From Microbulbifer halophilus (GTDB taxonomy: Bacteria; Pseudomonadota; Gammaproteobacteria; Pseudomonadales; Cellvibrionaceae): a DNA stretch of 64,000 bases. The stretch is taken from the NCBI RefSeq assembly GCF_026183675.1, contig NZ_JAPIVK010000004.1, positions 116,728 through 180,727 on the forward strand, read 5' to 3'. Within the stretch, counting starts at the first letter, position 1, and each line of letters begins with the position of its first letter. This document shows, one piece after another, positions 1-64,000 of the stretch. The notes under the pieces were generated by a model. The model ran no database searches and was not told the origin of the DNA. It was given only the letters and a program-made list of their open reading frames with translations. A program made the translations under genes and the position numbers.

Positions 1-586
1 GTTCGGCGACACCCCGGCCGTGGGCGGCCCGGAAGACCCGGCCATCGCCGGCGCCTCGGAAATGCCCTACCAGCCGCCGGAATTTCTCGAGGTGATTGGT
101 GACCTTTCGGACCAGATCGAAAACCGCCAGATGCAGCTCGGCACCCTGGAGACACTGCTGGCCGATCGCCAACTGCAGGAAGAACAGTTTATCGCCGGCC
201 GCCCCATCGCCAGCGGCTGGATGTCTTCCCGCTATGGCTATCGAACCGATCCCTTCAGTGGCCGCCGCACCTGGCACAGCGGGCTGGATTTCGCCGGCAA
301 GAACGGTTCCGATGTGGTATCGGTAGCCGCCGGCGTGGTTACCTGGGCTGAAGACCGTTACGGCTATGGTCAACTGGTGGAAATCAACCACGGCAATGGC
401 TACAAGACCCGCTACGGTCACAACAGCGAACTCAAGGTGAAACTGGGCGACGTGGTCAAGAAGGGCCAGGTCATTGCCCTGATGGGTTCCAGCGGCCGCT
501 CCACCGGCCCCCACGTACACTTCGAGGTGTACAAGAACAACCGCCCGGTCGACCCCGCCAGCTATATCCGCCGCACTGGCAGATAG
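1..586 (+). CDS. M23-family metallopeptidase (LytM domain), 3' part
   Basis: The reading frame is open from the left edge, so the gene starts outside the window; about 194 C-terminal residues are visible. A coiled, Gln/Glu-rich linker is followed by a LytM/M23 domain. The zinc ligands are recognisable: His and Asp in HSGLDFAG, and the HVHFEV motif near the end. The family cleaves peptide crosslinks in peptidoglycan, or acts as a regulator of amidases when residues are missing; here the motifs look intact. An M23 gene just upstream of secA is a common arrangement in gammaproteobacteria. It is presumably periplasmic, but its signal or anchor is outside the window. Family call is secure; the exact substrate is not known. 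Confidence 0.9.
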   Translation, partial: FGDTPAVGGPEDPAIAGASEMPYQPPEFLEVIGDLSDQIENRQMQLGTLETLLADRQLQEEQFIAGRPIASGWMSSRYGYRTDPFSGRRTWHSGLDFAGKNGSDVVSVAAGVVTWAEDRYGYGQLVEINHGNGYKTRYGHNSELKVKLGDVVKKGQVIALMGSSGRSTGPHVHFEVYKNNRPVDPASYIRRTGR

Positions 587-780
587 CGTCTATCCTTCCT
601 AGTTGCGCAACAGACAGTCTCCCGGGAGCGCTACGGCTCAAGGAGAAAGTTGCTAGTCGTTGCGCCTTCCTGTTTACTTGCACCCCTCGTTGCAAAGCGC
701 GCTCGACACGGGTGTCGGTATCAAAATTCCCCCGGCCCAGGCGGCCGGCAGCGCAAATAAAATGAAGTGGTTTCTGGATA

Positions 781-3528
<2,748 letters not shown>

Positions 3529-3560
3529 TAATTGGCGGGCCCCGTACCCCGAAAGCATCA

Positions 3561-3598
3561 CTCCCCTCTCCCCCCGGGAGAGGGGCCGGGGGAGAGGG
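3561..3598. repeat. CCCCTCTCCC hairpin repeat, copy 1
   Basis: GC-rich intergenic element with alternating CCCTCTCCC and GGGAGAGGGG blocks that can fold into nested hairpins. Near-identical copies occur at 5333-5371, and in reverse orientation at 16213-16251 (inside dnaE2) and 62761-62800. It lies between secA and argJ, and has no T-tract typical of an intrinsic terminator. Confidence 0.85.
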
Positions 3599-3680
3599 CT
3601 CCTCCGGCTCCCGGTGGCGTACCTGATACCACCAAACCCTGCCGGTGCGCACGGCGCCCCCTACAAAACTCACCGCCGCG

Positions 3681-4889
3681 ATGAAAATGACTCAAGACTC
3701 ACTCCCCCAGATCCCCGGCATCCGCCTCGCCAGCGTCCCCGCCAGAATCAAGGACTGGCAGCGCGACGACCTGCTGCTGATCGAGCTGAACGAAGGCGCC
3801 ATCGTCTCCGCCACCTTCACCCAGAATACCTTCTGCGCGCCCCCGGTGACGGTGGCGAAGGAACATATCGCGGGCGGCAACATCCGCGCACTGCTGGCCA
3901 ACGCCGGCAATGCCAACGCCGCCACCGGCGAGCGCGGCCTGCGCGACGCCCGCGCCTGCTGCGCCGCGGCGGCCGACGCCCTGAATATTGCGGAACAGCA
4001 GGTATTGCCCTTCAGCACCGGCGTCATCGGCGAACACCTGCCGCTGGAAAAGATACTGCAGGCGATTCCCACTGCTGCGACCCATCTCGATGGCAGCGGC
4101 TGGGATGCGGCGGCGCACACCATCATGACCACGGACACCCGCCCCAAGACCGCCACCCGCAGTGTGGAAATTGCCGGCGAGCAGATCCGCATTGCCGGCA
4201 TCGCCAAGGGCGCCGGCATGATCCAGCCGAATATGGCCACCATGTTGGCCTATGTCGCCACCGACGCCGCCATCGCCGGGCCGCTGCTGGACGAGCTGGT
4301 GAAAGAAGCCGTGCAGGCCTCCTTCAACCGCATCAGCGTCGACGGCGACACCTCCACCAACGACGCTTGCGTGCTGATTGCCAGCGGCGCCACGGGCCCG
4401 CAGCTGGGCGATCCCCGCAGTCCGGAATACGAGCACCTGAAAGCCGCCATCACCGAAGTGCATATCGAGCTGGCCCAGGCCATCGTCCGCGATGGCGAGG
4501 GCGCCACCAAGTTCGTCACCGTGCAGGTGCGCGGTGCTGCGTCCAGTGAAGAGGCGCTCAAAGTGGCTTTCGAGGTGGGCGAGTCCCCGCTGGTGAAAAC
4601 CGCCCTCTACGCCTCCGACCCCAACTGGGGCCGTCTGGTCATGGCCATCGGCAACGCCGGCGTGGAAGGGCTGGAGACGGAAAAGGTGAACATCTACCTG
4701 GACGATGTGCAGGTGGTAGAGGCCGGCGGCCGCGCCCTGGATTACACGGAAGAGGCCGGCGAGCAGGTATTCTCCCGGGCCGAGTTCGCCATCACCGTCG
4801 ACCTGGGTCGCGGCGACTGCAGCGAACATATCTGGACCTGCGACTTCTCCCACGAATACGTCACCATCAACGCCGAATACCGAACCTGA
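3681..4889 (+). CDS. argJ: bifunctional glutamate N-acetyltransferase / amino-acid N-acetyltransferase ArgJ
   Basis: ArgJ transfers the acetyl group of N-acetylornithine to glutamate (and, in bifunctional forms, uses acetyl-CoA) in the cyclic arginine pathway. The protein self-cleaves before a Thr; the site is visible in KGAGMIQPNMATMLAY, where Thr of MATML becomes the N-terminal nucleophile of the beta chain. The C-terminal GRGDCSEHIWTCDFSHEYV signature is typical. I chose ATG 3681 (402 aa) because the only upstream start, a GTG at 3645, lies inside a dispersed intergenic motif (GTGCGCACGGCGC...CCTAC) that recurs near 22010 and 48123. Eight bases separate its stop from mutT, so the two are probably co-transcribed. 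Confidence 0.96.
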   Translation: MKMTQDSLPQIPGIRLASVPARIKDWQRDDLLLIELNEGAIVSATFTQNTFCAPPVTVAKEHIAGGNIRALLANAGNANAATGERGLRDARACCAAAADALNIAEQQVLPFSTGVIGEHLPLEKILQAIPTAATHLDGSGWDAAAHTIMTTDTRPKTATRSVEIAGEQIRIAGIAKGAGMIQPNMATMLAYVATDAAIAGPLLDELVKEAVQASFNRISVDGDTSTNDACVLIASGATGPQLGDPRSPEYEHLKAAITEVHIELAQAIVRDGEGATKFVTVQVRGAASSEEALKVAFEVGESPLVKTALYASDPNWGRLVMAIGNAGVEGLETEKVNIYLDDVQVVEAGGRALDYTEEAGEQVFSRAEFAITVDLGRGDCSEHIWTCDFSHEYVTINAEYRT

Positions 4890-4896
4890 GGTCATT

Positions 4897-5304
4897 ATGG
4901 GAAAAGTGATTCACGTGGCAGTGGGCGTGGTGATGCGCGAAGACGGCAAAATCCTCATCGCCCGTCGCCCGGACCACCTGCATATGGGCGGCCGCTGGGA
5001 ATTTCCCGGCGGCAAGGTGGAAGAGGATGAGACAGCACAGCAGGCCCTGGGCCGCGAACTGCTCGAGGAAGTCGCCATAGAGGCAAAGAAACTGCAGCCG
5101 TTAACGGAAATCCGCCACGACTACCCGGAAAAGACCGTGCTGCTGGATACCTGGTGGGTCACGGACTTCGAAGGCGAAGCGAAAGGCTCGGAAGGCCAGC
5201 AGATTGCCTGGATTGACACCGGCGAACTGGGCGATCACCAATTCCCCGACGCCAACGCCCCCATCCTCGAAGCCATCCAGAAAGCAAAACCGATCCCCAC
5301 GTAG
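4897..5304 (+). CDS. mutT: 8-oxo-dGTP diphosphatase MutT (Nudix)
   Basis: A 135-residue Nudix hydrolase. The Nudix box is complete: GGKVEEDETAQQAL followed by GRELLEEVAI, giving the Gx5Ex7REUxEExGU pattern that binds Mg. The N-terminus (HVAVGVVMREDGKILIARRP) is that of MutT, which removes 8-oxo-dGTP from the nucleotide pool and so prevents A:T to C:G transversions. The position directly after argJ and near secA and coaE matches the usual secA-mutT neighbourhood of gammaproteobacteria. Length is normal for stand-alone MutT without a fused thiamine-phosphate synthase domain. Confidence 0.95.
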   Translation: MGKVIHVAVGVVMREDGKILIARRPDHLHMGGRWEFPGGKVEEDETAQQALGRELLEEVAIEAKKLQPLTEIRHDYPEKTVLLDTWWVTDFEGEAKGSEGQQIAWIDTGELGDHQFPDANAPILEAIQKAKPIPT

Positions 5305-5332
5305 GGTGTGCCCCCTATACGCGAACGCGTAT

Positions 5333-5371
5333 CTCCCCTCTCCCACCGGGAGAGGGGCCGGGGGAGAGGGG
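5333..5371. repeat. CCCCTCTCCC hairpin repeat, copy 2
   Basis: Same element and orientation as the copy at 3561-3598, located between the convergent mutT and yacG genes. Fewer than 80 bases of other sequence surround it. Confidence 0.85.
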
Positions 5372-5383
5372 GAAGAATGGCCC

Positions 5384-5593
5384 TCAATGCCGGGTCCGGG
5401 AAGGATCCAGGTCCCCACTCAAAACATCGTCGTAAACCGGCTGCCCCGGAATCTTGTGGCCCTCACTGGCCCACTCCCCCAGATCGATCAGCTTGCAGCG
5501 CTCGCTGCAGAACGGACGGTGCGGGAACTTCTCATTCCACTCCAGGGATTTCTTGCAGGTGGGGCAACTGAGGGTAGGGGACTCTTTCGACAT
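5384..5593 (-). CDS. yacG: DNA gyrase inhibitor YacG (zinc-binding)
   Basis: A 69-residue protein with the YacG zinc finger: [10 protein letters not shown] and then [15 protein letters not shown], giving four Cys ligands. YacG binds GyrB and inhibits gyrase in E. coli. Its place next to coaE and the pilD-pilC-pilB genes is the standard gammaproteobacterial order. All run on the - strand, with coaE 58 nt upstream, so co-transcription is likely. Confidence 0.95.
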
Positions 5594-5651
5594 AACACAT
5601 CACAAACTGAATTCAACGGTGGCGGCAGTGTAAAGGCTCGGAGCCGGTGTG

Positions 5652-6257
5652 TCAGTCAGTAGGCTGACTGGCCATTTCCCGGTATTTCCGGTGCAGCGCC
5701 TCAACCTGCTCTTGCAGCCCTGCCAGACTCCCACTGTTATCCAACACATCGTCCGCCTTCTCCAGCCGCCCCTGTCGGGAGAGCTGGGCCGCCATGATCT
5801 TGCGGATCTGCTCCGGATCGTTGCCGTCCCGTGCACTGGCCCGCTCCAACTGCAGCGTCTCGGGCAAATCCACTACACAGACCCGATCCACGAGTTCAGT
5901 CTGCCCGGATTCGATCAGCAGCGGCGATTCCAGAATCGCATAGGTGCTCTCATTGGCCCGCAGCGCCCGCACAATCTCCTCGCGGATCAGTGGGTGCAGC
6001 AGGCCCTCCAGCCAGCCCCGCTCGGCGGGATTGTCGAAGATCAGCCCGCGCAGCCTGGCCCGATCCAGCGCCCCGGTATCCCGCAGCACATCGGCACCGA
6101 AGTGCTCCGCGATCTTCTCAAGCGCCGGCTGCCCGGGCTCAACCACAACCCGCGCCGCCCAGTCCGCATCCACCACATTGACTCCCAGCTTCCGGAAGCA
6201 CTCCGCCGCCGCGGACTTGCCGCTGCCGATACCGCCGGTCAACCCCACAATAAACAC
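5652..6257 (-). CDS. coaE: dephospho-CoA kinase
   Basis: CoaE phosphorylates the ribose 3'-hydroxyl of dephospho-CoA, the last step of CoA synthesis. The N-terminal P-loop GLTGGIGSGKSAAAECF is diagnostic, followed by VVDADWAARVVVEPG and a LID-like region. At 201 residues it has the normal size. The start appears to be GTG (VFIVGLTGG if read literally). It sits between pilD and yacG, as in Pseudomonas and relatives. Confidence 0.96.
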   Translation of the reverse strand: MFIVGLTGGIGSGKSAAAECFRKLGVNVVDADWAARVVVEPGQPALEKIAEHFGADVLRDTGALDRARLRGLIFDNPAERGWLEGLLHPLIREEIVRALRANESTYAILESPLLIESGQTELVDRVCVVDLPETLQLERASARDGNDPEQIRKIMAAQLSRQGRLEKADDVLDNSGSLAGLQEQVEALHRKYREMASQPTD

Positions 6258-6378
6258 GACAACTCTCCTTGCCCTCCAGGCTTTGTTCGTACCCCGTGAA
6301 ACAGGTCAGTTGTTGTAGAAGGGAGGCCTCTGCGGCCTGACGAGGCCCAAAACACAAAACAGCGGACCGAAAGGCCCG

Positions 6379-7263
6379 TCAGTGACCGAGCCCCGAAAAC
6401 GCCAGATACCACCCGATAAGCTGCTCCCCCCAAAGCATTGCAATCCACCCGGCCCCGGCCAGGTAGGGCCCGAACGCAATCGGCAGGTTCTTGTCCCGCC
6501 CGGCAATCGCACTCCATACCAGCCCGGCTACCGCACCAACAGCCGCAGACAGGAGAATCACCAGCGGCAACATCTGCCACCCGAACCAAGCCCCGATGGC
6601 CGCCAGAATCTTGAAATCCCCGGCCCCCATGCCCTCCTTGCCGGTCGCCAGCTTGAAGAGGTGGAACACCGACCAGAGCGCCAGGTATCCGGCGATGGCC
6701 CCGATCACCGCATCCTGCAGCGGCACAAACAGGCCCCACAGATTGATCGAGAGCCCGGCCCATAGCAGCGGCAGGGTGATATTGTCCGGCAGCAGTTGCC
6801 TGTCGAAATCGATCCCGGTCAGCGCGATCAACGCCCAGGTAAACACACAGCCCGCCAGCGCCTGCCAGGTAAAGCCCAACTGCCAGACGACAATAACGGT
6901 CAGGATTCCCGTCACCAGCTCCACTACCGGATAGCGCCTGGAAATGGCCGTACCACAGAACCGGCACTTGCCGCCCAGCATCAGATAGCTGACCAGCGGC
7001 ACATTGTGCCAGGGCCTGATCTCCGCATCGCAGTTGGGGCAGTGGGAGTGGGGCAGGATCAGGTTGAAGGGGGCTTCCAGTTCTTTCTTCTCTGCCGGAT
7101 CGAGTTCGGTTTCAAAGTAGCTGTGGAAGTCGCGCTTGTACTCGCGCTCCATCATGATCGGGAGGCGGTAGATGACCACGTTCAGGAAGCTGCCGAGTAG
7201 CAGGCCCAAAATAAAAGCGCTGCCGAGGAGCAGCGCTTGGTTTGAAACTAAAAAATTCAGCAT
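6379..7263 (-). CDS. pilD: type IV prepilin leader peptidase / N-methyltransferase PilD
   Basis: An inner-membrane aspartyl protease that cleaves the leader of prepilins before Phe and N-methylates the new terminus. The N-terminal LLLGSFLNVVIYRLP segment, the two cytosolic CxxC pairs (CPNCDAEIRPW and CRFCG), the first catalytic Asp in LTGIDFDRQLLPD and the second in GMGAGDFKILAA are all present. About eight hydrophobic helices follow. It would process both pilins at 10.8 and 14.4 kb. Only 6 bases separate it from pilC upstream in the transcript. Confidence 0.97.
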   Translation of the reverse strand: MLNFLVSNQALLLGSAFILGLLLGSFLNVVIYRLPIMMEREYKRDFHSYFETELDPAEKKELEAPFNLILPHSHCPNCDAEIRPWHNVPLVSYLMLGGKCRFCGTAISRRYPVVELVTGILTVIVVWQLGFTWQALAGCVFTWALIALTGIDFDRQLLPDNITLPLLWAGLSINLWGLFVPLQDAVIGAIAGYLALWSVFHLFKLATGKEGMGAGDFKILAAIGAWFGWQMLPLVILLSAAVGAVAGLVWSAIAGRDKNLPIAFGPYLAGAGWIAMLWGEQLIGWYLAFSGLGH

Positions 7264-7269
7264 TTGGTT

Positions 7270-8484
7270 CTAGATTACGTTGCCAAGGTTGAAAATTGGC
7301 AGGTACATGGCAACCATCAGGCCGCCAACCAGAACACCCAATACTGCCATAATCATGGGTTCCAGCAGGGTGGTGAGGTTGTCGACCAGATTGTCTACTG
7401 CTTCTTCATAAAAGTCCGCAGCTTTTGCCAGCATCTCGTCCAGAGAGCCGGATTCCTCGCCGATTGCGGCCATCTGTACCAGCATGGTCGGGTAAAGGCC
7501 AGACTGGCGCATAGCTGCATTCAGGGGAATACCCGTAGCAACGGAGTCGCGAATTTTTAACGTGGCCTCCTCATATACGCTGTTCCCTGTAGCGCCTGCC
7601 ACAGATTTAAGTGCGTCGATCAGGGGGACGCCCGCAGCAAACGTAGTGGACATTGTGCGCGCAAAACGCGCAGCGATGGAATTGTAGGTAATAACGCCCA
7701 GTACAGGTACGCGCAGCATAAGCCGGTCAAAAAATTCTGCTACCTTCCGGTTGCGTTTTTTTATTTCAATGGTACCACCGATACCGATGACCAAGGAGAT
7801 TAATGCCACAAACCAGTTTGCCTGCATCCATTCCGAAAGGTTGACAACGAAAAGAGTGAAAGCAGGCAGATCTGCGCCAAAGCCGGCAAATGTCTCTGCA
7901 AACTGAGGTACTACCTTGATCAACAGGATCGAAGTTACAATGATGGCGACCACGATCACCGCAATTGGGTAGGTCATGGCCTTTTTGATCTTTTTCTTCA
8001 ACGACTCCGTTTTTTCTTTGTAGGTGGCAATGCGGTCCAGCATGGTTTCCAGTGCACCGGACTGCTCGCCGGAAGCCACCAGGTTACAGAAGAGATCGTC
8101 GAACTGGAGCGGATGCTTGCGCAAGGCATCGGCGAATGCAGTACCCGATGCGACATCGTCGCGGATCTTGTAGATCAGCTCTTTAAGCCCCTGGTTGTCC
8201 AGGCCGTCAGCGACGATCTCAAAACTCTGCACTAGTGGCACACCCGCCTTCATCATGGTGGCCATCTGGCGAGTGAACAGCGCGATATCGGTAGGTTTTA
8301 CTTTCTTGCTGCCGCCGCCAAACAGGGGTTTAGGCTTTTTTTGTACCCGGTTGGCAATAATGCCCTGTTTGCGTAGCTGTGCTTTCACAAGTGCCGAGCT
8401 GGTCCCTTTGATCTCTCCCTGGACCTTGGTGCCTTTGCTATCTACTCCCTTGTAGGTATAGGCGACTGTTGCAGCGTTGGCCAT
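7270..8484 (-). CDS. pilC: type IV pilus inner-membrane platform protein PilC
   Basis: PilC is the polytopic platform on which the PilB and PilT motors act. The 404-residue protein starts at an ATG at 8484 (MANAATVAYTYKGVD); an open frame extends 56 codons further upstream but that part is repeat-derived. Two T2SSF domains are visible, the first around DIALFTRQMATMMKAGVPL and the second around RFARTMSTTFAAGVPLID, each followed by hydrophobic helices. The C-terminus MAVLGVLVGGLMVAMYLP is typical. Codon use and GC are lower than in pilB. Confidence 0.96.
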   Translation of the reverse strand: MANAATVAYTYKGVDSKGTKVQGEIKGTSSALVKAQLRKQGIIANRVQKKPKPLFGGGSKKVKPTDIALFTRQMATMMKAGVPLVQSFEIVADGLDNQGLKELIYKIRDDVASGTAFADALRKHPLQFDDLFCNLVASGEQSGALETMLDRIATYKEKTESLKKKIKKAMTYPIAVIVVAIIVTSILLIKVVPQFAETFAGFGADLPAFTLFVVNLSEWMQANWFVALISLVIGIGGTIEIKKRNRKVAEFFDRLMLRVPVLGVITYNSIAARFARTMSTTFAAGVPLIDALKSVAGATGNSVYEEATLKIRDSVATGIPLNAAMRQSGLYPTMLVQMAAIGEESGSLDEMLAKAADFYEEAVDNLVDNLTTLLEPMIMAVLGVLVGGLMVAMYLPIFNLGNVI

Positions 8485-8530
8485 GATTGTTGTTCCCGAT
8501 GTTTGTTTTACTTCGACCGCTACTTGAGGC

Positions 8531-8600
8531 CGCGTAGGGTGGATAAGGCGCAGCGTGTCTATCGTCATTGTTCGATGGGCACGCTGCGCCTTGCCCATCC
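8531..8600. repeat. TGGGCA/GCGC hairpin repeat, copy 1
   Basis: Spacer between pilB and pilC holds GATGGGCACGCTGCGCC...TGCCCATC together with a degenerate inverted partner (GTAGGGTGGATAAGGCGCAGCG). Related copies are at 16121-16152 (inside dnaE2) and 54991-55076. Confidence 0.7.
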
Positions 8601-8618
8601 CGGTATCTGATCGGCGCT

Positions 8619-8678
8619 GTAGGAGCCTGCTTGCAGGCGAACTTGAAGCCAATTTTCCAGGCCGGCAGGCTCCTGCGG
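8619..8678. repeat. REP-like GTAGGAGCCTGC inverted repeat
   Basis: GTAGGAGCCTGCTTGCAGGC pairs with a downstream GCAGGCTCCTGC. A second complete copy is at 55098-55164, a shorter one lies near 36412-36440 and a divergent one near 41899. It resembles pseudomonad REP sequences (family knowledge). Confidence 0.7.
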
Positions 8679-8686
8679 AAATCCTT

Positions 8687-10399
8687 CTAGTCCTTGGTGA
8701 CCCTGTTGGCCTCCTCCAGGCTGGTGGTGCCCATCACCACCTTGCGCAGCGCGGAGGTGCGCAGGTTGTTGAACCCCTCTTTGTGGGCCTGGTCGGCAAT
8801 CTGAATCGAGTTGCCACCTTCCATTATAATTCGGGAGATGCCATCGGTGATGCGAACCACTTCATACACACCCACGCGCCCCTTGTAGCCCTTGGAACAC
8901 TGCTCGCAGCCGACCGGCTGGTAGATCTTCCAGTCCTTGCGCTCGATCGTGACCGCATCGAAGCCTTCCTGCTTCAGCACTTCGTCCGGCAGGTTGACCG
9001 GCTTCTTGCATTCGCTGCAGAGCCTCCGCGCCAGTCGCTGGGCAATGATCACACTGACCGAGGTGGCGATATTGAAAGTGGGGACCCCCATGTTCATCAG
9101 GCGGGTCAGGGTTTCCGGCGCCGAGTTGGTGTGCAGGGTGGACAGCACCAGGTGGCCGGTTTGCGCCGCCTTGACTGCGATTTCGGCCGTCTCGAGATCC
9201 CGGATTTCACCCACCATCACGATATCCGGGTCCTGGCGCAGGAAGGAGCGCAGGGCCTCGGCGAAGTCCAGCCCCACCTTGTTGGAGACATTGACCTGGT
9301 TGATGCCCTCCAGGTTGATCTCCACCGGGTCCTCCGCCGTGGAGATATTGAGCTCCGGTGTATTGAGGATATTGAGGCCGGTATAGAGGGAGACTGTCTT
9401 GCCCGAGCCGGTGGGCCCGGTCACCAGGATCATCCCCTGCGGCTGGGCCAGCGCATCCATATAGATCTTTTTCTGGTCCTCTTCATAACCCAGCGCGTCG
9501 ATGCCCATCTTGGCCGAGGAGGGGTCGAGGATACGCAGGACGATCTTCTCCCCCCAGAGGGTCGGCAGGCTGTTGACCCGGAAGTCAATGGCCTTGGTCT
9601 TGGACAGCTTCATCTTGATGCGGCCGTCCTGGGGGACCCGGCGCTCGGAAATATCCATCCGGGACATGACCTTCAGGCGTGCGGAGATACGGGTGGCCAG
9701 TTGGATGGGCGGCCTGGCTACCTCGTGCAGTACCCCGTCGGAGCGCAGGCGCACGCGATAGCTCTTCTCGTAGGGCTCGAAGTGGATGTCCGAGGCCCCG
9801 GTGCGGATCGCGTCCAGCAGTACCTTGTTCACAAAGCGTACTACCGGGGCCTCGTCGCCCCCGGGTTCGTCGTCGGCCTCCTGAGCCGAATCGTCGCCGC
9901 CCACCTCCAGGCCGTCGAGCTCGTCATCGTTCATGCCCTGCAGGCCGGCGCCCATATCGCCGCTGTCGGAGAGGTAGCTGTCGATGGCCTTGGCCAGCTT
10001 GTCCGCCTCCACCAGTACCGCGTCGGTATTCAGGCCGGTGTTGAAGTTGATCTCGTCCAGGCCGGCGAGGTTGGTGGGGTCCGCCACCGCCACAAACAGG
10101 CGGTTGCCCCGCTTGTACAGTGGCAGGGTAAAGTGTTTGGTGATCAGCTTCTCGTCAACCAGGCCCCGCGGAATCAGGTCGAAGTTGTAGCTGCCGAGAT
10201 CGAACAGGGGGGAACCGAAAGCCTGCGCGGCAATATTGGCCAGCTCCCGGCTCTTGACCAGCTTGGCCTCCACCGCATGCTGGGCAAACGGCTGGTTCTC
10301 CCGCCTGGCCGCCTTGCTCGCCGAGGCGGCAGTGGCCTGGTCGAGAACGCCGTCGGTTACCAGCCGCTTGGCCAGGCCGCTCAGTTGAATATCGCTCAT
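8687..10399 (-). CDS. pilB: type IV pilus assembly ATPase PilB
   Basis: PilB is the cytoplasmic hexameric motor that polymerises pilin. The 570-residue protein has the N-terminal MshEN/GSPII_E domain, then the secretion ATPase core: Walker A GPTGSGKTVSLYTGL, Asp box and Walker B in DPDIVMVGEIRDLETAEIA, His box TGHLVLSTLHTNSAPETL, and a zinc-binding tetracysteine CSECKKP ... CEQCSKGYKGR. The start is the ATG at 10399. An Asp/Glu-rich insertion of about 40 residues lies between the two domains. It is divergent from pilA, with a 405-bp spacer that carries the pilA promoter. Confidence 0.97.
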   Translation of the reverse strand: MSDIQLSGLAKRLVTDGVLDQATAASASKAARRENQPFAQHAVEAKLVKSRELANIAAQAFGSPLFDLGSYNFDLIPRGLVDEKLITKHFTLPLYKRGNRLFVAVADPTNLAGLDEINFNTGLNTDAVLVEADKLAKAIDSYLSDSGDMGAGLQGMNDDELDGLEVGGDDSAQEADDEPGGDEAPVVRFVNKVLLDAIRTGASDIHFEPYEKSYRVRLRSDGVLHEVARPPIQLATRISARLKVMSRMDISERRVPQDGRIKMKLSKTKAIDFRVNSLPTLWGEKIVLRILDPSSAKMGIDALGYEEDQKKIYMDALAQPQGMILVTGPTGSGKTVSLYTGLNILNTPELNISTAEDPVEINLEGINQVNVSNKVGLDFAEALRSFLRQDPDIVMVGEIRDLETAEIAVKAAQTGHLVLSTLHTNSAPETLTRLMNMGVPTFNIATSVSVIIAQRLARRLCSECKKPVNLPDEVLKQEGFDAVTIERKDWKIYQPVGCEQCSKGYKGRVGVYEVVRITDGISRIIMEGGNSIQIADQAHKEGFNNLRTSALRKVVMGTTSLEEANRVTKD

Positions 10400-10805
10400 T
10401 AAGTAACCGTCTGAATCTGGTGCTTGTTATCTGCGCCGGCCGGCTGCTTTTTGTTCGATCTGTCGCCGGAGCCTCGTTTGCCAAGCCTTCAAATATATCG
10501 AAATAAGGCCGCCGGGCCAAATACTTGGGGCCTCTTTTTGAGAAGGCGTTGCAAGAATACGGAGAAAGTGCAAGGGGAGAAATTGACGTTTTTTGTCAGG
10601 CTTTGATGGGCGGTGTCAGGTGTTGGTAGCCGCGCTTTTCCGTGTCGGGACATGCCTGTGACTGACCTCCCATTTGTGCTTGTTGTGTTGGATCTCGCGC
10701 TTGCCAGAATTGGCACAAACCTTGTATCTTATTCCGCGACTTCCTCACGGGATGCGTTCCCTTACGGGATTCACCAAACCAAAAGTCTGTATGGAGACGG
10801 TTACA
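10400..10805. other. divergent pilB/pilA intergenic region
   Basis: About 405 bases without a convincing gene. It must hold the promoters of pilB (leftward) and pilA (rightward). I see one strong regulatory signal, the sigma-54-like site at 10711-10726, and nothing else I can name. Confidence 0.6.
10711..10726 (+). promoter_or_regulatory. sigma-54-like promoter of pilA
   Basis: TGGCAC-N5-TTGTA fits the -24/-12 consensus (TGGCAC-N5-TTGCA) with one mismatch in the -12 element. It lies 80 nt before the pilA ATG. pilA in Pseudomonas is transcribed by RpoN with PilSR (family knowledge). No PilR-site search was possible. Confidence 0.65.
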
Positions 10806-11267
10806 ATGAAGAAACAACAGGGTTTTACTCTTATTGAATTGATGATCGTGGTGGCGATCATCGGCATTCTGGCTGCTGTGGCTATTCCGCAGTATCAGAA
10901 TTACGTATCCAAGTCACAGGTTACCCGCGTGATGCAGGAAACTGGGGCTATGAAAACGATTATCGAGACTTGCCTGCTCGATGGGCGTACTACTATCGGC
11001 ACTGGCGCGGGTGAGTGCGATCTGGGCTGGACTGAAAGCAATTTGATCGGTGGCTCTGCAAATCTGGAGGGAGGCAAATTAAAAGTCACTATTGGTGAAG
11101 ATGCCGATACCCAGAGCTCAATTGCTGCTACCTTTGGTGAGAATGCTGCCACCTCCATTGCTGGCGATTCGCTGACTTGGACTCGCTCTACTGCTGGCAT
11201 TTGGTCTTGTGATACGGATGTCGACGATAATTACAAGCCGACAGGCTGCACTGGTTCCGGTTCCTAA
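10806..11267 (+). CDS. pilA: type IV major pilin PilA
   Basis: A 153-residue prepilin. The start at ATG 10806 gives the short type III leader MKKQQG, cleaved before Phe, then [18 protein letters not shown] with Glu5, followed by the long N-terminal helix. Four cysteines are visible; the last two (WSCDTD and PTGCTG) bound the C-terminal D-region loop. The sigma-54-like promoter lies upstream and an intrinsic terminator downstream, so it is a monocistronic, highly expressed unit. It is a probable PilD substrate. A related but divergent pilin gene is at 14441-14929. Confidence 0.93.
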
Positions 11268-11291
11268 TACAATATAGAAACCGACCGAATA

Positions 11292-11321
11292 AACGCCCCA
11301 TATACTGTGGGGCGTTTTTTT
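11292..11321 (+). terminator. intrinsic terminator of pilA
   Basis: CGCCCCA and GTGGGGCG pair around a short AT loop and are followed by seven T residues, 25 nt after the pilA stop codon. Confidence 0.9.
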
Positions 11322-11664
11322 GTCTGTGCAATTTTCACGCTGGAAATATAAAATAGCTGGATAAAAACATTATATTTGATTTTACCTTGATAGGTGGCTC
11401 CGCTGTAGGTCTCGCCAGTAGGAGTCGATAGTTTAATTTTCGGTAGATTAAGCGTGCATGTTCAAAAGGAATATGGAAGTTATGGATTCAGGGCTATATG
11501 TAATTCTGCGCTAATACGCCGACCCAATACTATATATTAGACTACAGGCTGGCACTATTACTGTGAGTCTCATTTTTTCCGCGCTAGTGCACAGTGTTTG
11601 CTAGAGTGCTGAGATTTATAATCTAAAAAAAGAATCGGGTTTGTTGTTTACTTCAGGGGGGGGG
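11322..11664. other. AT-rich spacer between pilA and the sulfatase-like gene
   Basis: About 340 bases after the pilA terminator with clearly lower GC than the window average. No ORF, RNA or repeat was recognised. A promoter for the following genes must lie here. The 3' end carries a G9 run directly before the ATG of the next gene. Confidence 0.5.
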
Positions 11665-13077
11665 ATGTTAGAAAAGGAATATTCGTGGAATTGGGGGAAT
11701 TTTTTCTGGGCCATATTGGTCGTTATTCTTGCACCTAATCTATTTTTCGGTGTGCTGGCGCAGCACTTGGACCTTGGGCGACCTTATATCAATATTGATT
11801 ATGCCTTGGTAATGTTGGTTGTCATTCTGAACCAACGTTTACTAGGTATATTCTTTCTATTCTTATCTTTTTTCTTTGATGCCCTTGGCTTGGTAGGGCA
11901 GGTTTTCCCTATTCTGCGCTTGACTGACATTTTCTACGTGTTCTCATTTGTTGGAATTACACCTTGGATATACAAGTTCTATATCCTTGTGTTTATCTTG
12001 GTTTATATTTTCTGCTGCATGCTATGCATGAGAAAAAGTAATTCAAGAAAGAGACTCGAGATTCTTTTCTGTGTCAACGTTTTGGTTCTTGGGTATTTTT
12101 ATACGGCTATATTTGGGGGGGAGGATGGAAAGCGAATATGGCGACATACCGAGAACCCAATAATAGATAGTCAGATTGTATTCGGTCTTGAGAGTCGCGA
12201 AACAGGCTTTGTTCAGGGGTTGGATGCTGAGGGTGCTCTCTTTGAAGATGTGAAGATATCAGGCGCGACGGCTCCGTGGTTCGATGCTAACAAGGAAGTT
12301 GATGAGAAGGTATTGCTAATTGTTAGTGAATCTTGGGGGGTGACGGATAAGAAACTGCAAGAAGCTATATTGGCTCCAATTCTAGATTTGCGTGAGAGTT
12401 TTACGGATTGGAAACGGGGCAGTATCGATTTCAGAGGGATTACCGTCCAGGCTGAGATGAGGGAGCTTTGTCAGCTCCATCCCCTTCATTTCAATTTTGA
12501 AGAGCATACAGAAGAATTGAAGCAGTGTTTACCTAATCTTTTGAAGAAAAGGGGGTATAAAACCCATGCCTTTCATGGCGCTGCTGGCCTGATGTATGAC
12601 CGTATGAGATGGTATCCCGATGTCGGCTTCGATAAAATGACTTTCTTTGAGAGTCATGTGTGGCCTCGCCGTTGCTACTCATTTCCCGGTGCGTGCGATT
12701 CAGATATGGCTGACTACGTAAAAAAATCCCTGGAAGCGAAAGGAAAAGTTTTCTCATATTGGTTAACCCTAAATAGCCATTATACGTATGACAAAAGGGA
12801 TATACACTCGGATTACCTGGACTGCGAGCACTTTAATTTGAAAGTCGGAAGCCAAAGCTGTAGAAATTTCAAACTGCATGCTCAGTTCTTTAATGACCTC
12901 GCCGGGTTGCTTAAGAGTCCTGTAATGTCGAATACTAGAGTGGTTGTAGTGGGCGATCATGAGCCGCCGATAACAAATGCGAAGGAGAAAGAGCAGTATT
13001 TTACAGAAGGTAAAGTGCCGTGGATCTCCCTTAAGGTTAAAAATATAAGGGGCGCTGAAACTGTCGCAAAAGGGTAA
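11665..13077 (+). CDS. LtaS-like sulfatase-fold membrane phosphotransferase, candidate pilin/envelope modifier
   Basis: A 470-residue membrane protein of the alkaline phosphatase/sulfatase superfamily. Four to five hydrophobic helices fill the first ~150 residues, followed by an extracytoplasmic catalytic domain. The key positions of LtaS-type enzymes can be matched: Glu in VLLIVSESWG, a nucleophile Thr in RGITVQAEMREL, His in LNSHYTYD and Asp-His in VVVVGDHEPP. Such enzymes move phosphoglycerol or phosphoethanolamine groups from lipids to polymers or proteins. Lying between two pilin genes, it may decorate pilin, as Neisseria PptA does (inference). ATG 11665 follows a run of nine G; a TTG at 11641 is in frame upstream, so the G tract could be a phase-variable switch. 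GC is low. Confidence 0.75.
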   Translation: MLEKEYSWNWGNFFWAILVVILAPNLFFGVLAQHLDLGRPYINIDYALVMLVVILNQRLLGIFFLFLSFFFDALGLVGQVFPILRLTDIFYVFSFVGITPWIYKFYILVFILVYIFCCMLCMRKSNSRKRLEILFCVNVLVLGYFYTAIFGGEDGKRIWRHTENPIIDSQIVFGLESRETGFVQGLDAEGALFEDVKISGATAPWFDANKEVDEKVLLIVSESWGVTDKKLQEAILAPILDLRESFTDWKRGSIDFRGITVQAEMRELCQLHPLHFNFEEHTEELKQCLPNLLKKRGYKTHAFHGAAGLMYDRMRWYPDVGFDKMTFFESHVWPRRCYSFPGACDSDMADYVKKSLEAKGKVFSYWLTLNSHYTYDKRDIHSDYLDCEHFNLKVGSQSCRNFKLHAQFFNDLAGLLKSPVMSNTRVVVVGDHEPPITNAKEKEQYFTEGKVPWISLKVKNIRGAETVAKG

Positions 13078-13197
13078 ATTTATTTTGGGCGCTAAATGTC
13101 AGAGATAATAAAAGACTGCCTTCAGTACAGGTTGAGTGAATAGTGTGGACGATGCTGTTTGACTTTTGGTTGGGCTTTAAATTTTTGAGATAATGCG

Positions 13198-14364
13198 ATG
13201 TTAAGTAAGTCAGTAAAGCAAGCCATCGTGCTGCTATTTATGACATTGGTGTTTTTTCTTGGGGTTCACTTTTGGCTGACTGATAAAAAAGGCGTACTGC
13301 AGACTGTTTATCCTCTGCCGGCTTCCTTTTCAGAGCTGACCATAAAGTGTGATGGTCGAGCGCCGTTCTGGCTTAAAGACATGATGCGTGATGGATTATG
13401 GGAGCTTAAAGCTCTCTCTTCCCAGATAGCTTATATTAATAGTGATGGTAAGTTGCATCATTGTGAAAGTGGCTGGCAACGACGTAGTCTTTTCTCTGAG
13501 CGGACTTCAAAAAATTCTCGTTATCGCTACGGTAGTCTTACTAAGCCAATTACCTCAGCTGCTATTTTGTTGTCGGTTGAAAAGGGCATTCTTTCTCTTG
13601 ATACTTCTTTTCTATCCCTTCTTTCTGGGGGCGGCTTTGAAAAAAAATCACAGGTCTCTCCTCAGGGAAAGCTTTCCGTAGAAGCGTTAATGCGTCACGA
13701 GTCTGGTGTGGTCGGTGAGATTTTTGTCGAAAAGAAAAAGCCCTGGTGCCCTTATCAAATGACAGAGTTGGGAAGGGTCAAGTTTCATACCTTAGAAGCT
13801 GGTAAGCACGAGTATTCGAATCTGGGCTATTGTATTCTTGGTGAGGTGATTTCTCGAAAACTGAACGGAGACTATCGGACTATAGTTAGCGATATGTTCG
13901 ACTTTTACTCTCTTGGTATAAGGTTTGCTGGGGAGCAGGGCTTTCCAGATGAAGTGTGGCACGACTATCGTTTCCATGATTTTTATGGTCCAAGTGTACT
14001 GCCAGAATTTGATTACTATGCAGTTTCGTCGACAGCTGGCATGACAGGTAGCGCAACTGCGTATGCATTACTGATGCGGGACATTCTGGCTAGAGATATT
14101 GCTGATTTTCTCGGGACTGATTCTGATAGATGTAATTTTTATCAGATTCGACAATGTTACGGAAATGCGTTTTATCAGTATATAGCTCCGAACGGTGATT
14201 CATTTAATGTTAAAGAGGGCTATATGCCTGGTTCTTCGGGAGTTGTAGTAATCAATGACGATAAAGAGATTTTTGTGTGGCTGGGAAATTCAGATACTCT
14301 AAATGCCAGAGATGGCGAGCGCATGAAAAATTTTATTGATGTATTGGCGCGAGGTCCATTTTAG
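13198..14364 (+). CDS. serine hydrolase, class C beta-lactamase fold, membrane-anchored
   Basis: A 388-residue protein with an N-terminal hydrophobic anchor (residues ~8-26) and a beta-lactamase/transpeptidase-like domain. The SxxK motif is YGSLTK near residue 113, the Tyr motif is EYSNLGYC near residue 200, and PGSSGVVV near the C-terminus takes the place of the third motif. Family members include penicillin-binding esterases and DD-peptidases; the substrate here is unknown. It is on the same strand as, and 120 nt after, the sulfatase-like gene and 76 nt before the second pilin, so it may belong to a pilin-linked operon. It shares the lower GC of this segment, a sign of transfer. Confidence 0.8.
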   Translation: MLSKSVKQAIVLLFMTLVFFLGVHFWLTDKKGVLQTVYPLPASFSELTIKCDGRAPFWLKDMMRDGLWELKALSSQIAYINSDGKLHHCESGWQRRSLFSERTSKNSRYRYGSLTKPITSAAILLSVEKGILSLDTSFLSLLSGGGFEKKSQVSPQGKLSVEALMRHESGVVGEIFVEKKKPWCPYQMTELGRVKFHTLEAGKHEYSNLGYCILGEVISRKLNGDYRTIVSDMFDFYSLGIRFAGEQGFPDEVWHDYRFHDFYGPSVLPEFDYYAVSSTAGMTGSATAYALLMRDILARDIADFLGTDSDRCNFYQIRQCYGNAFYQYIAPNGDSFNVKEGYMPGSSGVVVINDDKEIFVWLGNSDTLNARDGERMKNFIDVLARGPF

Positions 14365-14440
14365 ATACGGGGAGGTCGATCTTGGATAACCTTGTGATCA
14401 GTTTTTCTATTTATAGATGCCTTTGGGAAGGATAGTCGTA

Positions 14441-14929
14441 ATGGAAAAGCAATATGGATTTACTCTTATAGAGGTGATGATTTCAGTGGCCATAGTTGGT
14501 ATTCTGGCGGCTATCGCAATTCCTCAATATTACGATTACGTAGCACGTGGTCAGGTGAGTCGTGTAGTTAGTGAGATTTCCTCACTGAAAACATCGGTAG
14601 AAGATGAGTTAATGAGAGGGTTGGCGCCGTCGATCGATGAGAGTTCTGTCGGCTCCCCTCAAGCTGAGTTGGGATTTAGAGGGTCTGATCTATTAGGCAC
14701 GGCGGGAAACTTGACGGCTAGTGACTTGACTATTAACGGTTTTGCTGTCGGTGATCTAACAGGTTCTCTTGATGTAATTATAGGTGGAAATGCCAGTCCA
14801 TCTATAGCGGGAGCATCTATTTCCCTTGTTCGCTCAGATCAGGGGCTTTGGACTTGTCAAGTGGATGGGACTGGTGCCGGTGCTGGTTGGAAAGTTAGTT
14901 ATATTCCAGCTGGCTGCGATGGTTCTTAA
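14441..14929 (+). CDS. second type IV pilin
   Basis: A 162-residue prepilin starting at ATG 14441: leader MEKQYG, then [18 protein letters not shown] with Glu5 and the helix running into [14 protein letters not shown]. The N-terminal helix resembles that of pilA at 10806, whereas the globular part differs. A C-terminal Cys pair (WTCQVDG and PAGCDGS) marks a D-region. No sigma-54 site was seen before it, so expression may depend on the upstream genes. It may be an alternative major pilin or a partner for pilin exchange; the sequence alone cannot tell. Confidence 0.88.
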
Positions 14930-15032
14930 GTATTGATCGATCTTCGCTTGCCGAGCTTCTGTTTAGCCTGAGTTGGAGGGGTGAGGTGGTGTAGACTCCT
15001 GCCCCTTTAACCACCACGTTGAAGTTGCACAG

Positions 15033-15215
15033 ATGGGCTATCACCACCTCACCGGGGAAGAACGGTACCAGATTTCTGTCTTGAATAAAGCCGGGCACAA
15101 CCAAATCGAGATTTCGGAGTTGATCGGGCGCAACCCGGCAACGATAAGCCGGGAGCTGCGACGCAATCGCGGGGTCAGGCGTTAGCCAAAAGAAAGGGCG
15201 CTGCACTTCGTATTT
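15033..15215 (+). pseudogene. IS30-family transposase remnant (N-terminal HTH)
   Basis: A 50-codon frame (15033-15185) reads MGYHHLTGEERYQISVLNKA, then a helix-turn-helix ending GRNPATISRELRRN, which is the start of IS30-family transposases. The frame then breaks; the next expected piece (QALAKRKGAA) continues in another frame from about 15178. The catalytic DDE part is missing, so only a decayed fragment remains. It marks the right border of the low-GC pilin segment. The rest of the spacer to 15393 holds nothing I recognise. Confidence 0.75.
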
Positions 15216-15393
15216 GAATCCGGGCATGGTGACAGTGAGGTGAGTCAAGAAACAGGCGGTGGGGAGTCTGGTGAGATTCGGGTATCCTGGAGCCTGGGTA
15301 GCGCGTCTCTGGGGCAGGTCCTGCCGTTATATGAGTCTGCATCGGATTGGTTGGTGCGCGCGGCGCACTCTGCGTTTACTGGGAAAAATACCT

Positions 15394-18300
15394 TCAATGA
15401 AAGCTTCTCACCGCCTGTATTCCCTGCCACGCCAGGCAGCGGATCTTCTGCCCCACCAGGTGAACTACTGAATAGCCTTTATCCGTGCTGACCTGCACGG
15501 TGCCGCCGATCTCCAGAATATTTCCCCGTTTTATCTCCGCCCGGTAGCGCTGCTGTACCTGCTCCCATAGCACCACATTTACCACCCCGGTTTCGTCCTC
15601 CAGGGTCAGGAATATTACGCCGGAGGCACTGCCGGGGCGCTGGCGGCAGGTGACCAGGCCGGCGATGGTTGCCCACTGGCCGTTGTGGAAATGGGGCAGC
15701 TGTTGTGCCGTGTTGTGTTTGCGGAATCGGTCCCGGCGGCGCAGCAGGGCGATGGGGTGTTCTCGCAGGGTCAGGCCGGTGCTGGTGTAGTCGCTGTAGC
15801 TGTTGTCCTCGGTGGAGTTGCCGGGGGTGTGTTCGGTCACTGTGGTGTCTTCCGCTTCCGGGTTGAGGGAGCGCCAGGTGTCCAGATAGCGGTTTTCGGT
15901 CAGGCTTTTGAAGGTGTCGGCGCTGGCCAGGGCCGTGATCTGGTCTTTGGGGAGCCGGGTCAGGGTGCGGAACTGGGTGAGGGAGGTGAAGGTGTGGGAT
16001 TCCCTCAGGGTGGTAATGGTGGTTGCGGAGGTTTCATCCAGGCTCTTGATCAGGCGCATGCCGAGGCGGAGGGGTGGTTGGTTCTGGTTTGTTGGTTGTT
16101 GATGGGGGCCGTCGGGCGTGTTGATGGGCACGCTGCGCTTTGCCCATCCTACAGTTGTTGTGTTGGGTGTTGGTGATTCGGGGGAGTGGCACTCGAGGTG
16201 GCTTTGTTCGAGGCCCTCTCCCCCAGCCCCTCTCCCAGAGGGAGAGGGGGGCGGCAGTTCGAGGTTGTGGTGCCAGGTGCTATTGAGAATGTCGATTGGT
16301 AGCACTTTCACGTTGTGACGTTGGGCGTCGTAGACCAGTTGGGCGGGGGCGTAGAAGCCCATGGGTTGGCTGTTTAGGAGGCCGCAGTAGAAGGCGGCCG
16401 GGTGGTGGTGTTTTACCCAGGCTGAGAAGTAGGCGAGCAGGGCGAAGCTGGCGGAGTGGGATTCGGGGAAGCCGTAGGCACCGAAACCTTTCATCTGGTT
16501 GAAGAGTTGTTCGGCGAAGTCGGTGCTGTAACCATTGGCCTGCATGCCGCGGATCAGCCTGTCGCGGAATTTGTACAGGTCTCCGTTCTTGCCCCAGCTG
16601 GCCATGGCGCGGCGGAGTTCGTCGGCCTCGCCGCCGCTGAAGCCGGCGGCGACCATGGAGAGCTGGATCACCTGTTCCTGGAATATGGGGACCCCTTTGG
16701 TGCGTTCGAGCACCGGTTTCAGTTTTTCGTGGGGGTAGGTGACCGCTTCCTCGCCGTGTTTGCGGCGCAGGTAGGGGTGGACCATGTCGCCCTGGATGGG
16801 GCCGGGGCGGACGATGGCGACTTCGATCACCAGTTCGTAGAAGCTCTCCGGTCTCAGCCTGGGCAGCATGCTCATCTGCGCGCGGGACTCGATCTGGAAG
16901 ACGCCGACGGTGTCGGCGCGGCAGATCATCCTGTAGACGTCCGGGTCTTCGCGGGGGATATCCTGTAGCTCGAGCCTGGAGCCGTAGAGGGCGATAGCAT
17001 TCAGGGATTTGCGCAGGGCGGTGAGCATGCCCAGTGCCAGGACATCCACCTTCATCAGTTTCAGGTCTTCGATATCCTCTTTGTCCCACTGCACGATGGT
17101 GCGGTCCTCCATGGCCGCGTTCTCGATTGGCACCAGGTGGTAAAGCGGTTGTTCGGTAATCACGAAGCCGCCCACATGCTGGGACAGGTGGCGGGGGAAG
17201 CCGTGGATCTGTTGCAGCAGTTGCGGCAGGGCCCTGCCGATGGTGCTGTGCGGGTCCAGGCCGACTTTCTGCATCTGCTGCGGGAAGTCTTCCATTTTGT
17301 CCCACCAGGCGCGTTCGGCAATCAGTTGTTCGATGGTGGCGGCGCCGATACCCAGGGCCTTACCGATATCCCGCAGGGCACTTTTGAAACGGTAAGAGAT
17401 CTTGGTGGCGGCGAGGCCGGCGCGGTCGCGGCCGTATTTGCGGTAGATGTACTGGATGATTTCCTCGCGCCTTTCGTGTTCGAAGTCCACGTCGATATCC
17501 GGCGGCTCGTTGCGCTCGCGGGAGATAAAGCGCTCGAACAGGAGCTGGACTTTTTCCGGGTCCACTTCGGTGATCAGCAGGCAGTAGCAGACCACGGAGT
17601 TGGCGGCGGAGCCTCGGCCCTGGTAGAGAATGTGCTGGCTGCGGGCGTACTGGACGATATCGTGGATGGTGAGGAAGTAGTGTTCGTACTCCAGTTCGGC
17701 GATGATCTCGAGTTCACTGTCGATCTGCCTGGCGATACGCTCGCTGGGTCCTTCTGGCCAGCGTATTTTTGCACCGGTCTCAACCAGTTCGCGCAAGTGG
17801 GCGCTGACGGTTTTGTTTTTTGGCAGCACTTCGGATGGGTACTGGTAGCGCAGTTCGCCGAGGCTGAAATGGCAGCGGTCGGCGATGGCGAGGGTATTCT
17901 CTAGCGCATCGGCGGGGTAGAGGGACTGGATATCCCCGGGGCTGCGCAGGTAGCGCTCGGCGTTCTGTTCGATCCGGTAGCCGAGCTGGTCCAGGGTGCA
18001 GTGGTGGTAGTTGGCGTTGAGCACATCCTGCAGGGGTTTGCGGCTGCGGCAGTGCATCAGGGCGGCACTGGTGGCCACCAGTGGCAGTTGTTCGCTGCGG
18101 GCAAATTCTATCAAGGCGTGGTTGCGGCGGTTCTGCTGTGGCAATAAGTGGTTGCTGAAGGCGATATACAGGCGCTTGCCGAAGTGCTCTTTCAGTGGCT
18201 GTAGCATCGCCAGCGGCTCCCGGCCCGGTAGCCAGATGGCGATGCTTTTGTGGCAGAGGTCGAGCAGGTCACGCAGGTGGGTGCGGTAGTGGCCTTTTTC

Positions 18301-18615
18301 CTCGCGCAGGCGCGAGCGGGAGATCAGTTGGCAGATCTCGCTGTAGGCGGCCTGGTCCGGGGCCAGCAGTACGACTTTTTCGCCTTCTTCGGTCTGGAAA
18401 AGACTGCCGCAGATCAGTTTGAGTTGGCTGCCGGCGGCTTTCAGGTTTTGTAGCTCCCTGTAGGCGCGGACTACGCCGGAAAGGGAACACTCGTCGGTGA
18501 TGGCCAGGGCCCTGTAGCCGAGTTGGTGTGCGGTCTGCACCAGTTCCTGCGGATGGGAGGCGCCCTGGAGGAAGGAGAAGTTGCTTTGGCAGAAGAGTTC
18601 GGCGTAGTACTGCAT
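15394..18615 (-). CDS. dnaE2: error-prone DNA polymerase ImuC/DnaE2
   Basis: A 1073-residue C-family polymerase of the SOS mutasome, which works with ImuA and ImuB in translesion synthesis. The N-terminal PHP domain begins MQYYAELFCQSNFSFLQGAS. The palm carries RGSAANSVVCYC and the acidic triad region EPPDIDVDFEHERRE. A helix-hairpin-helix region and a C-terminal OB fold (GVVNVVLWEQVQQRY) follow. An unusual insertion of about 60 residues lies between STWHHNLE and PLRLGMRLIKSL. Its DNA (16074-16255) consists of two dispersed intergenic repeats read in frame, and it accounts for the extra length over the usual ~1010-1040. The gene is cut off from imuAB by 1.8 kb of other genes and repeats, and I see no LexA box of its own. 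Confidence 0.95.
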   Translation of the reverse strand: MQYYAELFCQSNFSFLQGASHPQELVQTAHQLGYRALAITDECSLSGVVRAYRELQNLKAAGSQLKLICGSLFQTEEGEKVVLLAPDQAAYSEICQLISRSRLREEKGHYRTHLRDLLDLCHKSIAIWLPGREPLAMLQPLKEHFGKRLYIAFSNHLLPQQNRRNHALIEFARSEQLPLVATSAALMHCRSRKPLQDVLNANYHHCTLDQLGYRIEQNAERYLRSPGDIQSLYPADALENTLAIADRCHFSLGELRYQYPSEVLPKNKTVSAHLRELVETGAKIRWPEGPSERIARQIDSELEIIAELEYEHYFLTIHDIVQYARSQHILYQGRGSAANSVVCYCLLITEVDPEKVQLLFERFISRERNEPPDIDVDFEHERREEIIQYIYRKYGRDRAGLAATKISYRFKSALRDIGKALGIGAATIEQLIAERAWWDKMEDFPQQMQKVGLDPHSTIGRALPQLLQQIHGFPRHLSQHVGGFVITEQPLYHLVPIENAAMEDRTIVQWDKEDIEDLKLMKVDVLALGMLTALRKSLNAIALYGSRLELQDIPREDPDVYRMICRADTVGVFQIESRAQMSMLPRLRPESFYELVIEVAIVRPGPIQGDMVHPYLRRKHGEEAVTYPHEKLKPVLERTKGVPIFQEQVIQLSMVAAGFSGGEADELRRAMASWGKNGDLYKFRDRLIRGMQANGYSTDFAEQLFNQMKGFGAYGFPESHSASFALLAYFSAWVKHHHPAAFYCGLLNSQPMGFYAPAQLVYDAQRHNVKVLPIDILNSTWHHNLELPPPSPSGRGAGGEGLEQSHLECHSPESPTPNTTTVGWAKRSVPINTPDGPHQQPTNQNQPPLRLGMRLIKSLDETSATTITTLRESHTFTSLTQFRTLTRLPKDQITALASADTFKSLTENRYLDTWRSLNPEAEDTTVTEHTPGNSTEDNSYSDYTSTGLTLREHPIALLRRRDRFRKHNTAQQLPHFHNGQWATIAGLVTCRQRPGSASGVIFLTLEDETGVVNVVLWEQVQQRYRAEIKRGNILEIGGTVQVSTDKGYSVVHLVGQKIRCLAWQGIQAVRSFH
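16074..16255 (-). repeat. in-frame repeat insertion inside dnaE2
   Basis: On the + strand this stretch contains a TGGGCA/GCGC element (16121-16152) and a CCCTCTCCC element (16213-16251), joined by low-complexity sequence. Both families are otherwise intergenic in this window. The reading frame of dnaE2 stays open through all of it and encodes a Pro/Gly/Ser-rich peptide. Confidence 0.85.
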
Positions 18616-18663
18616 GGGTGCGTCACTCGTGTTTGTATCGAAGCCGCTATTCCAGCGGAGGCG

Positions 18664-19469
18664 TTATCCCGGTATCGGATCGAGTCCGGTATGACAAAAT
18701 GATCCGGGATTCGATTGAGGGGCCCCGTTCCCTGGATTCCGGCCTTTGCCGGAATGACGGCAGGGGGCCTTGTCATCCCGGACTTGATCCGGGCTCCAGT
18801 TGAGGGGCCCCGTTCCCTGGATTCCGGCTTTCGCCGGACTGACGGCAGGGGGCCTTGTCATCCCGGACTTGATCCGGGATCCAGTTGAGGGGCCCCGTTC
18901 CCTGGATTCCGGCCTTCGCCGGAATGACGGCAGGGGGGGCCTCGTCGTCCCGGACTTGATCCGGGATCCAGTTGAGGGGCCGGTTCCCTAGATTCCGGCT
19001 TTCGCCGGAATGACGGCAGGGGGCCTTGTCATCCCGGACTTGATCCGGGCTCCAGTTGAGGGGCCCCGTTCCCTGGATTCCGGCTGACGCCGGAATGACG
19101 GCAGGAGGCCTTGTCATCCCGGCCTTGATCCGGGATCCCGTTGAGGGGCCGGTTCCCTAGATGCCGGCTTTCGCCGGAATGACGGCAGGGGGCCTTGTCA
19201 TCCCGGCCTTGATCCGGGATCCAGTTGAGGGGCCCCGTTCCCTGGATTCCGGCTTTCGCCGGAATGACGGCAGGAGGCCTTGTCATCCCGGACTTGATCC
19301 GGGATCCAGTTGAGGGGCCCCGTTCCCTGGATTCCGGCTTTCGCCGGAATGACGGCAGGAGGCCTTGTCATCCCGGACTTGATCCGGGATCCAGTTGAGG
19401 GGCCCCGTTCCCTGGATTCCGGTACCGGATCAGGTCCGGCATGACGTTCCTTTGCCGGAATGACGAGAC
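18664..19469. repeat. tandem array of eight ~85-bp palindromic repeats
   Basis: The marker GACGGCAG recurs at 18756, 18841, 18926, 19012, 19097, 19181, 19266 and 19351, so the period is 84-86 bp. Each unit contains two palindromes: ATTCCGGC...GCCGGAAT and CCCGGA...TCCGGG. A degenerate half unit lies at each end. Units differ by a few substitutions and there are no unique spacers. A single, diverged copy of the same architecture is at 25811-25884. Read as protein this gives the VIPAKAGIQ-type spurious ORFs known from many proteobacterial genomes; no real gene is present. It fills the space between dnaE2 and the GIY-YIG gene. Confidence 0.95.
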
Positions 19470-19471
19470 GC

Positions 19472-19762
19472 TTAGAATATTTCGGAGTAGAGGTCTCGCC
19501 AGTGTGGATTGAACTGTTCGATTAAATTGAGCTTCCAGATCCTCTTCCAGTTTTTGATGGCTTTTTCTCTGCTGATTGCATTCTCCATAGTGCTGTGCAT
19601 TTCGTACCAGACGAGATTCTTGACGGTGTACTTTTTGGTAAAGCCATCGATAAAGCCATTCTTGTGTTGCCATATCCTCTGTACCAGGTTGGAGGTGGCA
19701 CCCGTATAAAGAGTACCGTTGCGCTTGCTACTAAGGATGTAGATACAAGGTTGTCTGTTCAC
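19472..19762 (-). CDS. GIY-YIG nuclease domain protein
   Basis: A 96-residue single-domain GIY-YIG protein. The motif halves are CIYIL and LYTGATSNLVQRIWQHKNG, with Arg of VQRIWQH and the Glu of MENAISREKAIKNWKR at the expected catalytic places. The C-terminus NPHWRDLY is typical of this small stand-alone group, whose function is unknown. The start seems to be GTG at 19762. The stop lies only a few bases from the last palindromic repeat of the array, which suggests that gene and array belong together (inference). Confidence 0.9.
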   Translation of the reverse strand: MNRQPCIYILSSKRNGTLYTGATSNLVQRIWQHKNGFIDGFTKKYTVKNLVWYEMHSTMENAISREKAIKNWKRIWKLNLIEQFNPHWRDLYSEIF

Positions 19763-19781
19763 TATTGAACATGCCTTTATA

Positions 19782-20060
19782 TTATGCCGCGTGGAACTCT
19801 ACAGTGATTTCAAAGCCGCACGCATGTGCGTATTTCTTTAGAACCTTCCAACTGGGGTTGGTGTTACCTCTTTCCAGACGGCAGATATTACTTTTCTGGG
19901 TACCCATACGCTGTGCCAGCTCTTCCTGGGTCAGGCCGGCAGCAGTCCTCATTTTCAGGAGTTTGTCGATTAGTTCGAACTCTTCTTCAAGAGCATCGTA
20001 TTCGTGCCGCACTTCAGGGGTTTGAAGTGCGCGCTCTTTCAGTTTCTGGAGTTCACTCAT
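19782..20060 (-). CDS. HigA-like antitoxin, XRE helix-turn-helix
   Basis: A 92-residue protein: an N-terminal helical segment, then a Cro/C1 helix-turn-helix (LTQEELAQRMGTQKSNICRL, then ERGNTNPS). It is the likely antitoxin and operator-binding partner of the preceding gene, overlapping its 3' end by 8 nt (ATGAGTGA), which implies translational coupling. Toxin-first order is typical of HigBA-type modules. Confidence 0.9.
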   Translation of the reverse strand: MSELQKLKERALQTPEVRHEYDALEEEFELIDKLLKMRTAAGLTQEELAQRMGTQKSNICRLERGNTNPSWKVLKKYAHACGFEITVEFHAA

Positions 20061-20379
20061 TGTGATTGATCTCTTTCATTCGGGCTTGTGCCAGGCGCAA
20101 TTCTTTCACGGGTAGTTTCTGGGACTTCTTGACGAAGGCATGCAAGATATAAATTCTCTTGCCCTGTGCATAACAGAATAGTGCCCTGGCAATTCCCTCG
20201 CTGGCTTTCGCCCTGATCTCAAACAGCCCATTGCCCACGGGGGCAGTGTGGGGCGCGCCCAGATTGGCGCCATAGGATTCTATTAGTTCGAGAAGCCTGA
20301 GCATTCGCGCCTGTAGCTTGGGTGGCATTTTCAGGATGTCATCCTCAACGCCATCGCAGAAGTTGACTGCCCATTCCAC
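20053..20379 (-). CDS. RelE/HigB-superfamily toxin
   Basis: A 108-residue protein of the RelE/ParE (Gp49-like) fold: RMLRLLELIESYGANLG, then GLFEIRAKASEGIARALFCY and KRIYILHAFVKKSQKLPVKE are the conserved strands and helix. Members are mostly ribosome-dependent mRNases. I start it at the GTG at 20379, because GGAG lies 6 nt upstream; a TTG at 20391 would put that ribosome-binding site inside the gene. A perfect palindrome 20 nt further upstream is a likely operator. The pair reads in the same direction as imuAB and dnaE2. Confidence 0.88.
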   Translation of the reverse strand: MEWAVNFCDGVEDDILKMPPKLQARMLRLLELIESYGANLGAPHTAPVGNGLFEIRAKASEGIARALFCYAQGKRIYILHAFVKKSQKLPVKELRLAQARMKEINHNE

Positions 20380-20398
20380 TTTCTTCTCCAATGAAATA

Positions 20399-20414
20399 TT
20401 ATCATATATGATAA
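20399..20414. promoter_or_regulatory. palindromic operator of the toxin-antitoxin pair
   Basis: TTATCATATATGATAA is a perfect 16-bp palindrome in the 66-nt gap between the imuB stop and the toxin start. Autoregulation by the antitoxin at such a site is typical of the family; binding here is inferred. Confidence 0.65.
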
Positions 20415-20445
20415 CTTATAAGTGTTCAAATTACATACAGAAGGC

Positions 20446-21957
20446 TTAGGAATATATTCCCTGCAGATACCAATCCTCCGATGTCAGGTCCTGAAACACC
20501 CAGTAGAGCCCCCCTTCCTCCCCTCGGGCGATGTAGTAATCCCGCCCGTGGCGGCCGTGTTGCCACCAGTAGCCGTCGATCCGCTCAGGGCCCTGTAGCA
20601 GCTTGATCTCGCCGCGGTAGAAGAGGCGGTGTTCGCGGCTCTGCAGTTTGTCCGGGCGCTGCAGCAGCCAGGTGGGTCGGGGGGCGTTGACGGGGTTTAG
20701 CTGATGGCCCTTCCTGTTCCGGCCGCTCTGCAGTACCAGGGTATCGGCGCTGGCCCAGGCCTGTTCCGGCAGGTGGCTCTCCCTGAGGGTGACACCGGAG
20801 AGGGCCTCGTGACCCAGGCGGGCCTGGAGTCTGTCCAGTAGCTGGTGGCTGCGCTGTAGCGCGGTGTTCTCGCCGAACAGGTCGTCGTCCAGTGCTTGTT
20901 GATCCAGGGGGTGCAGCCGGTCGCAGGTCAGGGTGAGGGCCTGTATCGGCTGTTCCAGGGTCAGTCTTTCCAGTTGCAGCCTGGTCAGTGCGATCAGCCG
21001 CTGCGGGTCCAGCAGCGGGCGCGAGGTTTCCACGCTGAAGACTTTGCAGCCCCGCTTTCCGAAATCCAGCTTCCAGCGCAGCTGCTGGCTGTAGAGCTGG
21101 CGGCGCTGCAGTTGCTGGCAGAGTTCGCGAACCAGGCGGCCGGCGGGAAACAGCAGTTGTTCGCTGTTGTCCAGCGGGCTGGGGAAAAACAGCTCGTTGT
21201 GGAATTCCGGCGGTGGCGTGTAGCTGGGTACCGGGTCGTGGCGGCCGCCGTTGAGGCGCGCCAGGTAGTCGACGAAACCGCGGCCGAAGCGGCTGCCCAC
21301 TTCGGACAGGGGAATGGCCAGCAATTGGCTGACCCGCTTGATACCGCAGGCGTAGAGCTTGGCGATGGTCTTGTTGTCGCAGTCGAGCAGTTTGCTGGGA
21401 CAGAAGCTGATCCACTGGCGCCACTGCTGGGCCGTGGGCGGGGTCCCGGTTTCCCGCAGCCACTGGCGGTGTTCCGGTAGCTGGCTGAGCATGCGCGCGG
21501 CGCTGGGGCTGTGGCCAAGGCCCATGAAGGTACTGATGCGCATCTGGCGCAGTTCGCGCTTGAGTTGTTGTAGCAGCGGCTGCAGGCCGCCGCTGGCCTT
21601 GAGACAGCCGGAGAGTTCCAGATAGAGGCAGGCGAAGCGGTTGTCGCCGGCGTCGATGGAGCCGGCGGCCTGGGGGGAGACTACCGGGGTGAAGCTGTAG
21701 CCCCATTGGGCCAGTTGCTGCAGTTGCTGCTCTTCCCGCCGGGTGTCGCGCTGCAACAGTTGCAGGTCGGCGCAGAGGGCGCAGGCGGTGGCGATGGTGA
21801 GGCCGGTTTCCACGCCGCGTTCGGCGGCAGGGCGGTTGGCGTCTACGATCAGTTGCTCTTCCACCACGGCCTGGGCGGTTTTCCGGTCGCCGTCTCGCTG
21901 GGCGCGGGTCAGGACTTCCAGGGGGAGTTTGGGGAATTGGAGGCAGAGCCAGAGCAT
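20446..21957 (-). CDS. imuB: Y-family polymerase-like protein ImuB
   Basis: A 503-residue non-catalytic Y-family polymerase paralogue, the hub of the ImuABC mutasome; it binds the beta clamp and recruits ImuC. It starts MLWLCLQFPKLPLEVL, where active Y-family enzymes have acidic metal ligands, so loss of catalysis fits ImuB. Finger and little-finger regions (LACGIKRVSQL-like helix-hairpin-helix; RRQLYSQQLRWKLDFGKRGC) are present. It follows imuA with an 84-nt gap that contains a GTGCGCACGGCGCACCC repeat. Confidence 0.93.
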   Translation of the reverse strand: MLWLCLQFPKLPLEVLTRAQRDGDRKTAQAVVEEQLIVDANRPAAERGVETGLTIATACALCADLQLLQRDTRREEQQLQQLAQWGYSFTPVVSPQAAGSIDAGDNRFACLYLELSGCLKASGGLQPLLQQLKRELRQMRISTFMGLGHSPSAARMLSQLPEHRQWLRETGTPPTAQQWRQWISFCPSKLLDCDNKTIAKLYACGIKRVSQLLAIPLSEVGSRFGRGFVDYLARLNGGRHDPVPSYTPPPEFHNELFFPSPLDNSEQLLFPAGRLVRELCQQLQRRQLYSQQLRWKLDFGKRGCKVFSVETSRPLLDPQRLIALTRLQLERLTLEQPIQALTLTCDRLHPLDQQALDDDLFGENTALQRSHQLLDRLQARLGHEALSGVTLRESHLPEQAWASADTLVLQSGRNRKGHQLNPVNAPRPTWLLQRPDKLQSREHRLFYRGEIKLLQGPERIDGYWWQHGRHGRDYYIARGEEGGLYWVFQDLTSEDWYLQGIYS

Positions 21958-22041
21958 GGTGTGTTTCCGTTTTTCCAGACGTTACGTAGAAACGGGGCCT
22001 GGCGGCACCGGTGCGCACGGCGCACCCTACGCCAGTCCCCA

Positions 22042-22755
22042 TCAATGCAGGGGCCGGTCGCGGCGGGTCAGGTCCGGGTTGCGGGCCAGGTGGAGTTGCT
22101 GGCCGGAGCGGCCGCCGAGCTGTTTCAGCAGTTTTACTGCCAGTTGTTCGCCGTCGCTGGCCAGGCCCAGGCGCAGGCTGGCCGGGGAGGGGCTGGTGGC
22201 GGTGGAAGCGGGGCGGAAATGGAAGTGGCTGCAGTCGCCCTCGCGGGCGGCGAGCTGCAGGCGGCGGAGGTCTTTGTCTACCGGGGCCTGCCGGCCCTGC
22301 CAACTGAGCAGGGCGCCGCAGCAGCCGGATTGCAGGGACTGCTCGACTGCCCAGAGCTCGTCCTTGTGGCCGCGCGGGTGCAGGATCAGCAGCTTTTCCA
22401 GCTGTACGCCGGCGCTGGCCAGCGCCGGGGCGTAGGGGATGAAGGGCGGGTTGACCAGTACCACCATCTGTTCGCGCCGGGTCATTTCCGCCAGGGCCGG
22501 CAGCAGCAGGGACATTTCGCCCACGCCGGATTGGTTCACCAGCAGCTCGGTGGTGGCGCCGCGGGGCCAGCCGCGGCCGGCGAGCAGGGCGTCCAGGGCG
22601 GCGTAGCCGGTGGTGATGCCGCGGCGACTGTTTTCCGGGGAGACGCCGTTGGCGGCCTGCCAGATATCCGGCCGCGCGAGTAGCCGGCTCAGCCGCTGGT
22701 GTCTGGAGTCTTCGCTTAACTGCTTGTTTTGCAATATATTTTCGGCGTTGCTCAC
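22042..22755 (-). CDS. imuA: translesion synthesis protein ImuA
   Basis: A 237-residue RecA-like protein with GITTGYAALDALLAGRGWPRG and a degenerate P-loop (NQSGVGEMS), characteristic of ImuA rather than true RecA. It is needed for induced mutagenesis together with ImuB and DnaE2. The start is GTG at 22755, 38 nt downstream of a LexA box, so the operon is SOS-controlled. Confidence 0.92.
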   Translation of the reverse strand: MSNAENILQNKQLSEDSRHQRLSRLLARPDIWQAANGVSPENSRRGITTGYAALDALLAGRGWPRGATTELLVNQSGVGEMSLLLPALAEMTRREQMVVLVNPPFIPYAPALASAGVQLEKLLILHPRGHKDELWAVEQSLQSGCCGALLSWQGRQAPVDKDLRRLQLAAREGDCSHFHFRPASTATSPSPASLRLGLASDGEQLAVKLLKQLGGRSGQQLHLARNPDLTRRDRPLH

Positions 22756-22793
22756 GATTTTTGGCCCTCTCTTTGCACCCCGTTGGGGTGTGA

Positions 22794-22809
22794 CTGTATA
22801 TATGTACAG
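22794..22809. promoter_or_regulatory. LexA (SOS) box upstream of imuA
   Basis: CTGTATATATGTACAG matches the CTGT-N8-ACAG consensus, with an AT-rich centre, 38 nt before the imuA start. The same region also lies upstream of the divergent dcd gene, 140 nt away. Confidence 0.9.
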
Positions 22810-22948
22810 CTATTACTGGCAATTTATACAGTAGTTGGTCCGGGGCAACAAGGGGATGGAGTTCTGACTGGCACTTTTTTGTACAGCGCAAACCGGCTAT
22901 TATTCGGCCTCTTCAGAAACAGCCACAAAAGTACCCAGGGGGAGCGGA

Positions 22949-23518
22949 GTGAGTATCAAGTCCGACAGGTGGATTCGCCGGATGGCCGAGCAGCACGGCA
23001 TGATCGAGCCGTTCGAGGCAGGCCAGGTGCGCCACAATGGCAGCGGTGAGCGGCTGATCTCCTACGGCACCTCCAGCTACGGCTACGACGTGCGCTGTTC
23101 CGGCGAGTTCAAGATCTTCACCAACGTGCATTCCGCCACCGTGGATCCCAAGACCTTCGACGAGAACAGCTTTGTCGATGTGGAGGGGGACTCCTGTGTG
23201 ATTCCGCCGAATTCCTTCGCGCTGGCGCGCACTGTGGAGTATTTCCGTATTCCGCGCTCGGTGCTGACGATTTGTCTCGGAAAATCGACGTATGCCAGAT
23301 GTGGCATCATAGTCAACGTAACGCCCTTGGAACCCGAATGGGAAGGTCACGTCACCCTGGAGTTCTCCAACACCACCAACCTGCCGGCCAAGATCTACGC
23401 CAACGAGGGCGTGGCGCAGATGCTGTTTTTCGAATCCGACGAGGTCTGCGATGTGTCCTATAAAGACCGCGGCGGCAAGTACCAGGGCCAGCGCGGCGTG
23501 ACGCTGCCGCGGGCCTGA
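22949..23518 (+). CDS. dcd: dCTP deaminase
   Basis: Dcd converts dCTP to dUTP and feeds dTTP synthesis. The 189-residue sequence starts at GTG 22949 ([18 protein letters not shown]) after a GGGGGAGCGG ribosome-binding site. [13 protein letters not shown], the catalytic Glu segment ([20 protein letters not shown]) and the C-terminal [11 protein letters not shown] are diagnostic. It is divergent from imuA, with a 193-bp shared spacer. Confidence 0.97.
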
Positions 23519-23560
23519 TCCCCTCCGGATCGCGGCCGAAGGGCCGCGGAACCTCTTTTC

Positions 23561-24772
23561 ATGAATAAACCTTCTGCAAATACCCTGCCCGGGCGTGTCG
23601 ATGTCTTGATCGTCGGCGCCGGCGCCGCCGGCCTGATGTGCGCGGCCACCGCCGGCCGACGGGGCCGCAGTGTGCTGGTGCTGGACCGCGCCAACAAGGT
23701 GGGCAAGAAGATCCTGATGTCCGGCGGCGGCCGCTGCAATTTCACCAACCTGTACACGGCGCCGGAAAATTTCTACAGCCGCAATCCGCACTTCTGCAAA
23801 TCGGCCCTGGCCCGCTACACCCAGTGGGACTTTATCGCGCTGGTGGAGCAGTACGGGATTCCGTACCACGAGAAGACCCTGGGCCAGCTGTTCTGCGACA
23901 ACAAGTCCAAAGACATTGTCGACCTGTTGCTGGCGGAATGCCGCGCGGCCAGGGCGCAGGTCCGCACCCGCTGCGAGATCGAATCAGTGGCCGCGCGCGA
24001 CGGCGGGGGTTACCGGCTGCAGACAAGTCTCGGTGCAGTGGAGTGCGAATCGCTGGTGATTGCCTCCGGTGGCCTGTCGATTCCCACCATGGGCGCCACC
24101 GGATTCGGCTACGATATTGCGCGGCAGTTTGGCCTCGATATAGTGCCCACGCGTGCGGCGCTGGTGCCTTTTACCCAGCACAAAGACGAACTGGAGCAGC
24201 AGCAAGACCTGCCCGGCAGCGCACTGGCGGTAACCGCCAGCTGCGATGAAGGTGCCTTCAACGAGCAGATGCTGTTTACCCACAGGGGCCTCAGCGGGCC
24301 GGCGGTGTTGCAGATCTCCAGCCACTGGCGCGAGGGACGGATGGTGGCATTCGACCTGGCGCCGGGTACGGACCTGCCCGAATGGTTAAAGCAGCAGCGC
24401 ACGGAAAAGCCCGACACCCACCTGCACAGTGTGCTGGCGGATATCTGGAGCAAAAAGTTGGTCCGGTTCTTCCTGCAAAAGCACGGTATTGAAAGCCGGC
24501 CCCTGAAACAGTACGGCGAAAAAGCACTGATGGAGATCGGCGAAAAACTGCAGACCTGGAAGCTGGTGCCGTCGGGCACCGAGGGCTACCGCACGGCGGA
24601 AGTGACCCTGGGCGGTGTGGATACCGACAACATTTCCTCGCGCACCATGGAGTGCAAAAGCCGGCCGGGGTTGTATTTTATCGGTGAGGTGCTGGACGTG
24701 ACCGGCTGGCTGGGCGGGTACAATTTCCAGTGGGCCTGGGCCTCGGGGCACGCGGCTGGGGAAGCGGTTTGA
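23561..24772 (+). CDS. BaiN/YhiN (HI0933)-family NAD(P)/FAD-dependent oxidoreductase
   Basis: A 403-residue flavoprotein. The FAD-binding Rossmann motif GAGAAGLMCAATAGRRG is near the N-terminus, followed by the family hallmark GKKILMSGGGRCNFTN. The closing DVTGWLGGYNFQWAWASG is the conserved C-terminal FAD contact. The physiological substrate of YhiN proteins is not established. It lies 42 nt after dcd on the same strand, separated by a small GC hairpin. Confidence 0.92.
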   Translation: MNKPSANTLPGRVDVLIVGAGAAGLMCAATAGRRGRSVLVLDRANKVGKKILMSGGGRCNFTNLYTAPENFYSRNPHFCKSALARYTQWDFIALVEQYGIPYHEKTLGQLFCDNKSKDIVDLLLAECRAARAQVRTRCEIESVAARDGGGYRLQTSLGAVECESLVIASGGLSIPTMGATGFGYDIARQFGLDIVPTRAALVPFTQHKDELEQQQDLPGSALAVTASCDEGAFNEQMLFTHRGLSGPAVLQISSHWREGRMVAFDLAPGTDLPEWLKQQRTEKPDTHLHSVLADIWSKKLVRFFLQKHGIESRPLKQYGEKALMEIGEKLQTWKLVPSGTEGYRTAEVTLGGVDTDNISSRTMECKSRPGLYFIGEVLDVTGWLGGYNFQWAWASGHAAGEAV

Positions 24773-24830
24773 TCCCGAAAGCGGGTAGGGTGCGCCGGCC
24801 GACTCGTTGTCTGTAAGCGGACCCAGTGGC

Positions 24831-24904
24831 GCCCTGCTGCCGGTGGCTGTTTGCTCAACAGCCTCATCGGCAATCGTTTCACAAACAGCCCCCGGCAGCA
24901 GGGC
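24831..24904. repeat. covarying-stem hairpin repeat, copy A (short loop)
   Basis: The arms GCCCTGCTGCCGGTGGC... and ...GCCCCCGGCAGCAGGGC pair over ~23 bp with one mismatch, around a ~28-nt loop. The outer bases (GCCCTGCTGCCGG) match the longer relatives at 41752-41863 and 59642-59753. Confidence 0.75.
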
Positions 24905-24956
24905 CTTCACACCCGGCTTCAGGATTCTTTTCACCCGTTGCGCAGAGGTTCGACAA

Positions 24957-25142
24957 ATGGGCGATGTGATTCGTTTCAAGAAGAAAACCCCTTGGCAGAA
25001 ACACAAGGGCAAAAGCCTGTGCCGCGAGGGGTTTCACAAGTGGGTGGTGGTGACGGAGCGCAAGTTCGATGTAAAGCGGGGAAAGCTGGTCACCGAGTAC
25101 CGCTGCCAGCGCTGCGGCAGGTCGAAAACCAGGCTGTTGTAG
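24957..25142 (+). CDS. small conserved-type protein with one CxxC, possible zinc-binding
   Basis: A 61-residue basic protein starting at ATG 24957 (MGDVIRFKKKTPWQKHKGKS). It has CREGFHKW and YRCQRCGRSKT, that is Cys/His pairs that could bind one zinc. I recall similar small proteins in pseudomonads, but no function. It stands alone, 53 nt after hairpin repeat copy A. Confidence 0.7.
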   Translation: MGDVIRFKKKTPWQKHKGKSLCREGFHKWVVVTERKFDVKRGKLVTEYRCQRCGRSKTRLL

Positions 25143-25179
25143 GGAAGGTCGGGGAGCCCGGCCGGACTCCCCGGGCGGC

Positions 25180-25452
25180 TCAGCGCCTGTACACGCGGTT
25201 GCCGTGCCGATCGTAGCGGTAGTGCTTTTTCTTCTCGCGATCGTACAGCCAGCCGCCGACGCCGCCGAGAACAGCGCCCGCCGCTGTGGCCCCCGGTTCG
25301 CCGCCGCTGATCAGGGCCCCGGTCACCGCGCCGATACCGACACCGGAACCGACCCGCCGGTCGCTATCGCTCATGTTGGCGCAGCCCACGGTCGCCAGGC
25401 TGGCGGCAAGAATTGAGGCCAGCCCCATACGTCTGACAGATTCGAATTGCAT
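25180..25452 (-). CDS. glycine-zipper lipoprotein
   Basis: A 90-residue protein with a lipoprotein signal ending in LATVGCAN (lipobox Cys near residue 25), then a glycine-zipper segment (GSGVGIGAVTGALISGG and GATAAGAVLGGVGGWLYD) and a basic Tyr-rich tail. Such 17-kDa-antigen-like small lipoproteins sit in the outer membrane; their roles are mostly undefined. It is convergent with the small CxxC protein and divergent from the DUF3820 gene. Confidence 0.85.
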   Translation of the reverse strand: MQFESVRRMGLASILAASLATVGCANMSDSDRRVGSGVGIGAVTGALISGGEPGATAAGAVLGGVGGWLYDREKKKHYRYDRHGNRVYRR

Positions 25453-25545
25453 AGAAACTCCCGGTAATGCTCAGTTCAGGGATTACCCGGAGCAGTGTAG
25501 GGTGGCGGAATCCCATCGACGATATTTTTCTGGACGGAAACCGAT

Positions 25546-25758
25546 ATGCTGGAAAAACAGGATCTGCTGGATATTGCCCGCACTCCCATGCCCTTTGGCA
25601 AGTATACCGGGCGTATGCTGATCGACCTGCCGGAGGAATACCTGCTCTGGTTTGCGAAAAAAGAGTTTCCTGCCGGGCGCCTGGGCAGGCTGATGGCGCT
25701 GACGCTGGAGATCAAAATCGAGGGGCTCGAGGGGTTGGTGAAGCCACTGAAAGAGTAG
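25546..25758 (+). CDS. DUF3820 family protein
   Basis: A 70-residue protein with the DUF3820 core MPFGKYTGRMLIDLPEEYL followed by WFAKKEFPAGRLG. A Pseudomonas member has been linked to quorum-sensing-regulated virulence, but the biochemical role is unknown (family knowledge, from memory). It stands alone. Confidence 0.85.
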   Translation: MLEKQDLLDIARTPMPFGKYTGRMLIDLPEEYLLWFAKKEFPAGRLGRLMALTLEIKIEGLEGLVKPLKE

Positions 25759-25810
25759 CTGTTCGCATGGGGCCCCGGGTATCGGCGCGGTGCGCCTGTA
25801 TCGCGCCCTG

Positions 25811-25884
25811 TCGTCATTCCGATGAATGCAGGAATCCAGGTTTCGTGACTCGCCTCTGGATCCCGGGTCGAGCCCGGGATGACG
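25811..25884. repeat. single copy of the ATTCC/CCCGGG double-palindrome repeat
   Basis: Has the same build as the tandem array at 18664-19469: an ATTCC...GGAAT-type palindrome, then CCCGGGTCGAGCCCGGG and ATGACG. It is diverged in sequence and present once. It is the likely ordinary form of the element. Confidence 0.75.
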
Positions 25885-26203
25885 CCGCGTCCACCGGCAT
25901 GGCGAACTCATTGGCAAATAGTTTGGAATCACGTCCGCCGACACTAATATATAAATACCCGGGCGAGAGCAGTCCCCGAGGGAAAAGGGGAGCAAGAAGA
26001 AGCGGTCCGCAACTGGAGACTGGACTGACCCGTAAATAGACCCACAGCGGGTGACCACTGGTCTGATAGCAAAGACTTCAGCGAGGTGAACAGCGGGAGT
26101 AGAGCCAGTCAGCTTCGTAAGAGGGAGCGGTCGAAATGAATTCGGCCGCTTTATTCTGTCCGCAGGTTTTCCCCGCCACTGTATACATCGAAAGTACCTG
26201 TCG
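25885..26203. other. gene-free GA-rich stretch, possible structured RNA
   Basis: No credible ORF. The centre (about 25960-26145) is rich in purine runs and short self-complementary blocks such as GACCACTGGTC, with repeated GCGGTC and CCAGTC words, reminiscent of a folded RNA. I could not match it to 6S, RNase P, tmRNA or a group II intron. Confidence 0.35.
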
Positions 26204-26728
26204 TCAGGCGGGTTCGTAGAGGATGTAGAGTTCCTTCTCCTCGAGCGAGACCCGGCGGGTCAGCGCCTCTCCCACCTTCCGGTAGTCCCGCTCGAAGCTG
26301 CGCAGCATCTGCTCGGAAAACGCCTCGTGGTTGTAGCGTTTGCAGAAATGCATCACGGCGTTGGCAATCTCGTTCATGTCCGTGCGGAAATCCTTCACTA
26401 CCTGCAGGGTGTGCACATCCCCGGCCAGGTGCTGTTCCAGGTAGACGTAGAAGCGCACATTTTCCTTGATCAGGTGCGCCTGGAAACCGGATTTGAAGAG
26501 GGTCAGAAGGTGTGCCAGCCGGTAGAAATCCCGCTGCTGGAAGCCTTCGTCCCAGATTCGCTGGAAGAGGTCCACCAGAGTGGCGTGGTCTTTCTTCAGC
26601 GAGTGGACCAGGGTGGGGTCGTAGCTGATGGTGCGGCCCCCGGTTGCGGTGGCGTGGTTACTGCGCTGGTAACGCTCCTCGAAGTTGGCGTTGTCGCTTC
26701 GGAACAGGTCGGTAATAAAACTGAACAT
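26204..26728 (-). CDS. hemerythrin-like domain protein, paralogue 1
   Basis: A 174-residue, mostly helical protein resembling the HHE (hemerythrin) family: conserved His in SLKKDHATL, the HxxxE unit AHLIKENVRFYVYLEQ and His in FCKRYNHEAF. Hemerythrins bind a di-iron centre and serve O2 or NO sensing or Fe storage. A close paralogue is at 31141-31665; the two share the start MF-FI-DLFR, the ISYDPTLV block and the C-terminal LTRRVSLEEKELY. Together they flank the multiheme operon, which suggests a shared redox or NO role (inference). Confidence 0.75.
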   Translation of the reverse strand: MFSFITDLFRSDNANFEERYQRSNHATATGGRTISYDPTLVHSLKKDHATLVDLFQRIWDEGFQQRDFYRLAHLLTLFKSGFQAHLIKENVRFYVYLEQHLAGDVHTLQVVKDFRTDMNEIANAVMHFCKRYNHEAFSEQMLRSFERDYRKVGEALTRRVSLEEKELYILYEPA

Positions 26729-26992
26729 ACTTCCCCCTTCAGGTTTTTATCGGTGCAATTCCGTTTTCGGTCGCTGTAGTTTGGCAGTACCGACTGGGAA
26801 GTGGAGGTCCGGATCTCCGAGAGAAGCTAGTGCAGTTACGCGTTGTGCAGCGGACTTTTCTTCCGTCTTGAGATGGGGGTCAAGTTTTCAGGAGGGAGGT
26901 GGCGCCAGCGGTTTCAGAAGCGCGTCGATCAGATAGGGGGTCGTATTTTCCGGGGCGATCCCCTGGCCGCCCCGGAAAATGCGGCAGAATCA

Positions 26993-27538
26993 TCAGAGCG
27001 GAATACGCACCACGACACCGCCCATGGTTTCGTCCAGTTCGAAATCCGTGCGCGGACTATCGATATGGTCGTTGTGACAGCTGACGCAGGCCGGCGAGAC
27101 GGCTACGTCCGGGTAGATGGCAGTGAAGTATTCCGTGTCGCCCAGGGTTTCTCGGCCGTAGAAATTTTTCCCCGGGTTGTCGATCACGAACTGCAGCCCC
27201 TCTTTTTCCAGCTCGGTGCGCGGCTTGTTCTGCTTGTTGATCGCCCACAGGGATAGCAGCGCATAGTTGAAACCGGCCTCCTTCTCCGCCACCCGCTCGG
27301 CGCCCATGCGCATCATTTGGGCCGGCAGCGGCAGGGCGCTGTTATCTTTCCAGTGTTCGTCGGCTTTGATCACCTTTTCCTCATTCTGCAGCCGGTTTAC
27401 CACATTGTTGGTGTAGCTGGCGCGGTCGGCCTCGATCACGGCAAAGATGGCGTCGGCCATCCGTTCCGGCGCGATCCCCTGCTTCTGCCCGCAGGCGCTC
27501 AGCAGGGCGGCGGCGACGATGAAAGTGACAATACGCAT
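26993..27538 (-). CDS. DUF3365/Tll0287-like heme lipoprotein
   Basis: A 181-residue protein with a lipoprotein signal (ALLSACGQ) and a Tll0287-like (DUF3365) domain, a PAS-like fold that carries one c-type heme. The heme site is CVSCHNDH near residue 151. Members act in redox sensing or electron transfer. It lies 13 nt downstream of the multiheme cytochrome on the same strand, so it is the last gene of that operon. Confidence 0.85.
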   Translation of the reverse strand: MRIVTFIVAAALLSACGQKQGIAPERMADAIFAVIEADRASYTNNVVNRLQNEEKVIKADEHWKDNSALPLPAQMMRMGAERVAEKEAGFNYALLSLWAINKQNKPRTELEKEGLQFVIDNPGKNFYGRETLGDTEYFTAIYPDVAVSPACVSCHNDHIDSPRTDFELDETMGGVVVRIPL

Positions 27539-27551
27539 GGTGTTTCCCCTC

Positions 27552-28919
27552 CTATTGGGATTTTTTGTTGTTGGCGATTTGTTTGATCCGCTCCCGGATC
27601 AGGTCGAAGGTCCTGTGCCCGGCATCGGGCTTGCGGTTGAAGTTGTGTGCGATCAGCGCTTCGTCCGCCAGTGCGGCGAGCGCGAACTCGGCCCCGTGGC
27701 AGTTCAGGCACACCGGCAGCATCTTGTCGTTGGGGCGCAGGTTGTGGTTCTGGTTGTGGTTGACCAGGATGCGCTCGCCTCCCTGCGGGCCCGGGTGTGT
27801 TTCCCGCGGCAGGTGGCAGCCGGCGCAGCTGACGCCGGCAGGATCGCCGGCGCTCCACTGGCGGAAGTGTGCGGACTCCGTGAAAGCCTGGCTGTGCTCG
27901 TCGTTGTGGCAGCCGAGGCAGGCTTCCACCGCGGCGAACTGCAGATCGGTTTCGTGCGGTCCGTGGCAACTGGTGCAACTGAGCTCGCCGCTGGCCGACT
28001 CGCGCATCGGCAGTAGTGCCTGCTGTGGCGACATGGCGCCGGCGCGCTCGACGAAATCCTGTGGCAGCCTGGAGGAGAGACGCATACCGTGCTTGCCCTG
28101 TGTAAACGTCTCGCGCTGTTCGCTGTGGCAGCTGCCGCACCGGGCGACGATTTCGGCACTGGAAAACTGCATCTGGCCGTCGGTGTGGCAGCCGCTGCAG
28201 TTGACGTCCACACGCGCGTGCACGCTGTCGGCCCAGGTCCCGGCGATATCTGCGGAAGCGCCGGCTGAGATGTCCGCATCTCCTGTCTGCAGGGGGGGTG
28301 TGTCCGGGTGTTCCCGCAACCAGGCGTGCATCGCGGTGCGCGCCGGTAGACGGGCATCGGGCAGCAGGCCGGGTTGGCCGGCGTGGGCGATCAGGAAATC
28401 CTCGTACAGGTTGCGGTTGTCGTGAAAGTTGTGACAGCCGGCGCTGGCGCAGCTGTCGAAGGCGAGTTCCCGATGGCTCGGCCGGTTTTCGGCGATATCG
28501 CTGTGGCAGTGGAAACAGAAATCCCCGGCCAGGGTGACGCCCATATCGCGGGTGATCTCCGGCTTGTGCTCTACATGGCAGGTGACGCACTGGCGCGCGT
28601 CCAGCTTGCCGAGCAGCGCGGCATTGCGCGGATCCAGGAATTTTGTCCGCGGGTGCGAGTCGTCGGCGATTTCCAGTTCTTCGGCGTGGCAGTCCAGGCA
28701 GGCCTGCTGCATGGCGTCGGCGCCGGAGAAGCCGTCGCTGTGGCAACTGCTGCAGGCCATTTCCATCTGGTGGTGGCCGTGTGTGGGTTCGCCGCTGATA
28801 AACAGGGACTTGTCGGACAGCTCCAGGTTGTAGGTCGCCGAGGCGGCGATCAGCAACGTGACTATCAGCCCCCAGTGCCAGAAGCGAAAGCGCCGGAAGT
28901 TGAAGCGAGAACCTTTCAT
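27552..28919 (-). CDS. membrane-anchored multiheme c-type cytochrome (about 11 hemes)
   Basis: A 455-residue cytochrome. One N-terminal membrane helix (HWGLIVTLLIAASATYNL) precedes a periplasmic part with ten CxxCH sites (CSSCH, CLDCH, CVTCH, CFHCH, CSGCH, CGSCH, CTSCH, CLGCH, CAGCH, CLNCH) and one CX4CH site (CASAGCH). Many further His residues could be second ligands. I start it at ATG 28919, which overlaps the stop of the upstream oxidoreductase gene by one base (ATGA), so the two are translationally coupled. A role as electron conduit from the membrane oxidoreductase is likely (inference). It does not match NrfA, NapC or MtrA closely by eye. Confidence 0.88.
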   Translation of the reverse strand: MKGSRFNFRRFRFWHWGLIVTLLIAASATYNLELSDKSLFISGEPTHGHHQMEMACSSCHSDGFSGADAMQQACLDCHAEELEIADDSHPRTKFLDPRNAALLGKLDARQCVTCHVEHKPEITRDMGVTLAGDFCFHCHSDIAENRPSHRELAFDSCASAGCHNFHDNRNLYEDFLIAHAGQPGLLPDARLPARTAMHAWLREHPDTPPLQTGDADISAGASADIAGTWADSVHARVDVNCSGCHTDGQMQFSSAEIVARCGSCHSEQRETFTQGKHGMRLSSRLPQDFVERAGAMSPQQALLPMRESASGELSCTSCHGPHETDLQFAAVEACLGCHNDEHSQAFTESAHFRQWSAGDPAGVSCAGCHLPRETHPGPQGGERILVNHNQNHNLRPNDKMLPVCLNCHGAEFALAALADEALIAHNFNRKPDAGHRTFDLIRERIKQIANNKKSQ

Positions 28920-30925
28920 CAGAAGTAGTAGACCGCGAGTATGTGGTAACCGATCAGCGCCGGCATTGCCCAGAGGAGGGCGTAGTGAACCCGCGACCAC
29001 CATTTGCGGTGTTCGCGCAGTTTGATGTCCGTCCAGTGGTGGTTGCGGGCCATGAAGACGCCGACGAGGGCGCCGGTAGTGGTGGCGGCGAGAAAGTCCA
29101 GCATCAGCACCAGGTTGAGGTTTTCACCCAGGCGGAAGCCGGTATGGACCACCAGCACCGCCAGCGCCGCGCCGCCGATCACGCTGTGTACATAGCGCCA
29201 GTGATCCACATGGCCGTAGTGCAGCCGGCGCCAGCGCTTGCGCAGGCTGAGGGTGGCGGTAAGCAGGCAGCACGCCAGCAGGGTGTAGCCGCTGACCTGT
29301 TTCCAGAAGTTGTCGTACCAGAGTTCCTGCCAGTACCAGTGACTCTGCACGCTCTCGGAAACCGGTGCCGGCGGCATCAGCAGGGCCAGGGCAATCAGCA
29401 GCAGGGAGATGATTGAGGTCACCAGGATGCCGCGCGCGTGGCGCATCACCAGGTTGGGGGCGGGGGCGTCCAGCAGTTCTGCCACCAGCGGGCCGCAACT
29501 GCCGCACACGGATCCGGCGTTGGTCGCCTGCTGCAGTTCCATCGGCGTGCGCTTGCCCTGGGAGATGGCCCGGCAGAGCTCGCCCTTGCTGACATTGTTG
29601 CACTGGCACACCAGGTAGCTGTCGGGCTGCGCCTTGATACCGCGCTCGGCGCGCTTTTCCCACAGCCGGCCCTCGCGCTCGAAGCGCTGCAGGGCGCGCC
29701 CGATGACCGTGTCGCCGTCGGCGACGGCCTGGCGCAGGCGGTTGGCCTCATCCCAGTTGCCGATATACACGGCGCCGACGATGCGCTGGCCGCTGAGCCG
29801 CAGCAGCCGGTAGAGCCCCCTGAAGCGATTGCGGTAGACGTATTGCTGCTGGCTGTTTTCCTCGCCGCCGATCACGGCACAGGGAATATGGGCGATCTTG
29901 AGCTGGATATCCGTGGGGCTGCCGCGGTAGGGGCGTGGGTCCGACAGATCGCGGGTTTCGCGACAGATATGGGCGCAGCAGGCCTCCGCCTGCTCGTAGC
30001 CGGGGCGCACGAACTGGTAGATCCGCCGCGCGAACTCGGCGCATTCGCCCACGGCATAGATATGCGGGTCGGAGGTGCGCATCCACTCGTCGGTGACGAT
30101 ACCGCGGCCGGTTTCCAGTCCGCAGGATTCCGCCAGGGTGACCGCCGGGCGGATACCGGTGCAGAGCACCACGGCGTCGGTCGTCATTGTCCCACCGTCG
30201 GCGAAGCGCAGCCTCTCGGCGCGGCCGTCGCCCTCGATGGCCGCCAGCGGCTCGCCGGTCCGGAGCTCGACCCCCAGTGCGGTCATCGCATTCTGCAGGT
30301 ACTCGGCGCCCTCGTCTCCCAGCAGCCCGCCGAGTATCTGCCCGCGGGATTGCAGGGTCACGCGGTTGCCCCGGGTCTTGAGCGCCGCGGCGGCCTCGAG
30401 GCCCAGGGCGCCGGCGCCGATTACGCAGATATGGCGGTCGCTGTCGCGCAGGCGGATCAGGGCTTCGGTATCGCGCAGGCTGCGGAAGGGGTAGACGTTG
30501 GACAGGTCTACGCCGGGGATGTCCGGTACGGCCGGTTCCGAACCGGTGGCCAGGATCAGTTTGTCGTAGGGCTGGCGCCCGCCGCCGGTATCGATCAGAA
30601 CCCTGTTTTCGCGGTCGATGGTGCTGATGCGACGGCTGTTGAAAGTCGCCAGGCGGCTGTCCGGGTCGCTGTGTACCGGGTTGTCGAGATCGGCCAGGGA
30701 GAGTTGGTCGGCCAGGTACTGGGAGAGTTTGACGCGGTTGTAGGGGTTGGTGGCTTCGTCGCCAAACACCACCACCTGCGCCCGTCCGCTGTACTCCAGC
30801 AGCTTCTGGGCACAGCGGATACCGACGGGGCCGTTGCCGACAACGGCGTATACCGGATAGCCGGAGTCGGTGGGGTTGTTTATCGACCTGTGGGGAGAAG
30901 CTGGTAGCTCGAGTTCATCGGCCAT
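28919..30925 (-). CDS. NAD(P)H/FAD oxidoreductase fused to BFD [2Fe-2S] and membrane heme-b domain
   Basis: A 668-residue fusion. Residues ~20-400 form a pyridine nucleotide-disulfide oxidoreductase related to the NirB N-terminus (NGPVGIRCAQKLLEY, GAGALGLEAAAAL, HIYAVGECAEF). A BFD-like [2Fe-2S] domain follows (CQCNNVSKGELCRAI ... CGSCG). The C-terminal ~190 residues hold several membrane helices with paired His (HYGHVDHWRYVH, LVVHTGFRL, YHILAVYYF) suited to b-heme. It lacks the siroheme part of NirB. It heads a three-gene operon and probably passes electrons from NAD(P)H across the membrane to the multiheme cytochrome (inference). Confidence 0.85.
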   Translation of the reverse strand: MADELELPASPHRSINNPTDSGYPVYAVVGNGPVGIRCAQKLLEYSGRAQVVVFGDEATNPYNRVKLSQYLADQLSLADLDNPVHSDPDSRLATFNSRRISTIDRENRVLIDTGGGRQPYDKLILATGSEPAVPDIPGVDLSNVYPFRSLRDTEALIRLRDSDRHICVIGAGALGLEAAAALKTRGNRVTLQSRGQILGGLLGDEGAEYLQNAMTALGVELRTGEPLAAIEGDGRAERLRFADGGTMTTDAVVLCTGIRPAVTLAESCGLETGRGIVTDEWMRTSDPHIYAVGECAEFARRIYQFVRPGYEQAEACCAHICRETRDLSDPRPYRGSPTDIQLKIAHIPCAVIGGEENSQQQYVYRNRFRGLYRLLRLSGQRIVGAVYIGNWDEANRLRQAVADGDTVIGRALQRFEREGRLWEKRAERGIKAQPDSYLVCQCNNVSKGELCRAISQGKRTPMELQQATNAGSVCGSCGPLVAELLDAPAPNLVMRHARGILVTSIISLLLIALALLMPPAPVSESVQSHWYWQELWYDNFWKQVSGYTLLACCLLTATLSLRKRWRRLHYGHVDHWRYVHSVIGGAALAVLVVHTGFRLGENLNLVLMLDFLAATTTGALVGVFMARNHHWTDIKLREHRKWWSRVHYALLWAMPALIGYHILAVYYF

Positions 30926-31140
30926 GGTTCCCCCCGGAAAGACTGCTGTTGATCAATGGCTATACCCTGTTCCGGATTTTTATTATCGCCTGACTGCAGT
31001 TTCCGCTCTCTTAATCTAATAATTATTCTTAATATAGAGTTTAAATGCTTAATGTGAAAATAAAAAGAAAAAAACGCCAAACAAGCCCGGTATCCGGGAG
31101 GGGAGGGAGCGGGTACCGGGGGCACCGCTCGCCGGCATGG

Positions 31141-31665
31141 TTATGCCGGCTGGTAGAGGGTGTAAAGCTCCTGCTCTTCCAGGGTCACGCGCCGGGTAAG
31201 GGCCTCGCCGATCTTCTGGTAGTCGCGCTTGAAGTCCCGGATCATCTCGGCGGTGTAGGCCTCGTGGCTGTAGCGCTTGCAGAACTGGACCACGGCGTTG
31301 GCGATCTCGTTCATGTCGGAGCGGAAGTCCTTCACAATCTGTAGTGTGTGTGCATCGTCGGCCAGGGTCTGTTCCAGGTAGACATAGAAGCGCACATTCT
31401 CCTTGATCAGGTGCGCCTGGAAACCGGATTTGAACTCGGTCAGCAGTCCGGACAGCTTGCGGAAGTCCTGCCGTTCGTAACCCTCGGACCAGATGCGCTG
31501 AAAGATATCGACCAGCGCGTGATGGTCTTTCTTCAGCGCGTTGACCAGTGTCGGGTCGTAACTGATGGTGCGGTTGGGTTTGCCCCCGGCCACGGTGCTG
31601 CGGGCGTAGCGCTCGTCATTCGCATCGCTGTCGCCGCGAAAAAGGTCGGAGATGAAGTTGAACAT
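31141..31665 (-). CDS. hemerythrin-like domain protein, paralogue 2
   Basis: A 174-residue protein; ATG 31665 gives MFNFISDLFRGD, matching the start of paralogue 1 at 26728. Conserved ligands are His in KKDHHALVDIF, HxxxE in AHLIKENVRF and His in CKRYSHEAY; a His of paralogue 1 (VMHFCK) is Gln here (VVQFCK). It lies upstream of the NAD(P)H oxidoreductase operon on the same strand, with a 215-nt gap. A G9 run sits at 31891-31899 in its upstream region. Confidence 0.75.
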   Translation of the reverse strand: MFNFISDLFRGDSDANDERYARSTVAGGKPNRTISYDPTLVNALKKDHHALVDIFQRIWSEGYERQDFRKLSGLLTEFKSGFQAHLIKENVRFYVYLEQTLADDAHTLQIVKDFRSDMNEIANAVVQFCKRYSHEAYTAEMIRDFKRDYQKIGEALTRRVTLEEQELYTLYQPA

Positions 31666-31907
31666 GAATGGTTGCCCCTGCTGATGGCTGTGACGCGGCG
31701 CCCCATGCGCCGCGTGGAAATGCCCCGTCTCACCGGCTTCCATCTCGGGGAATGGCTACAGTGGACCGGAGTTCTAAAGTCTGGAGAAGTTAGAGGAAAA
31801 CGGACTTCTCTGCAGGGTACCAATTGAGATTTGGGATATTTGTCACGTTTTGCGCAGTGAAATTGCAGGCGGGTGCCAGCTGCGGTCGGTGGGGGGGGGC
31901 GGGCAAT

Positions 31908-31935
31908 AAAAAACCCGGCATGTGCCGGGTTTTTT
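31908..31935 (-). terminator. intrinsic terminator after gltA
   Basis: AAAAAACCCGGCA and TGCCGGGTTTTTT form a perfect stem with A and T tracts on either side, 16 nt after the gltA stop. Confidence 0.9.
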
Positions 31936-31950
31936 CGTCGGGCCGCGATC

Positions 31951-33240
31951 TCAGCGATCTTCCAGCGGTTTGTAATCGCGCTGGCTGTAGCCGGTGTACA
32001 GCTGGCGCGGGCGGCCGATCCTGTATGGGTTGGAGATCATTTCGTTCCAGTGGGCAATCCAGCCGGCGGTGCGGCCGGTGGCGAAGATCACGGTGAACAT
32101 GTCGGTGGGGATACCGATCGCCTTCATGATGATGCCGGAGTAGAAGTCCACGTTCGGATAGAGTTTCTTCTCGACGAAGTACTCGTCTTCCAGCGCGATC
32201 TTCTCCAGTTTCTTGGCGATGCGCAGCAGCGGATCGTTCTCCGCGCCCATGGCACCGAGTACGTCGTCGCAGATGCCCTGCATCACGCGCGAGCGCGGGT
32301 CGAAGTTCTTGTACACGCGGTGGCCGAAGCCCATCAGGCGGAAGGGATCGTTCTTGTCCTTGGCCTTCTTGATGTACTCGTCGATACGGCTCTCGTCGCC
32401 GATCTCCTGCAGCATGCTCAGCACCGCCTCGTTGGCGCCGCCGTGTGCCGGTCCCCACAGGGTGGCGATACCGGAGGAAATGCAGGCGAAGGGATTGGCG
32501 CCGGAGGAGCCGGCCAGGCGTACCGTGGAAGTGGAGGCGTTCTGCTCGTGATCGGCGTGTAGCAGGAAGATGATATCCATCGCCTTGGCCACTACCGGAT
32601 CGATCTTGCTCGGTTCACAGGGGGTGCCGAACATCATGTGCAGGAAGTTTTCGGAGTAGCTGAGGCTGTTGTCCGGGTACATGAACGGCTGGCCCTTGGA
32701 ATGCTTGTAGCACATGGCGGCCAGGGTCGGCATCTTGGCAATCAGTCGGTCCGCGGAGATTCTGCGGTGTTCCGGATCGGTGATGTCGAGGGAATCGTGG
32801 TAGAAGGAGGCGAGGGCGCCGACCACGCCGCACATCATGGCCATCGGGTGAGCATCGTAGCGGAAGCCCTTGAAGAAATTGACCAGCGACTCGTGCACCA
32901 TGGTGTGGTTCATGATGCCATTGAGGTACTGTTTCTTCTGCTCGGCGTTCGGCAGTTCGCCGTTCATCAGCAGATAGCAGGTTTCCAGGTAGTCGGAGTG
33001 CTCCGCCAGCTGCTCGATGGGGTAGCCGCGGTGCAACAGCTGCCCCTTGGCACCGTCGATATAGGTGATCTCGGATTCACAGGACGCGGTGGACATGAAG
33101 CCCGGATCGTAGGTGAACAAGCCCTTGCCGGCCAGGCTGCTGACGTCGACAACGTCGGGACCGAGGGTGCCGGAGTGGACGGGCAGATCGAGGGCGCCGT
33201 CGATACCGTCGACCGTGAGTTGCGCTTTCTTATCGGACAT
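31951..33240 (-). CDS. gltA: citrate synthase
   Basis: A 429-residue type II (hexameric, NADH-sensitive) citrate synthase that condenses oxaloacetate and acetyl-CoA. Catalytic regions are visible: [27 protein letters not shown] with the active-site His, and the Asp in [11 protein letters not shown]. Its start is the ATG at 33240. It is divergent from the sdh-suc operon across a 643-bp spacer, the classic gammaproteobacterial arrangement, and ends at a strong terminator. Confidence 0.98.
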
Positions 33241-33883
33241 TGCGGACTCCTAAAAACTGTTCTTGTACCGGCTCCTGCGCAGACAATTTGCTGCCAAATT
33301 GCACTTGGGCCCACACTTTTCACAAGTCTCCTGCTGTCGCTCCCGGGGGCGGCACGGCTGCCTTTCAGTCGGTCGGAGTGCCCGGTTGTACTGCAGGTAC
33401 ATTCGTGCAGTTTTGACTGTTACGACAGGGCAGACATGCCGCACTCCGGGACCGCCCCGTTGCGGAAATCTGTGAGAAATGCGGGCCAGCCGGGCTTCTG
33501 AGCGGGGCCAAACTTAAGTTGCGCGCCGCAAATTGTCAATCCGGAAAGAGTGAACAACCAGTCCCGAAACGACAGGAAATGCGGCGGGCGCCACCACTGG
33601 TAGAGCTTTCACCTGTATCCGGCGGGGTTTGTCTGCGGAAATTCCGCCGTCCCGGAATGGGGCGGGAAGCCTTGGGGCCGGGCCGCACAATGACCCCGGG
33701 GCAGAGGACGTTCGTTGTGTTTTCAGGACCGAATGCCTATAATCCGCGGCGCTTGCGCCATGGTAAGGCCACTTTGTTCAAGGCTCGCACAGGTCGAATG
33801 CAAAGTGATCAGCAGGCGGTTCGCCCCTCCATTTGAAAGCAAACGGGCGCCCGGTCGTTCAGGGCAATAAGGTGTTTTATCCT
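33241..33883. other. gltA/sdhC divergent regulatory region
   Basis: 643 bases with no convincing gene. A sigma-70-type promoter for sdhC is at 33715-33743, leaving a leader of roughly 130 nt. The half near gltA presumably holds its promoter but I cannot point to it. Small open frames here lack family features. Confidence 0.6.
33715..33743 (+). promoter_or_regulatory. sigma-70 promoter of the sdhCDAB-sucAB operon
   Basis: TTGTGT and TATAAT are separated by 17 nt, a good -35/-10 pair. It lies 140 nt before the sdhC start. Confidence 0.7.
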
Positions 33884-34258
33884 GTGAACAAAAACAGACC
33901 TGTCAATCTAGACATTTCCACTATCAAGCTCCCCGCTGCCGCTCTGGTTTCCATCTTGCATCGTATCTCCGGCGTGGTCCTCTTCGCCGTTGTGGCACTG
34001 CTTCTGTGCATGCTCGATGCCAGCCTCGAATCCGAGCAGGGCTTCGCCGACGTAGCGGCGGCCCTCAGCAGCCTTCCCGCCAAACTCATCCTGTGGGCTT
34101 CACTGGCGGCGCTTATCTACCACCTGGTGGCCGGCATTCGCCACCTGTTCATGGATCTGGGGGTCGGTGAGTCCCTGGAAGGTGGTCGCCGCAGCGCGGT
34201 CGCGGTGCTGGTGTTGAGTGTAATCCTGATTCTGTTGGTGGGGGTGTGGTTATGGTAA
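33884..34258 (+). CDS. sdhC: succinate dehydrogenase cytochrome b556 subunit SdhC
   Basis: A 124-residue membrane anchor of complex II with three helices. I choose GTG 33884 because it gives MNKNRPVNLDISTIKLP, the usual SdhC start, and has AAGGTG upstream; the frame is open from a TTG at 33833. LHRISGVVLF (quinone-site region) and HLVAGIRHLFMDLG (heme His) are conserved. It overlaps sdhD by 7 nt. Confidence 0.95.
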   Translation: MNKNRPVNLDISTIKLPAAALVSILHRISGVVLFAVVALLLCMLDASLESEQGFADVAAALSSLPAKLILWASLAALIYHLVAGIRHLFMDLGVGESLEGGRRSAVAVLVLSVILILLVGVWLW

Positions 34259-34620
34259 GAACAGTAACAAGTTTTGGTCGCAGCGGTACATTCGACTGGC
34301 TGTACCAGCGTGTCACCGCGGTCGTTCTGATCGCTTATACCTTCTTTATTGTGGGTTTCATCTTTCTCAGTGACGACTTCGGCTACGAAAGCTGGTCGGC
34401 ACTGTTCGCCCAGCCCTGGGTACGCATTTTCAGTCTGGTGGCTCTTCTGTCCACCGTGGTTCACGCCTGGATCGGCCTCTGGTCCGTGGTGACCGACTAC
34501 ATCACCAACCGCATGATGGGGGGCAAGGCCACTGTGCTGCGCCTGATTGTGGAAGTGCTGTTGGCCGCGGTTGCGGTGATCTATGTGGTTTGGGGCGTCG
34601 AAATTCTGTGGGGTGTGTAA
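34252..34620 (+). CDS. sdhD: succinate dehydrogenase membrane anchor SdhD
   Basis: A 122-residue partner of SdhC with three helices; it contributes the second heme b ligand (His in VVHAWIGLWSVVTDY) and quinone-site residues (FDWLYQRVTAV). ATG 34252 overlaps the sdhC stop; a GTG at 34246 is also possible. sdhA begins 3 nt after its stop. Confidence 0.95.
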   Translation: MVRTVTSFGRSGTFDWLYQRVTAVVLIAYTFFIVGFIFLSDDFGYESWSALFAQPWVRIFSLVALLSTVVHAWIGLWSVVTDYITNRMMGGKATVLRLIVEVLLAAVAVIYVVWGVEILWGV

Positions 34621-34623
34621 CTG

Positions 34624-36396
34624 ATGGCGAATATGAGAACCATAAGCTTTGATGGCATCGTAATCGGCGGTGGCGGCGCGGGTATGCGCGCGGCCCTGCA
34701 AATGGCCCAGTCCGGTTTCAAGACTGCGGTCATCACCAAGGTGTTCCCGACCCGTTCGCACACCGTATCCGCCCAGGGCGGTATTACCTGCGCTATTGCC
34801 AGTTCCGATCCGCAGGACGACTGGCGCTGGCATATGTACGACACCGTAAAAGGTTCCGACTATATCGGCGATCAGGACGCCATCGAGTACATGTGCTCCG
34901 TGGGTCCGGAAGCGGTGTTCGAACTCGAGCACATGGGCCTGCCTTTCTCCCGTACCGAGCAGGGCCGTATCTACCAGCGCCCCTTCGGTGGCCAGTCCAA
35001 GGACTTCGGCCGCGGCGGCCAGGCGGCGCGCACCTGTGCGGCGGCGGACCGCACCGGCCACGCGCTGCTGCACACGCTGTACCAGAACAACGTCAAGCAC
35101 GACACCGTGTTTCTGAACGAGTGGTTTGCGATCGATCTGGTGAAGAACCAGGACGGCGCCGTGGTGGGCGTGATTGCCATGTCCATCGAGGACGGCGAAG
35201 TGGTGTTCATCAAATCCAAGGCCACGGTGCTGGCCACCGGCGGCGCCGGCCGTATCTTTGCCTCCACCACCAACGCGCATATCAACACCGGCGACGGCGT
35301 GGGCATGGCCCTGCGCGCCGGCTTCCCGGTGCAGGATATCGAGATGTGGCAGTTCCACCCCACCGGCATCCACGGTGCCGGCGTGCTGGTGACCGAGGGC
35401 TGCCGCGGCGAAGGTGGCTACCTTATTAATAAGGACGGCGAGCGTTTCATGGAGCGCTACGCCCCCAACGCCAAGGACCTGGCTTCCCGCGACGTGGTGG
35501 CCCGCTCCATGGTGCTGGAAATCCTCGAAGGCCGCGGCGCCGGCCCGGACGGCGACCATGTGTTCCTGAAGCTGGACCACCTGGGTGAGGAAGTGCTGCA
35601 CTCGCGCCTGCCGGGCATCTGCGAGCTGGCGGAAACCTTTGCCCACGTGGACCCGGTCAAGGCGCCGATCCCGGTGGTGCCCACCTGTCACTACATGATG
35701 GGCGGTATCCCCACCAATGTGCACGGCCAGGTCCTGACCCAGGACGCCGCCGGCAACGATCAGGTGGTTGAAGGTTTCTACGCCTGTGGTGAGGTGGCCT
35801 GTGTGTCCGTACACGGCGCCAACCGCCTGGGCGGCAACTCGCTGCTGGACCTGGTGGTCTTCGGCCGCGCTTCCGGCCTGTTTATCGAGCAGAGCCTGCG
35901 CGAGGGTATCGAGGCCCGCGAGGCCTCCGAGTCCGATATCGAGGCGGCCATGTCGCGCCTGAACCGCCTGGAAGAGAGCACCGAAGGCGAGAAGGCGGCC
36001 GACCTGCGCAAGGAGCTGCAGGGCGTGATGCAGAATCACTTTGGCGTATTCCGCCGCGGCGATTACATGGCCGAGGGCGTGAAGAAGCTCGAAGACCTGC
36101 GTAGCCGTATCGAGAACGTGCAGCTCACCGACAAGAGCCGCGCCTTCAACACCGCCCGTGTCGAGGCGCTGGAACTGCAGAACCTGCTGGAAGTGGCCGA
36201 GGCCACGGCCATTGCCGCCGAGACCCGCACCGAGAGCCGCGGCGCCCACGCCCGCGAGGACTACCAGGAGCGCGACGACGAAAACTGGCTGTGCCACTCC
36301 ATGTTCTTCCCCTCGGAAAAACGGGTCGGCAAGCGCGCGGTCAACTTCGCGCCCAACACCGTGGACACCTTCGAGCCCAAGGCACGAACCTATTAA
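34624..36396 (+). CDS. sdhA: succinate dehydrogenase flavoprotein subunit SdhA
   Basis: The 590-residue catalytic subunit oxidises succinate to fumarate with covalently bound FAD. The FAD His lies in [14 protein letters not shown], the dinucleotide motif in [13 protein letters not shown], and substrate residues in [22 protein letters not shown]-type sequence. The C-terminal [16 protein letters not shown] is standard. Only 75 nt, containing a small REP-like hairpin, separate it from sdhB. Confidence 0.98.
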
Positions 36397-36471
36397 ACGC
36401 CCGGTATCCCGCAGGAGCCTGCGAGGCAGGCTTCTGCGGGGCGAGACCGGTTAAATCGGAAAGCCTGTAGA

Positions 36472-37176
36472 ATGTTGAAAGTAAGCATTTACCGTTACAA
36501 TCCGGAGACCGACAAAGCGCCCTACATGCGGGATTACGAGCTGGACACCGAAGGCAAGGACCTGATGGTGCTGGACGTGCTGGAGCTGCTGAAAGCGGAG
36601 GACCCGACCCTGGCCTTCCGCCGCTCCTGCCGCGAGGGCGTGTGTGGTTCCGACGGCATGAACATTTCCGGCCGCAACGGCCTGGCCTGCACCACGCCGC
36701 TGTCGGAAGCGGCACCCAAGGGCAAGCTGGTGTTACGCCCGCTGCCGGGCCTGCCGGTGATTCGCGACCTGGTCGTGGATATGGAACAGTTCTACGAGCA
36801 GTACAAGAAGATCGAGCCGTATCTGCAGAACGATACCCCGGCACCGGCGATCGAGCGCTTGCAGTCCCCGGAAGACCGCGAGAAGCTGGACGGCCTGTAC
36901 GAGTGCATCCTCTGCGCCTGCTGTTCCACCGCCTGTCCGTCTTTCTGGTGGAACCCGGACAAGTTCATCGGCCCGGCCGGCCTGCTGCAGGCCTACCGCT
37001 TCCTGGCGGACAGCCGCGACGAGGCTACCGACGAGCGCCTGTCCAACCTGGACGATCCCTTCAGTGTCTTCCGTTGCCACGGTATCCAGAATTGCGTGAA
37101 CGTTTGCCCGAAGGGCCTCAATCCGACCCGCGCAATCGGCCATATCCGCAATATGCTGTTGACCCGTGCTGTGTAG
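36472..37176 (+). CDS. sdhB: succinate dehydrogenase iron-sulfur subunit SdhB
   Basis: A 234-residue protein with three clusters: [2Fe-2S] from CREGVCGSDGMNISGRNGLAC-type spacing, [4Fe-4S] from CILCACCSTACPSFWW and [3Fe-4S] from CHGIQNCVNVCPKGLNP. It carries electrons from FAD to quinone. Start ATG 36472. Confidence 0.98.
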   Translation: MLKVSIYRYNPETDKAPYMRDYELDTEGKDLMVLDVLELLKAEDPTLAFRRSCREGVCGSDGMNISGRNGLACTTPLSEAAPKGKLVLRPLPGLPVIRDLVVDMEQFYEQYKKIEPYLQNDTPAPAIERLQSPEDREKLDGLYECILCACCSTACPSFWWNPDKFIGPAGLLQAYRFLADSRDEATDERLSNLDDPFSVFRCHGIQNCVNVCPKGLNPTRAIGHIRNMLLTRAV

Positions 37177-37415
37177 CAGCGACGGGGCAGAATTGAGCCC
37201 GGTTGGGCCCGCACAGCGGGCCCGGCGCCAACGGCGGCGCCTATCCAACTACTAGAATGCCGGCCAATGAGCCGGTGCTGAATGAAAAAGGGGGCTGGTG
37301 CTAGTCGGGCTCTCCGGAGCTGCCATCCGTGGCGCAACCTGGAGGATTCTTTCTGGCCCCGGCCCCGCCCGCCGGCCCGGCGCTGCACGTAATCGCGGTG
37401 CCTTCGGCCCATGGC

Positions 37416-37474
37416 GGGGCGCCAAACCGCGCACAAAGCAGTGCTTTGCGCGCGCCTGGTTTGGCCCCCTTTTT
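37416..37474 (+). terminator. long hairpin with T5, possible terminator or attenuator before sucA
   Basis: In the 359-nt sdhB-sucA gap, GGGGCGCCAAACC...CAAAGCA pairs with TGCTTTG...GGTTTGGCCCC over about 24 bp with small bulges, followed by TTTTT. It could end part of the sdh transcripts and so set the ratio of sdh to suc mRNA (inference). Confidence 0.55.
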
Positions 37475-37535
37475 ATGAGTGAAAGGAAAGCGCAGTGCCC
37501 GAACCCCAGGCGCTGCAATCGAGGTAGGCATCAAA

Positions 37536-40364
37536 ATGCACGAAAGTACCATGGAGCAGCTGTGGCGTAGCTCCCATATCTCCGGGGGCAATGCCGCCTA
37601 CGTGGAGGAGCTGTACGAAACCTATCTGCACGACCCCAACAGCGTGCCGGAGGAGTGGCGCAGTTACTTCGACAGTCTGCCCAGGGTCAGTGGTGGCAGC
37701 GACGTATCCCACTCGGCGGTGCGCGCCCACTTTGAACTCCTGGCCAAGAATCGCTCCCGCCCGCTGGCCGCTCCCGGGGCCGGCTCCATCAATGTCGAAC
37801 ACGAACGCAAGCAGGTCAAGGTCCTGCAGTTGATCAACTCCTACCGCCACCGCGGCCACAAGAAGGCCACCCTGGACCCGCTGGGCCTGATGGCGCGGGA
37901 GCAGGTTCCCGATCTGCAGCTCAACTACCACGGCCTTACCGAGGGCGACTTCGACACCACCTTCCAGACCGGCGATCTCTTCCTCGGCAAGGGCGAGGCC
38001 ACCCTGCGCGAGATCGTCGGCGCCCTCAACCGCACCTACTGCGGCAACCTGGGCGCGGAGATCATGCACCTGTCCAACCTGGACGAACAGCAGTGGTTCC
38101 AGCAGCGCCTGGAGCGCAGCCAGTCCACGCCCAACTTCGGCGCCGACGTGCGCACCGAGATACTGCAGCGCCTGTCCGCCGCCGAGGGCCTGGAGCGCCA
38201 CCTGGACTCCAAGTACCCGGGCACCAAGCGCTTCGGTGTCGAGGGCGCCGAGAGCCTGATCCCGATGCTGGACGCACTGATCCGCCGCTCTGGCACCTAT
38301 GGTGTGAAAGAGGTGGTCATGGGCATGGCCCACCGCGGCCGCCTGAACACACTGGTCAACATCCTGGGCAAGAATCCCTCGGACCTGTTCGAGGAATTCG
38401 AGGGCAAGAAGACCCTGGATACCTCCGGCGACGTGAAATACCACCAGGGCTTCTCCTCCAACGTGATGACGCCGGGCGGCGAGGTGCACTTGGCGCTGGC
38501 CTTCAACCCGTCGCACCTGGAGATCTGCGGTCCGGTAGTGGTGGGCTCGGTGCGCGCCCGTCAGGACCGCCGCGGGGACACCACCGGCGAGCAGGTGATG
38601 CCGATCAATATCCACGGCGACGCCGCCTTCGCCGGCCAGGGCGTGGTGCAGGAAACCCTGCAGATGTCCCAGACCCGCGGCTTCTATACCGGCGGCACCG
38701 TGCATATCGTGCTCAACAACCAGGTGGGTTTCACCACCAGCAAACAGGACGACGCCCGCTCCACCGAGTACTGCACCGACGTGGCCAAGATGATCGACGC
38801 CCCGGTGTTGCATGTGAACGGCGACGATCCGGAAATGGTGGTGCTGGCGGCACTGCTGGCGACGGATTACCGCTACGAGTTCAAGAAGGACATCGTCATT
38901 GATCTGGTCTGCTACCGCCGCCGCGGCCACAACGAGACCGACGACCCGTCCGGTACCCAGCCGCGCATGTACCAGACCATCCGCAAGCACAAGACCACCC
39001 GCACCCTGTACGCGGAAAAAGTGGTCAATGACGGCGTGCTCGACAAGCCGGCCGCGGACAAACTGGCCAGCGACTACCGCGACCGGCTGGATCGTGGCGA
39101 GGATGTGGCCACCGGCCTGGTACAGCAGCCGGACGAGTCCATGTTCGTGGACTGGGGCCCCTATCTGAACCACGACTGGCAGACACCGGCGGACACCGGC
39201 ATGGAGCTGGCGAAGCTGAAAGATGTCGCCAAGCGCATGACCACGGTACCGGATGGTGTGGTGATGCAGCGACAGGTGTCCAAGATCTACGAGGACCGCC
39301 GCAAGATGGCCGGCGGCGCCCAGCCGTTGAACTGGGGCATGGCCGAGACCCTGGCTTACGGCACACTGCTGGACCAGGGCTATATGGTTCGCCTGACCGG
39401 TGAGGACGTGCGCCGCGGTACCTTCTCCCACCGCCACGCGGTGGTGCACAGCCAGAAAGACGGCTCCTGCTACGTGCCGCTGCAGAATATGTACGAGGAC
39501 CAGCCGGCGTTCGATATCTACGACTCACTGCTGTCGGAAGAGGCGGTGCTGGCGTTCGAATACGGCTATGCCACCACCACGCCCAAGTCGCTGATTATCT
39601 GGGAAGCCCAGTTCGGCGATTTCGCCAACGGTGCCCAGGTGGTGATCGACCAGTTCATCACTTCCGGCGAACACAAGTGGGGTCGCATGTGTGGCCTGGT
39701 GATGCTGCTGCCGCACGGCTACGAGGGCCAGGGGCCGGAGCACTCCTCTGCGCGCCTGGAGCGCTTCATGCAGATGTGTGCCGAGCACAATATCCAGGTG
39801 TGCAACGCCACCACCCCGGCACAGATTTTCCACCTGCTGCGCCGCCAGGCGATCCGCCCGATGCGCCGCCCGCTGGTAATCATGAGTCCCAAGTGGATCC
39901 TGCGCCACAAGCTGGCTACCTCCAGCCTGGACGAGCTGGCCAAGGGCCGGTTCCAGAACGTGATTCAGGACGACGGCGTGGACCCGGCCAAGGTCAAGCG
40001 CCTGGTGCTGTGCTCCGGCAAGGTCTACTACCATTTGCTGGAAGCGCGCATGGAGAAGGAACTGGAGGATGTGGCCCTGGTGCGCATCGAACAGTTGTAT
40101 CCCTTCCCGGACGAAGAGTTTGTCGATGCGGCGTCCGCATTCGAGAAGCTCGAGAGCGTGGTCTGGTGTCAGGAGGAGCCGATGAACCAGGGTGCCTGGT
40201 ATCACAGCCAGCATCATATGCGCCGCCTGCTGGCAGAGACACACCCGAAGCTGGAGCTGGAATACGTCGGCCGTGCAGCCTCTGCCGCTCCGGCGGCAGG
40301 GTATATGTCCACGCACCTGGAAGAGCAGAACAAGTTCATCAACGAGGCGCTGACGGTTAAATGA
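37536..40364 (+). CDS. sucA: 2-oxoglutarate dehydrogenase E1 component
   Basis: A 942-residue thiamine-diphosphate enzyme that decarboxylates 2-oxoglutarate. ATG 37536 gives the family start MHESTMEQLWRSSHISGGNA; upstream codons in the frame are not conserved in style. MGMAHRGRLNTLVNILGK, GDAAFAGQGVVQETLQMS and the ThDP region NNQVGFTTSK are diagnostic. It acts with SucB and Lpd as one complex. Confidence 0.98.
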   Translation: MHESTMEQLWRSSHISGGNAAYVEELYETYLHDPNSVPEEWRSYFDSLPRVSGGSDVSHSAVRAHFELLAKNRSRPLAAPGAGSINVEHERKQVKVLQLINSYRHRGHKKATLDPLGLMAREQVPDLQLNYHGLTEGDFDTTFQTGDLFLGKGEATLREIVGALNRTYCGNLGAEIMHLSNLDEQQWFQQRLERSQSTPNFGADVRTEILQRLSAAEGLERHLDSKYPGTKRFGVEGAESLIPMLDALIRRSGTYGVKEVVMGMAHRGRLNTLVNILGKNPSDLFEEFEGKKTLDTSGDVKYHQGFSSNVMTPGGEVHLALAFNPSHLEICGPVVVGSVRARQDRRGDTTGEQVMPINIHGDAAFAGQGVVQETLQMSQTRGFYTGGTVHIVLNNQVGFTTSKQDDARSTEYCTDVAKMIDAPVLHVNGDDPEMVVLAALLATDYRYEFKKDIVIDLVCYRRRGHNETDDPSGTQPRMYQTIRKHKTTRTLYAEKVVNDGVLDKPAADKLASDYRDRLDRGEDVATGLVQQPDESMFVDWGPYLNHDWQTPADTGMELAKLKDVAKRMTTVPDGVVMQRQVSKIYEDRRKMAGGAQPLNWGMAETLAYGTLLDQGYMVRLTGEDVRRGTFSHRHAVVHSQKDGSCYVPLQNMYEDQPAFDIYDSLLSEEAVLAFEYGYATTTPKSLIIWEAQFGDFANGAQVVIDQFITSGEHKWGRMCGLVMLLPHGYEGQGPEHSSARLERFMQMCAEHNIQVCNATTPAQIFHLLRRQAIRPMRRPLVIMSPKWILRHKLATSSLDELAKGRFQNVIQDDGVDPAKVKRLVLCSGKVYYHLLEARMEKELEDVALVRIEQLYPFPDEEFVDAASAFEKLESVVWCQEEPMNQGAWYHSQHHMRRLLAETHPKLELEYVGRAASAAPAAGYMSTHLEEQNKFINEALTVK

Positions 40365-40493
40365 CAGGGCCCGGGACCTTCGGGACCCGGGACCCGGTAA
40401 CAGCAGTGCCCCTTCGCTCCTTTCCCGCTTGCGGAAAGGGCGGGGGAGAGAGCAAAGAAATTAACGCAGAGTCAATCTCAGGAAACAGGAACA

Positions 40494-41726
40494 ATGACGA
40501 TCGAGATTAAAGCGCCAACTTTCCCGGAATCCGTTCAGGATGGCAGCATTGCCACCTGGCACAAGAAGCCCGGTGAAGCCGTGTCCCGCGACGAGCTGAT
40601 CGTGGATATCGAAACCGACAAGGTGGTACTGGAAGTTGTCGCCCCGGCTGACGGCGCCATCAGTGAGATCATCAAGGACGAGGGCGACACCGTCCTGTCC
40701 AATGAAGTGATCGCCAAGTTCGAGGAAGGCGCCGGTGGCGGCGAATCCAAGGACGAGGGTGCTAAAGAGGAAGCCGGGGAAGAGAAGAAAGCGGAAGCGC
40801 CCAAAGAGGAAGCACCCAAGGAAGAGGCCAAGGGTGGCGACGGCGATCAGTTGGTCAACCCGGCCGCGCGCAAACTGGCGGACGAGAAGGGTGTCGACCT
40901 GTCCACCGTAACCGGCACCGGCAAGGGTGGCCGTATCATCAAGGAAGATGTACAGAAAGCCGAGAAGGCTCCCGCTGCGGCACCGGCTGCGGCCGCTGCG
41001 GAAGTCGCCACTGCCGGCGGCGAACGCGTGGAGAAGCGCGTGCCCATGACCCGCATGCGCAAGCGCATCGCGGAGCGCCTGCTGGACGCCTCCCAGTCCA
41101 CGGCCATGCTCACCACCTTCAACGAGGTGAACATGAAGCCGATCATGGATCTGCGCAAGAACTACAAGGAGCTGTTCGAGAAGAAGCACAACGGTACCCG
41201 CCTGGGCTTTATGGGCTTCTTTGTGAAAGCGGCGGTTGAAGCGCTGAAACGCTACACCGCGGTGAACGCCTCCATCGACGGCAACGATATCGTCTACCAC
41301 GGTTACCAGGATATCGGTGTTGCGGTTTCCTCTCCCAAGGGCCTGGTGGTGCCGATCCTGCGCAACGCCGAGAACATGGGCCTGGCGGATATGGAAAACA
41401 ATATCCGCGACCTGGGTGTGCGCGCCCAGGGCGGCAAGCTGTCCATCGACGAGATGACCGGCGGCACCTTCACCATCACCAATGGCGGTGTCTTCGGTTC
41501 CCTGCTGTCCACACCGATCCTGAACCCGCCGCAGACTGCGATCCTGGGCATGCACAAGATCCAAGAGCGCCCGATGGCGGTGGACGGCAAGGTGGAAATC
41601 CTGCCGATGATGTACCTGGCGCTGTCCTACGATCACCGCCTGATCGACGGCAAGGAAGCGGTCGGCTTCCTGGTGGCGATCAAGGAAATGATTGAGGATC
41701 CGGCGCGGATTCTGCTCGAGGTTTAA
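40494..41726 (+). CDS. sucB: dihydrolipoyl succinyltransferase (2-oxoglutarate dehydrogenase E2)
   Basis: A 410-residue protein: lipoyl domain with the lipoylated Lys in [14 protein letters not shown], an Ala/Lys/Glu-rich linker, the E1/E3-binding domain ([18 protein letters not shown]) and the catalytic core ending in [17 protein letters not shown], with the active-site His. It forms the core of the complex. It follows sucA by 129 nt holding a GC-rich hairpin. Confidence 0.98.
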
Positions 41727-41751
41727 CGGGGGCTATTTCTGGCTCCGTGGC

Positions 41752-41863
41752 GGCGCTGCTACCGGTATTGTTTTGCGAGACACGCCGTGAATACGTCCCT
41801 GTAGGCTTGTCCGCGAGGTCCCTCTCGCGGACAGTCTCGCAAAACAATACCGGCATCAGCGCC
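41752..41863. repeat. covarying-stem hairpin repeat, copy B
   Basis: The arms are ~30 bp: GGCGCTGCTACCGGTATTG... pairs with ...CAATACCGGCATCAGCGCC, with only the CTAC/ATGC positions unpaired. The ~52-nt loop region (CGCCGTGAATACGTCCCTG, TGTAGGCTTGTCCGCGAGG) is almost the same as in copy C at 59642-59753, although the stem sequence there is different. Confidence 0.88.
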
Positions 41864-41898
41864 TTCGCATCGAACTTTGATGTCGTCACAAAACCGAT

Positions 41899-43499
<1,601 letters not shown>

Positions 43500-43515
43500 G
43501 CGCGACATTTCATAT

Positions 43516-43542
43516 CGGGGCGGCTGACCGCCCCGTTTTATT
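43516..43542 (+). terminator. intrinsic terminator after lpdA
   Basis: CGGGGCGG and CCGCCCCG pair around CTGA, followed by TTTTATT, 17 nt after the lpdA stop. It separates lpdA from sucCD. Confidence 0.85.
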
Positions 43543-43645
43543 GGCAGGATTTGAAATTTGCAAAGGCGGAAATTTCAGATTTTGTGTTAGGTGCAGAGCA
43601 ATCTGCAATTGGTAAACACATTTCTAATGTGAATTGGTATTGATT

Positions 43646-44812
43646 ATGAACTTGCATGAGTATCAGGGCAAACAACTGTTTGCGGAATACGGATTGCCGG
43701 TTTCCAAAGGCATTGCAGCGGAAACCCCGGCAGCGGCAGCAGCGGCGGCAGATGAAATTGGCGGCGACAAGTGGGTGGTAAAAGCCCAGGTACACGCCGG
43801 CGGCCGCGGCAAGGCCGGCGGTGTAAAGCTGGTGGACTCCAAAGCCGAGATCGAAGAATTCGCCAAGAAGTGGCTGGGTGAGAACCTGGTTACCTTCCAG
43901 ACCGACGAGAATGGCCAGCCGGTTTCCCGCATCCTGGTGGAGAGCTGCACCGATATCGATCAGGAACTCTACCTGGGCGCCGTCGTCGATCGCACCACCC
44001 GTCGCATCGTTTTCATGGCCTCCACTGAAGGTGGTGTGGAAATCGAGAAGGTAGCGGAAGAGACCCCGGAAAAAATCCTCAAGGCCACCATCGACCCGCT
44101 GGTGGGCGCGCAGCCCTACCAGGCGCGCGAGCTGGCGTTCAAACTGGGCCTGAACCCGACCCAGGTGAAGCAGTTCACCAAGATCTTCCTGGGCCTGGCG
44201 AAAATGTTCCAGGAAAAGGATCTGGCACTGCTGGAAATCAACCCGCTGGTGATCACCGACGAAGGCAACCTGCACTGCCTGGACGCCAAGGTCGTGATCG
44301 ACGGCAACGCCCTGTACCGCCACGCGGACCTGCGCGAAATGCACGATCCGTCCCAGGAAGACGCACGCGAAGCGCACGCGGCCAAGTGGGATCTCAACTA
44401 TGTCGCCCTGGATGGCAATATCGGCTGCATGGTGAACGGCGCCGGCCTGGCCATGGGTACCATGGATATCGTCAACCTGCACGGCGGCAGCCCGGCCAAC
44501 TTCCTCGACGTGGGTGGCGGCGCCACCAAAGAGCGCGTGGTTGAGGCCTTCAAGATCATCCTGTCCGACGAGAACGTCAAAGCCGTTCTGATCAATATTT
44601 TCGGCGGCATCGTACGCTGCGACATGATCGCCGAAGGCGTGGTCGGCGCGGTGAAGGAAGTCGGCGTGAAAGTGCCGGTTGTCGTTCGCCTCGAAGGCAA
44701 CAATGCCGATCTGGGTGCCGAAGTGCTGAGCAACAGTGGTCTGAACATTATTGCGGCCACCAGCCTGACTGACGCTGCACAACAAGTCGTCAAGGCCGCG
44801 GAGGATAAATAA
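43646..44812 (+). CDS. sucC: succinyl-CoA synthetase beta subunit (ADP-forming)
   Basis: A 388-residue ATP-grasp subunit; ATG 43646 gives [38 protein letters not shown] (nucleotide-binding) and [17 protein letters not shown] (CoA/subunit contact) are diagnostic. It ends 2 nt before sucD, which ensures stoichiometric production. Confidence 0.98.
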
Positions 44813-44814
44813 TC

Positions 44815-45687
44815 ATGTCTGTACTGATTAACAAAGACACCAAAGTCATCTGCCAGGGCTTCACTGGTTCCCAGGGCACTTTCCATTCCGAGCAGGCCAT
44901 CGCCTACGGCACCAAGATGGTCGGCGGTGTCACCCCGGGCAAGGGCGGCCAGGAACACCTGGGCCTGCCGGTTTTCGACACCGTGAAAGAAGCGGTTGAA
45001 GCCACCGGCGCGGAAGCTTCCGTGATCTACGTTCCGGCTCCGTTCTGTAAGGATTCCATCCTGGAGGCGGCCAACGGCGGCATCAAGCTGATCGTCTGCA
45101 TCACCGAGGGTATTCCCACCATGGATATGCTGGATGCCAAGGTGAAGTGCGACGAGCTGGGTGTGCGCCTGATCGGCCCCAATTGCCCGGGCGTCATCAC
45201 GCCGGACGAGTGCAAGATCGGCATCATGCCGGGCCACATCCACAAGGCGGGCAAAGTGGGCATCGTGTCCCGCTCCGGTACCCTGACCTACGAAGCGGTC
45301 AAGCAGACGACCGATCACGGCTTCGGCCAGTCCACCTGCGTGGGCATCGGCGGCGACCCGATCCCGGGTTCCAACTTCATCGACATCCTGGAGATGTTCG
45401 AGAAGGATCCGAAGACCGAAGCCATCGTCATGATCGGCGAGATCGGCGGTACCGCGGAAGAAGAGGCGGCGGCCTACATCAAGGAGAATGTCTCCAAGCC
45501 GGTGGTTTCCTACATCGCCGGCGTCACCGCGCCTCCCGGCAAGCGTATGGGCCACGCCGGTGCGATCATCTCCGGCGGCAAGGGCACCGCGGATGAGAAG
45601 TTCGCCGCGCTGGAAGACGCCGGTGTCAAAACCGTGCGCTCCCTGGCCGAGATCGGCGACGCGCTGAAGGAAGCAGCCGGCTGGTAA
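44815..45687 (+). CDS. sucD: succinyl-CoA synthetase alpha subunit
   Basis: A 290-residue subunit with the CoA-binding Rossmann domain ([20 protein letters not shown]) and the phosphorylated active-site His in [18 protein letters not shown]. With SucC it converts succinyl-CoA to succinate with formation of ATP. It closes the TCA block and is followed by a repeat and a strong terminator. Confidence 0.98.
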
Positions 45688-45703
45688 GCTGGCTCCCGGG
45701 ACC

Positions 45704-45741
45704 GCGGAGCTCCAGCTCCGCACTCGGGCCGAAGGCCCGCC
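45704..45741. repeat. GCGGAGCTCCAGCTCCGC + GGGCC hairpin repeat, copy 1
   Basis: GCGGAGCTCCAGCTCCGC is self-complementary and is followed by GGGCCGAAGGCCCGCC. A second copy is at 53901-53939 directly after purL. Confidence 0.8.
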
Positions 45742-45743
45742 CC

Positions 45744-45775
45744 AAAAAGGCCGCCTCGCGAGAGGTGGCCTTTTT
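45744..45775 (+). terminator. intrinsic terminator of sucCD
   Basis: AAAAAGGCCGCCTC and GAGGTGGCCTTTTT pair around GCGA, 56 nt after the sucD stop. Confidence 0.92.
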
Positions 45776-45909
45776 ATTGACATTCCGTTTCCCCGAATTT
45801 ACCGTCCCACACCCGCCAGACAAAATCTGGCTCTCGCTGTTTCCCCCTCGGCCAAAAGCCTTCCGGTCAGCAGTTTTTACTGTTTTTCCACTGGCTTCCA
45901 GGTCGAACC

Positions 45910-47139
45910 ATGAGTGCCCTCAATCCCACCCCGCCGCAAAGCCGGGAACCCATCGCCGTTCCCAGCGTACAGCCCCTGCACCAGATCCTGCCCGGAGAAC
46001 CCCTGTTGATGATGGGGGCCGGTCCGGTGCCGATTCCGGACGCAGTGGCGCGGGCCAACGGCCAGGTGATCAACCACCTTGGGGCCACCATGTCCACGAT
46101 TATCGGCCAGGTGAAGTCCATGGCGCGCTACGTGTTCCAGACGCGATCCCAGTGGGTGATGGGCATTGCCGGTCCCGGGTCGGCGGCGATGGAAATGGCC
46201 ATCAGCAATCTGGTCTGGCGGGGCACCCGGGTACTGTGTCTCGACAACGGTTATTTCAGTGCGCGTATGGCGGAGATGTGTCGTCGTTGCGGTGGCGATG
46301 TACGTTTACTGGAGTGCGAGGCCAAAGCCCAGGCGGATATCGATGCCGTGGTGCGGGCCATCGATGAATTCTGCCCCGAGTGCGTCACCCTGGTTCAGGG
46401 GGAAACCTCCAATACCATCTGCAACCGGAACTTGGACTGCATTGCCGCAGAGGCAAAAAAGCGCGGCTGCCTGACCATTGTCGATGCGGTCTGCACCCTC
46501 AGCACCATGCCGCTGGAAATGGATAATTGGCAGATAGACGCGGTGATTACCGGCGGCCAGAAAGGCCTGGCCTCTATTCCCGGTGTCTCCCTGCTGGCTT
46601 TTTCCGAGGAAGCCTGGAAGCGCATTCACCGGCGCCCGACAACCCCGGTGCACTGGTGCCTGGATGCGCTGCTGGCGGAGAATTTCTGGCACAAGGGCTC
46701 CTACCACTACACGGCGCCGGTCTCCGGCGTGCTGGCGCTGCACGAGGCCCTGCGCCTAGTCTGTGAAGAGGGCCTGAGTGAGCGCTTTGAGCGCCACCAG
46801 CGCTGCTCCACCGCACTGCAGAACGGTATCGAGGCCATGGGGTTGAAACTCTACGCGCCCGGCGCCTGTCGGCTCAATTCGGTGGTCGGCATCGAAGTGC
46901 CCGAGGGTGTTGCCAACAGTGATATCTGCGCGCAGATGTCGCGCAAATACCGGGTGGAAATCGCCGGCTCCTTCGGTTTGCCGATTGTGCGGGTGGGGCA
47001 GATGGGCGAGCAGTGCCGCGCCCAGAATCTGTACCGCACGCTGCACGCCATCGGCTGCACCATGAGAGATTTGCAGGTGCCGGTGGACTTGCCCAGTGCC
47101 ATGGCCGAGCTGGAGATCTGTCTTCTCCGGGGTGAGTAG
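45910..47139 (+). CDS. class V aminotransferase, alanine-glyoxylate/serine-pyruvate type
   Basis: A 409-residue PLP enzyme. The cofactor Lys lies in VITGGQKGLASIPGVSLLAF, and LLMMGAGPVPIPDAVARA and TLVQGETSNTICNRNLD fit the AGXT/PucG branch. Such enzymes transaminate glyoxylate with alanine, serine or ureidoglycine; the exact donor cannot be told from sequence. No purine-catabolism neighbours are visible. Start ATG 45910 follows a T-rich spacer. Confidence 0.88.
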   Translation: MSALNPTPPQSREPIAVPSVQPLHQILPGEPLLMMGAGPVPIPDAVARANGQVINHLGATMSTIIGQVKSMARYVFQTRSQWVMGIAGPGSAAMEMAISNLVWRGTRVLCLDNGYFSARMAEMCRRCGGDVRLLECEAKAQADIDAVVRAIDEFCPECVTLVQGETSNTICNRNLDCIAAEAKKRGCLTIVDAVCTLSTMPLEMDNWQIDAVITGGQKGLASIPGVSLLAFSEEAWKRIHRRPTTPVHWCLDALLAENFWHKGSYHYTAPVSGVLALHEALRLVCEEGLSERFERHQRCSTALQNGIEAMGLKLYAPGACRLNSVVGIEVPEGVANSDICAQMSRKYRVEIAGSFGLPIVRVGQMGEQCRAQNLYRTLHAIGCTMRDLQVPVDLPSAMAELEICLLRGE

Positions 47140-47174
47140 CCTAGTGTGGTGTAAGGTATTAAATGCAGATATCA

Positions 47175-47273
47175 GCGGGCCGCTAAGCGGCCAGATGCAA
47201 GGCGCACTTGCGCAGGCATAGTGGTTCTATGTCGAGCAAGTGCAACGCCGCAGATGGCTGCTTAGCGGCCCGC
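47175..47273. repeat. ~99-bp imperfect hairpin, MITE-like
   Basis: GCGGGCCGCTAAGCGGCC...GCGCACTTGC pairs with GCAAGTGC...GCTTAGCGGCCCGC over ~37 bp with mismatches. The ~24-nt loop contains CATAG...CTATG. It lies in the 300-nt gap between the aminotransferase and the TVP38-like gene; nothing else was found there. Similar elements are familiar from other gammaproteobacteria (memory, unchecked). Confidence 0.75.
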
Positions 47274-47439
47274 CCGGAGGGAGCCTCCCTCTTCACTTGG
47301 TAGAGAGGGTCCACAGCGGCGCTAGTCTACAATCCCAGGGGGCTTCTCATGCCGTCGACTCGGGGAATGCTGGACGCGGTCTGGCGGCGCGAATTGCGCG
47401 TGCATTTCGAAATGGAATTGGATCGGTAGCCGGGTCTTT

Positions 47440-48120
47440 ATGGGCAGGAAATTTTTACTGATTGCCGCACTACTGGCGCTGGGTCTGGCTTTCTATTCCT
47501 TCGATTTACACCACTGGCTGACACTGGATAACCTGAAGCAACAACAGCAGCAGTTTATCGACTGGCGCCAGCAGTCCCCCATCCTGGTGGGCCTGCTGTT
47601 TTTCGGGCTCTATATCCTGGTCACCGGCGTGTCCCTGCCGGGGGCGATCATCATGTCGCTGGCGGTGGGTGCGCTGTTCGGGCTCTGGTGGGGCACGCTG
47701 ATTGCGTCTTTCGCATCGAGTATCGGTGCCACCATCGCCTTTCTCGTATCCCGCTACCTGCTGCACGACTGGGTTCAACAGCGTTTCGGCGGGCGCCTGC
47801 GGGCAATCCATCTGGGGATGGAGCGAGAGGGCCGCTTTTTCCTGCTTGCGCTGCGACTGGTGCCGATTTTCCCATTTGTGCTGATCAATATCCTGATGGG
47901 CTTGACCCATATCCGCACCTGGCCGTTTTACTGGGTCAGCCAGATCGGCATGCTGCCGGTAACCGTGGTTTTCGTGAACGCGGGTACACAACTGGGGCAG
48001 GTCGAAACGCTTTCCGACATTCTGTCGCCCGAGTTGATTCTGTCTTTCGCGTTGCTGGGGCTATTTCCGCTGCTGGCGCGGTGGCTGCTCGGGCTGATCA
48101 AGCGGAGGAGGGCCGGGTAA
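47440..48120 (+). CDS. TVP38/TMEM64 (VTT/DedA-like) membrane protein
   Basis: A 226-residue inner-membrane protein with about five helices and the VTT domain signature: LPGAIIMSLAVGALFGLWWG, then FLVSRYLLHDWVQQRFGG and LRLVPIFPFVLINILMGLT. DedA-superfamily proteins are linked to lipid scrambling or membrane homeostasis; the role of this bacterial group is not settled. ATG 47440 precedes the first helix. It is convergent with mltF. Confidence 0.9.
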   Translation: MGRKFLLIAALLALGLAFYSFDLHHWLTLDNLKQQQQQFIDWRQQSPILVGLLFFGLYILVTGVSLPGAIIMSLAVGALFGLWWGTLIASFASSIGATIAFLVSRYLLHDWVQQRFGGRLRAIHLGMEREGRFFLLALRLVPIFPFVLINILMGLTHIRTWPFYWVSQIGMLPVTVVFVNAGTQLGQVETLSDILSPELILSFALLGLFPLLARWLLGLIKRRRAG

Positions 48121-48155
48121 CAGGTGCGCGCGGCGCACCCTACTGAGCGTCCCGA

Positions 48156-49643
48156 TCAAAGCGCCGAGGCTGCCGCGGCCGTCTCCGCCTTCATCGTCGC
48201 CACATCCGCCAGCGCTTCGGCTTTCCGTTCGCTGGCTTCGGCCTCGGCCAGGCGCTCTTCCTCGATGCGGCTGCTCCAGCTCAGCAACGTCTGGTAGTGG
48301 CGGATGTTCTGTACGTAAGTGACCGGTTCCCAGCCGCGGGCGTAGCCGTGTTTGGTATTCTTGTAATACTGGCGCTTGGCCAGCAGCGGCAGGTGTTTGC
48401 GCACTTCCTGCCAGCGGTCCGGGTTGCCGCCCATCTTTTCGGTGAGTACACGCGCGTCCTCCAGGTGGCCGTAGCCGACGTTGTAGGAGGCGAGTGCCAT
48501 GAAGGTGCGGTCTGGTTCGCGGATGCGCTCGGGGAGCTTGTCGCGGATCTGCGCCAGGTAGCGGGCGCCGCCCTCGATGCTCTCCTCCGGGTCCAGTCGG
48601 TTTACACCCAGTTCCCGCGCGGTGCTGCGGGTCAGCATCATCAGGCCGCGCACACCGGTGCGGGAGCGGGCCCTCGGGTTCCAGTACGACTCCTGGTAGC
48701 TGAGTGCTGCCAGCAGGTGCCAGTCGAGGTTGTAGTCGGCGGCCGCCTGCTGCAACTGCTCCCGCCATTTGGGCAGGCGCTCGCGGGTGCGCCGGGCAAA
48801 GGCCTGGGCGCCGCCGGCGTTCAGTTTGCTGACGTGGCCGAAGAACTCCTCCCGCAGCTCGGCCACCAGGCCGCTGGTGTTGGCCCGCAGCATGAAGCGC
48901 CGCGCGGCGCGGTAGAGGCTGTCGTCTTCACCTTCGGGGAAGGCCCAGGCCACCGGCTGGAACTGGCTCAGGTTGAAGGCCACATAGGTGTTGGCGTAGA
49001 GGCCGCGGTGGACCGAGTAGGCGTTGGAATCCACTACGGCGTAGTGGTACTCGCCCTCGTCGACCATCTCGATCAATTCCATCGCGTCCACGTCGGAGAG
49101 CTCGTCCCACTCCAGGCCCGGGTAGCGTCTGGACAAGCGGTGCAGTTGTTCCGAGTGGGCACTGCCGGCGATCAGGGCGATACGTTTGCCTTCCAGGTCG
49201 CCGATGGAAGTGGGGCGCTCCTCGCCCAGGCGATAGATCACCTGCTGGCGTATCTCGAAGTAGGACGGGGTAAAGCGCACCTGTTCACGGCGCTCCGGCG
49301 TGACGGTAAGCCCGGCGGCGGCCAGGTGGGCGCCCTCCTGGGGATCTTGCAGGAGGGAGAACATCCGGTTCAGGTTGTGGACGTCGCGGATTTCCAGCTC
49401 CACGCCCAGTGCCGCGGCGAAGGCGCTGAGCATGCCGTACTCGAAGCCGGTGTGGGCGCCGCTGGCGTCTTCGTAATAGGTGGTGGGGCCATTCTGGGAC
49501 AGTACGACCAGTTTGCCGGAGGTCTTCACCTTCTCCAGCGTATCCGGGGTCTTGCTCGCCACGATCAGTGAGGCACAGCAGGCCAGCACCAGACCCTTGG
49601 TCAGGCGGCGGCTGTAGCGCAACAGGCGGCGTTTCATGATCAT
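48156..49643 (-). CDS. mltF: membrane-bound lytic murein transglycosylase F
   Basis: A 495-residue enzyme: an N-terminal export signal, a SBP_bac_3 regulatory domain (residues ~35-260, GKLVVLSQNGPTTYYED) and a C-terminal SLT domain with catalytic Glu in ALSYQESYWNPRARSRTG. It cleaves glycan strands to 1,6-anhydro-muropeptides. The C-terminus carries an Ala/Glu-rich tail. It is divergent from purL, an arrangement common in gammaproteobacteria. Confidence 0.95.
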   Translation of the reverse strand: MIMKRRLLRYSRRLTKGLVLACCASLIVASKTPDTLEKVKTSGKLVVLSQNGPTTYYEDASGAHTGFEYGMLSAFAAALGVELEIRDVHNLNRMFSLLQDPQEGAHLAAAGLTVTPERREQVRFTPSYFEIRQQVIYRLGEERPTSIGDLEGKRIALIAGSAHSEQLHRLSRRYPGLEWDELSDVDAMELIEMVDEGEYHYAVVDSNAYSVHRGLYANTYVAFNLSQFQPVAWAFPEGEDDSLYRAARRFMLRANTSGLVAELREEFFGHVSKLNAGGAQAFARRTRERLPKWREQLQQAAADYNLDWHLLAALSYQESYWNPRARSRTGVRGLMMLTRSTARELGVNRLDPEESIEGGARYLAQIRDKLPERIREPDRTFMALASYNVGYGHLEDARVLTEKMGGNPDRWQEVRKHLPLLAKRQYYKNTKHGYARGWEPVTYVQNIRHYQTLLSWSSRIEEERLAEAEASERKAEALADVATMKAETAAAASAL

Positions 49644-50020
49644 AGGCAGTCCCCTCTAGTCCCTTAGTTCTTATCTTTCGCTTTCGTGGCAGCGGATACC
49701 GGCGGTGCTCGTCCTGAGCGTCGAGGCCGGTATAAAGGTTGCCAATTTTACCTGATTAGGCGGGAAATTGCCCAAACCGGAAACTGGCTGTGTGATCTGT
49801 CGAGTTGCATCTATGGGCTAATTTTAGTAGATCAACCCGGAGCCCCGGCCGGCAGGACGACTTGCCCGCCAGTTTTGTTGTCTGTCCGGCAGTGTTGGAG
49901 CGGCGTCGCTTCGGGTACAATTGCGCCCTCTCCAATTCCCGGGGCTCTGCGCAATCTTCCGCCGCGCGGAGCTCCCAGCCTGATTCAGGTTCACATTCAG
50001 ACAAGAGGCAAACTCCCGCA
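49644..50020. other. mltF/purL divergent intergenic region
   Basis: 377 bases holding the promoters of both genes. The purL frame is open upstream to 49805, but that part has no family match. I see no clear operator or riboswitch. Confidence 0.5.
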
Positions 50021-53000
50021 ATGCTAGTTCTGCGTGGTGCTCCCGCACTGTCGAAATTCCGCCATCAAAAGTTACTCAGCCAACTGCGCGCCCTGCAGCC
50101 CGCCATCGAAGAAATCTACGCCGAGTATGTCCACTTTGCCGACAGCGATGAACTGGGCGACAGGGACAGGGCGGTGCTCGAGCGACTGCTGCAGTACGGC
50201 CCCTCCCGGGAGCAGCACGAGCCGCAGGGCGAGCTGCTGCTGGTGGTGCCGCGCCCGGGCACCATCTCGCCCTGGTCCTCCAAGGCCACGGATATCGCCC
50301 ACAACGCCGGCCTCGAGCAGATCCAGCGCCTGGAGCGGGGTATTGCCTACTATATTACCGGCATCGAATTAACCGACGCTGAACGGGAAAGACTGGCGCC
50401 GCTGCTGCACGACCGTATGGTGGAAGCGGTGCTGGCCGATTTCGATCGGGCCGAGCAGCTGTTCCGCGAAGAGCAGCCGCGCGAGCTGGGCAGCATCAAC
50501 CTGCTCGACGGCGGACGCACCGCGCTGGAAGAGGCCAATGTGAACCTGGGCCTGGCGCTGGCGGCCGACGAGATCGACTACCTGATGAAGAGCTTCGAGG
50601 AGCTCGAGCGCAATCCCACCGACGTGGAACTGATGATGTTCGCCCAGGCGAACTCCGAGCACTGCCGCCACAAGATCTTCAACGCCAGCTGGACCATCGA
50701 CGGCCAGGAGATGGAGCACTCCCTGTTCGGCATGATCCGGAATACCTACCGCATCGGCGGCGACAATGTACTGTCCGCCTATTCGGACAACGCCGCGGTG
50801 GTGGTGGGCAGCGAGGCCGGCCGCTTCTACCCGGACCCGGAGACGAAGGCGTACGGTTTCAGCGTCGAACCGATCCACCTGCTGATGAAGGTGGAAACCC
50901 ACAACCACCCCACTGCGATCGCCCCCTTCCCGGGCGCCGGCACCGGCGCCGGCGGCGAGATCCGCGACGAGGGCGCCGTGGGCCGCGGCTCCAAGCCCAA
51001 GGTGGGCCTGACCGGCTTCACGGTCTCCGACCTGCAGATCCCGGACTACCTGCAGCCCTGGGAAGTGGACTACGGCAGGCCCGGACGCATCGCCACCGCA
51101 CTGGACATCATGATCGACGCTCCCGTCGGCGGTGCTGCCTTCAACAACGAGTTCGGCCGCCCCAATATCTGTGGCTACTTCCGTACCTTTGAAGAGGATT
51201 TCGACGGCGAGCGCCGCGGCTACCACAAGCCCATCATGATCGCTGGCGGTTACGGCAATATCCGCGAGGAACATGTGGAAAAGCCGGAGTTCGAGCCCGG
51301 CGCCAGGCTGGTGGTGCTGGGCGGCCCGGCGATGCTGATTGGCTTGGGCGGCGGCGCCGCCTCCAGCATGGCCAGCGGCTCCAGTTCCGAGGACCTGGAT
51401 TTCGCCTCGGTACAGCGGCAGAACCCGGAAATCGAGCGCCGCTGCCAGGAAGTGATCGACCAGTGCTGGCAGTTGGGGGGCAAAAACCCCATCGCCTTTA
51501 TCCACGACGTCGGCGCCGGCGGCCTGTCCAACGCCTTCCCGGAACTGGTGAAGGACGGCGGCACCGGCGGCAGCTTCGAGCTGCGCGACGTGCCCAACGA
51601 CGAGCCGGGCATGAGCCCGCTGGAAATCTGGTGTAACGAATCCCAGGAACGCTATGTACTGGCAGTGATGCCGGATGATCTCGAGTACTTCGAGAGCATC
51701 TGTGAGCGCGAGCGCGCGCCCTATGCGGTGGTGGGCGAGGCCACCGAAGACAGGAAATTGCTGCTGAACGACAAGAAGTTCGACGCCAAACCGGTGGACC
51801 TGCCCATGTCGGTGCTGTTCGGCAAGCCGCCGAAGATGCACCGCGAGGTGGAAAAACGCGCTGTCGACACCAGGGAATTCGAGACCGCCGGCATCGACCT
51901 GAACGAGGCCGCCGAGCGGGTATTGCGCCTGCCCTCCGTGGCCAGCAAGAGCTTCCTGATCACCATCGGCGACCGCACCGTGACCGGCCAGGTATCCCGC
52001 GACCAGATGGTGGGCCCCTGGCAGGTACCTGTGGCGGACTGTGCCGTGACCACCGTCGCCTACGACAGCACCGCCGGCGAGGCCATGGCCATGGGTGAGC
52101 GCACCCCGGTGGCGCTGCTGGATGCACCGGCCTCCGGCCGCCTGGCAGTGGGCGAGGCGATCACCAATATCGCCGCCGCGCCGATTGCGAAGCTATCCGA
52201 TATCAAGCTGTCCGCCAACTGGATGTGCGCCGCCGGCCACCCGGGCGAGGAGGAAAAGCTCTACCGTACCGTGGAAGCCGTGGGTATGGAACTCTGCCCG
52301 GAACTGGGTATCACCATCCCCGTGGGCAAGGACTCCATGTCCATGCGCACCGCCTGGAACGACGGCGGTCAGGACAAGGCGGTCACCGCGCCGCTGTCGC
52401 TGATCGTCTCCGCCTTCTCGCCGGTCACCGACGTGCGCAAGGTGGTGACACCGCAACTGCGCCGCACGAAAAAGGGCGAGAGCGAGCTGATCCTGGTGGA
52501 CCTGGGCGCGGGCAGGAATCGCCTCGGCGGCTCGGCGCTGGCGCAGGTCTACAGCCAGCTCGGCAGCGAGCCGGCGGACCTGAATGATGCCCGCCGCCTG
52601 AAGGGCTTCTTCGAGGTGATGCAGGAGCTGCTGGCCGAGGAGAAGGTCATCGCCTACCACGACCGCTCCGACGGCGGCCTCTTCGCCACCCTGGCGGAAA
52701 TGTGTTTTGCCGGCCGCGCGGGCATGGACGTAGAGATCTTCGATCTGGGCGAGGACCCGGTGGCGGCGCTGTTCAGCGAGGAACTGGGCGCGGTGCTGCA
52801 GGTGCCGGCCAGCGACGCCGGTATGCTGGAGCGGCGCTTCGCGTCCGCGGGCGTGCCGGCGCACCGTATCGGCAGCCTCAACGAAGATGGTCAGTTGCGC
52901 ATTACCCGCGAGGGCACCGAGATCTTCCGCGGCTCCCGCGCCCGTATGCAGGAAGTCTGGTCCGAGACCAGCTATCGCATCCAGGCGCTGCGCGACAACG

Positions 53001-53893
53001 CCGACTGCGCCGCACAGGAATTCGCCGCCATTGCCCGCGAGGACGACCCGGGCCTGTCGGTGCAGCTGACTTACGATATCAACGAAGATATCAGCGCACC
53101 CTACGTCAAAAAGGGCGCGCGGCCGAAAGTCGCGGTACTGCGGGAGCAGGGCGTCAACAGCCAGGTGGAGATGGCGCATTCATTCCACCGCGCCGGCTTC
53201 GAGGCCGTGGACGTGCATATGAGCGATATTCTCGCCGGGCGCGTTAAACTGGACGACTTCAAGGGGCTGGTGGGCTGTGGCGGCTTCTCCTACGGCGACG
53301 TACTCGGCGCCGGCGAGGGCTGGGCCAAGACGATCCTGTTCAACGCCCGTGCGCGGGACCAGTTCGAGGACTTCTTCAACCGACAGGACACCTTCGGCCT
53401 GGGGGTGTGCAACGGCTGCCAGATGTTCTCGGTGATCAAGGAACTGATCCCCGGCGCGGATCACTGGCCGCGCTTCGTGCGCAACCTGTCCGAGCAGTAC
53501 GAGGCGCGCTTTGCGCTGGTGGGGATCGAGGACTCCCCGTCGGTGCTGTTCCAGGGCATGGCCGGTTCCCACATGCCGGTGGCGGTCGCCCACGGTGAAG
53601 GGCGCGTGGAGTTCGCCGACGAAAAGGCGCTGGAAGCCTGTGAACAATCCGGCACCATCGCCATGCGCTACCTGAACAACCGGCGCGAGATCACCCATAC
53701 CTATCCGGCCAACCCCAACGGCTCGGCCAACGGTATCACCTCGCTCTGTTCCGAGGACGGCCGCGTCACCATCATGATGCCCCACCCGGAACGGGTCGCC
53801 CGCGCCGTCAGCAACAGCTGGCACCCGGACGACTGGCAGGAGGATTCCGGCTGGATGCGGTTGTTCCGCAATGCGCGGGTATTTGTCGATTAA
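50021..53893 (+). CDS. purL: phosphoribosylformylglycinamidine synthase
   Basis: A 1290-residue single-chain FGAM synthase (PurL of gammaproteobacterial type) that converts FGAR to FGAM with glutamine and ATP. ATG 50021 gives [19 protein letters not shown], the E. coli-like start. The PurS-like N-terminus, two AIRS-like halves ([35 protein letters not shown]) and the C-terminal glutaminase with nucleophile Cys in [16 protein letters not shown] and the His-Glu of [11 protein letters not shown] are all present. Confidence 0.98.
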
Positions 53894-53900
53894 CCTGGAG

Positions 53901-53939
53901 CGCGGAGCTCCAGCTCCGCAAGCGGGCCGCAGGCCCGCC
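53901..53939. repeat. GCGGAGCTCCAGCTCCGC + GGGCC hairpin repeat, copy 2
   Basis: Same element as at 45704-45741, right after the purL stop. The rest of the 317-nt gap to the TfoX-like gene is AT-richer and holds no gene that I recognise. Confidence 0.8.
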
Positions 53940-54210
53940 TTTCGGCTGGAGACGAGATTCGCCTCTGCAAATCGTGTCCTTTCCACTTTCTTCGTCGAGT
54001 ACGACATTCCCCTCGCCTGCGGCAGCTTTCCCATTCCCTGCTATACTTGAAAAGTTATTCACAATAATTTTTCGCGTATGGCGCTGGCTTTTTTTAAACG
54101 AAACCCACCCCATCCACTTATCTGCCTTCCGCCGCAGAGAAAATCTTTCGCGCCTTGTGAATCCACCCTGTTCCCTTTCCGTACGGCAAGGATCCGTTAA
54201 GGAGACTGTT

Positions 54211-54534
54211 ATGGCTTACAACGAAAACCTGGCAGAAAAAGTACGCGAGCTGTTGCAGGAGAGCGACGGTCTGTCGGAAAAAAAGATGTTCGGCGGTCTC
54301 GCCTTTATGCTGAACGGCAATATGGCCTGCGGCGTGGTGGGCGAGGAACTGATGGTGCGTGTGGGACCCGACGGCTACCAGGAGGCACTCGCCGAGCGCT
54401 ACACGCGGCCGATGGACTATACCGGCCGGCCGCTGAAGGGCATGGTCTATGTGGAAGAGGACGCGGTGGCCGCCGATCTCGACAACTGGGTCAACCGCGG
54501 TGCCGAGTTCGCCAGCACCCTGCCGCCGAAATGA
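54211..54534 (+). CDS. TfoX/Sxy N-terminal domain protein
   Basis: A 107-residue protein with the TfoX_N core: KKMFGGLAFMLNGNMACGVV, then LMVRVGPDGYQEAL and GRPLKGMVYVEE. The ATG at 54211 has AAGGAG 8 nt upstream; the frame is open much further 5' but without similarity. True Sxy/TfoX competence regulators also have a C-terminal domain, so this short form may have a different role. Confidence 0.88.
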   Translation: MAYNENLAEKVRELLQESDGLSEKKMFGGLAFMLNGNMACGVVGEELMVRVGPDGYQEALAERYTRPMDYTGRPLKGMVYVEEDAVAADLDNWVNRGAEFASTLPPK

Positions 54535-54633
54535 GCGGGTTGTTATTCAGCGCGGATCTATAAGGGTTATGGCCCCGGCGCTATACGCAGAGTGCCCACG
54601 GCGCGTGTAGCGGCACTGAATGGAGCGCGACTG

Positions 54634-54900
54634 TCAGGCGACCAGGATCATCGCGGCCAGGCCCACAAACATCGCCGGCCACCACCACTTGCTGCCCTCA
54701 AGATATTCCAGCAGGGAAAAGAAGCCAAATGCCAGCAGAAAAGATATGCCGGCTCCGGCCAGCAGCCAGAGATCGAGGCCGCCGAAGAGTGCGCCCAATA
54801 CCAGTACCGCGGCACCCCAGATCAGGGAGCAAAGCATCACATTGCTGGTTTGAATAAAGGCGTAGATCAGTGCGATCAGCAGTGGGATTTTAATCAGCAT
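54634..54900 (-). CDS. small hypothetical membrane protein
   Basis: An 88-residue protein with three hydrophobic helices (residues ~4-30, 32-56, 66-87) and a short Trp-rich turn (EGSKWWWPAMF). Family not recognised. It is convergent with the TfoX-like gene. Confidence 0.65.
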   Translation of the reverse strand: MLIKIPLLIALIYAFIQTSNVMLCSLIWGAAVLVLGALFGGLDLWLLAGAGISFLLAFGFFSLLEYLEGSKWWWPAMFVGLAAMILVA

Positions 54901-54990
54901 CGGCTTTCCGTCTTCTTGTTATTGTTGCCCCGCGAGGTGTTCACCTGTATGGGATGGGTAAAGGAGCGCGGCAATGTGCCCATCTATTGG

Positions 54991-55076
54991 CTGTTGATGG
55001 GCACGAGCCCGCCATGGGCAGCGGGCATGCAGAAAACGCATGAAGCAGTTTTCTGCCTTCGCTTTGCCCATCCTAC
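54991..55076. repeat. TGGGCA hairpin repeat, copy 3 (extended)
   Basis: GATGGGCACG... and ...TTTGCCCATC form the outer pair, and GCAGAAAAC...GTTTTCTGC an inner hairpin. Related to the copies at 8531-8600 and 16121-16152. Confidence 0.75.
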
Positions 55077-55097
55077 CAGAACAGGGAATCTCGTGCC

Positions 55098-55164
55098 GTA
55101 GGAGCCTGCTTGCAGGCGAAAAGGTCGGGGCCCGTTAGCCATTCGTCTGCAAGCAGGTTCCTAC
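55098..55164. repeat. REP-like GTAGGAGCCTGC inverted repeat
   Basis: GTAGGAGCCTGCTTGCAGGC pairs with CTGCAAGCAGGTTCCTAC to the right. Same family as 8619-8678. It lies 17 nt beyond the end of the molybdenum enzyme gene. Confidence 0.8.
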
Positions 55165-55180
55165 AGGTGTATACGGCGTT

Positions 55181-57445
55181 CTAACCAATTTTCAGGTGCT
55201 TGTTGATCGGCAGCTCCCGGATTCTTTTCCCGGTCGCAGCAAAAATCGCGTTGGTAATGCTCGGCGCAACGGGGGGCACGCCCGGTTCGCCCACGCCGGC
55301 GGGCGGCTCGTCGGAGGCCAGCACTTCCACCGACAGGGGCGGCGACTGGTGTATGCGCAGCAGCGGGTAGTCGTGGAAGTTGCTATTGCTCACCGCACCG
55401 TTTTCCATTTTGATTTCGCCCATCAGCGCCAGGCTCATGCCGAAAATCATCGCCCCTTCCATCTGCGAGTGCACCCGGTCCGGATTCACCGCCAGGCCCA
55501 CATCGGCGACGCAGTGCATTTCACCGATTGCCAGCTCGCCGTTCTGTACCTCCACACGGGTGGCAATCCCCACGTAGGACAGGAAGCTGCGGTGTACGGC
55601 AATGCCCCAGCCCTCGCCATTGCCCTCGCTGTGGTCGCCGCGCAGGTCTAGGTCGGCCCTGGTGGCCACGCGCCGCAACACATTCTTCAGCCGCGCGGTG
55701 TCCACCGGGAACTTCTCCAACGCCTCGCCGTAGTTGCCGTACTCGAAATCCCCCTGGCTGGGATCGATATGCCGGTCGGGGCCGATCAAATTGAGCAGAA
55801 ACCGGTCCGGGCGCTCGCCGCTGTGATGGGCCAGTTCGTCGGCAAAGCTGCAGACGCCGAAGGCGTTCTGGATATTGGAGACCGAGCGTAGCCAGCCGAT
55901 ACGGGTATGGTATTCGGCCCGCTGGGTTTCCATGCGGCGGTTGGGCACGGCAAAGGGCATATCGCTCAGGCCCAGGTCCAGCTCCGAGGTGGACGGGTGA
56001 TCGACGCCCGCCTGGAAGGTGCCACTGATGGACGGAAAGGCGGCGCGCTGCAGCCAGCCGCTGACCTTGCCGTCGCCGTCGAAACCGGCCTCGTAGTGCT
56101 CGACACTGGCGGCGTGGTAGTAGTCGTGGCGGATATCGTCCTCGCGGCTCCAGACCACCTTGACCGGCCGCTGCATTTTTCTCGCCAGCAGTGCGGCTTC
56201 GACCACGAAATCCGGCTTGGACTTGCGCCCGAAACCGCCGCCCAGCAGGGTGACGTTGACTTTGACCTCTTCCGGTTTCAGGCCCAGGGCACCGGCGACA
56301 TTCTGCTGCACGGACTGCGGGTCCTGGACGCAGCCCCAGATTTCGCAGTGGTCCTCGCTGACCCTGGCTGTAGCCGCCGGCGGCTCCATGGTGGCGTGGG
56401 CCAGGTAGGGCACCGTGTAGGTGGCATTGTGGCGATCGCCGGCTTCGGCAAATGCCTTTTCCACGTCGCCGTGATCGGTAATGGTCTTGCCAGGCTCCCG
56501 GATGGTTCGCTGTAGTGCGGCGAGGTAGTCGTCGCTGTTGTGCGCGTGGTGGGCCGTTTCGCTCCACTGGATTTTCAGTTTCTTGCGCGCCTGCAGCGCC
56601 GTCCAGGTATTGCGGGCCAGTATCGCCACGCCGCTCAGCGGTTTGAACAGCGGCGGCTCGGCGCCGCCGTCGAGCCGCTCGATGGCGATCACGCCTTTCA
56701 TCTCGCGCGCGTCGCTGTCGTCCAGCTCGAGGATACTGCTGCCGAGTACCGGCGCCCGCTCGATACTGGCGATCAGCATATCGTCGAAATGGATATCCTG
56801 GCCGAACTGCGCTTTGCCCACCACCATATCCGGCGTGTCGACGGTATCCACCGGTTTGCCGATGTAGTTGAACTGGTCGCTGCTTTTCAGGCGCAGGGAC
56901 TTTTCCTCCGGCACCGGTATTTCCGCCGCGGCGGCGGCGAGTTCGCCAAAGCGCAGGCGGCGGCCGCTGGGCCCGTGTTCCACCGCATGGTTTTTTGCTT
57001 TGCATTCACCGGCCGGTACTTTCCATTGCTGCGCCGCGGCCTGTTCCAGCATGGTGCGGGCACTGGCGCCCATGTTGCGCATGGTGTCGTAGAAACGGCG
57101 GATACTGCGGGAGCCGTCGGTGTTCTGGCTGCCGTAGCGCTTGTCGCCGAGCCCCTGCACCACATTGACCTTGCGCCAGTCTGCCTCCAGTTCATCGGCC
57201 ACCACCTGCGGCAGGCCGGTGCGGATGCCCTGGCCCATTTCCGAGCGGTGGCAGACGATGGAGACGGTATCGTCGCTGTGAACGGTGACGAACAGGTTGA
57301 GGTCGCCGGCGACATCGCCTTCCGCCGCCCAGGCCGGTTGGGTAGCGGGCAGGCTGGCGCCGAGCACCAGTCCGCCGGCAGCCAGGCCGGTGAGCTTCAG
57401 GAATCTGCGGCGGTCGATATTTTCAATGCGTTGTTTTGTCGACAT
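55181..57445 (-). CDS. molybdopterin-binding subunit of an IorB/aldehyde-oxidase-type hydroxylase
   Basis: A 754-residue xanthine-dehydrogenase-family large subunit of the isoquinoline 1-oxidoreductase (IorB) branch. A twin-arginine signal is visible (DRRRFLKLTGLAAGGLVLG), so the enzyme is exported folded with its cofactor. Motifs include HRSEMGQGIRTGLPQVVADE, LLGGGFGRKSKPDFVVEA and EPPAGVGEPGVPPVAPSITN near the C-terminus, which places the Mo ligand and catalytic Glu. Substrate unknown; aldehydes or N-heterocycles are typical. It shares one base with the [2Fe-2S] subunit upstream. Confidence 0.92.
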   Translation of the reverse strand: MSTKQRIENIDRRRFLKLTGLAAGGLVLGASLPATQPAWAAEGDVAGDLNLFVTVHSDDTVSIVCHRSEMGQGIRTGLPQVVADELEADWRKVNVVQGLGDKRYGSQNTDGSRSIRRFYDTMRNMGASARTMLEQAAAQQWKVPAGECKAKNHAVEHGPSGRRLRFGELAAAAAEIPVPEEKSLRLKSSDQFNYIGKPVDTVDTPDMVVGKAQFGQDIHFDDMLIASIERAPVLGSSILELDDSDAREMKGVIAIERLDGGAEPPLFKPLSGVAILARNTWTALQARKKLKIQWSETAHHAHNSDDYLAALQRTIREPGKTITDHGDVEKAFAEAGDRHNATYTVPYLAHATMEPPAATARVSEDHCEIWGCVQDPQSVQQNVAGALGLKPEEVKVNVTLLGGGFGRKSKPDFVVEAALLARKMQRPVKVVWSREDDIRHDYYHAASVEHYEAGFDGDGKVSGWLQRAAFPSISGTFQAGVDHPSTSELDLGLSDMPFAVPNRRMETQRAEYHTRIGWLRSVSNIQNAFGVCSFADELAHHSGERPDRFLLNLIGPDRHIDPSQGDFEYGNYGEALEKFPVDTARLKNVLRRVATRADLDLRGDHSEGNGEGWGIAVHRSFLSYVGIATRVEVQNGELAIGEMHCVADVGLAVNPDRVHSQMEGAMIFGMSLALMGEIKMENGAVSNSNFHDYPLLRIHQSPPLSVEVLASDEPPAGVGEPGVPPVAPSITNAIFAATGKRIRELPINKHLKIG

Positions 57446-57909
57446 CAGGCTTCCTCCCCGTTGTCAGCGGTTGCTGCGGTTTTTATCGCGGCCTTGATGC
57501 GCGGATAGGTGCCGCAGCGACACAGGTTGCCGGTCATTGCCCCATCTATGTCGCTGTCGCTGGGGCTGGCATTGGTGGCCAGCAGCGCGGCGGCGGACAT
57601 CAACTGGCCGCTCTGGCAGTAGCCGCACTGGGGCACATTGTGCTCTATCCACGCCTGTTGCAGCGGGTGGTCGCCGTTTTCCGACAGACCCTCGATGGTG
57701 GTGATCTGCTTGCCTTCGGCGAAGCTCGCCGGTGTCAGGCAGGCGCGCGTCGGGCGGCCGTCCAGGTGAATGGTGCAGGCGCCGCAGTAACCGCCGCCGC
57801 AGCCGAATTTGGTACCGGTGAGTTTGAGTTCGTCCCGGAGCACCCAGAGCAGGGGCATCTGTTCGTCTACGTCTATCTCGCGGGCGGAGCCGTTGACTGT
57901 TATTTGCAT
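57445..57909 (-). CDS. [2Fe-2S] subunit of the molybdenum hydroxylase (IorA type)
   Basis: A 154-residue protein with a plant-type ferredoxin domain ([18 protein letters not shown]) and a helical domain with the second cluster ([10 protein letters not shown] ... [12 protein letters not shown]). It shuttles electrons from the Mo site. There is no separate FAD subunit here, as in IorAB-type enzymes, so the acceptor may be a cytochrome. Confidence 0.94.
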
Positions 57910-58475
57910 TGGTGGGCCTCCCAGTCCTGTGGTGTATCGATATCGGTGGCGCCGTGGGGCAGCGCCACCGCAGTAATGGTTTCCCGCGGGTTGCGCAACA
58001 GGTCGCGCGCACCGCGGTCGCCGCGCAGTTCCATCAATTGCGGGAAGATACGGCGGGGAAATATCGCCGGCGCACCGCGGCGCCCGGCGTAGAAGCTGCA
58101 GACGATGTTTTCGCTCCGCCGGTTCCAGGCGTCGATCAATTGCCGGATATCGGTATCGTCGACCGCCACCTGATCCGCCAGCAGCACCAGTGTCGCATCG
58201 CAGTTGCCCGGCAACTGGCGAATGGCACAGGCGAGTGAGCTGCCCATGCCCGAGTGCCAGTCGCGGTTTTCCCGCAGTGCCAGGTGCGGGTGTGTCCGGG
58301 CCAGCTCCCGGTGCCAGGCGCCGGTAATCACCAGTGGCGCGGGCAGGGCGGAGGCTTCCAGTTTATCGACACACTGTTGCAGGAGTGTTTTGCCGTTTCC
58401 CTGCAACAGCAGCTTGCAGCGACCGAAACGGCGCGAGGCGCCGGCGGCGAGAATAATCGGCTGAATCGGTTCCAT
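57900..58475 (-). CDS. MobA/MocA-like nucleotidyltransferase
   Basis: A 191-residue NTP transferase with the N-terminal [16 protein letters not shown] loop and [13 protein letters not shown] metal-binding segment. MocA-type proteins attach CMP to molybdopterin for xanthine-oxidase-family enzymes, which suits this operon. It overlaps the [2Fe-2S] gene by 10 nt. Confidence 0.88.
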
Positions 58476-59524
58476 TATGCCTGTACGGCAGTCTTTTTAT
58501 CGCTTTTCATTGTGTCTGCAGGGCTGAGGCTGCCGGCATCGGCACCGTGTAGCGCCGCGTGCAGTTCGGCGCAGGTGGACAGTGCGATGCTCTCCGGCAC
58601 TTCGCCGCCCAGGTTGAGGCCGACTGGCGCGCGCAGCGGTGTCGCCAGGGAGGCGTTGAGCTGCTCCAGTGTCAGCCCGGCCTGCTCCAGCACGCGGTCG
58701 CGCCGGCTTACCGGGCCCAGCAGGCCCAGGTACTCCAGGGGTTGCAAATAGAGTGCCCGCAGGGCGGCGGCATCCAGTTCCAGATTGTGATTCATTACCA
58801 CCGCCGCATCGACCTGTCGCAGGTCCAGTTGAGTGGATAAGTCGTCGGGATGACAGCGGTAGCCGGTGCAATCGGGAAAATAGGCCGCGCGGCCGTTGGC
58901 CGGGCGGGGATCGCAGAGGCTGACCTGCCAGCCCTGGGTGCGGAACAGTTGTGCCATCGGTTGGGCGTCGGCGCCGGCGCCCATCAGCAGGATATGGGGG
59001 ACGGGGGCGATGGGGGTCTGCAGCCACTGGCCGTCGGTGCGCTCGATCAGTTGCGCCCGCGCGGGTCTGTCGGGCGCTTCTGCGGTGGAAATCTCGGCCG
59101 CGCTTTCGCCGGCGGCGGGAATTTTCTGCAGGTAGTGGCAGTGCCTGCGATCCCGCAGTTGCGCGCGCAGTTGTTCTAGTTGCAGGAAGTCGTTATCGGC
59201 GTTCAGTGGCTGCAGCAGGATATGCACGGTGCCGCCGCAGCCGATCCCCAGTTGAAAGGCGAAGTCGTCTTCGTCGCTGCCGTCGTAGCAGAGGGTTTTC
59301 GGCTCCCCGCTGTTCATGACCCGCTGCGCATGGCGCTGGATGTCGGCTTCCAGGCAGCCGCCGCTCAAGAGGCCGTAGTGGCGGCCCATATCGTCGAACA
59401 GCATGATGGCGCCGGCTTTGCGGTAGCAGGGGCCGATGGTTTTATAGATGGTGCCCAGCACCCAGTTGCGGGCGTTTTTCTGTTCGTGCCAGAGGTCGAG
59501 CAGGGTGTGGAGCTGGTTCGCCAT
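58475..59524 (-). CDS. XdhC/CoxI-family maturation protein
   Basis: A 349-residue protein. The N-terminal XdhC_CoxI domain (NWVLGTIYKTIGPCYRKAGA; GLLSGGCLEADIQRHAQRV) precedes a Rossmann domain (LLMGAGADAQPMAQLFRTQGW). XdhC inserts sulfurated Mo cofactor into xanthine-dehydrogenase-type enzymes. ATG 59524 is preferred; the longer frame runs into hairpin repeat copy C. It is the first gene of the four-gene operon. Confidence 0.93.
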   Translation of the reverse strand: MANQLHTLLDLWHEQKNARNWVLGTIYKTIGPCYRKAGAIMLFDDMGRHYGLLSGGCLEADIQRHAQRVMNSGEPKTLCYDGSDEDDFAFQLGIGCGGTVHILLQPLNADNDFLQLEQLRAQLRDRRHCHYLQKIPAAGESAAEISTAEAPDRPARAQLIERTDGQWLQTPIAPVPHILLMGAGADAQPMAQLFRTQGWQVSLCDPRPANGRAAYFPDCTGYRCHPDDLSTQLDLRQVDAAVVMNHNLELDAAALRALYLQPLEYLGLLGPVSRRDRVLEQAGLTLEQLNASLATPLRAPVGLNLGGEVPESIALSTCAELHAALHGADAGSLSPADTMKSDKKTAVQA

Positions 59525-59641
59525 GGTGGCTGGTCGCTTGTTGTTTTGGGGTGTTTGCAGGATGGTAGCGGGTCGGGTGAATAGTTCAATAATGGGTGCG
59601 GGACTCGGGATCCGTAAAAGAATCAAGGAGTCAGAAGCGAA

Positions 59642-59753
59642 GGCCCTGATGCCGGGGGAAGTTTGCGGGACTGTCGGCGAGAGGGACCTCGCCGACAAGC
59701 CTACAGGGATGTATTCACGGCGTGTCCCGCAAACTTCCCCCGGTAGCAGGGCC
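59642..59753. repeat. covarying-stem hairpin repeat, copy C
   Basis: The 30-bp arms GGCCCTGATGCCGGGGG... and ...CCCCCGGTAGCAGGGCC pair almost perfectly. The loop is the reverse complement of that in copy B (41752-41863), yet the inner stem bases (GAAGTTTGCGGGAC against ATTGTTTTGCGAGAC) differ together on both arms. The remaining part of the 442-nt gap (59754-59966) is AT-rich and probably holds the hipBA promoter. Confidence 0.88.
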
Positions 59754-59966
59754 GTCACTGGGTCTTCTTACTAGTGGGATGGCTGCCTTGCTTCAGCTCT
59801 TTAGTTAGTTATCTTTGATGTAGTTTTAAAGTTGAATTTAAGGCTGTTAAGGGTATTATTTCTTTTTAGTAGATGCTTTTAAATCTATTAAGTAATGTTG
59901 ATTTTCGGTTGTAAAAGCAGCTATTATCTGCATTTAGAATCACTAAGAGCTTGAAATAGAGCTATT

Positions 59967-60314
59967 ATGGGATTTTTAGGGAAATCTGACCGCCAGATAC
60001 TACAGACCCTCGGCGAACGCCTGCACCGCCATCGCCTCCACCGGGATATCACCCAGGAGCAGCTGGCGGAGCGGGCCGGCCTGTCCGTATCCACCATCAA
60101 GGGTCTGGAGGCCGGCCGCGGGCGGCTGGACAGCCTGATCGCGGTACTGCGGGAGCTGGGGCAGCTGGACGGGCTGGAGGCCTTCCTGCCGGACCCGGGT
60201 ATCAGCCCGCTGCAGCTGGCCGAGCGGCAGGGGCGCCCGCGGCAGCGGGCCAGCCGTGTGTCGGCGAAGAAAAAGCCGCCGGCAAAGAACGATAAACCCG
60301 AATCCGACTGGTGA
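59967..60314 (+). CDS. HipB-like XRE transcriptional regulator / antitoxin
   Basis: A 115-residue protein with a Cro/C1 helix-turn-helix (ITQEQLAERAGLSVSTIKGL) and a Lys/Pro-rich basic tail. It precedes a HipA-like kinase gene and overlaps it by 4 nt, the usual hipBA layout. It probably represses the operon and neutralises the kinase. Confidence 0.88.
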   Translation: MGFLGKSDRQILQTLGERLHRHRLHRDITQEQLAERAGLSVSTIKGLEAGRGRLDSLIAVLRELGQLDGLEAFLPDPGISPLQLAERQGRPRQRASRVSAKKKPPAKNDKPESDW

Positions 60315-61615
60315 ACGCCATGGCAGAGCCCATTGAAACCGCAACCGTCAACCTCTGGGGCCGGCGCGCCGGTGCCGTCTCCTGGCATCCGGATGGCTAC
60401 GGCGTGTTCGAGTACGATCCCGACTTCGTCCAGCAGGGCTTGGACCTGTCGCCGATTCATATGTCGATCCACAGCGGCAGCCGCCTTTTCTCCTTCCCCG
60501 GCCTGAACCGCGAAACCTACAAGGGGTTGCCGGGCCTGCTGGCGGATTCGCTGCCGGACAAGTTCGGCAATGCCATCATCGATGCCTGGCTGGCGCGGCA
60601 GGGACGCACGCCGGGGGATTTCAGCCCCATCGAGCGGCTCTGCTATACCGGCAACCGCGGTATGGGCGCGCTGGAGTTCGAGCCGGCGGTGGACGGCCGC
60701 TTCCGGGAATCCGCGCCGGTGGAGATCGCCGAGCTGGTGGAGTTGGCGCAGTCCGTCACTCATCGCCAGGAGGGGCTGGCCTCGCGCTTCGGTGGCGGCG
60801 ATGACAGTGCCGGCGCCCTGGGGGATATCCTTCGGGTCGGCACCAGTGCGGGCGGCGCGCGGGCCAAGGCAGTGATCGCAATGAATGGTGACGGAGATGT
60901 GCGCTCCGGCCAGGTGCCGGCACCGGAAGGCTACGATTACTGGCTGCTGAAATTCGACGGCGTGGACGATATCGAGCTGGGCAAGTCCCAGGGCTTCGGG
61001 CGTATCGAGTACGCCTACTACCTGATGGCCCGGGCCGCCGGTATCGAGATGATGGAATCGCGCCTGCTGGAGGAAAACGGACGCGCGCATTTCATGACGC
61101 GGCGTTTCGATCGCATCGGCGGGGAAAAGTTACACATGCTCAGCCTCTGCGCCATCGCCCACCTGGATTTCAATATGGCCGGTGCCCACTCCTACGAACA
61201 GGCATTCGCCGTGATGCGCGAACTGCGGCTCCCCAAGAGCGAGGCCATCCAGCAGTACCGACGCCTGGTTTTTAACGTGGTGGCGCGCAACCAGGATGAC
61301 CACACCAAGAATATCGCCTTCCTGATGGACCGCGACGGCGACTGGCGCCTGTCACCGGCCTTCGATCTCACCTATGCCCACAACCCCGGTGGCCAGTGGA
61401 CCAACCGCCACCAGATGAGCATCAACGGCAAGCGGGATCACTTTGGACTCGAGGATCTGGTGGCGGTGGGCAAATCCATCAGTATCAAGAAGCCGCAGGA
61501 GATCGTCGCGGAAGTGGCCGCATCGGTGGCTCGCTGGCCGGAGTTTGCCGAACGCGCCGGGGTGCGGGAGGACACTGTGCGGGAAGTCGCGGCCAATCAC
61601 CGCCGGCTCACCTGA
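60311..61615 (+). CDS. HipA-like serine/threonine kinase toxin
   Basis: A 434-residue kinase. The P-loop-like GTSAGGARAKAVIA, the catalytic NQDDHTKNIAFL segment and the DFG-like AFDLTYAHN are conserved. HipA of E. coli phosphorylates glutamyl-tRNA synthetase and promotes persistence; the target here is unknown. The frame starts at a GTG at 60311 that overlaps the antitoxin stop; an ATG at 60320 is equally possible. Confidence 0.9.
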   Translation: MNAMAEPIETATVNLWGRRAGAVSWHPDGYGVFEYDPDFVQQGLDLSPIHMSIHSGSRLFSFPGLNRETYKGLPGLLADSLPDKFGNAIIDAWLARQGRTPGDFSPIERLCYTGNRGMGALEFEPAVDGRFRESAPVEIAELVELAQSVTHRQEGLASRFGGGDDSAGALGDILRVGTSAGGARAKAVIAMNGDGDVRSGQVPAPEGYDYWLLKFDGVDDIELGKSQGFGRIEYAYYLMARAAGIEMMESRLLEENGRAHFMTRRFDRIGGEKLHMLSLCAIAHLDFNMAGAHSYEQAFAVMRELRLPKSEAIQQYRRLVFNVVARNQDDHTKNIAFLMDRDGDWRLSPAFDLTYAHNPGGQWTNRHQMSINGKRDHFGLEDLVAVGKSISIKKPQEIVAEVAASVARWPEFAERAGVREDTVREVAANHRRLT

Positions 61616-61754
61616 ATCTCCAGAACGGACTTCGCCGCAACCGTTTTGCCCCTGTGACCTGTATCAGGGGCCGATGGGCGACCTACCGGCCCGCCCGCAG
61701 CGGCCCTAAACTGGATGCAGGTTGTCGCCATGGGTTGGAGAGGCCGGACGCGCC

Positions 61755-62633
61755 ATGGCTATTGTGACGCTGAACAATGGTGTCGAGATTCCGCAACTGG
61801 GTTTCGGCACCGCCGCCATCGACGAGTGGCAGAAAGACAACGGCTATGTCACTGATACCATCCTCAAGGCCATATCCATCGGCTACCGGCATTTCGACAC
61901 CGCCGCCGTCTACGGCAACGAGCGTGCCCTCGGTCGCGCCATCCGGGATTCCGGCCTGCCGCGGCAGGAGCTGTTTATCACCAGCAAGGTCTGGGATACC
62001 GAACAGGGCAGGGGCACGGCCGATGCATTTGCGCGCAGCCTGGAGCGGCTGCAACTGGAATACCTGGATCTCTACCTGATTCACTGGCCGGTTCCCGCCT
62101 ACACACGCGAAACCTGGGAGGTGATGGAGGCGCTGTACGACGAAAAGAAAGTCCGAGCGCTGGGCCTGTCGAACTTCCGCCAGTCCGATATCGAACAGAT
62201 CGCCACCTTTGCCGAAGTCAAACCCACCTACAACCAGATAGAGCTGCATCCCTACCTGACGCAGAAAAAGCTGGTGGATTACTGCTGCTTCCACCGGATC
62301 GCCGTCTCCTGCTGGTCTCCCCTGGGATCGGGAAGCTGGAGCGGTGTGGAGACCAGAGACAAACCGGTGGTGGATCCGTTGATTGTGGAACTGGCGGAAA
62401 AACACGGCGTGACTGCAGGGCAGATCATCCTGAAATGGGATATCCAGCAGGGCCGTATCGTGATCCCGAAGGCCGAAAAGCTGGACCACATCCGCGCGAA
62501 TTTCCTGCTCGAGGATTTCGAACTGAGCGATGCAGAACTGGAAAAAATCGACAGCCTCAACCGCGACCACCGCTTCGGCGGCGACCCGGATACCGCGCAC
62601 GAGGAAAATCGCAAAGTGGAAGTGCCCGAATAA
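61755..62633 (+). CDS. aldo/keto reductase
   Basis: A 292-residue NADPH-dependent reductase of the AKR5/2,5-diketogluconate reductase-like group. The catalytic tetrad is visible: Asp and Tyr in HFDTAAVYGNE, Lys in ITSKVWDTE, His in LYLIHWPVPAY. NADPH contacts lie in VIPKAEKLDHIRAN. ATG 61755 is chosen by homology of MAIVTLNNGVEIPQLGFGTA. Physiological substrate unknown. Confidence 0.92.
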   Translation: MAIVTLNNGVEIPQLGFGTAAIDEWQKDNGYVTDTILKAISIGYRHFDTAAVYGNERALGRAIRDSGLPRQELFITSKVWDTEQGRGTADAFARSLERLQLEYLDLYLIHWPVPAYTRETWEVMEALYDEKKVRALGLSNFRQSDIEQIATFAEVKPTYNQIELHPYLTQKKLVDYCCFHRIAVSCWSPLGSGSWSGVETRDKPVVDPLIVELAEKHGVTAGQIILKWDIQQGRIVIPKAEKLDHIRANFLLEDFELSDAELEKIDSLNRDHRFGGDPDTAHEENRKVEVPE

Positions 62634-62760
62634 AATCCGCTTTCCCTCGGGAAAAGTGGCCTATCCTCACAGCGTGCACTAACCCCAATAGCAGCGGAGG
62701 TTGGAGTGAGCTCCGCGAAGTCCAACATCCGGGACCAGCGGTATACACGGGGCAATCTGT

Positions 62761-62800
62761 TCCCCTCTCCCCCGGCCCCTCTCCCGGTGGGAGAGGGGAG
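62761..62800. repeat. CCCCTCTCCC hairpin repeat, copy 4 (reverse orientation)
   Basis: Lies in the 290-nt gap between the convergent aldo/keto reductase and lepB genes and reads as the reverse complement of the copy at 3561. Nothing else was identified in the gap. Confidence 0.85.
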
Positions 62801-62923
62801 CTATGTCGAAGACATTCGGGGTTGAATTTGCCCACCGGGTTTCGTGAAGACTCATTCCGGTCCCCTCTCCTATAGCTACGTAGGGTATGCCGTGCGCTAG
62901 GCGTAGGTTGGGAGCCGTTGGTA

Positions 62924-63574
62924 TCAAAGTTCCTGCAGGAACCGATTGGCCCTGGGCAGGAAATAATTGTCGTAGTCGAGCGACAGCAACACGGACCGGG
63001 TGCGGCCCAGAATTTCCCGCCGCGGTACCAGGCCGATCACGCGCGAGTCGGCGCTGTTATCCCGGTTGTCTCCCAGAACGAGATAGGAGTCCCGTGGCAC
63101 CCGGACCGGCGGAAAGTTGGCCATTGGCGAACCGCGCTTGTGCAGTCGCACCAGATGCTCCATACCGGGCAGGTCTTCGTGCATATCGCGGAAGTGGGAT
63201 GCCTCGCTGGCGGGTTCATAGGAAGCCGGTTGGCCGTTAATGACAAGCCGGTTGTTGCGCAGCGCCACGGTATCGCCGGGAACCCCGACCACCCGTTTTA
63301 CCAGCCGGTTGCCGCTGGCTTTGGAATCGAATACCACAATCTCACCGCGCTGTGGCTCGCCCACTTTCGCCAGTGAGATATGCGTGAAGGGCACACGGAT
63401 ATCGTAGGCCATTCTGTCGACGAGGATATAGTCGCCTTCCAGAATAGTGGGTTTCATGGAGCCACTGGGGACATGATTCCAGTCCGCGCAGGCGCTGCGG
63501 AAGACAAACATCAGTGCGAGGAAAATCAGGGTGGACCGGTTTTCCCTGAGTATTCGCGCCAGTCCCTGCTTCAT
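62924..63574 (-). CDS. lepB: signal peptidase I
   Basis: A 216-residue inner-membrane serine protease that removes signal peptides. The Ser-Lys dyad is present: Ser39 in VPSGSMKPTI and Lys93 in NRLVKRVVGVPGD; the LVLGDNRDNSADSR box follows. One N-terminal membrane helix is seen, fewer than in E. coli LepB, and the length is short. ATG 63574 has AAGGA 8 nt upstream. A second, housekeeping LepB (usually with lepA) may exist elsewhere in the genome. Confidence 0.93.
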   Translation of the reverse strand: MKQGLARILRENRSTLIFLALMFVFRSACADWNHVPSGSMKPTILEGDYILVDRMAYDIRVPFTHISLAKVGEPQRGEIVVFDSKASGNRLVKRVVGVPGDTVALRNNRLVINGQPASYEPASEASHFRDMHEDLPGMEHLVRLHKRGSPMANFPPVRVPRDSYLVLGDNRDNSADSRVIGLVPRREILGRTRSVLLSLDYDNYFLPRANRFLQEL

Positions 63575-63657
63575 GGTCAATTCCTTTTTGTGCGGTGGGC
63601 GGAGCACCATTGGGCAGCAGGAGTTGGCGGGAGTTCCAGTCTAGTGGTAGTGCAATA

Positions 63658-63685
63658 CCGGCGGAGCCCCGAAGGGCTCCGCCGG
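63658..63685 (-). terminator. GC hairpin with UUCG loop after the last gene
   Basis: CCGGCGGAGCCC and GGGCTCCGCCGG pair perfectly; on the - strand the loop reads TTCG closed by C-G, a very stable tetraloop. It lies 4 nt after the stop of the partial gene. There is no clear T-tract, so it may protect the 3' end rather than terminate alone. Confidence 0.6.
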
Positions 63686-63689
63686 ATAG

Positions 63690-64000
63690 TCAGGGGGTCG
63701 CCAGTTCCCAACTGCCCCGCTGATAATCGAGTACCGCCATGCGACCCTGGTCGAGGAGCTGAAGGGACTGAACGCGATAGGGGCCGTCCAGCCCGGAGGC
63801 GGCCAGCTGGGCCATGTCCATCGGCACCGCCATCTGCCGACGGCCGGCTTCCAGCCATTCGGCGTTGTAGCTCAGCATGATGGGCAGGTAGCCGCCGCTC
63901 CGGTCGCGGCCCTGGACCAGTGCGCGCACTTCGTAGCGGCCCGGCTGCTGTACATCCAGGTCCAGGCGTAGACCCTGTGCTTCACTGTGGACGGAGGCCA
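63690..64000 (-). CDS. unrecognised protein, C-terminal part (5' end outside window)
   Basis: About 102 C-terminal residues are visible. They look like a beta-sandwich (RLDLDVQQPGRYEVRALVQG; YRVQSLQLLDQGRMAVLDYQ) such as an Ig-like end domain of a secreted protein. A DUF4785-type protein is a guess from memory only. The frame is open through the right edge. Confidence 0.5.
   Translation of the reverse strand, partial: ASVHSEAQGLRLDLDVQQPGRYEVRALVQGRDRSGGYLPIMLSYNAEWLEAGRRQMAVPMDMAQLAASGLDGPYRVQSLQLLDQGRMAVLDYQRGSWELATP

Follow-up and report, generated by a model that had tools for sequence, protein, structure and literature searches.

Several families of short repeats scattered through bacterial genomes have been described that resemble the repeats considered here. 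GTAG REPs consist of a GTAG tag beside a short palindromic stem-loop (20-40 bp) and occur in high copy number; 24 sub-families have been published (PMC3733652). CGTC-1 REPs are composed of a CGTC tag, an 8-bp stem starting with AT, a 4-nt loop and a CCA tail (PMC3733652). REPs of these two classes within genes were reported by Di Nocera et al. (2013; PMC3733652), with DnaE2 explicitly included, and flexible linkers and loops were proposed there as neutral REP sites. The same paper suggested that it is no accident that repeats occur in genes of replication and repair. Its main text names neither Microbulbifer nor the species or the position of the DnaE2 cases, and it describes REPs within one functional category as lying at different sites, with recB of two Xanthomonas species as the exception, whereas the genus studied here has four families in a single DnaE2 linker.

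The Rickettsia palindromic elements (RPEs) are likewise palindromic repeats that stand in frame in protein genes. In R. conorii, CGTC-1 and CGTC-4 are equated with RPE-6 and RPE-4, respectively (PMC3733652), and an extended RPE-4 has been modelled in the Rickettsia DNA polymerase III alpha, for which a hotspot or a common origin was asked about (PMC3767692). The insert described here is of the same kind, being composed of palindromic repeats that are also intergenic and stand in frame in a conserved gene. The likeness is one of kind. RPEs are given as 105-146 bp long (PMC2229807), whereas the elements here measure about 25-37 bp. The third related system is the PIT/BoxC/TM motif (Holder et al. 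2015, PMC4666352), which has the same layout as one of our elements, CCCTCTCCC-loop-GGGAGAGGG-loop-purine third arm, and also occurs in many scattered copies. All 23 PIT copies of E. coli MG1655 are intergenic in that account, whereas copies of the triplex-type motif studied here stand in frame within genes, namely in dnaE2, an epd-like gene and a pdxB-like gene.

The kind of insert is already known, because REP-carrying DnaE2 has been in print since 2013, as the text of PMC3733652 indicates. Among the matches listed in the open-access literature, we found no further report of REPs in DnaE2 beyond that paper, no triplex motif in coding sequence and no loop common to four families. Within that scope, the triplex motif in coding sequence is new, and so is the repeated use of a single loop by four families.

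The dnaE2 gene and its repeat-derived insert

The window is the whole analysed stretch of 64,000 nucleotides from Microbulbifer halophilus. Four repeat families, named F1 to F4, are distinguished below; F1 is the TGGGCA element, F2 the CCCTCTCCC element, F3 a CGTC-tagged repeat and F4 a second GTAG-tagged repeat that is present in the DnaE2 linkers of relatives. The features of the window are as follows.

15394..18615, minus strand: dnaE2, error-prone DNA polymerase, 1073 aa, intact frame (ORF, profile and Pfam searches)
16066..16260, minus strand: linker of variable length, residues 786-850, flanked by two short predicted strands, pLDDT below 50 at 791-844 (alignment, AlphaFold)
16123..16152 (core 16123-16148), minus strand: F1, GTAG-tagged REP hairpin, GTAG plus GATGGGCA/TGCCCATC stem, read as VGWAKRSVPIN (pattern and BLAST)
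16214..16249, minus strand: F2, PIT/TM-type motif CCCCTCTCCC-TCT-GGGAGAGGGG-CTG-GGGGAGAGGG, third arm a perfect mirror, in-frame peptide PPSPSGRGAGGEG (pattern, third-arm test)
18635..19532, no strand: tandem array of an 85-bp unit containing the CGTC REP (F3), 9 overlapping register copies (repeat listing)
20446..21957, minus strand: imuB-like Y-family polymerase gene, upstream of dnaE2 (Pfam IMS)

The frame at 15394-18615 was assigned to DnaE2, an error-prone C-family polymerase, by three findings: a score of 1306 bits against NF004225 'error-prone DNA polymerase' (cut-off 939), conserved aspartates and a Y-family neighbour. The aspartates D373, D375, D377 and D524, which we take to be the catalytic residues of the active site, are invariant across an alignment of 21 DnaE2 sequences and lie in stretches that can be aligned with E. 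coli Pol III alpha. The imuB-like gene is presumably the SOS mutagenesis partner of dnaE2. The interval 16074-16255, in which the earlier note saw two intergenic repeats translated in frame, corresponds to residues 787-848 (peptide of the insert region, LPPPSPSGRGAGGEGLEQSHLECHSPESPTPNTTTVGWAKRSVPINTPDGPHQQPTNQNQPPL), and its repeat DNA does encode, in frame, a stretch rich in Pro, Gly and Ser; the Pfam HHH_6 match is drawn out across 769-909. The frame stays open on either side of the insert, with codon log-odds of 0.34 and 0.51, which are coding-like in this one frame only (training set of 30 window ORFs, mean 0.33). The claim that the insertion did not break the polymerase thus appears sound, judging from the intact frame and the conserved active-site aspartates.

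In the M. halophilus genome (4.66 Mb, 109 contigs), F1 has 52 matches at up to three mismatches, 26 of them exact, and F2 has 220 exact palindrome sites, the dnaE2 copy being counted in for both. Chance similarity was ruled out: the F1 copy in dnaE2 is an exact 26-base match to its 52-match family, and the backward-read patterns gave 0 (F1) and 1 (F2) sites in this genome. Further copies were found by BLAST in the window at 8569 (F1) and at 3563, 5335 and 62763 (F2). The earlier note had called both elements intergenic elsewhere in the window, and none of the BLAST-found copies is flanked on both sides by 240 nt of continuously open frame. With its GTAG tag, 8-bp stem and high copy number, F1 can be classed as a GTAG REP by the definitions given in PMC3733652. 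The 8-nt third arm of F2 mirrors the purine arm with 0 mismatches in 48 of 50 distinct sites, with one in 1 and with three in 1, so that F2 has the PIT/TM/BoxC intrastrand-triplex layout of hairpin arms plus mirror purine arm. The F3 units, which read CGTC-ATTCCGGC-NNNN-GCCGGAAT-CCA in the window array and in pattern searches, are CGTC-1 REPs. RNA folding gave z-scores of -2.3 (F1) and -1.4 (F2), from which no RNA function is claimed. Between the dnaE2 linkers of two sister species (L005 and L006), a C-to-T change in one arm of the triplex hairpin is matched by a G-to-A change in the other, which preserves pairing; this one pair perhaps reflects hairpin-templated mutation.

The AlphaFold model of DnaE2 (mean pLDDT 78.1, pTM 0.77) matches Pol III alpha (2hnh) with a TM-score of 0.83 by target length. 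Residues 791-844 have pLDDT below 50, the blocks within 791-840 lying at 25-37, and are flanked by short strands at 784-785 and 849-850; the linker sits between the fingers and the HhH region. On this model, the insert maps to a stretch that is predicted to be disordered. Five close pairs have dN/dS values of 0.08-0.18 when the loops are left out. The low dN/dS marks purifying selection on the polymerase, and the insert prolongs a linker of predicted disorder.

The linker across Microbulbifer

DnaE2 is present in 40 of 48 Microbulbifer genomes including that of M. halophilus (30/37 and 10/11 in two sets); a match at DnaE2 level is absent from the other 8 (7/37 and 1/11), and one of these 7, G007, is only 80% complete. 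The linker varies in length from 11 to 86 residues across all 40 dnaE2 genes. The loop is therefore not new and was not made by the repeats, contrary to what had been proposed: the linker existed before, is length-variable throughout the genus and was only extended by them. M. litoralis, the closest relative found (83% identical), shares both the position and the reading frame of F1 (GWAKRSVPI) and has no strict F2. The alignment of related DnaE2 thus led to a relative whose F1 peptide bears the full repeat signature, in favour of the repeat origin put forward in the earlier note. The assembly at the insert was also checked against other assemblies.

All four families were found in this one linker among the 40 DnaE2-bearing genomes. 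Strict F1 is limited to the window species and its sister. F2 stands in frame in the linker of G022 and G033 and is degenerate in that of G068, whose linker is the same as that of M. taiwanensis. F3 is in frame in nine species by strict pattern, several of these copies having 0 mismatches to the pattern, and degenerate F3 copies occur in G023 and G068. In-frame F4 is strict in G033 and G068 and altered in G022 and M. litoralis. These other scattered repeats in the linkers of relatives suggest that the site tolerates repeat insertions. In G023, F1 copies also lie close outside dnaE2 (C8:1200310 and 1204433).

With identical strict patterns, 125,340 nt of the 40 dnaE2 genes were scanned (L096 up to its frame break only). 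The 20 matches comprised 17 from the linker, spread over 12 of 40 species, and 3 from a loop of the PHP domain, in 3 of 40 species; there were 0 elsewhere, the linker making up about 3% of the scanned sequence. A binomial figure of 7e-23 for this localisation is not used as a probability, because related species are non-independent, inserts lengthen the linker and the L096 linker, which measures 33 aa, was counted up to the end of its frame. L096 belongs to the single-contig genome G064, where the dnaE2 frame stops early after the linker, and this gene may be decaying.

The PHP-loop matches are those of G012 (M. flavimaris, insert of 29 residues), G021 (M. guangxiensis, 122 residues) and G033. 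A perfect CGTC REP stands in the loop of G033 and none in that of its near sister G022 (dN 0.014); inspection by eye of this filled/empty pair, a comparison of PHP loops and not of linkers, revealed no target duplication. The insert of M. guangxiensis (L030), which is in frame, is His/Gln-rich, and its internal repeats include CGTC-REP-like parts.

The replicative paralogue DnaE served as a control. None of 20 DnaE coding sequences has a match to the same families, and the lone F4 match, in the DnaE of L178, is located ahead of the Met presumed to be the start. The 20 genomes were hand-picked, mainly for their repeat content; every one of the 12 with a DnaE2 linker match is among them, so that the '12/20' for DnaE2 in this contrast arises partly by construction. 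The DnaE segment equivalent to the linker (FSVDIDNRIIYGLG) is short, as judged by eye.

Genomic repeat load and in-frame copies in other genes

Linker content follows genome content. Species with a strict match in the linker carry further genomic copies of the same family (33 and 51 for F1, 56-219 for F2, 26-158 for F3, 134 and 411 for F4), and the medians in linker-negative species are 0, 0, 2 and 0, respectively. Mann-Whitney p values, which ignore relatedness, are 0.009 (F1), 1e-4 (F2), 1.5e-4 (F3, 9 linker-positive versus 31 linker-negative species) and 0.003 (F4). Some species are linker-negative by strict pattern and yet have at least 10 genomic copies: 7/31 for F3, 4/38 for F1, 2/37 for F2 and 5/38 for F4, with G023 and G068, whose linkers hold degenerate F3, among the 7/31. 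The DnaE2 linker both gains and loses repeats.

The search for RAYT-type enzymes used PF01797 (tyrosine transposase), in which IS200-type and RAYT-type members are pooled; it gave 4 matches in the M. halophilus genome and at least one in 45 of 48 genomes. G012, G021 and G035 have no PF01797 match and no F1 or F4 matches, yet 77, 117 and 8 F3 matches, respectively. We know of no mobiliser of CGTC REPs. The F4 load is very high in G022 and G033 (375 and 412 matches), and the two genomes have 9 and 10 matches, respectively, to Y1 transposases.

A scan by codon usage covered 119 distinct copies from the M. halophilus genome (34 F1, 47 F2, 38 F3) and identified four coding copies in three genes: F1 and F2 in dnaE2, and F2 in each of the two genes below, which rules out dnaE2 as the sole in-frame case.

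L068 686-1762, minus strand: epd-like gene with F2 in frame (LPSPSGRGAGGEG) (codon scan, profile)
L076 663-1802, plus strand: pdxB-like gene with F2 in frame (SPLPRGEGLGERE) (codon scan, profile)

The sample was non-random, comprising for F2 the first 15 listed sites plus those from BLAST and for F1 and F3 the 30 lowest-mismatch sites each; copies less than 300 nt from a locus end, copies without 60 nt of context and duplicate contexts were left out. A stricter first pass returned the epd-like and pdxB-like genes only and missed dnaE2 itself. Copies in L065, L084 and L108 scored 0.12 or less and were judged non-coding. The best matches of the two genes, to erythrose-4-phosphate dehydrogenase (500.9 bits, cut-off 539) and to PdxB (352.5 bits, cut-off 434), are both under the cut-offs; Pfam agrees with both names, Gp_dh_N being matched in two stretches of the epd-like product and F2 lying shortly before DUF3410 in the pdxB-like one. 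The products of epd and pdxB both act in pyridoxal-phosphate synthesis. F2 occurs in 2 of 30 epd genes (those of M. halophilus and G033; the 30 are the best of 48 genomes), in the same loop, and this recurrence is weaker than that in DnaE2.

Origin and retention of the inserts

The insert consists of two dispersed repeats, one a GTAG REP and the other a motif of the intrastrand-triplex type, which would be non-autonomous. We consider it highly probable that they reached dnaE2 by chance landing and have survived there because the loop, being disordered, is permissive and the polymerase is dispensable. GTAG REPs would be moved by Y1/RAYT-type transposases, and the triplex and CGTC repeats would be mobilised by some other route. 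Such scattered repeats would insert widely, and selection would remove nearly all insertions within genes; in-frame copies in disordered, non-catalytic loops of tolerant proteins could persist. The repeats would have been retained in DnaE2 because the loop is disordered and outside the active site and the polymerase is dispensable, the loop itself being probably neutral or near-neutral. DnaE2 is inducible, and we count it as a tolerant protein for this reason and because it is missing from 8/48 genomes.

How often the linker was hit is a separate question. A quick maximum-likelihood tree of DnaE2 without the two loops gave 1, 2, 7 and 2 Fitch parsimony changes for strict F1, F2, F3 and F4, respectively, and 2 for the PHP loop; events that depend on the G022/G033 branch are soft because its support is 74. 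These changes are not read as event counts, because the F3 copies in the linker are all in one frame and the F4 copies all in one frame, though five of six frames are open, and because G022/G033 and G068 share an alignable, homologous composite linker of the order F2-F4-spacer-F3. Much of the pattern could thus be due to descent and decay. Both observations speak for one early composite insertion of triplex motif, GTAG REP and CGTC REP that was followed by loss, decay and gene conversion, a history that agrees with the preferred explanation on the nature of the insert and differs from it on how often insertion occurred. A single gain would require 5, 13 and 5 losses of strict F2, F3 and F4, respectively; furthermore, strict F1 is confined to the window species and its sister, F2 occupies two different frames, several F3 copies have 0 mismatches, and G033 has a separate PHP-loop insert that its sister lacks. 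We regard this single-insertion history as possible, if doubtful. The number of separate insertions is uncertain; a safe minimum from the sequences compared is one insertion per family in the linker plus one in the PHP loop.

Recurrence at one place might also reflect targeting and not tolerance, if the enzymes or processes that move the repeats preferred this DNA site. Several families do meet at the one site, and in some species repeats lie just outside dnaE2, as F1 does in G023; however, three element classes (GTAG, CGTC and triplex) would have to share the preference, and the one filled/empty pair, in the PHP loop, has no target duplication by eye. Targeting is accordingly given little credence. 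Retention of the insert for an effect on DnaE2 activity or partner binding, along the lines of the hypermutability idea of Di Nocera et al. (PMC3733652), is unlikely, but somewhat better placed. The list in that paper of many DNA synthesis and repair genes carrying REPs, DnaE2 included, and the doubt expressed there about chance point towards a function, as do the strict repeats in the linker of 12/40 Microbulbifer species. The wide variation in linker length and sequence between species (11 to 86 aa), the predicted disorder and the presence of F2 in the epd-like and pdxB-like genes, which are non-repair genes, argue against it. A bolder version, which we hold to be improbable, is that the linker serves as a lasting landing pad where triplex motifs and mobile palindromes are recruited as protein: motifs of the triplex type are reported to stall DNA polymerases in vitro, and one within this gene would render the loop unusually unstable, so that the mutasome would remodel its own stress-induced, error-prone polymerase, altering activity or partners. 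Finally, an assembly error or a pseudogene is very improbable. The assembly is a draft of 109 contigs, but the same kind of insert occurs in M. litoralis and in single-contig genomes such as G033, and the conserved active-site residues and low dN/dS speak against a pseudogene.

Microbulbifer offers a natural test of the 2013 suggestion, with one polymerase, one loop, four families, species with and without inserts and a repeat-free paralogue as control. The inserts also call for care in annotation, as stretches such as GWAKRSVPI, PSPSGRGAGGEG and SFRRxPESS in conserved proteins can be translated repeats and not domains.

Several further ORFs surround the gene. The F3 array lies directly upstream of dnaE2, between it and the imuB-like gene, and a small ORF for a GIY-YIG endonuclease (19472-19762, PF01541, 64 bits) is found at the end of the array; nucleases of this type might be linked to CGTC REPs. 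A Gp49-like ORF (PF05973) followed by an HTH ORF (19782-20391, minus strand), also between the imuB-like gene and dnaE2, resembles what we take to be a toxin-antitoxin pair of the HigBA type. Downstream of dnaE2, a 50-aa HTH_38 fragment (15033-15185, plus strand) is presumably an N-terminal remnant of an IS30-type transposase.
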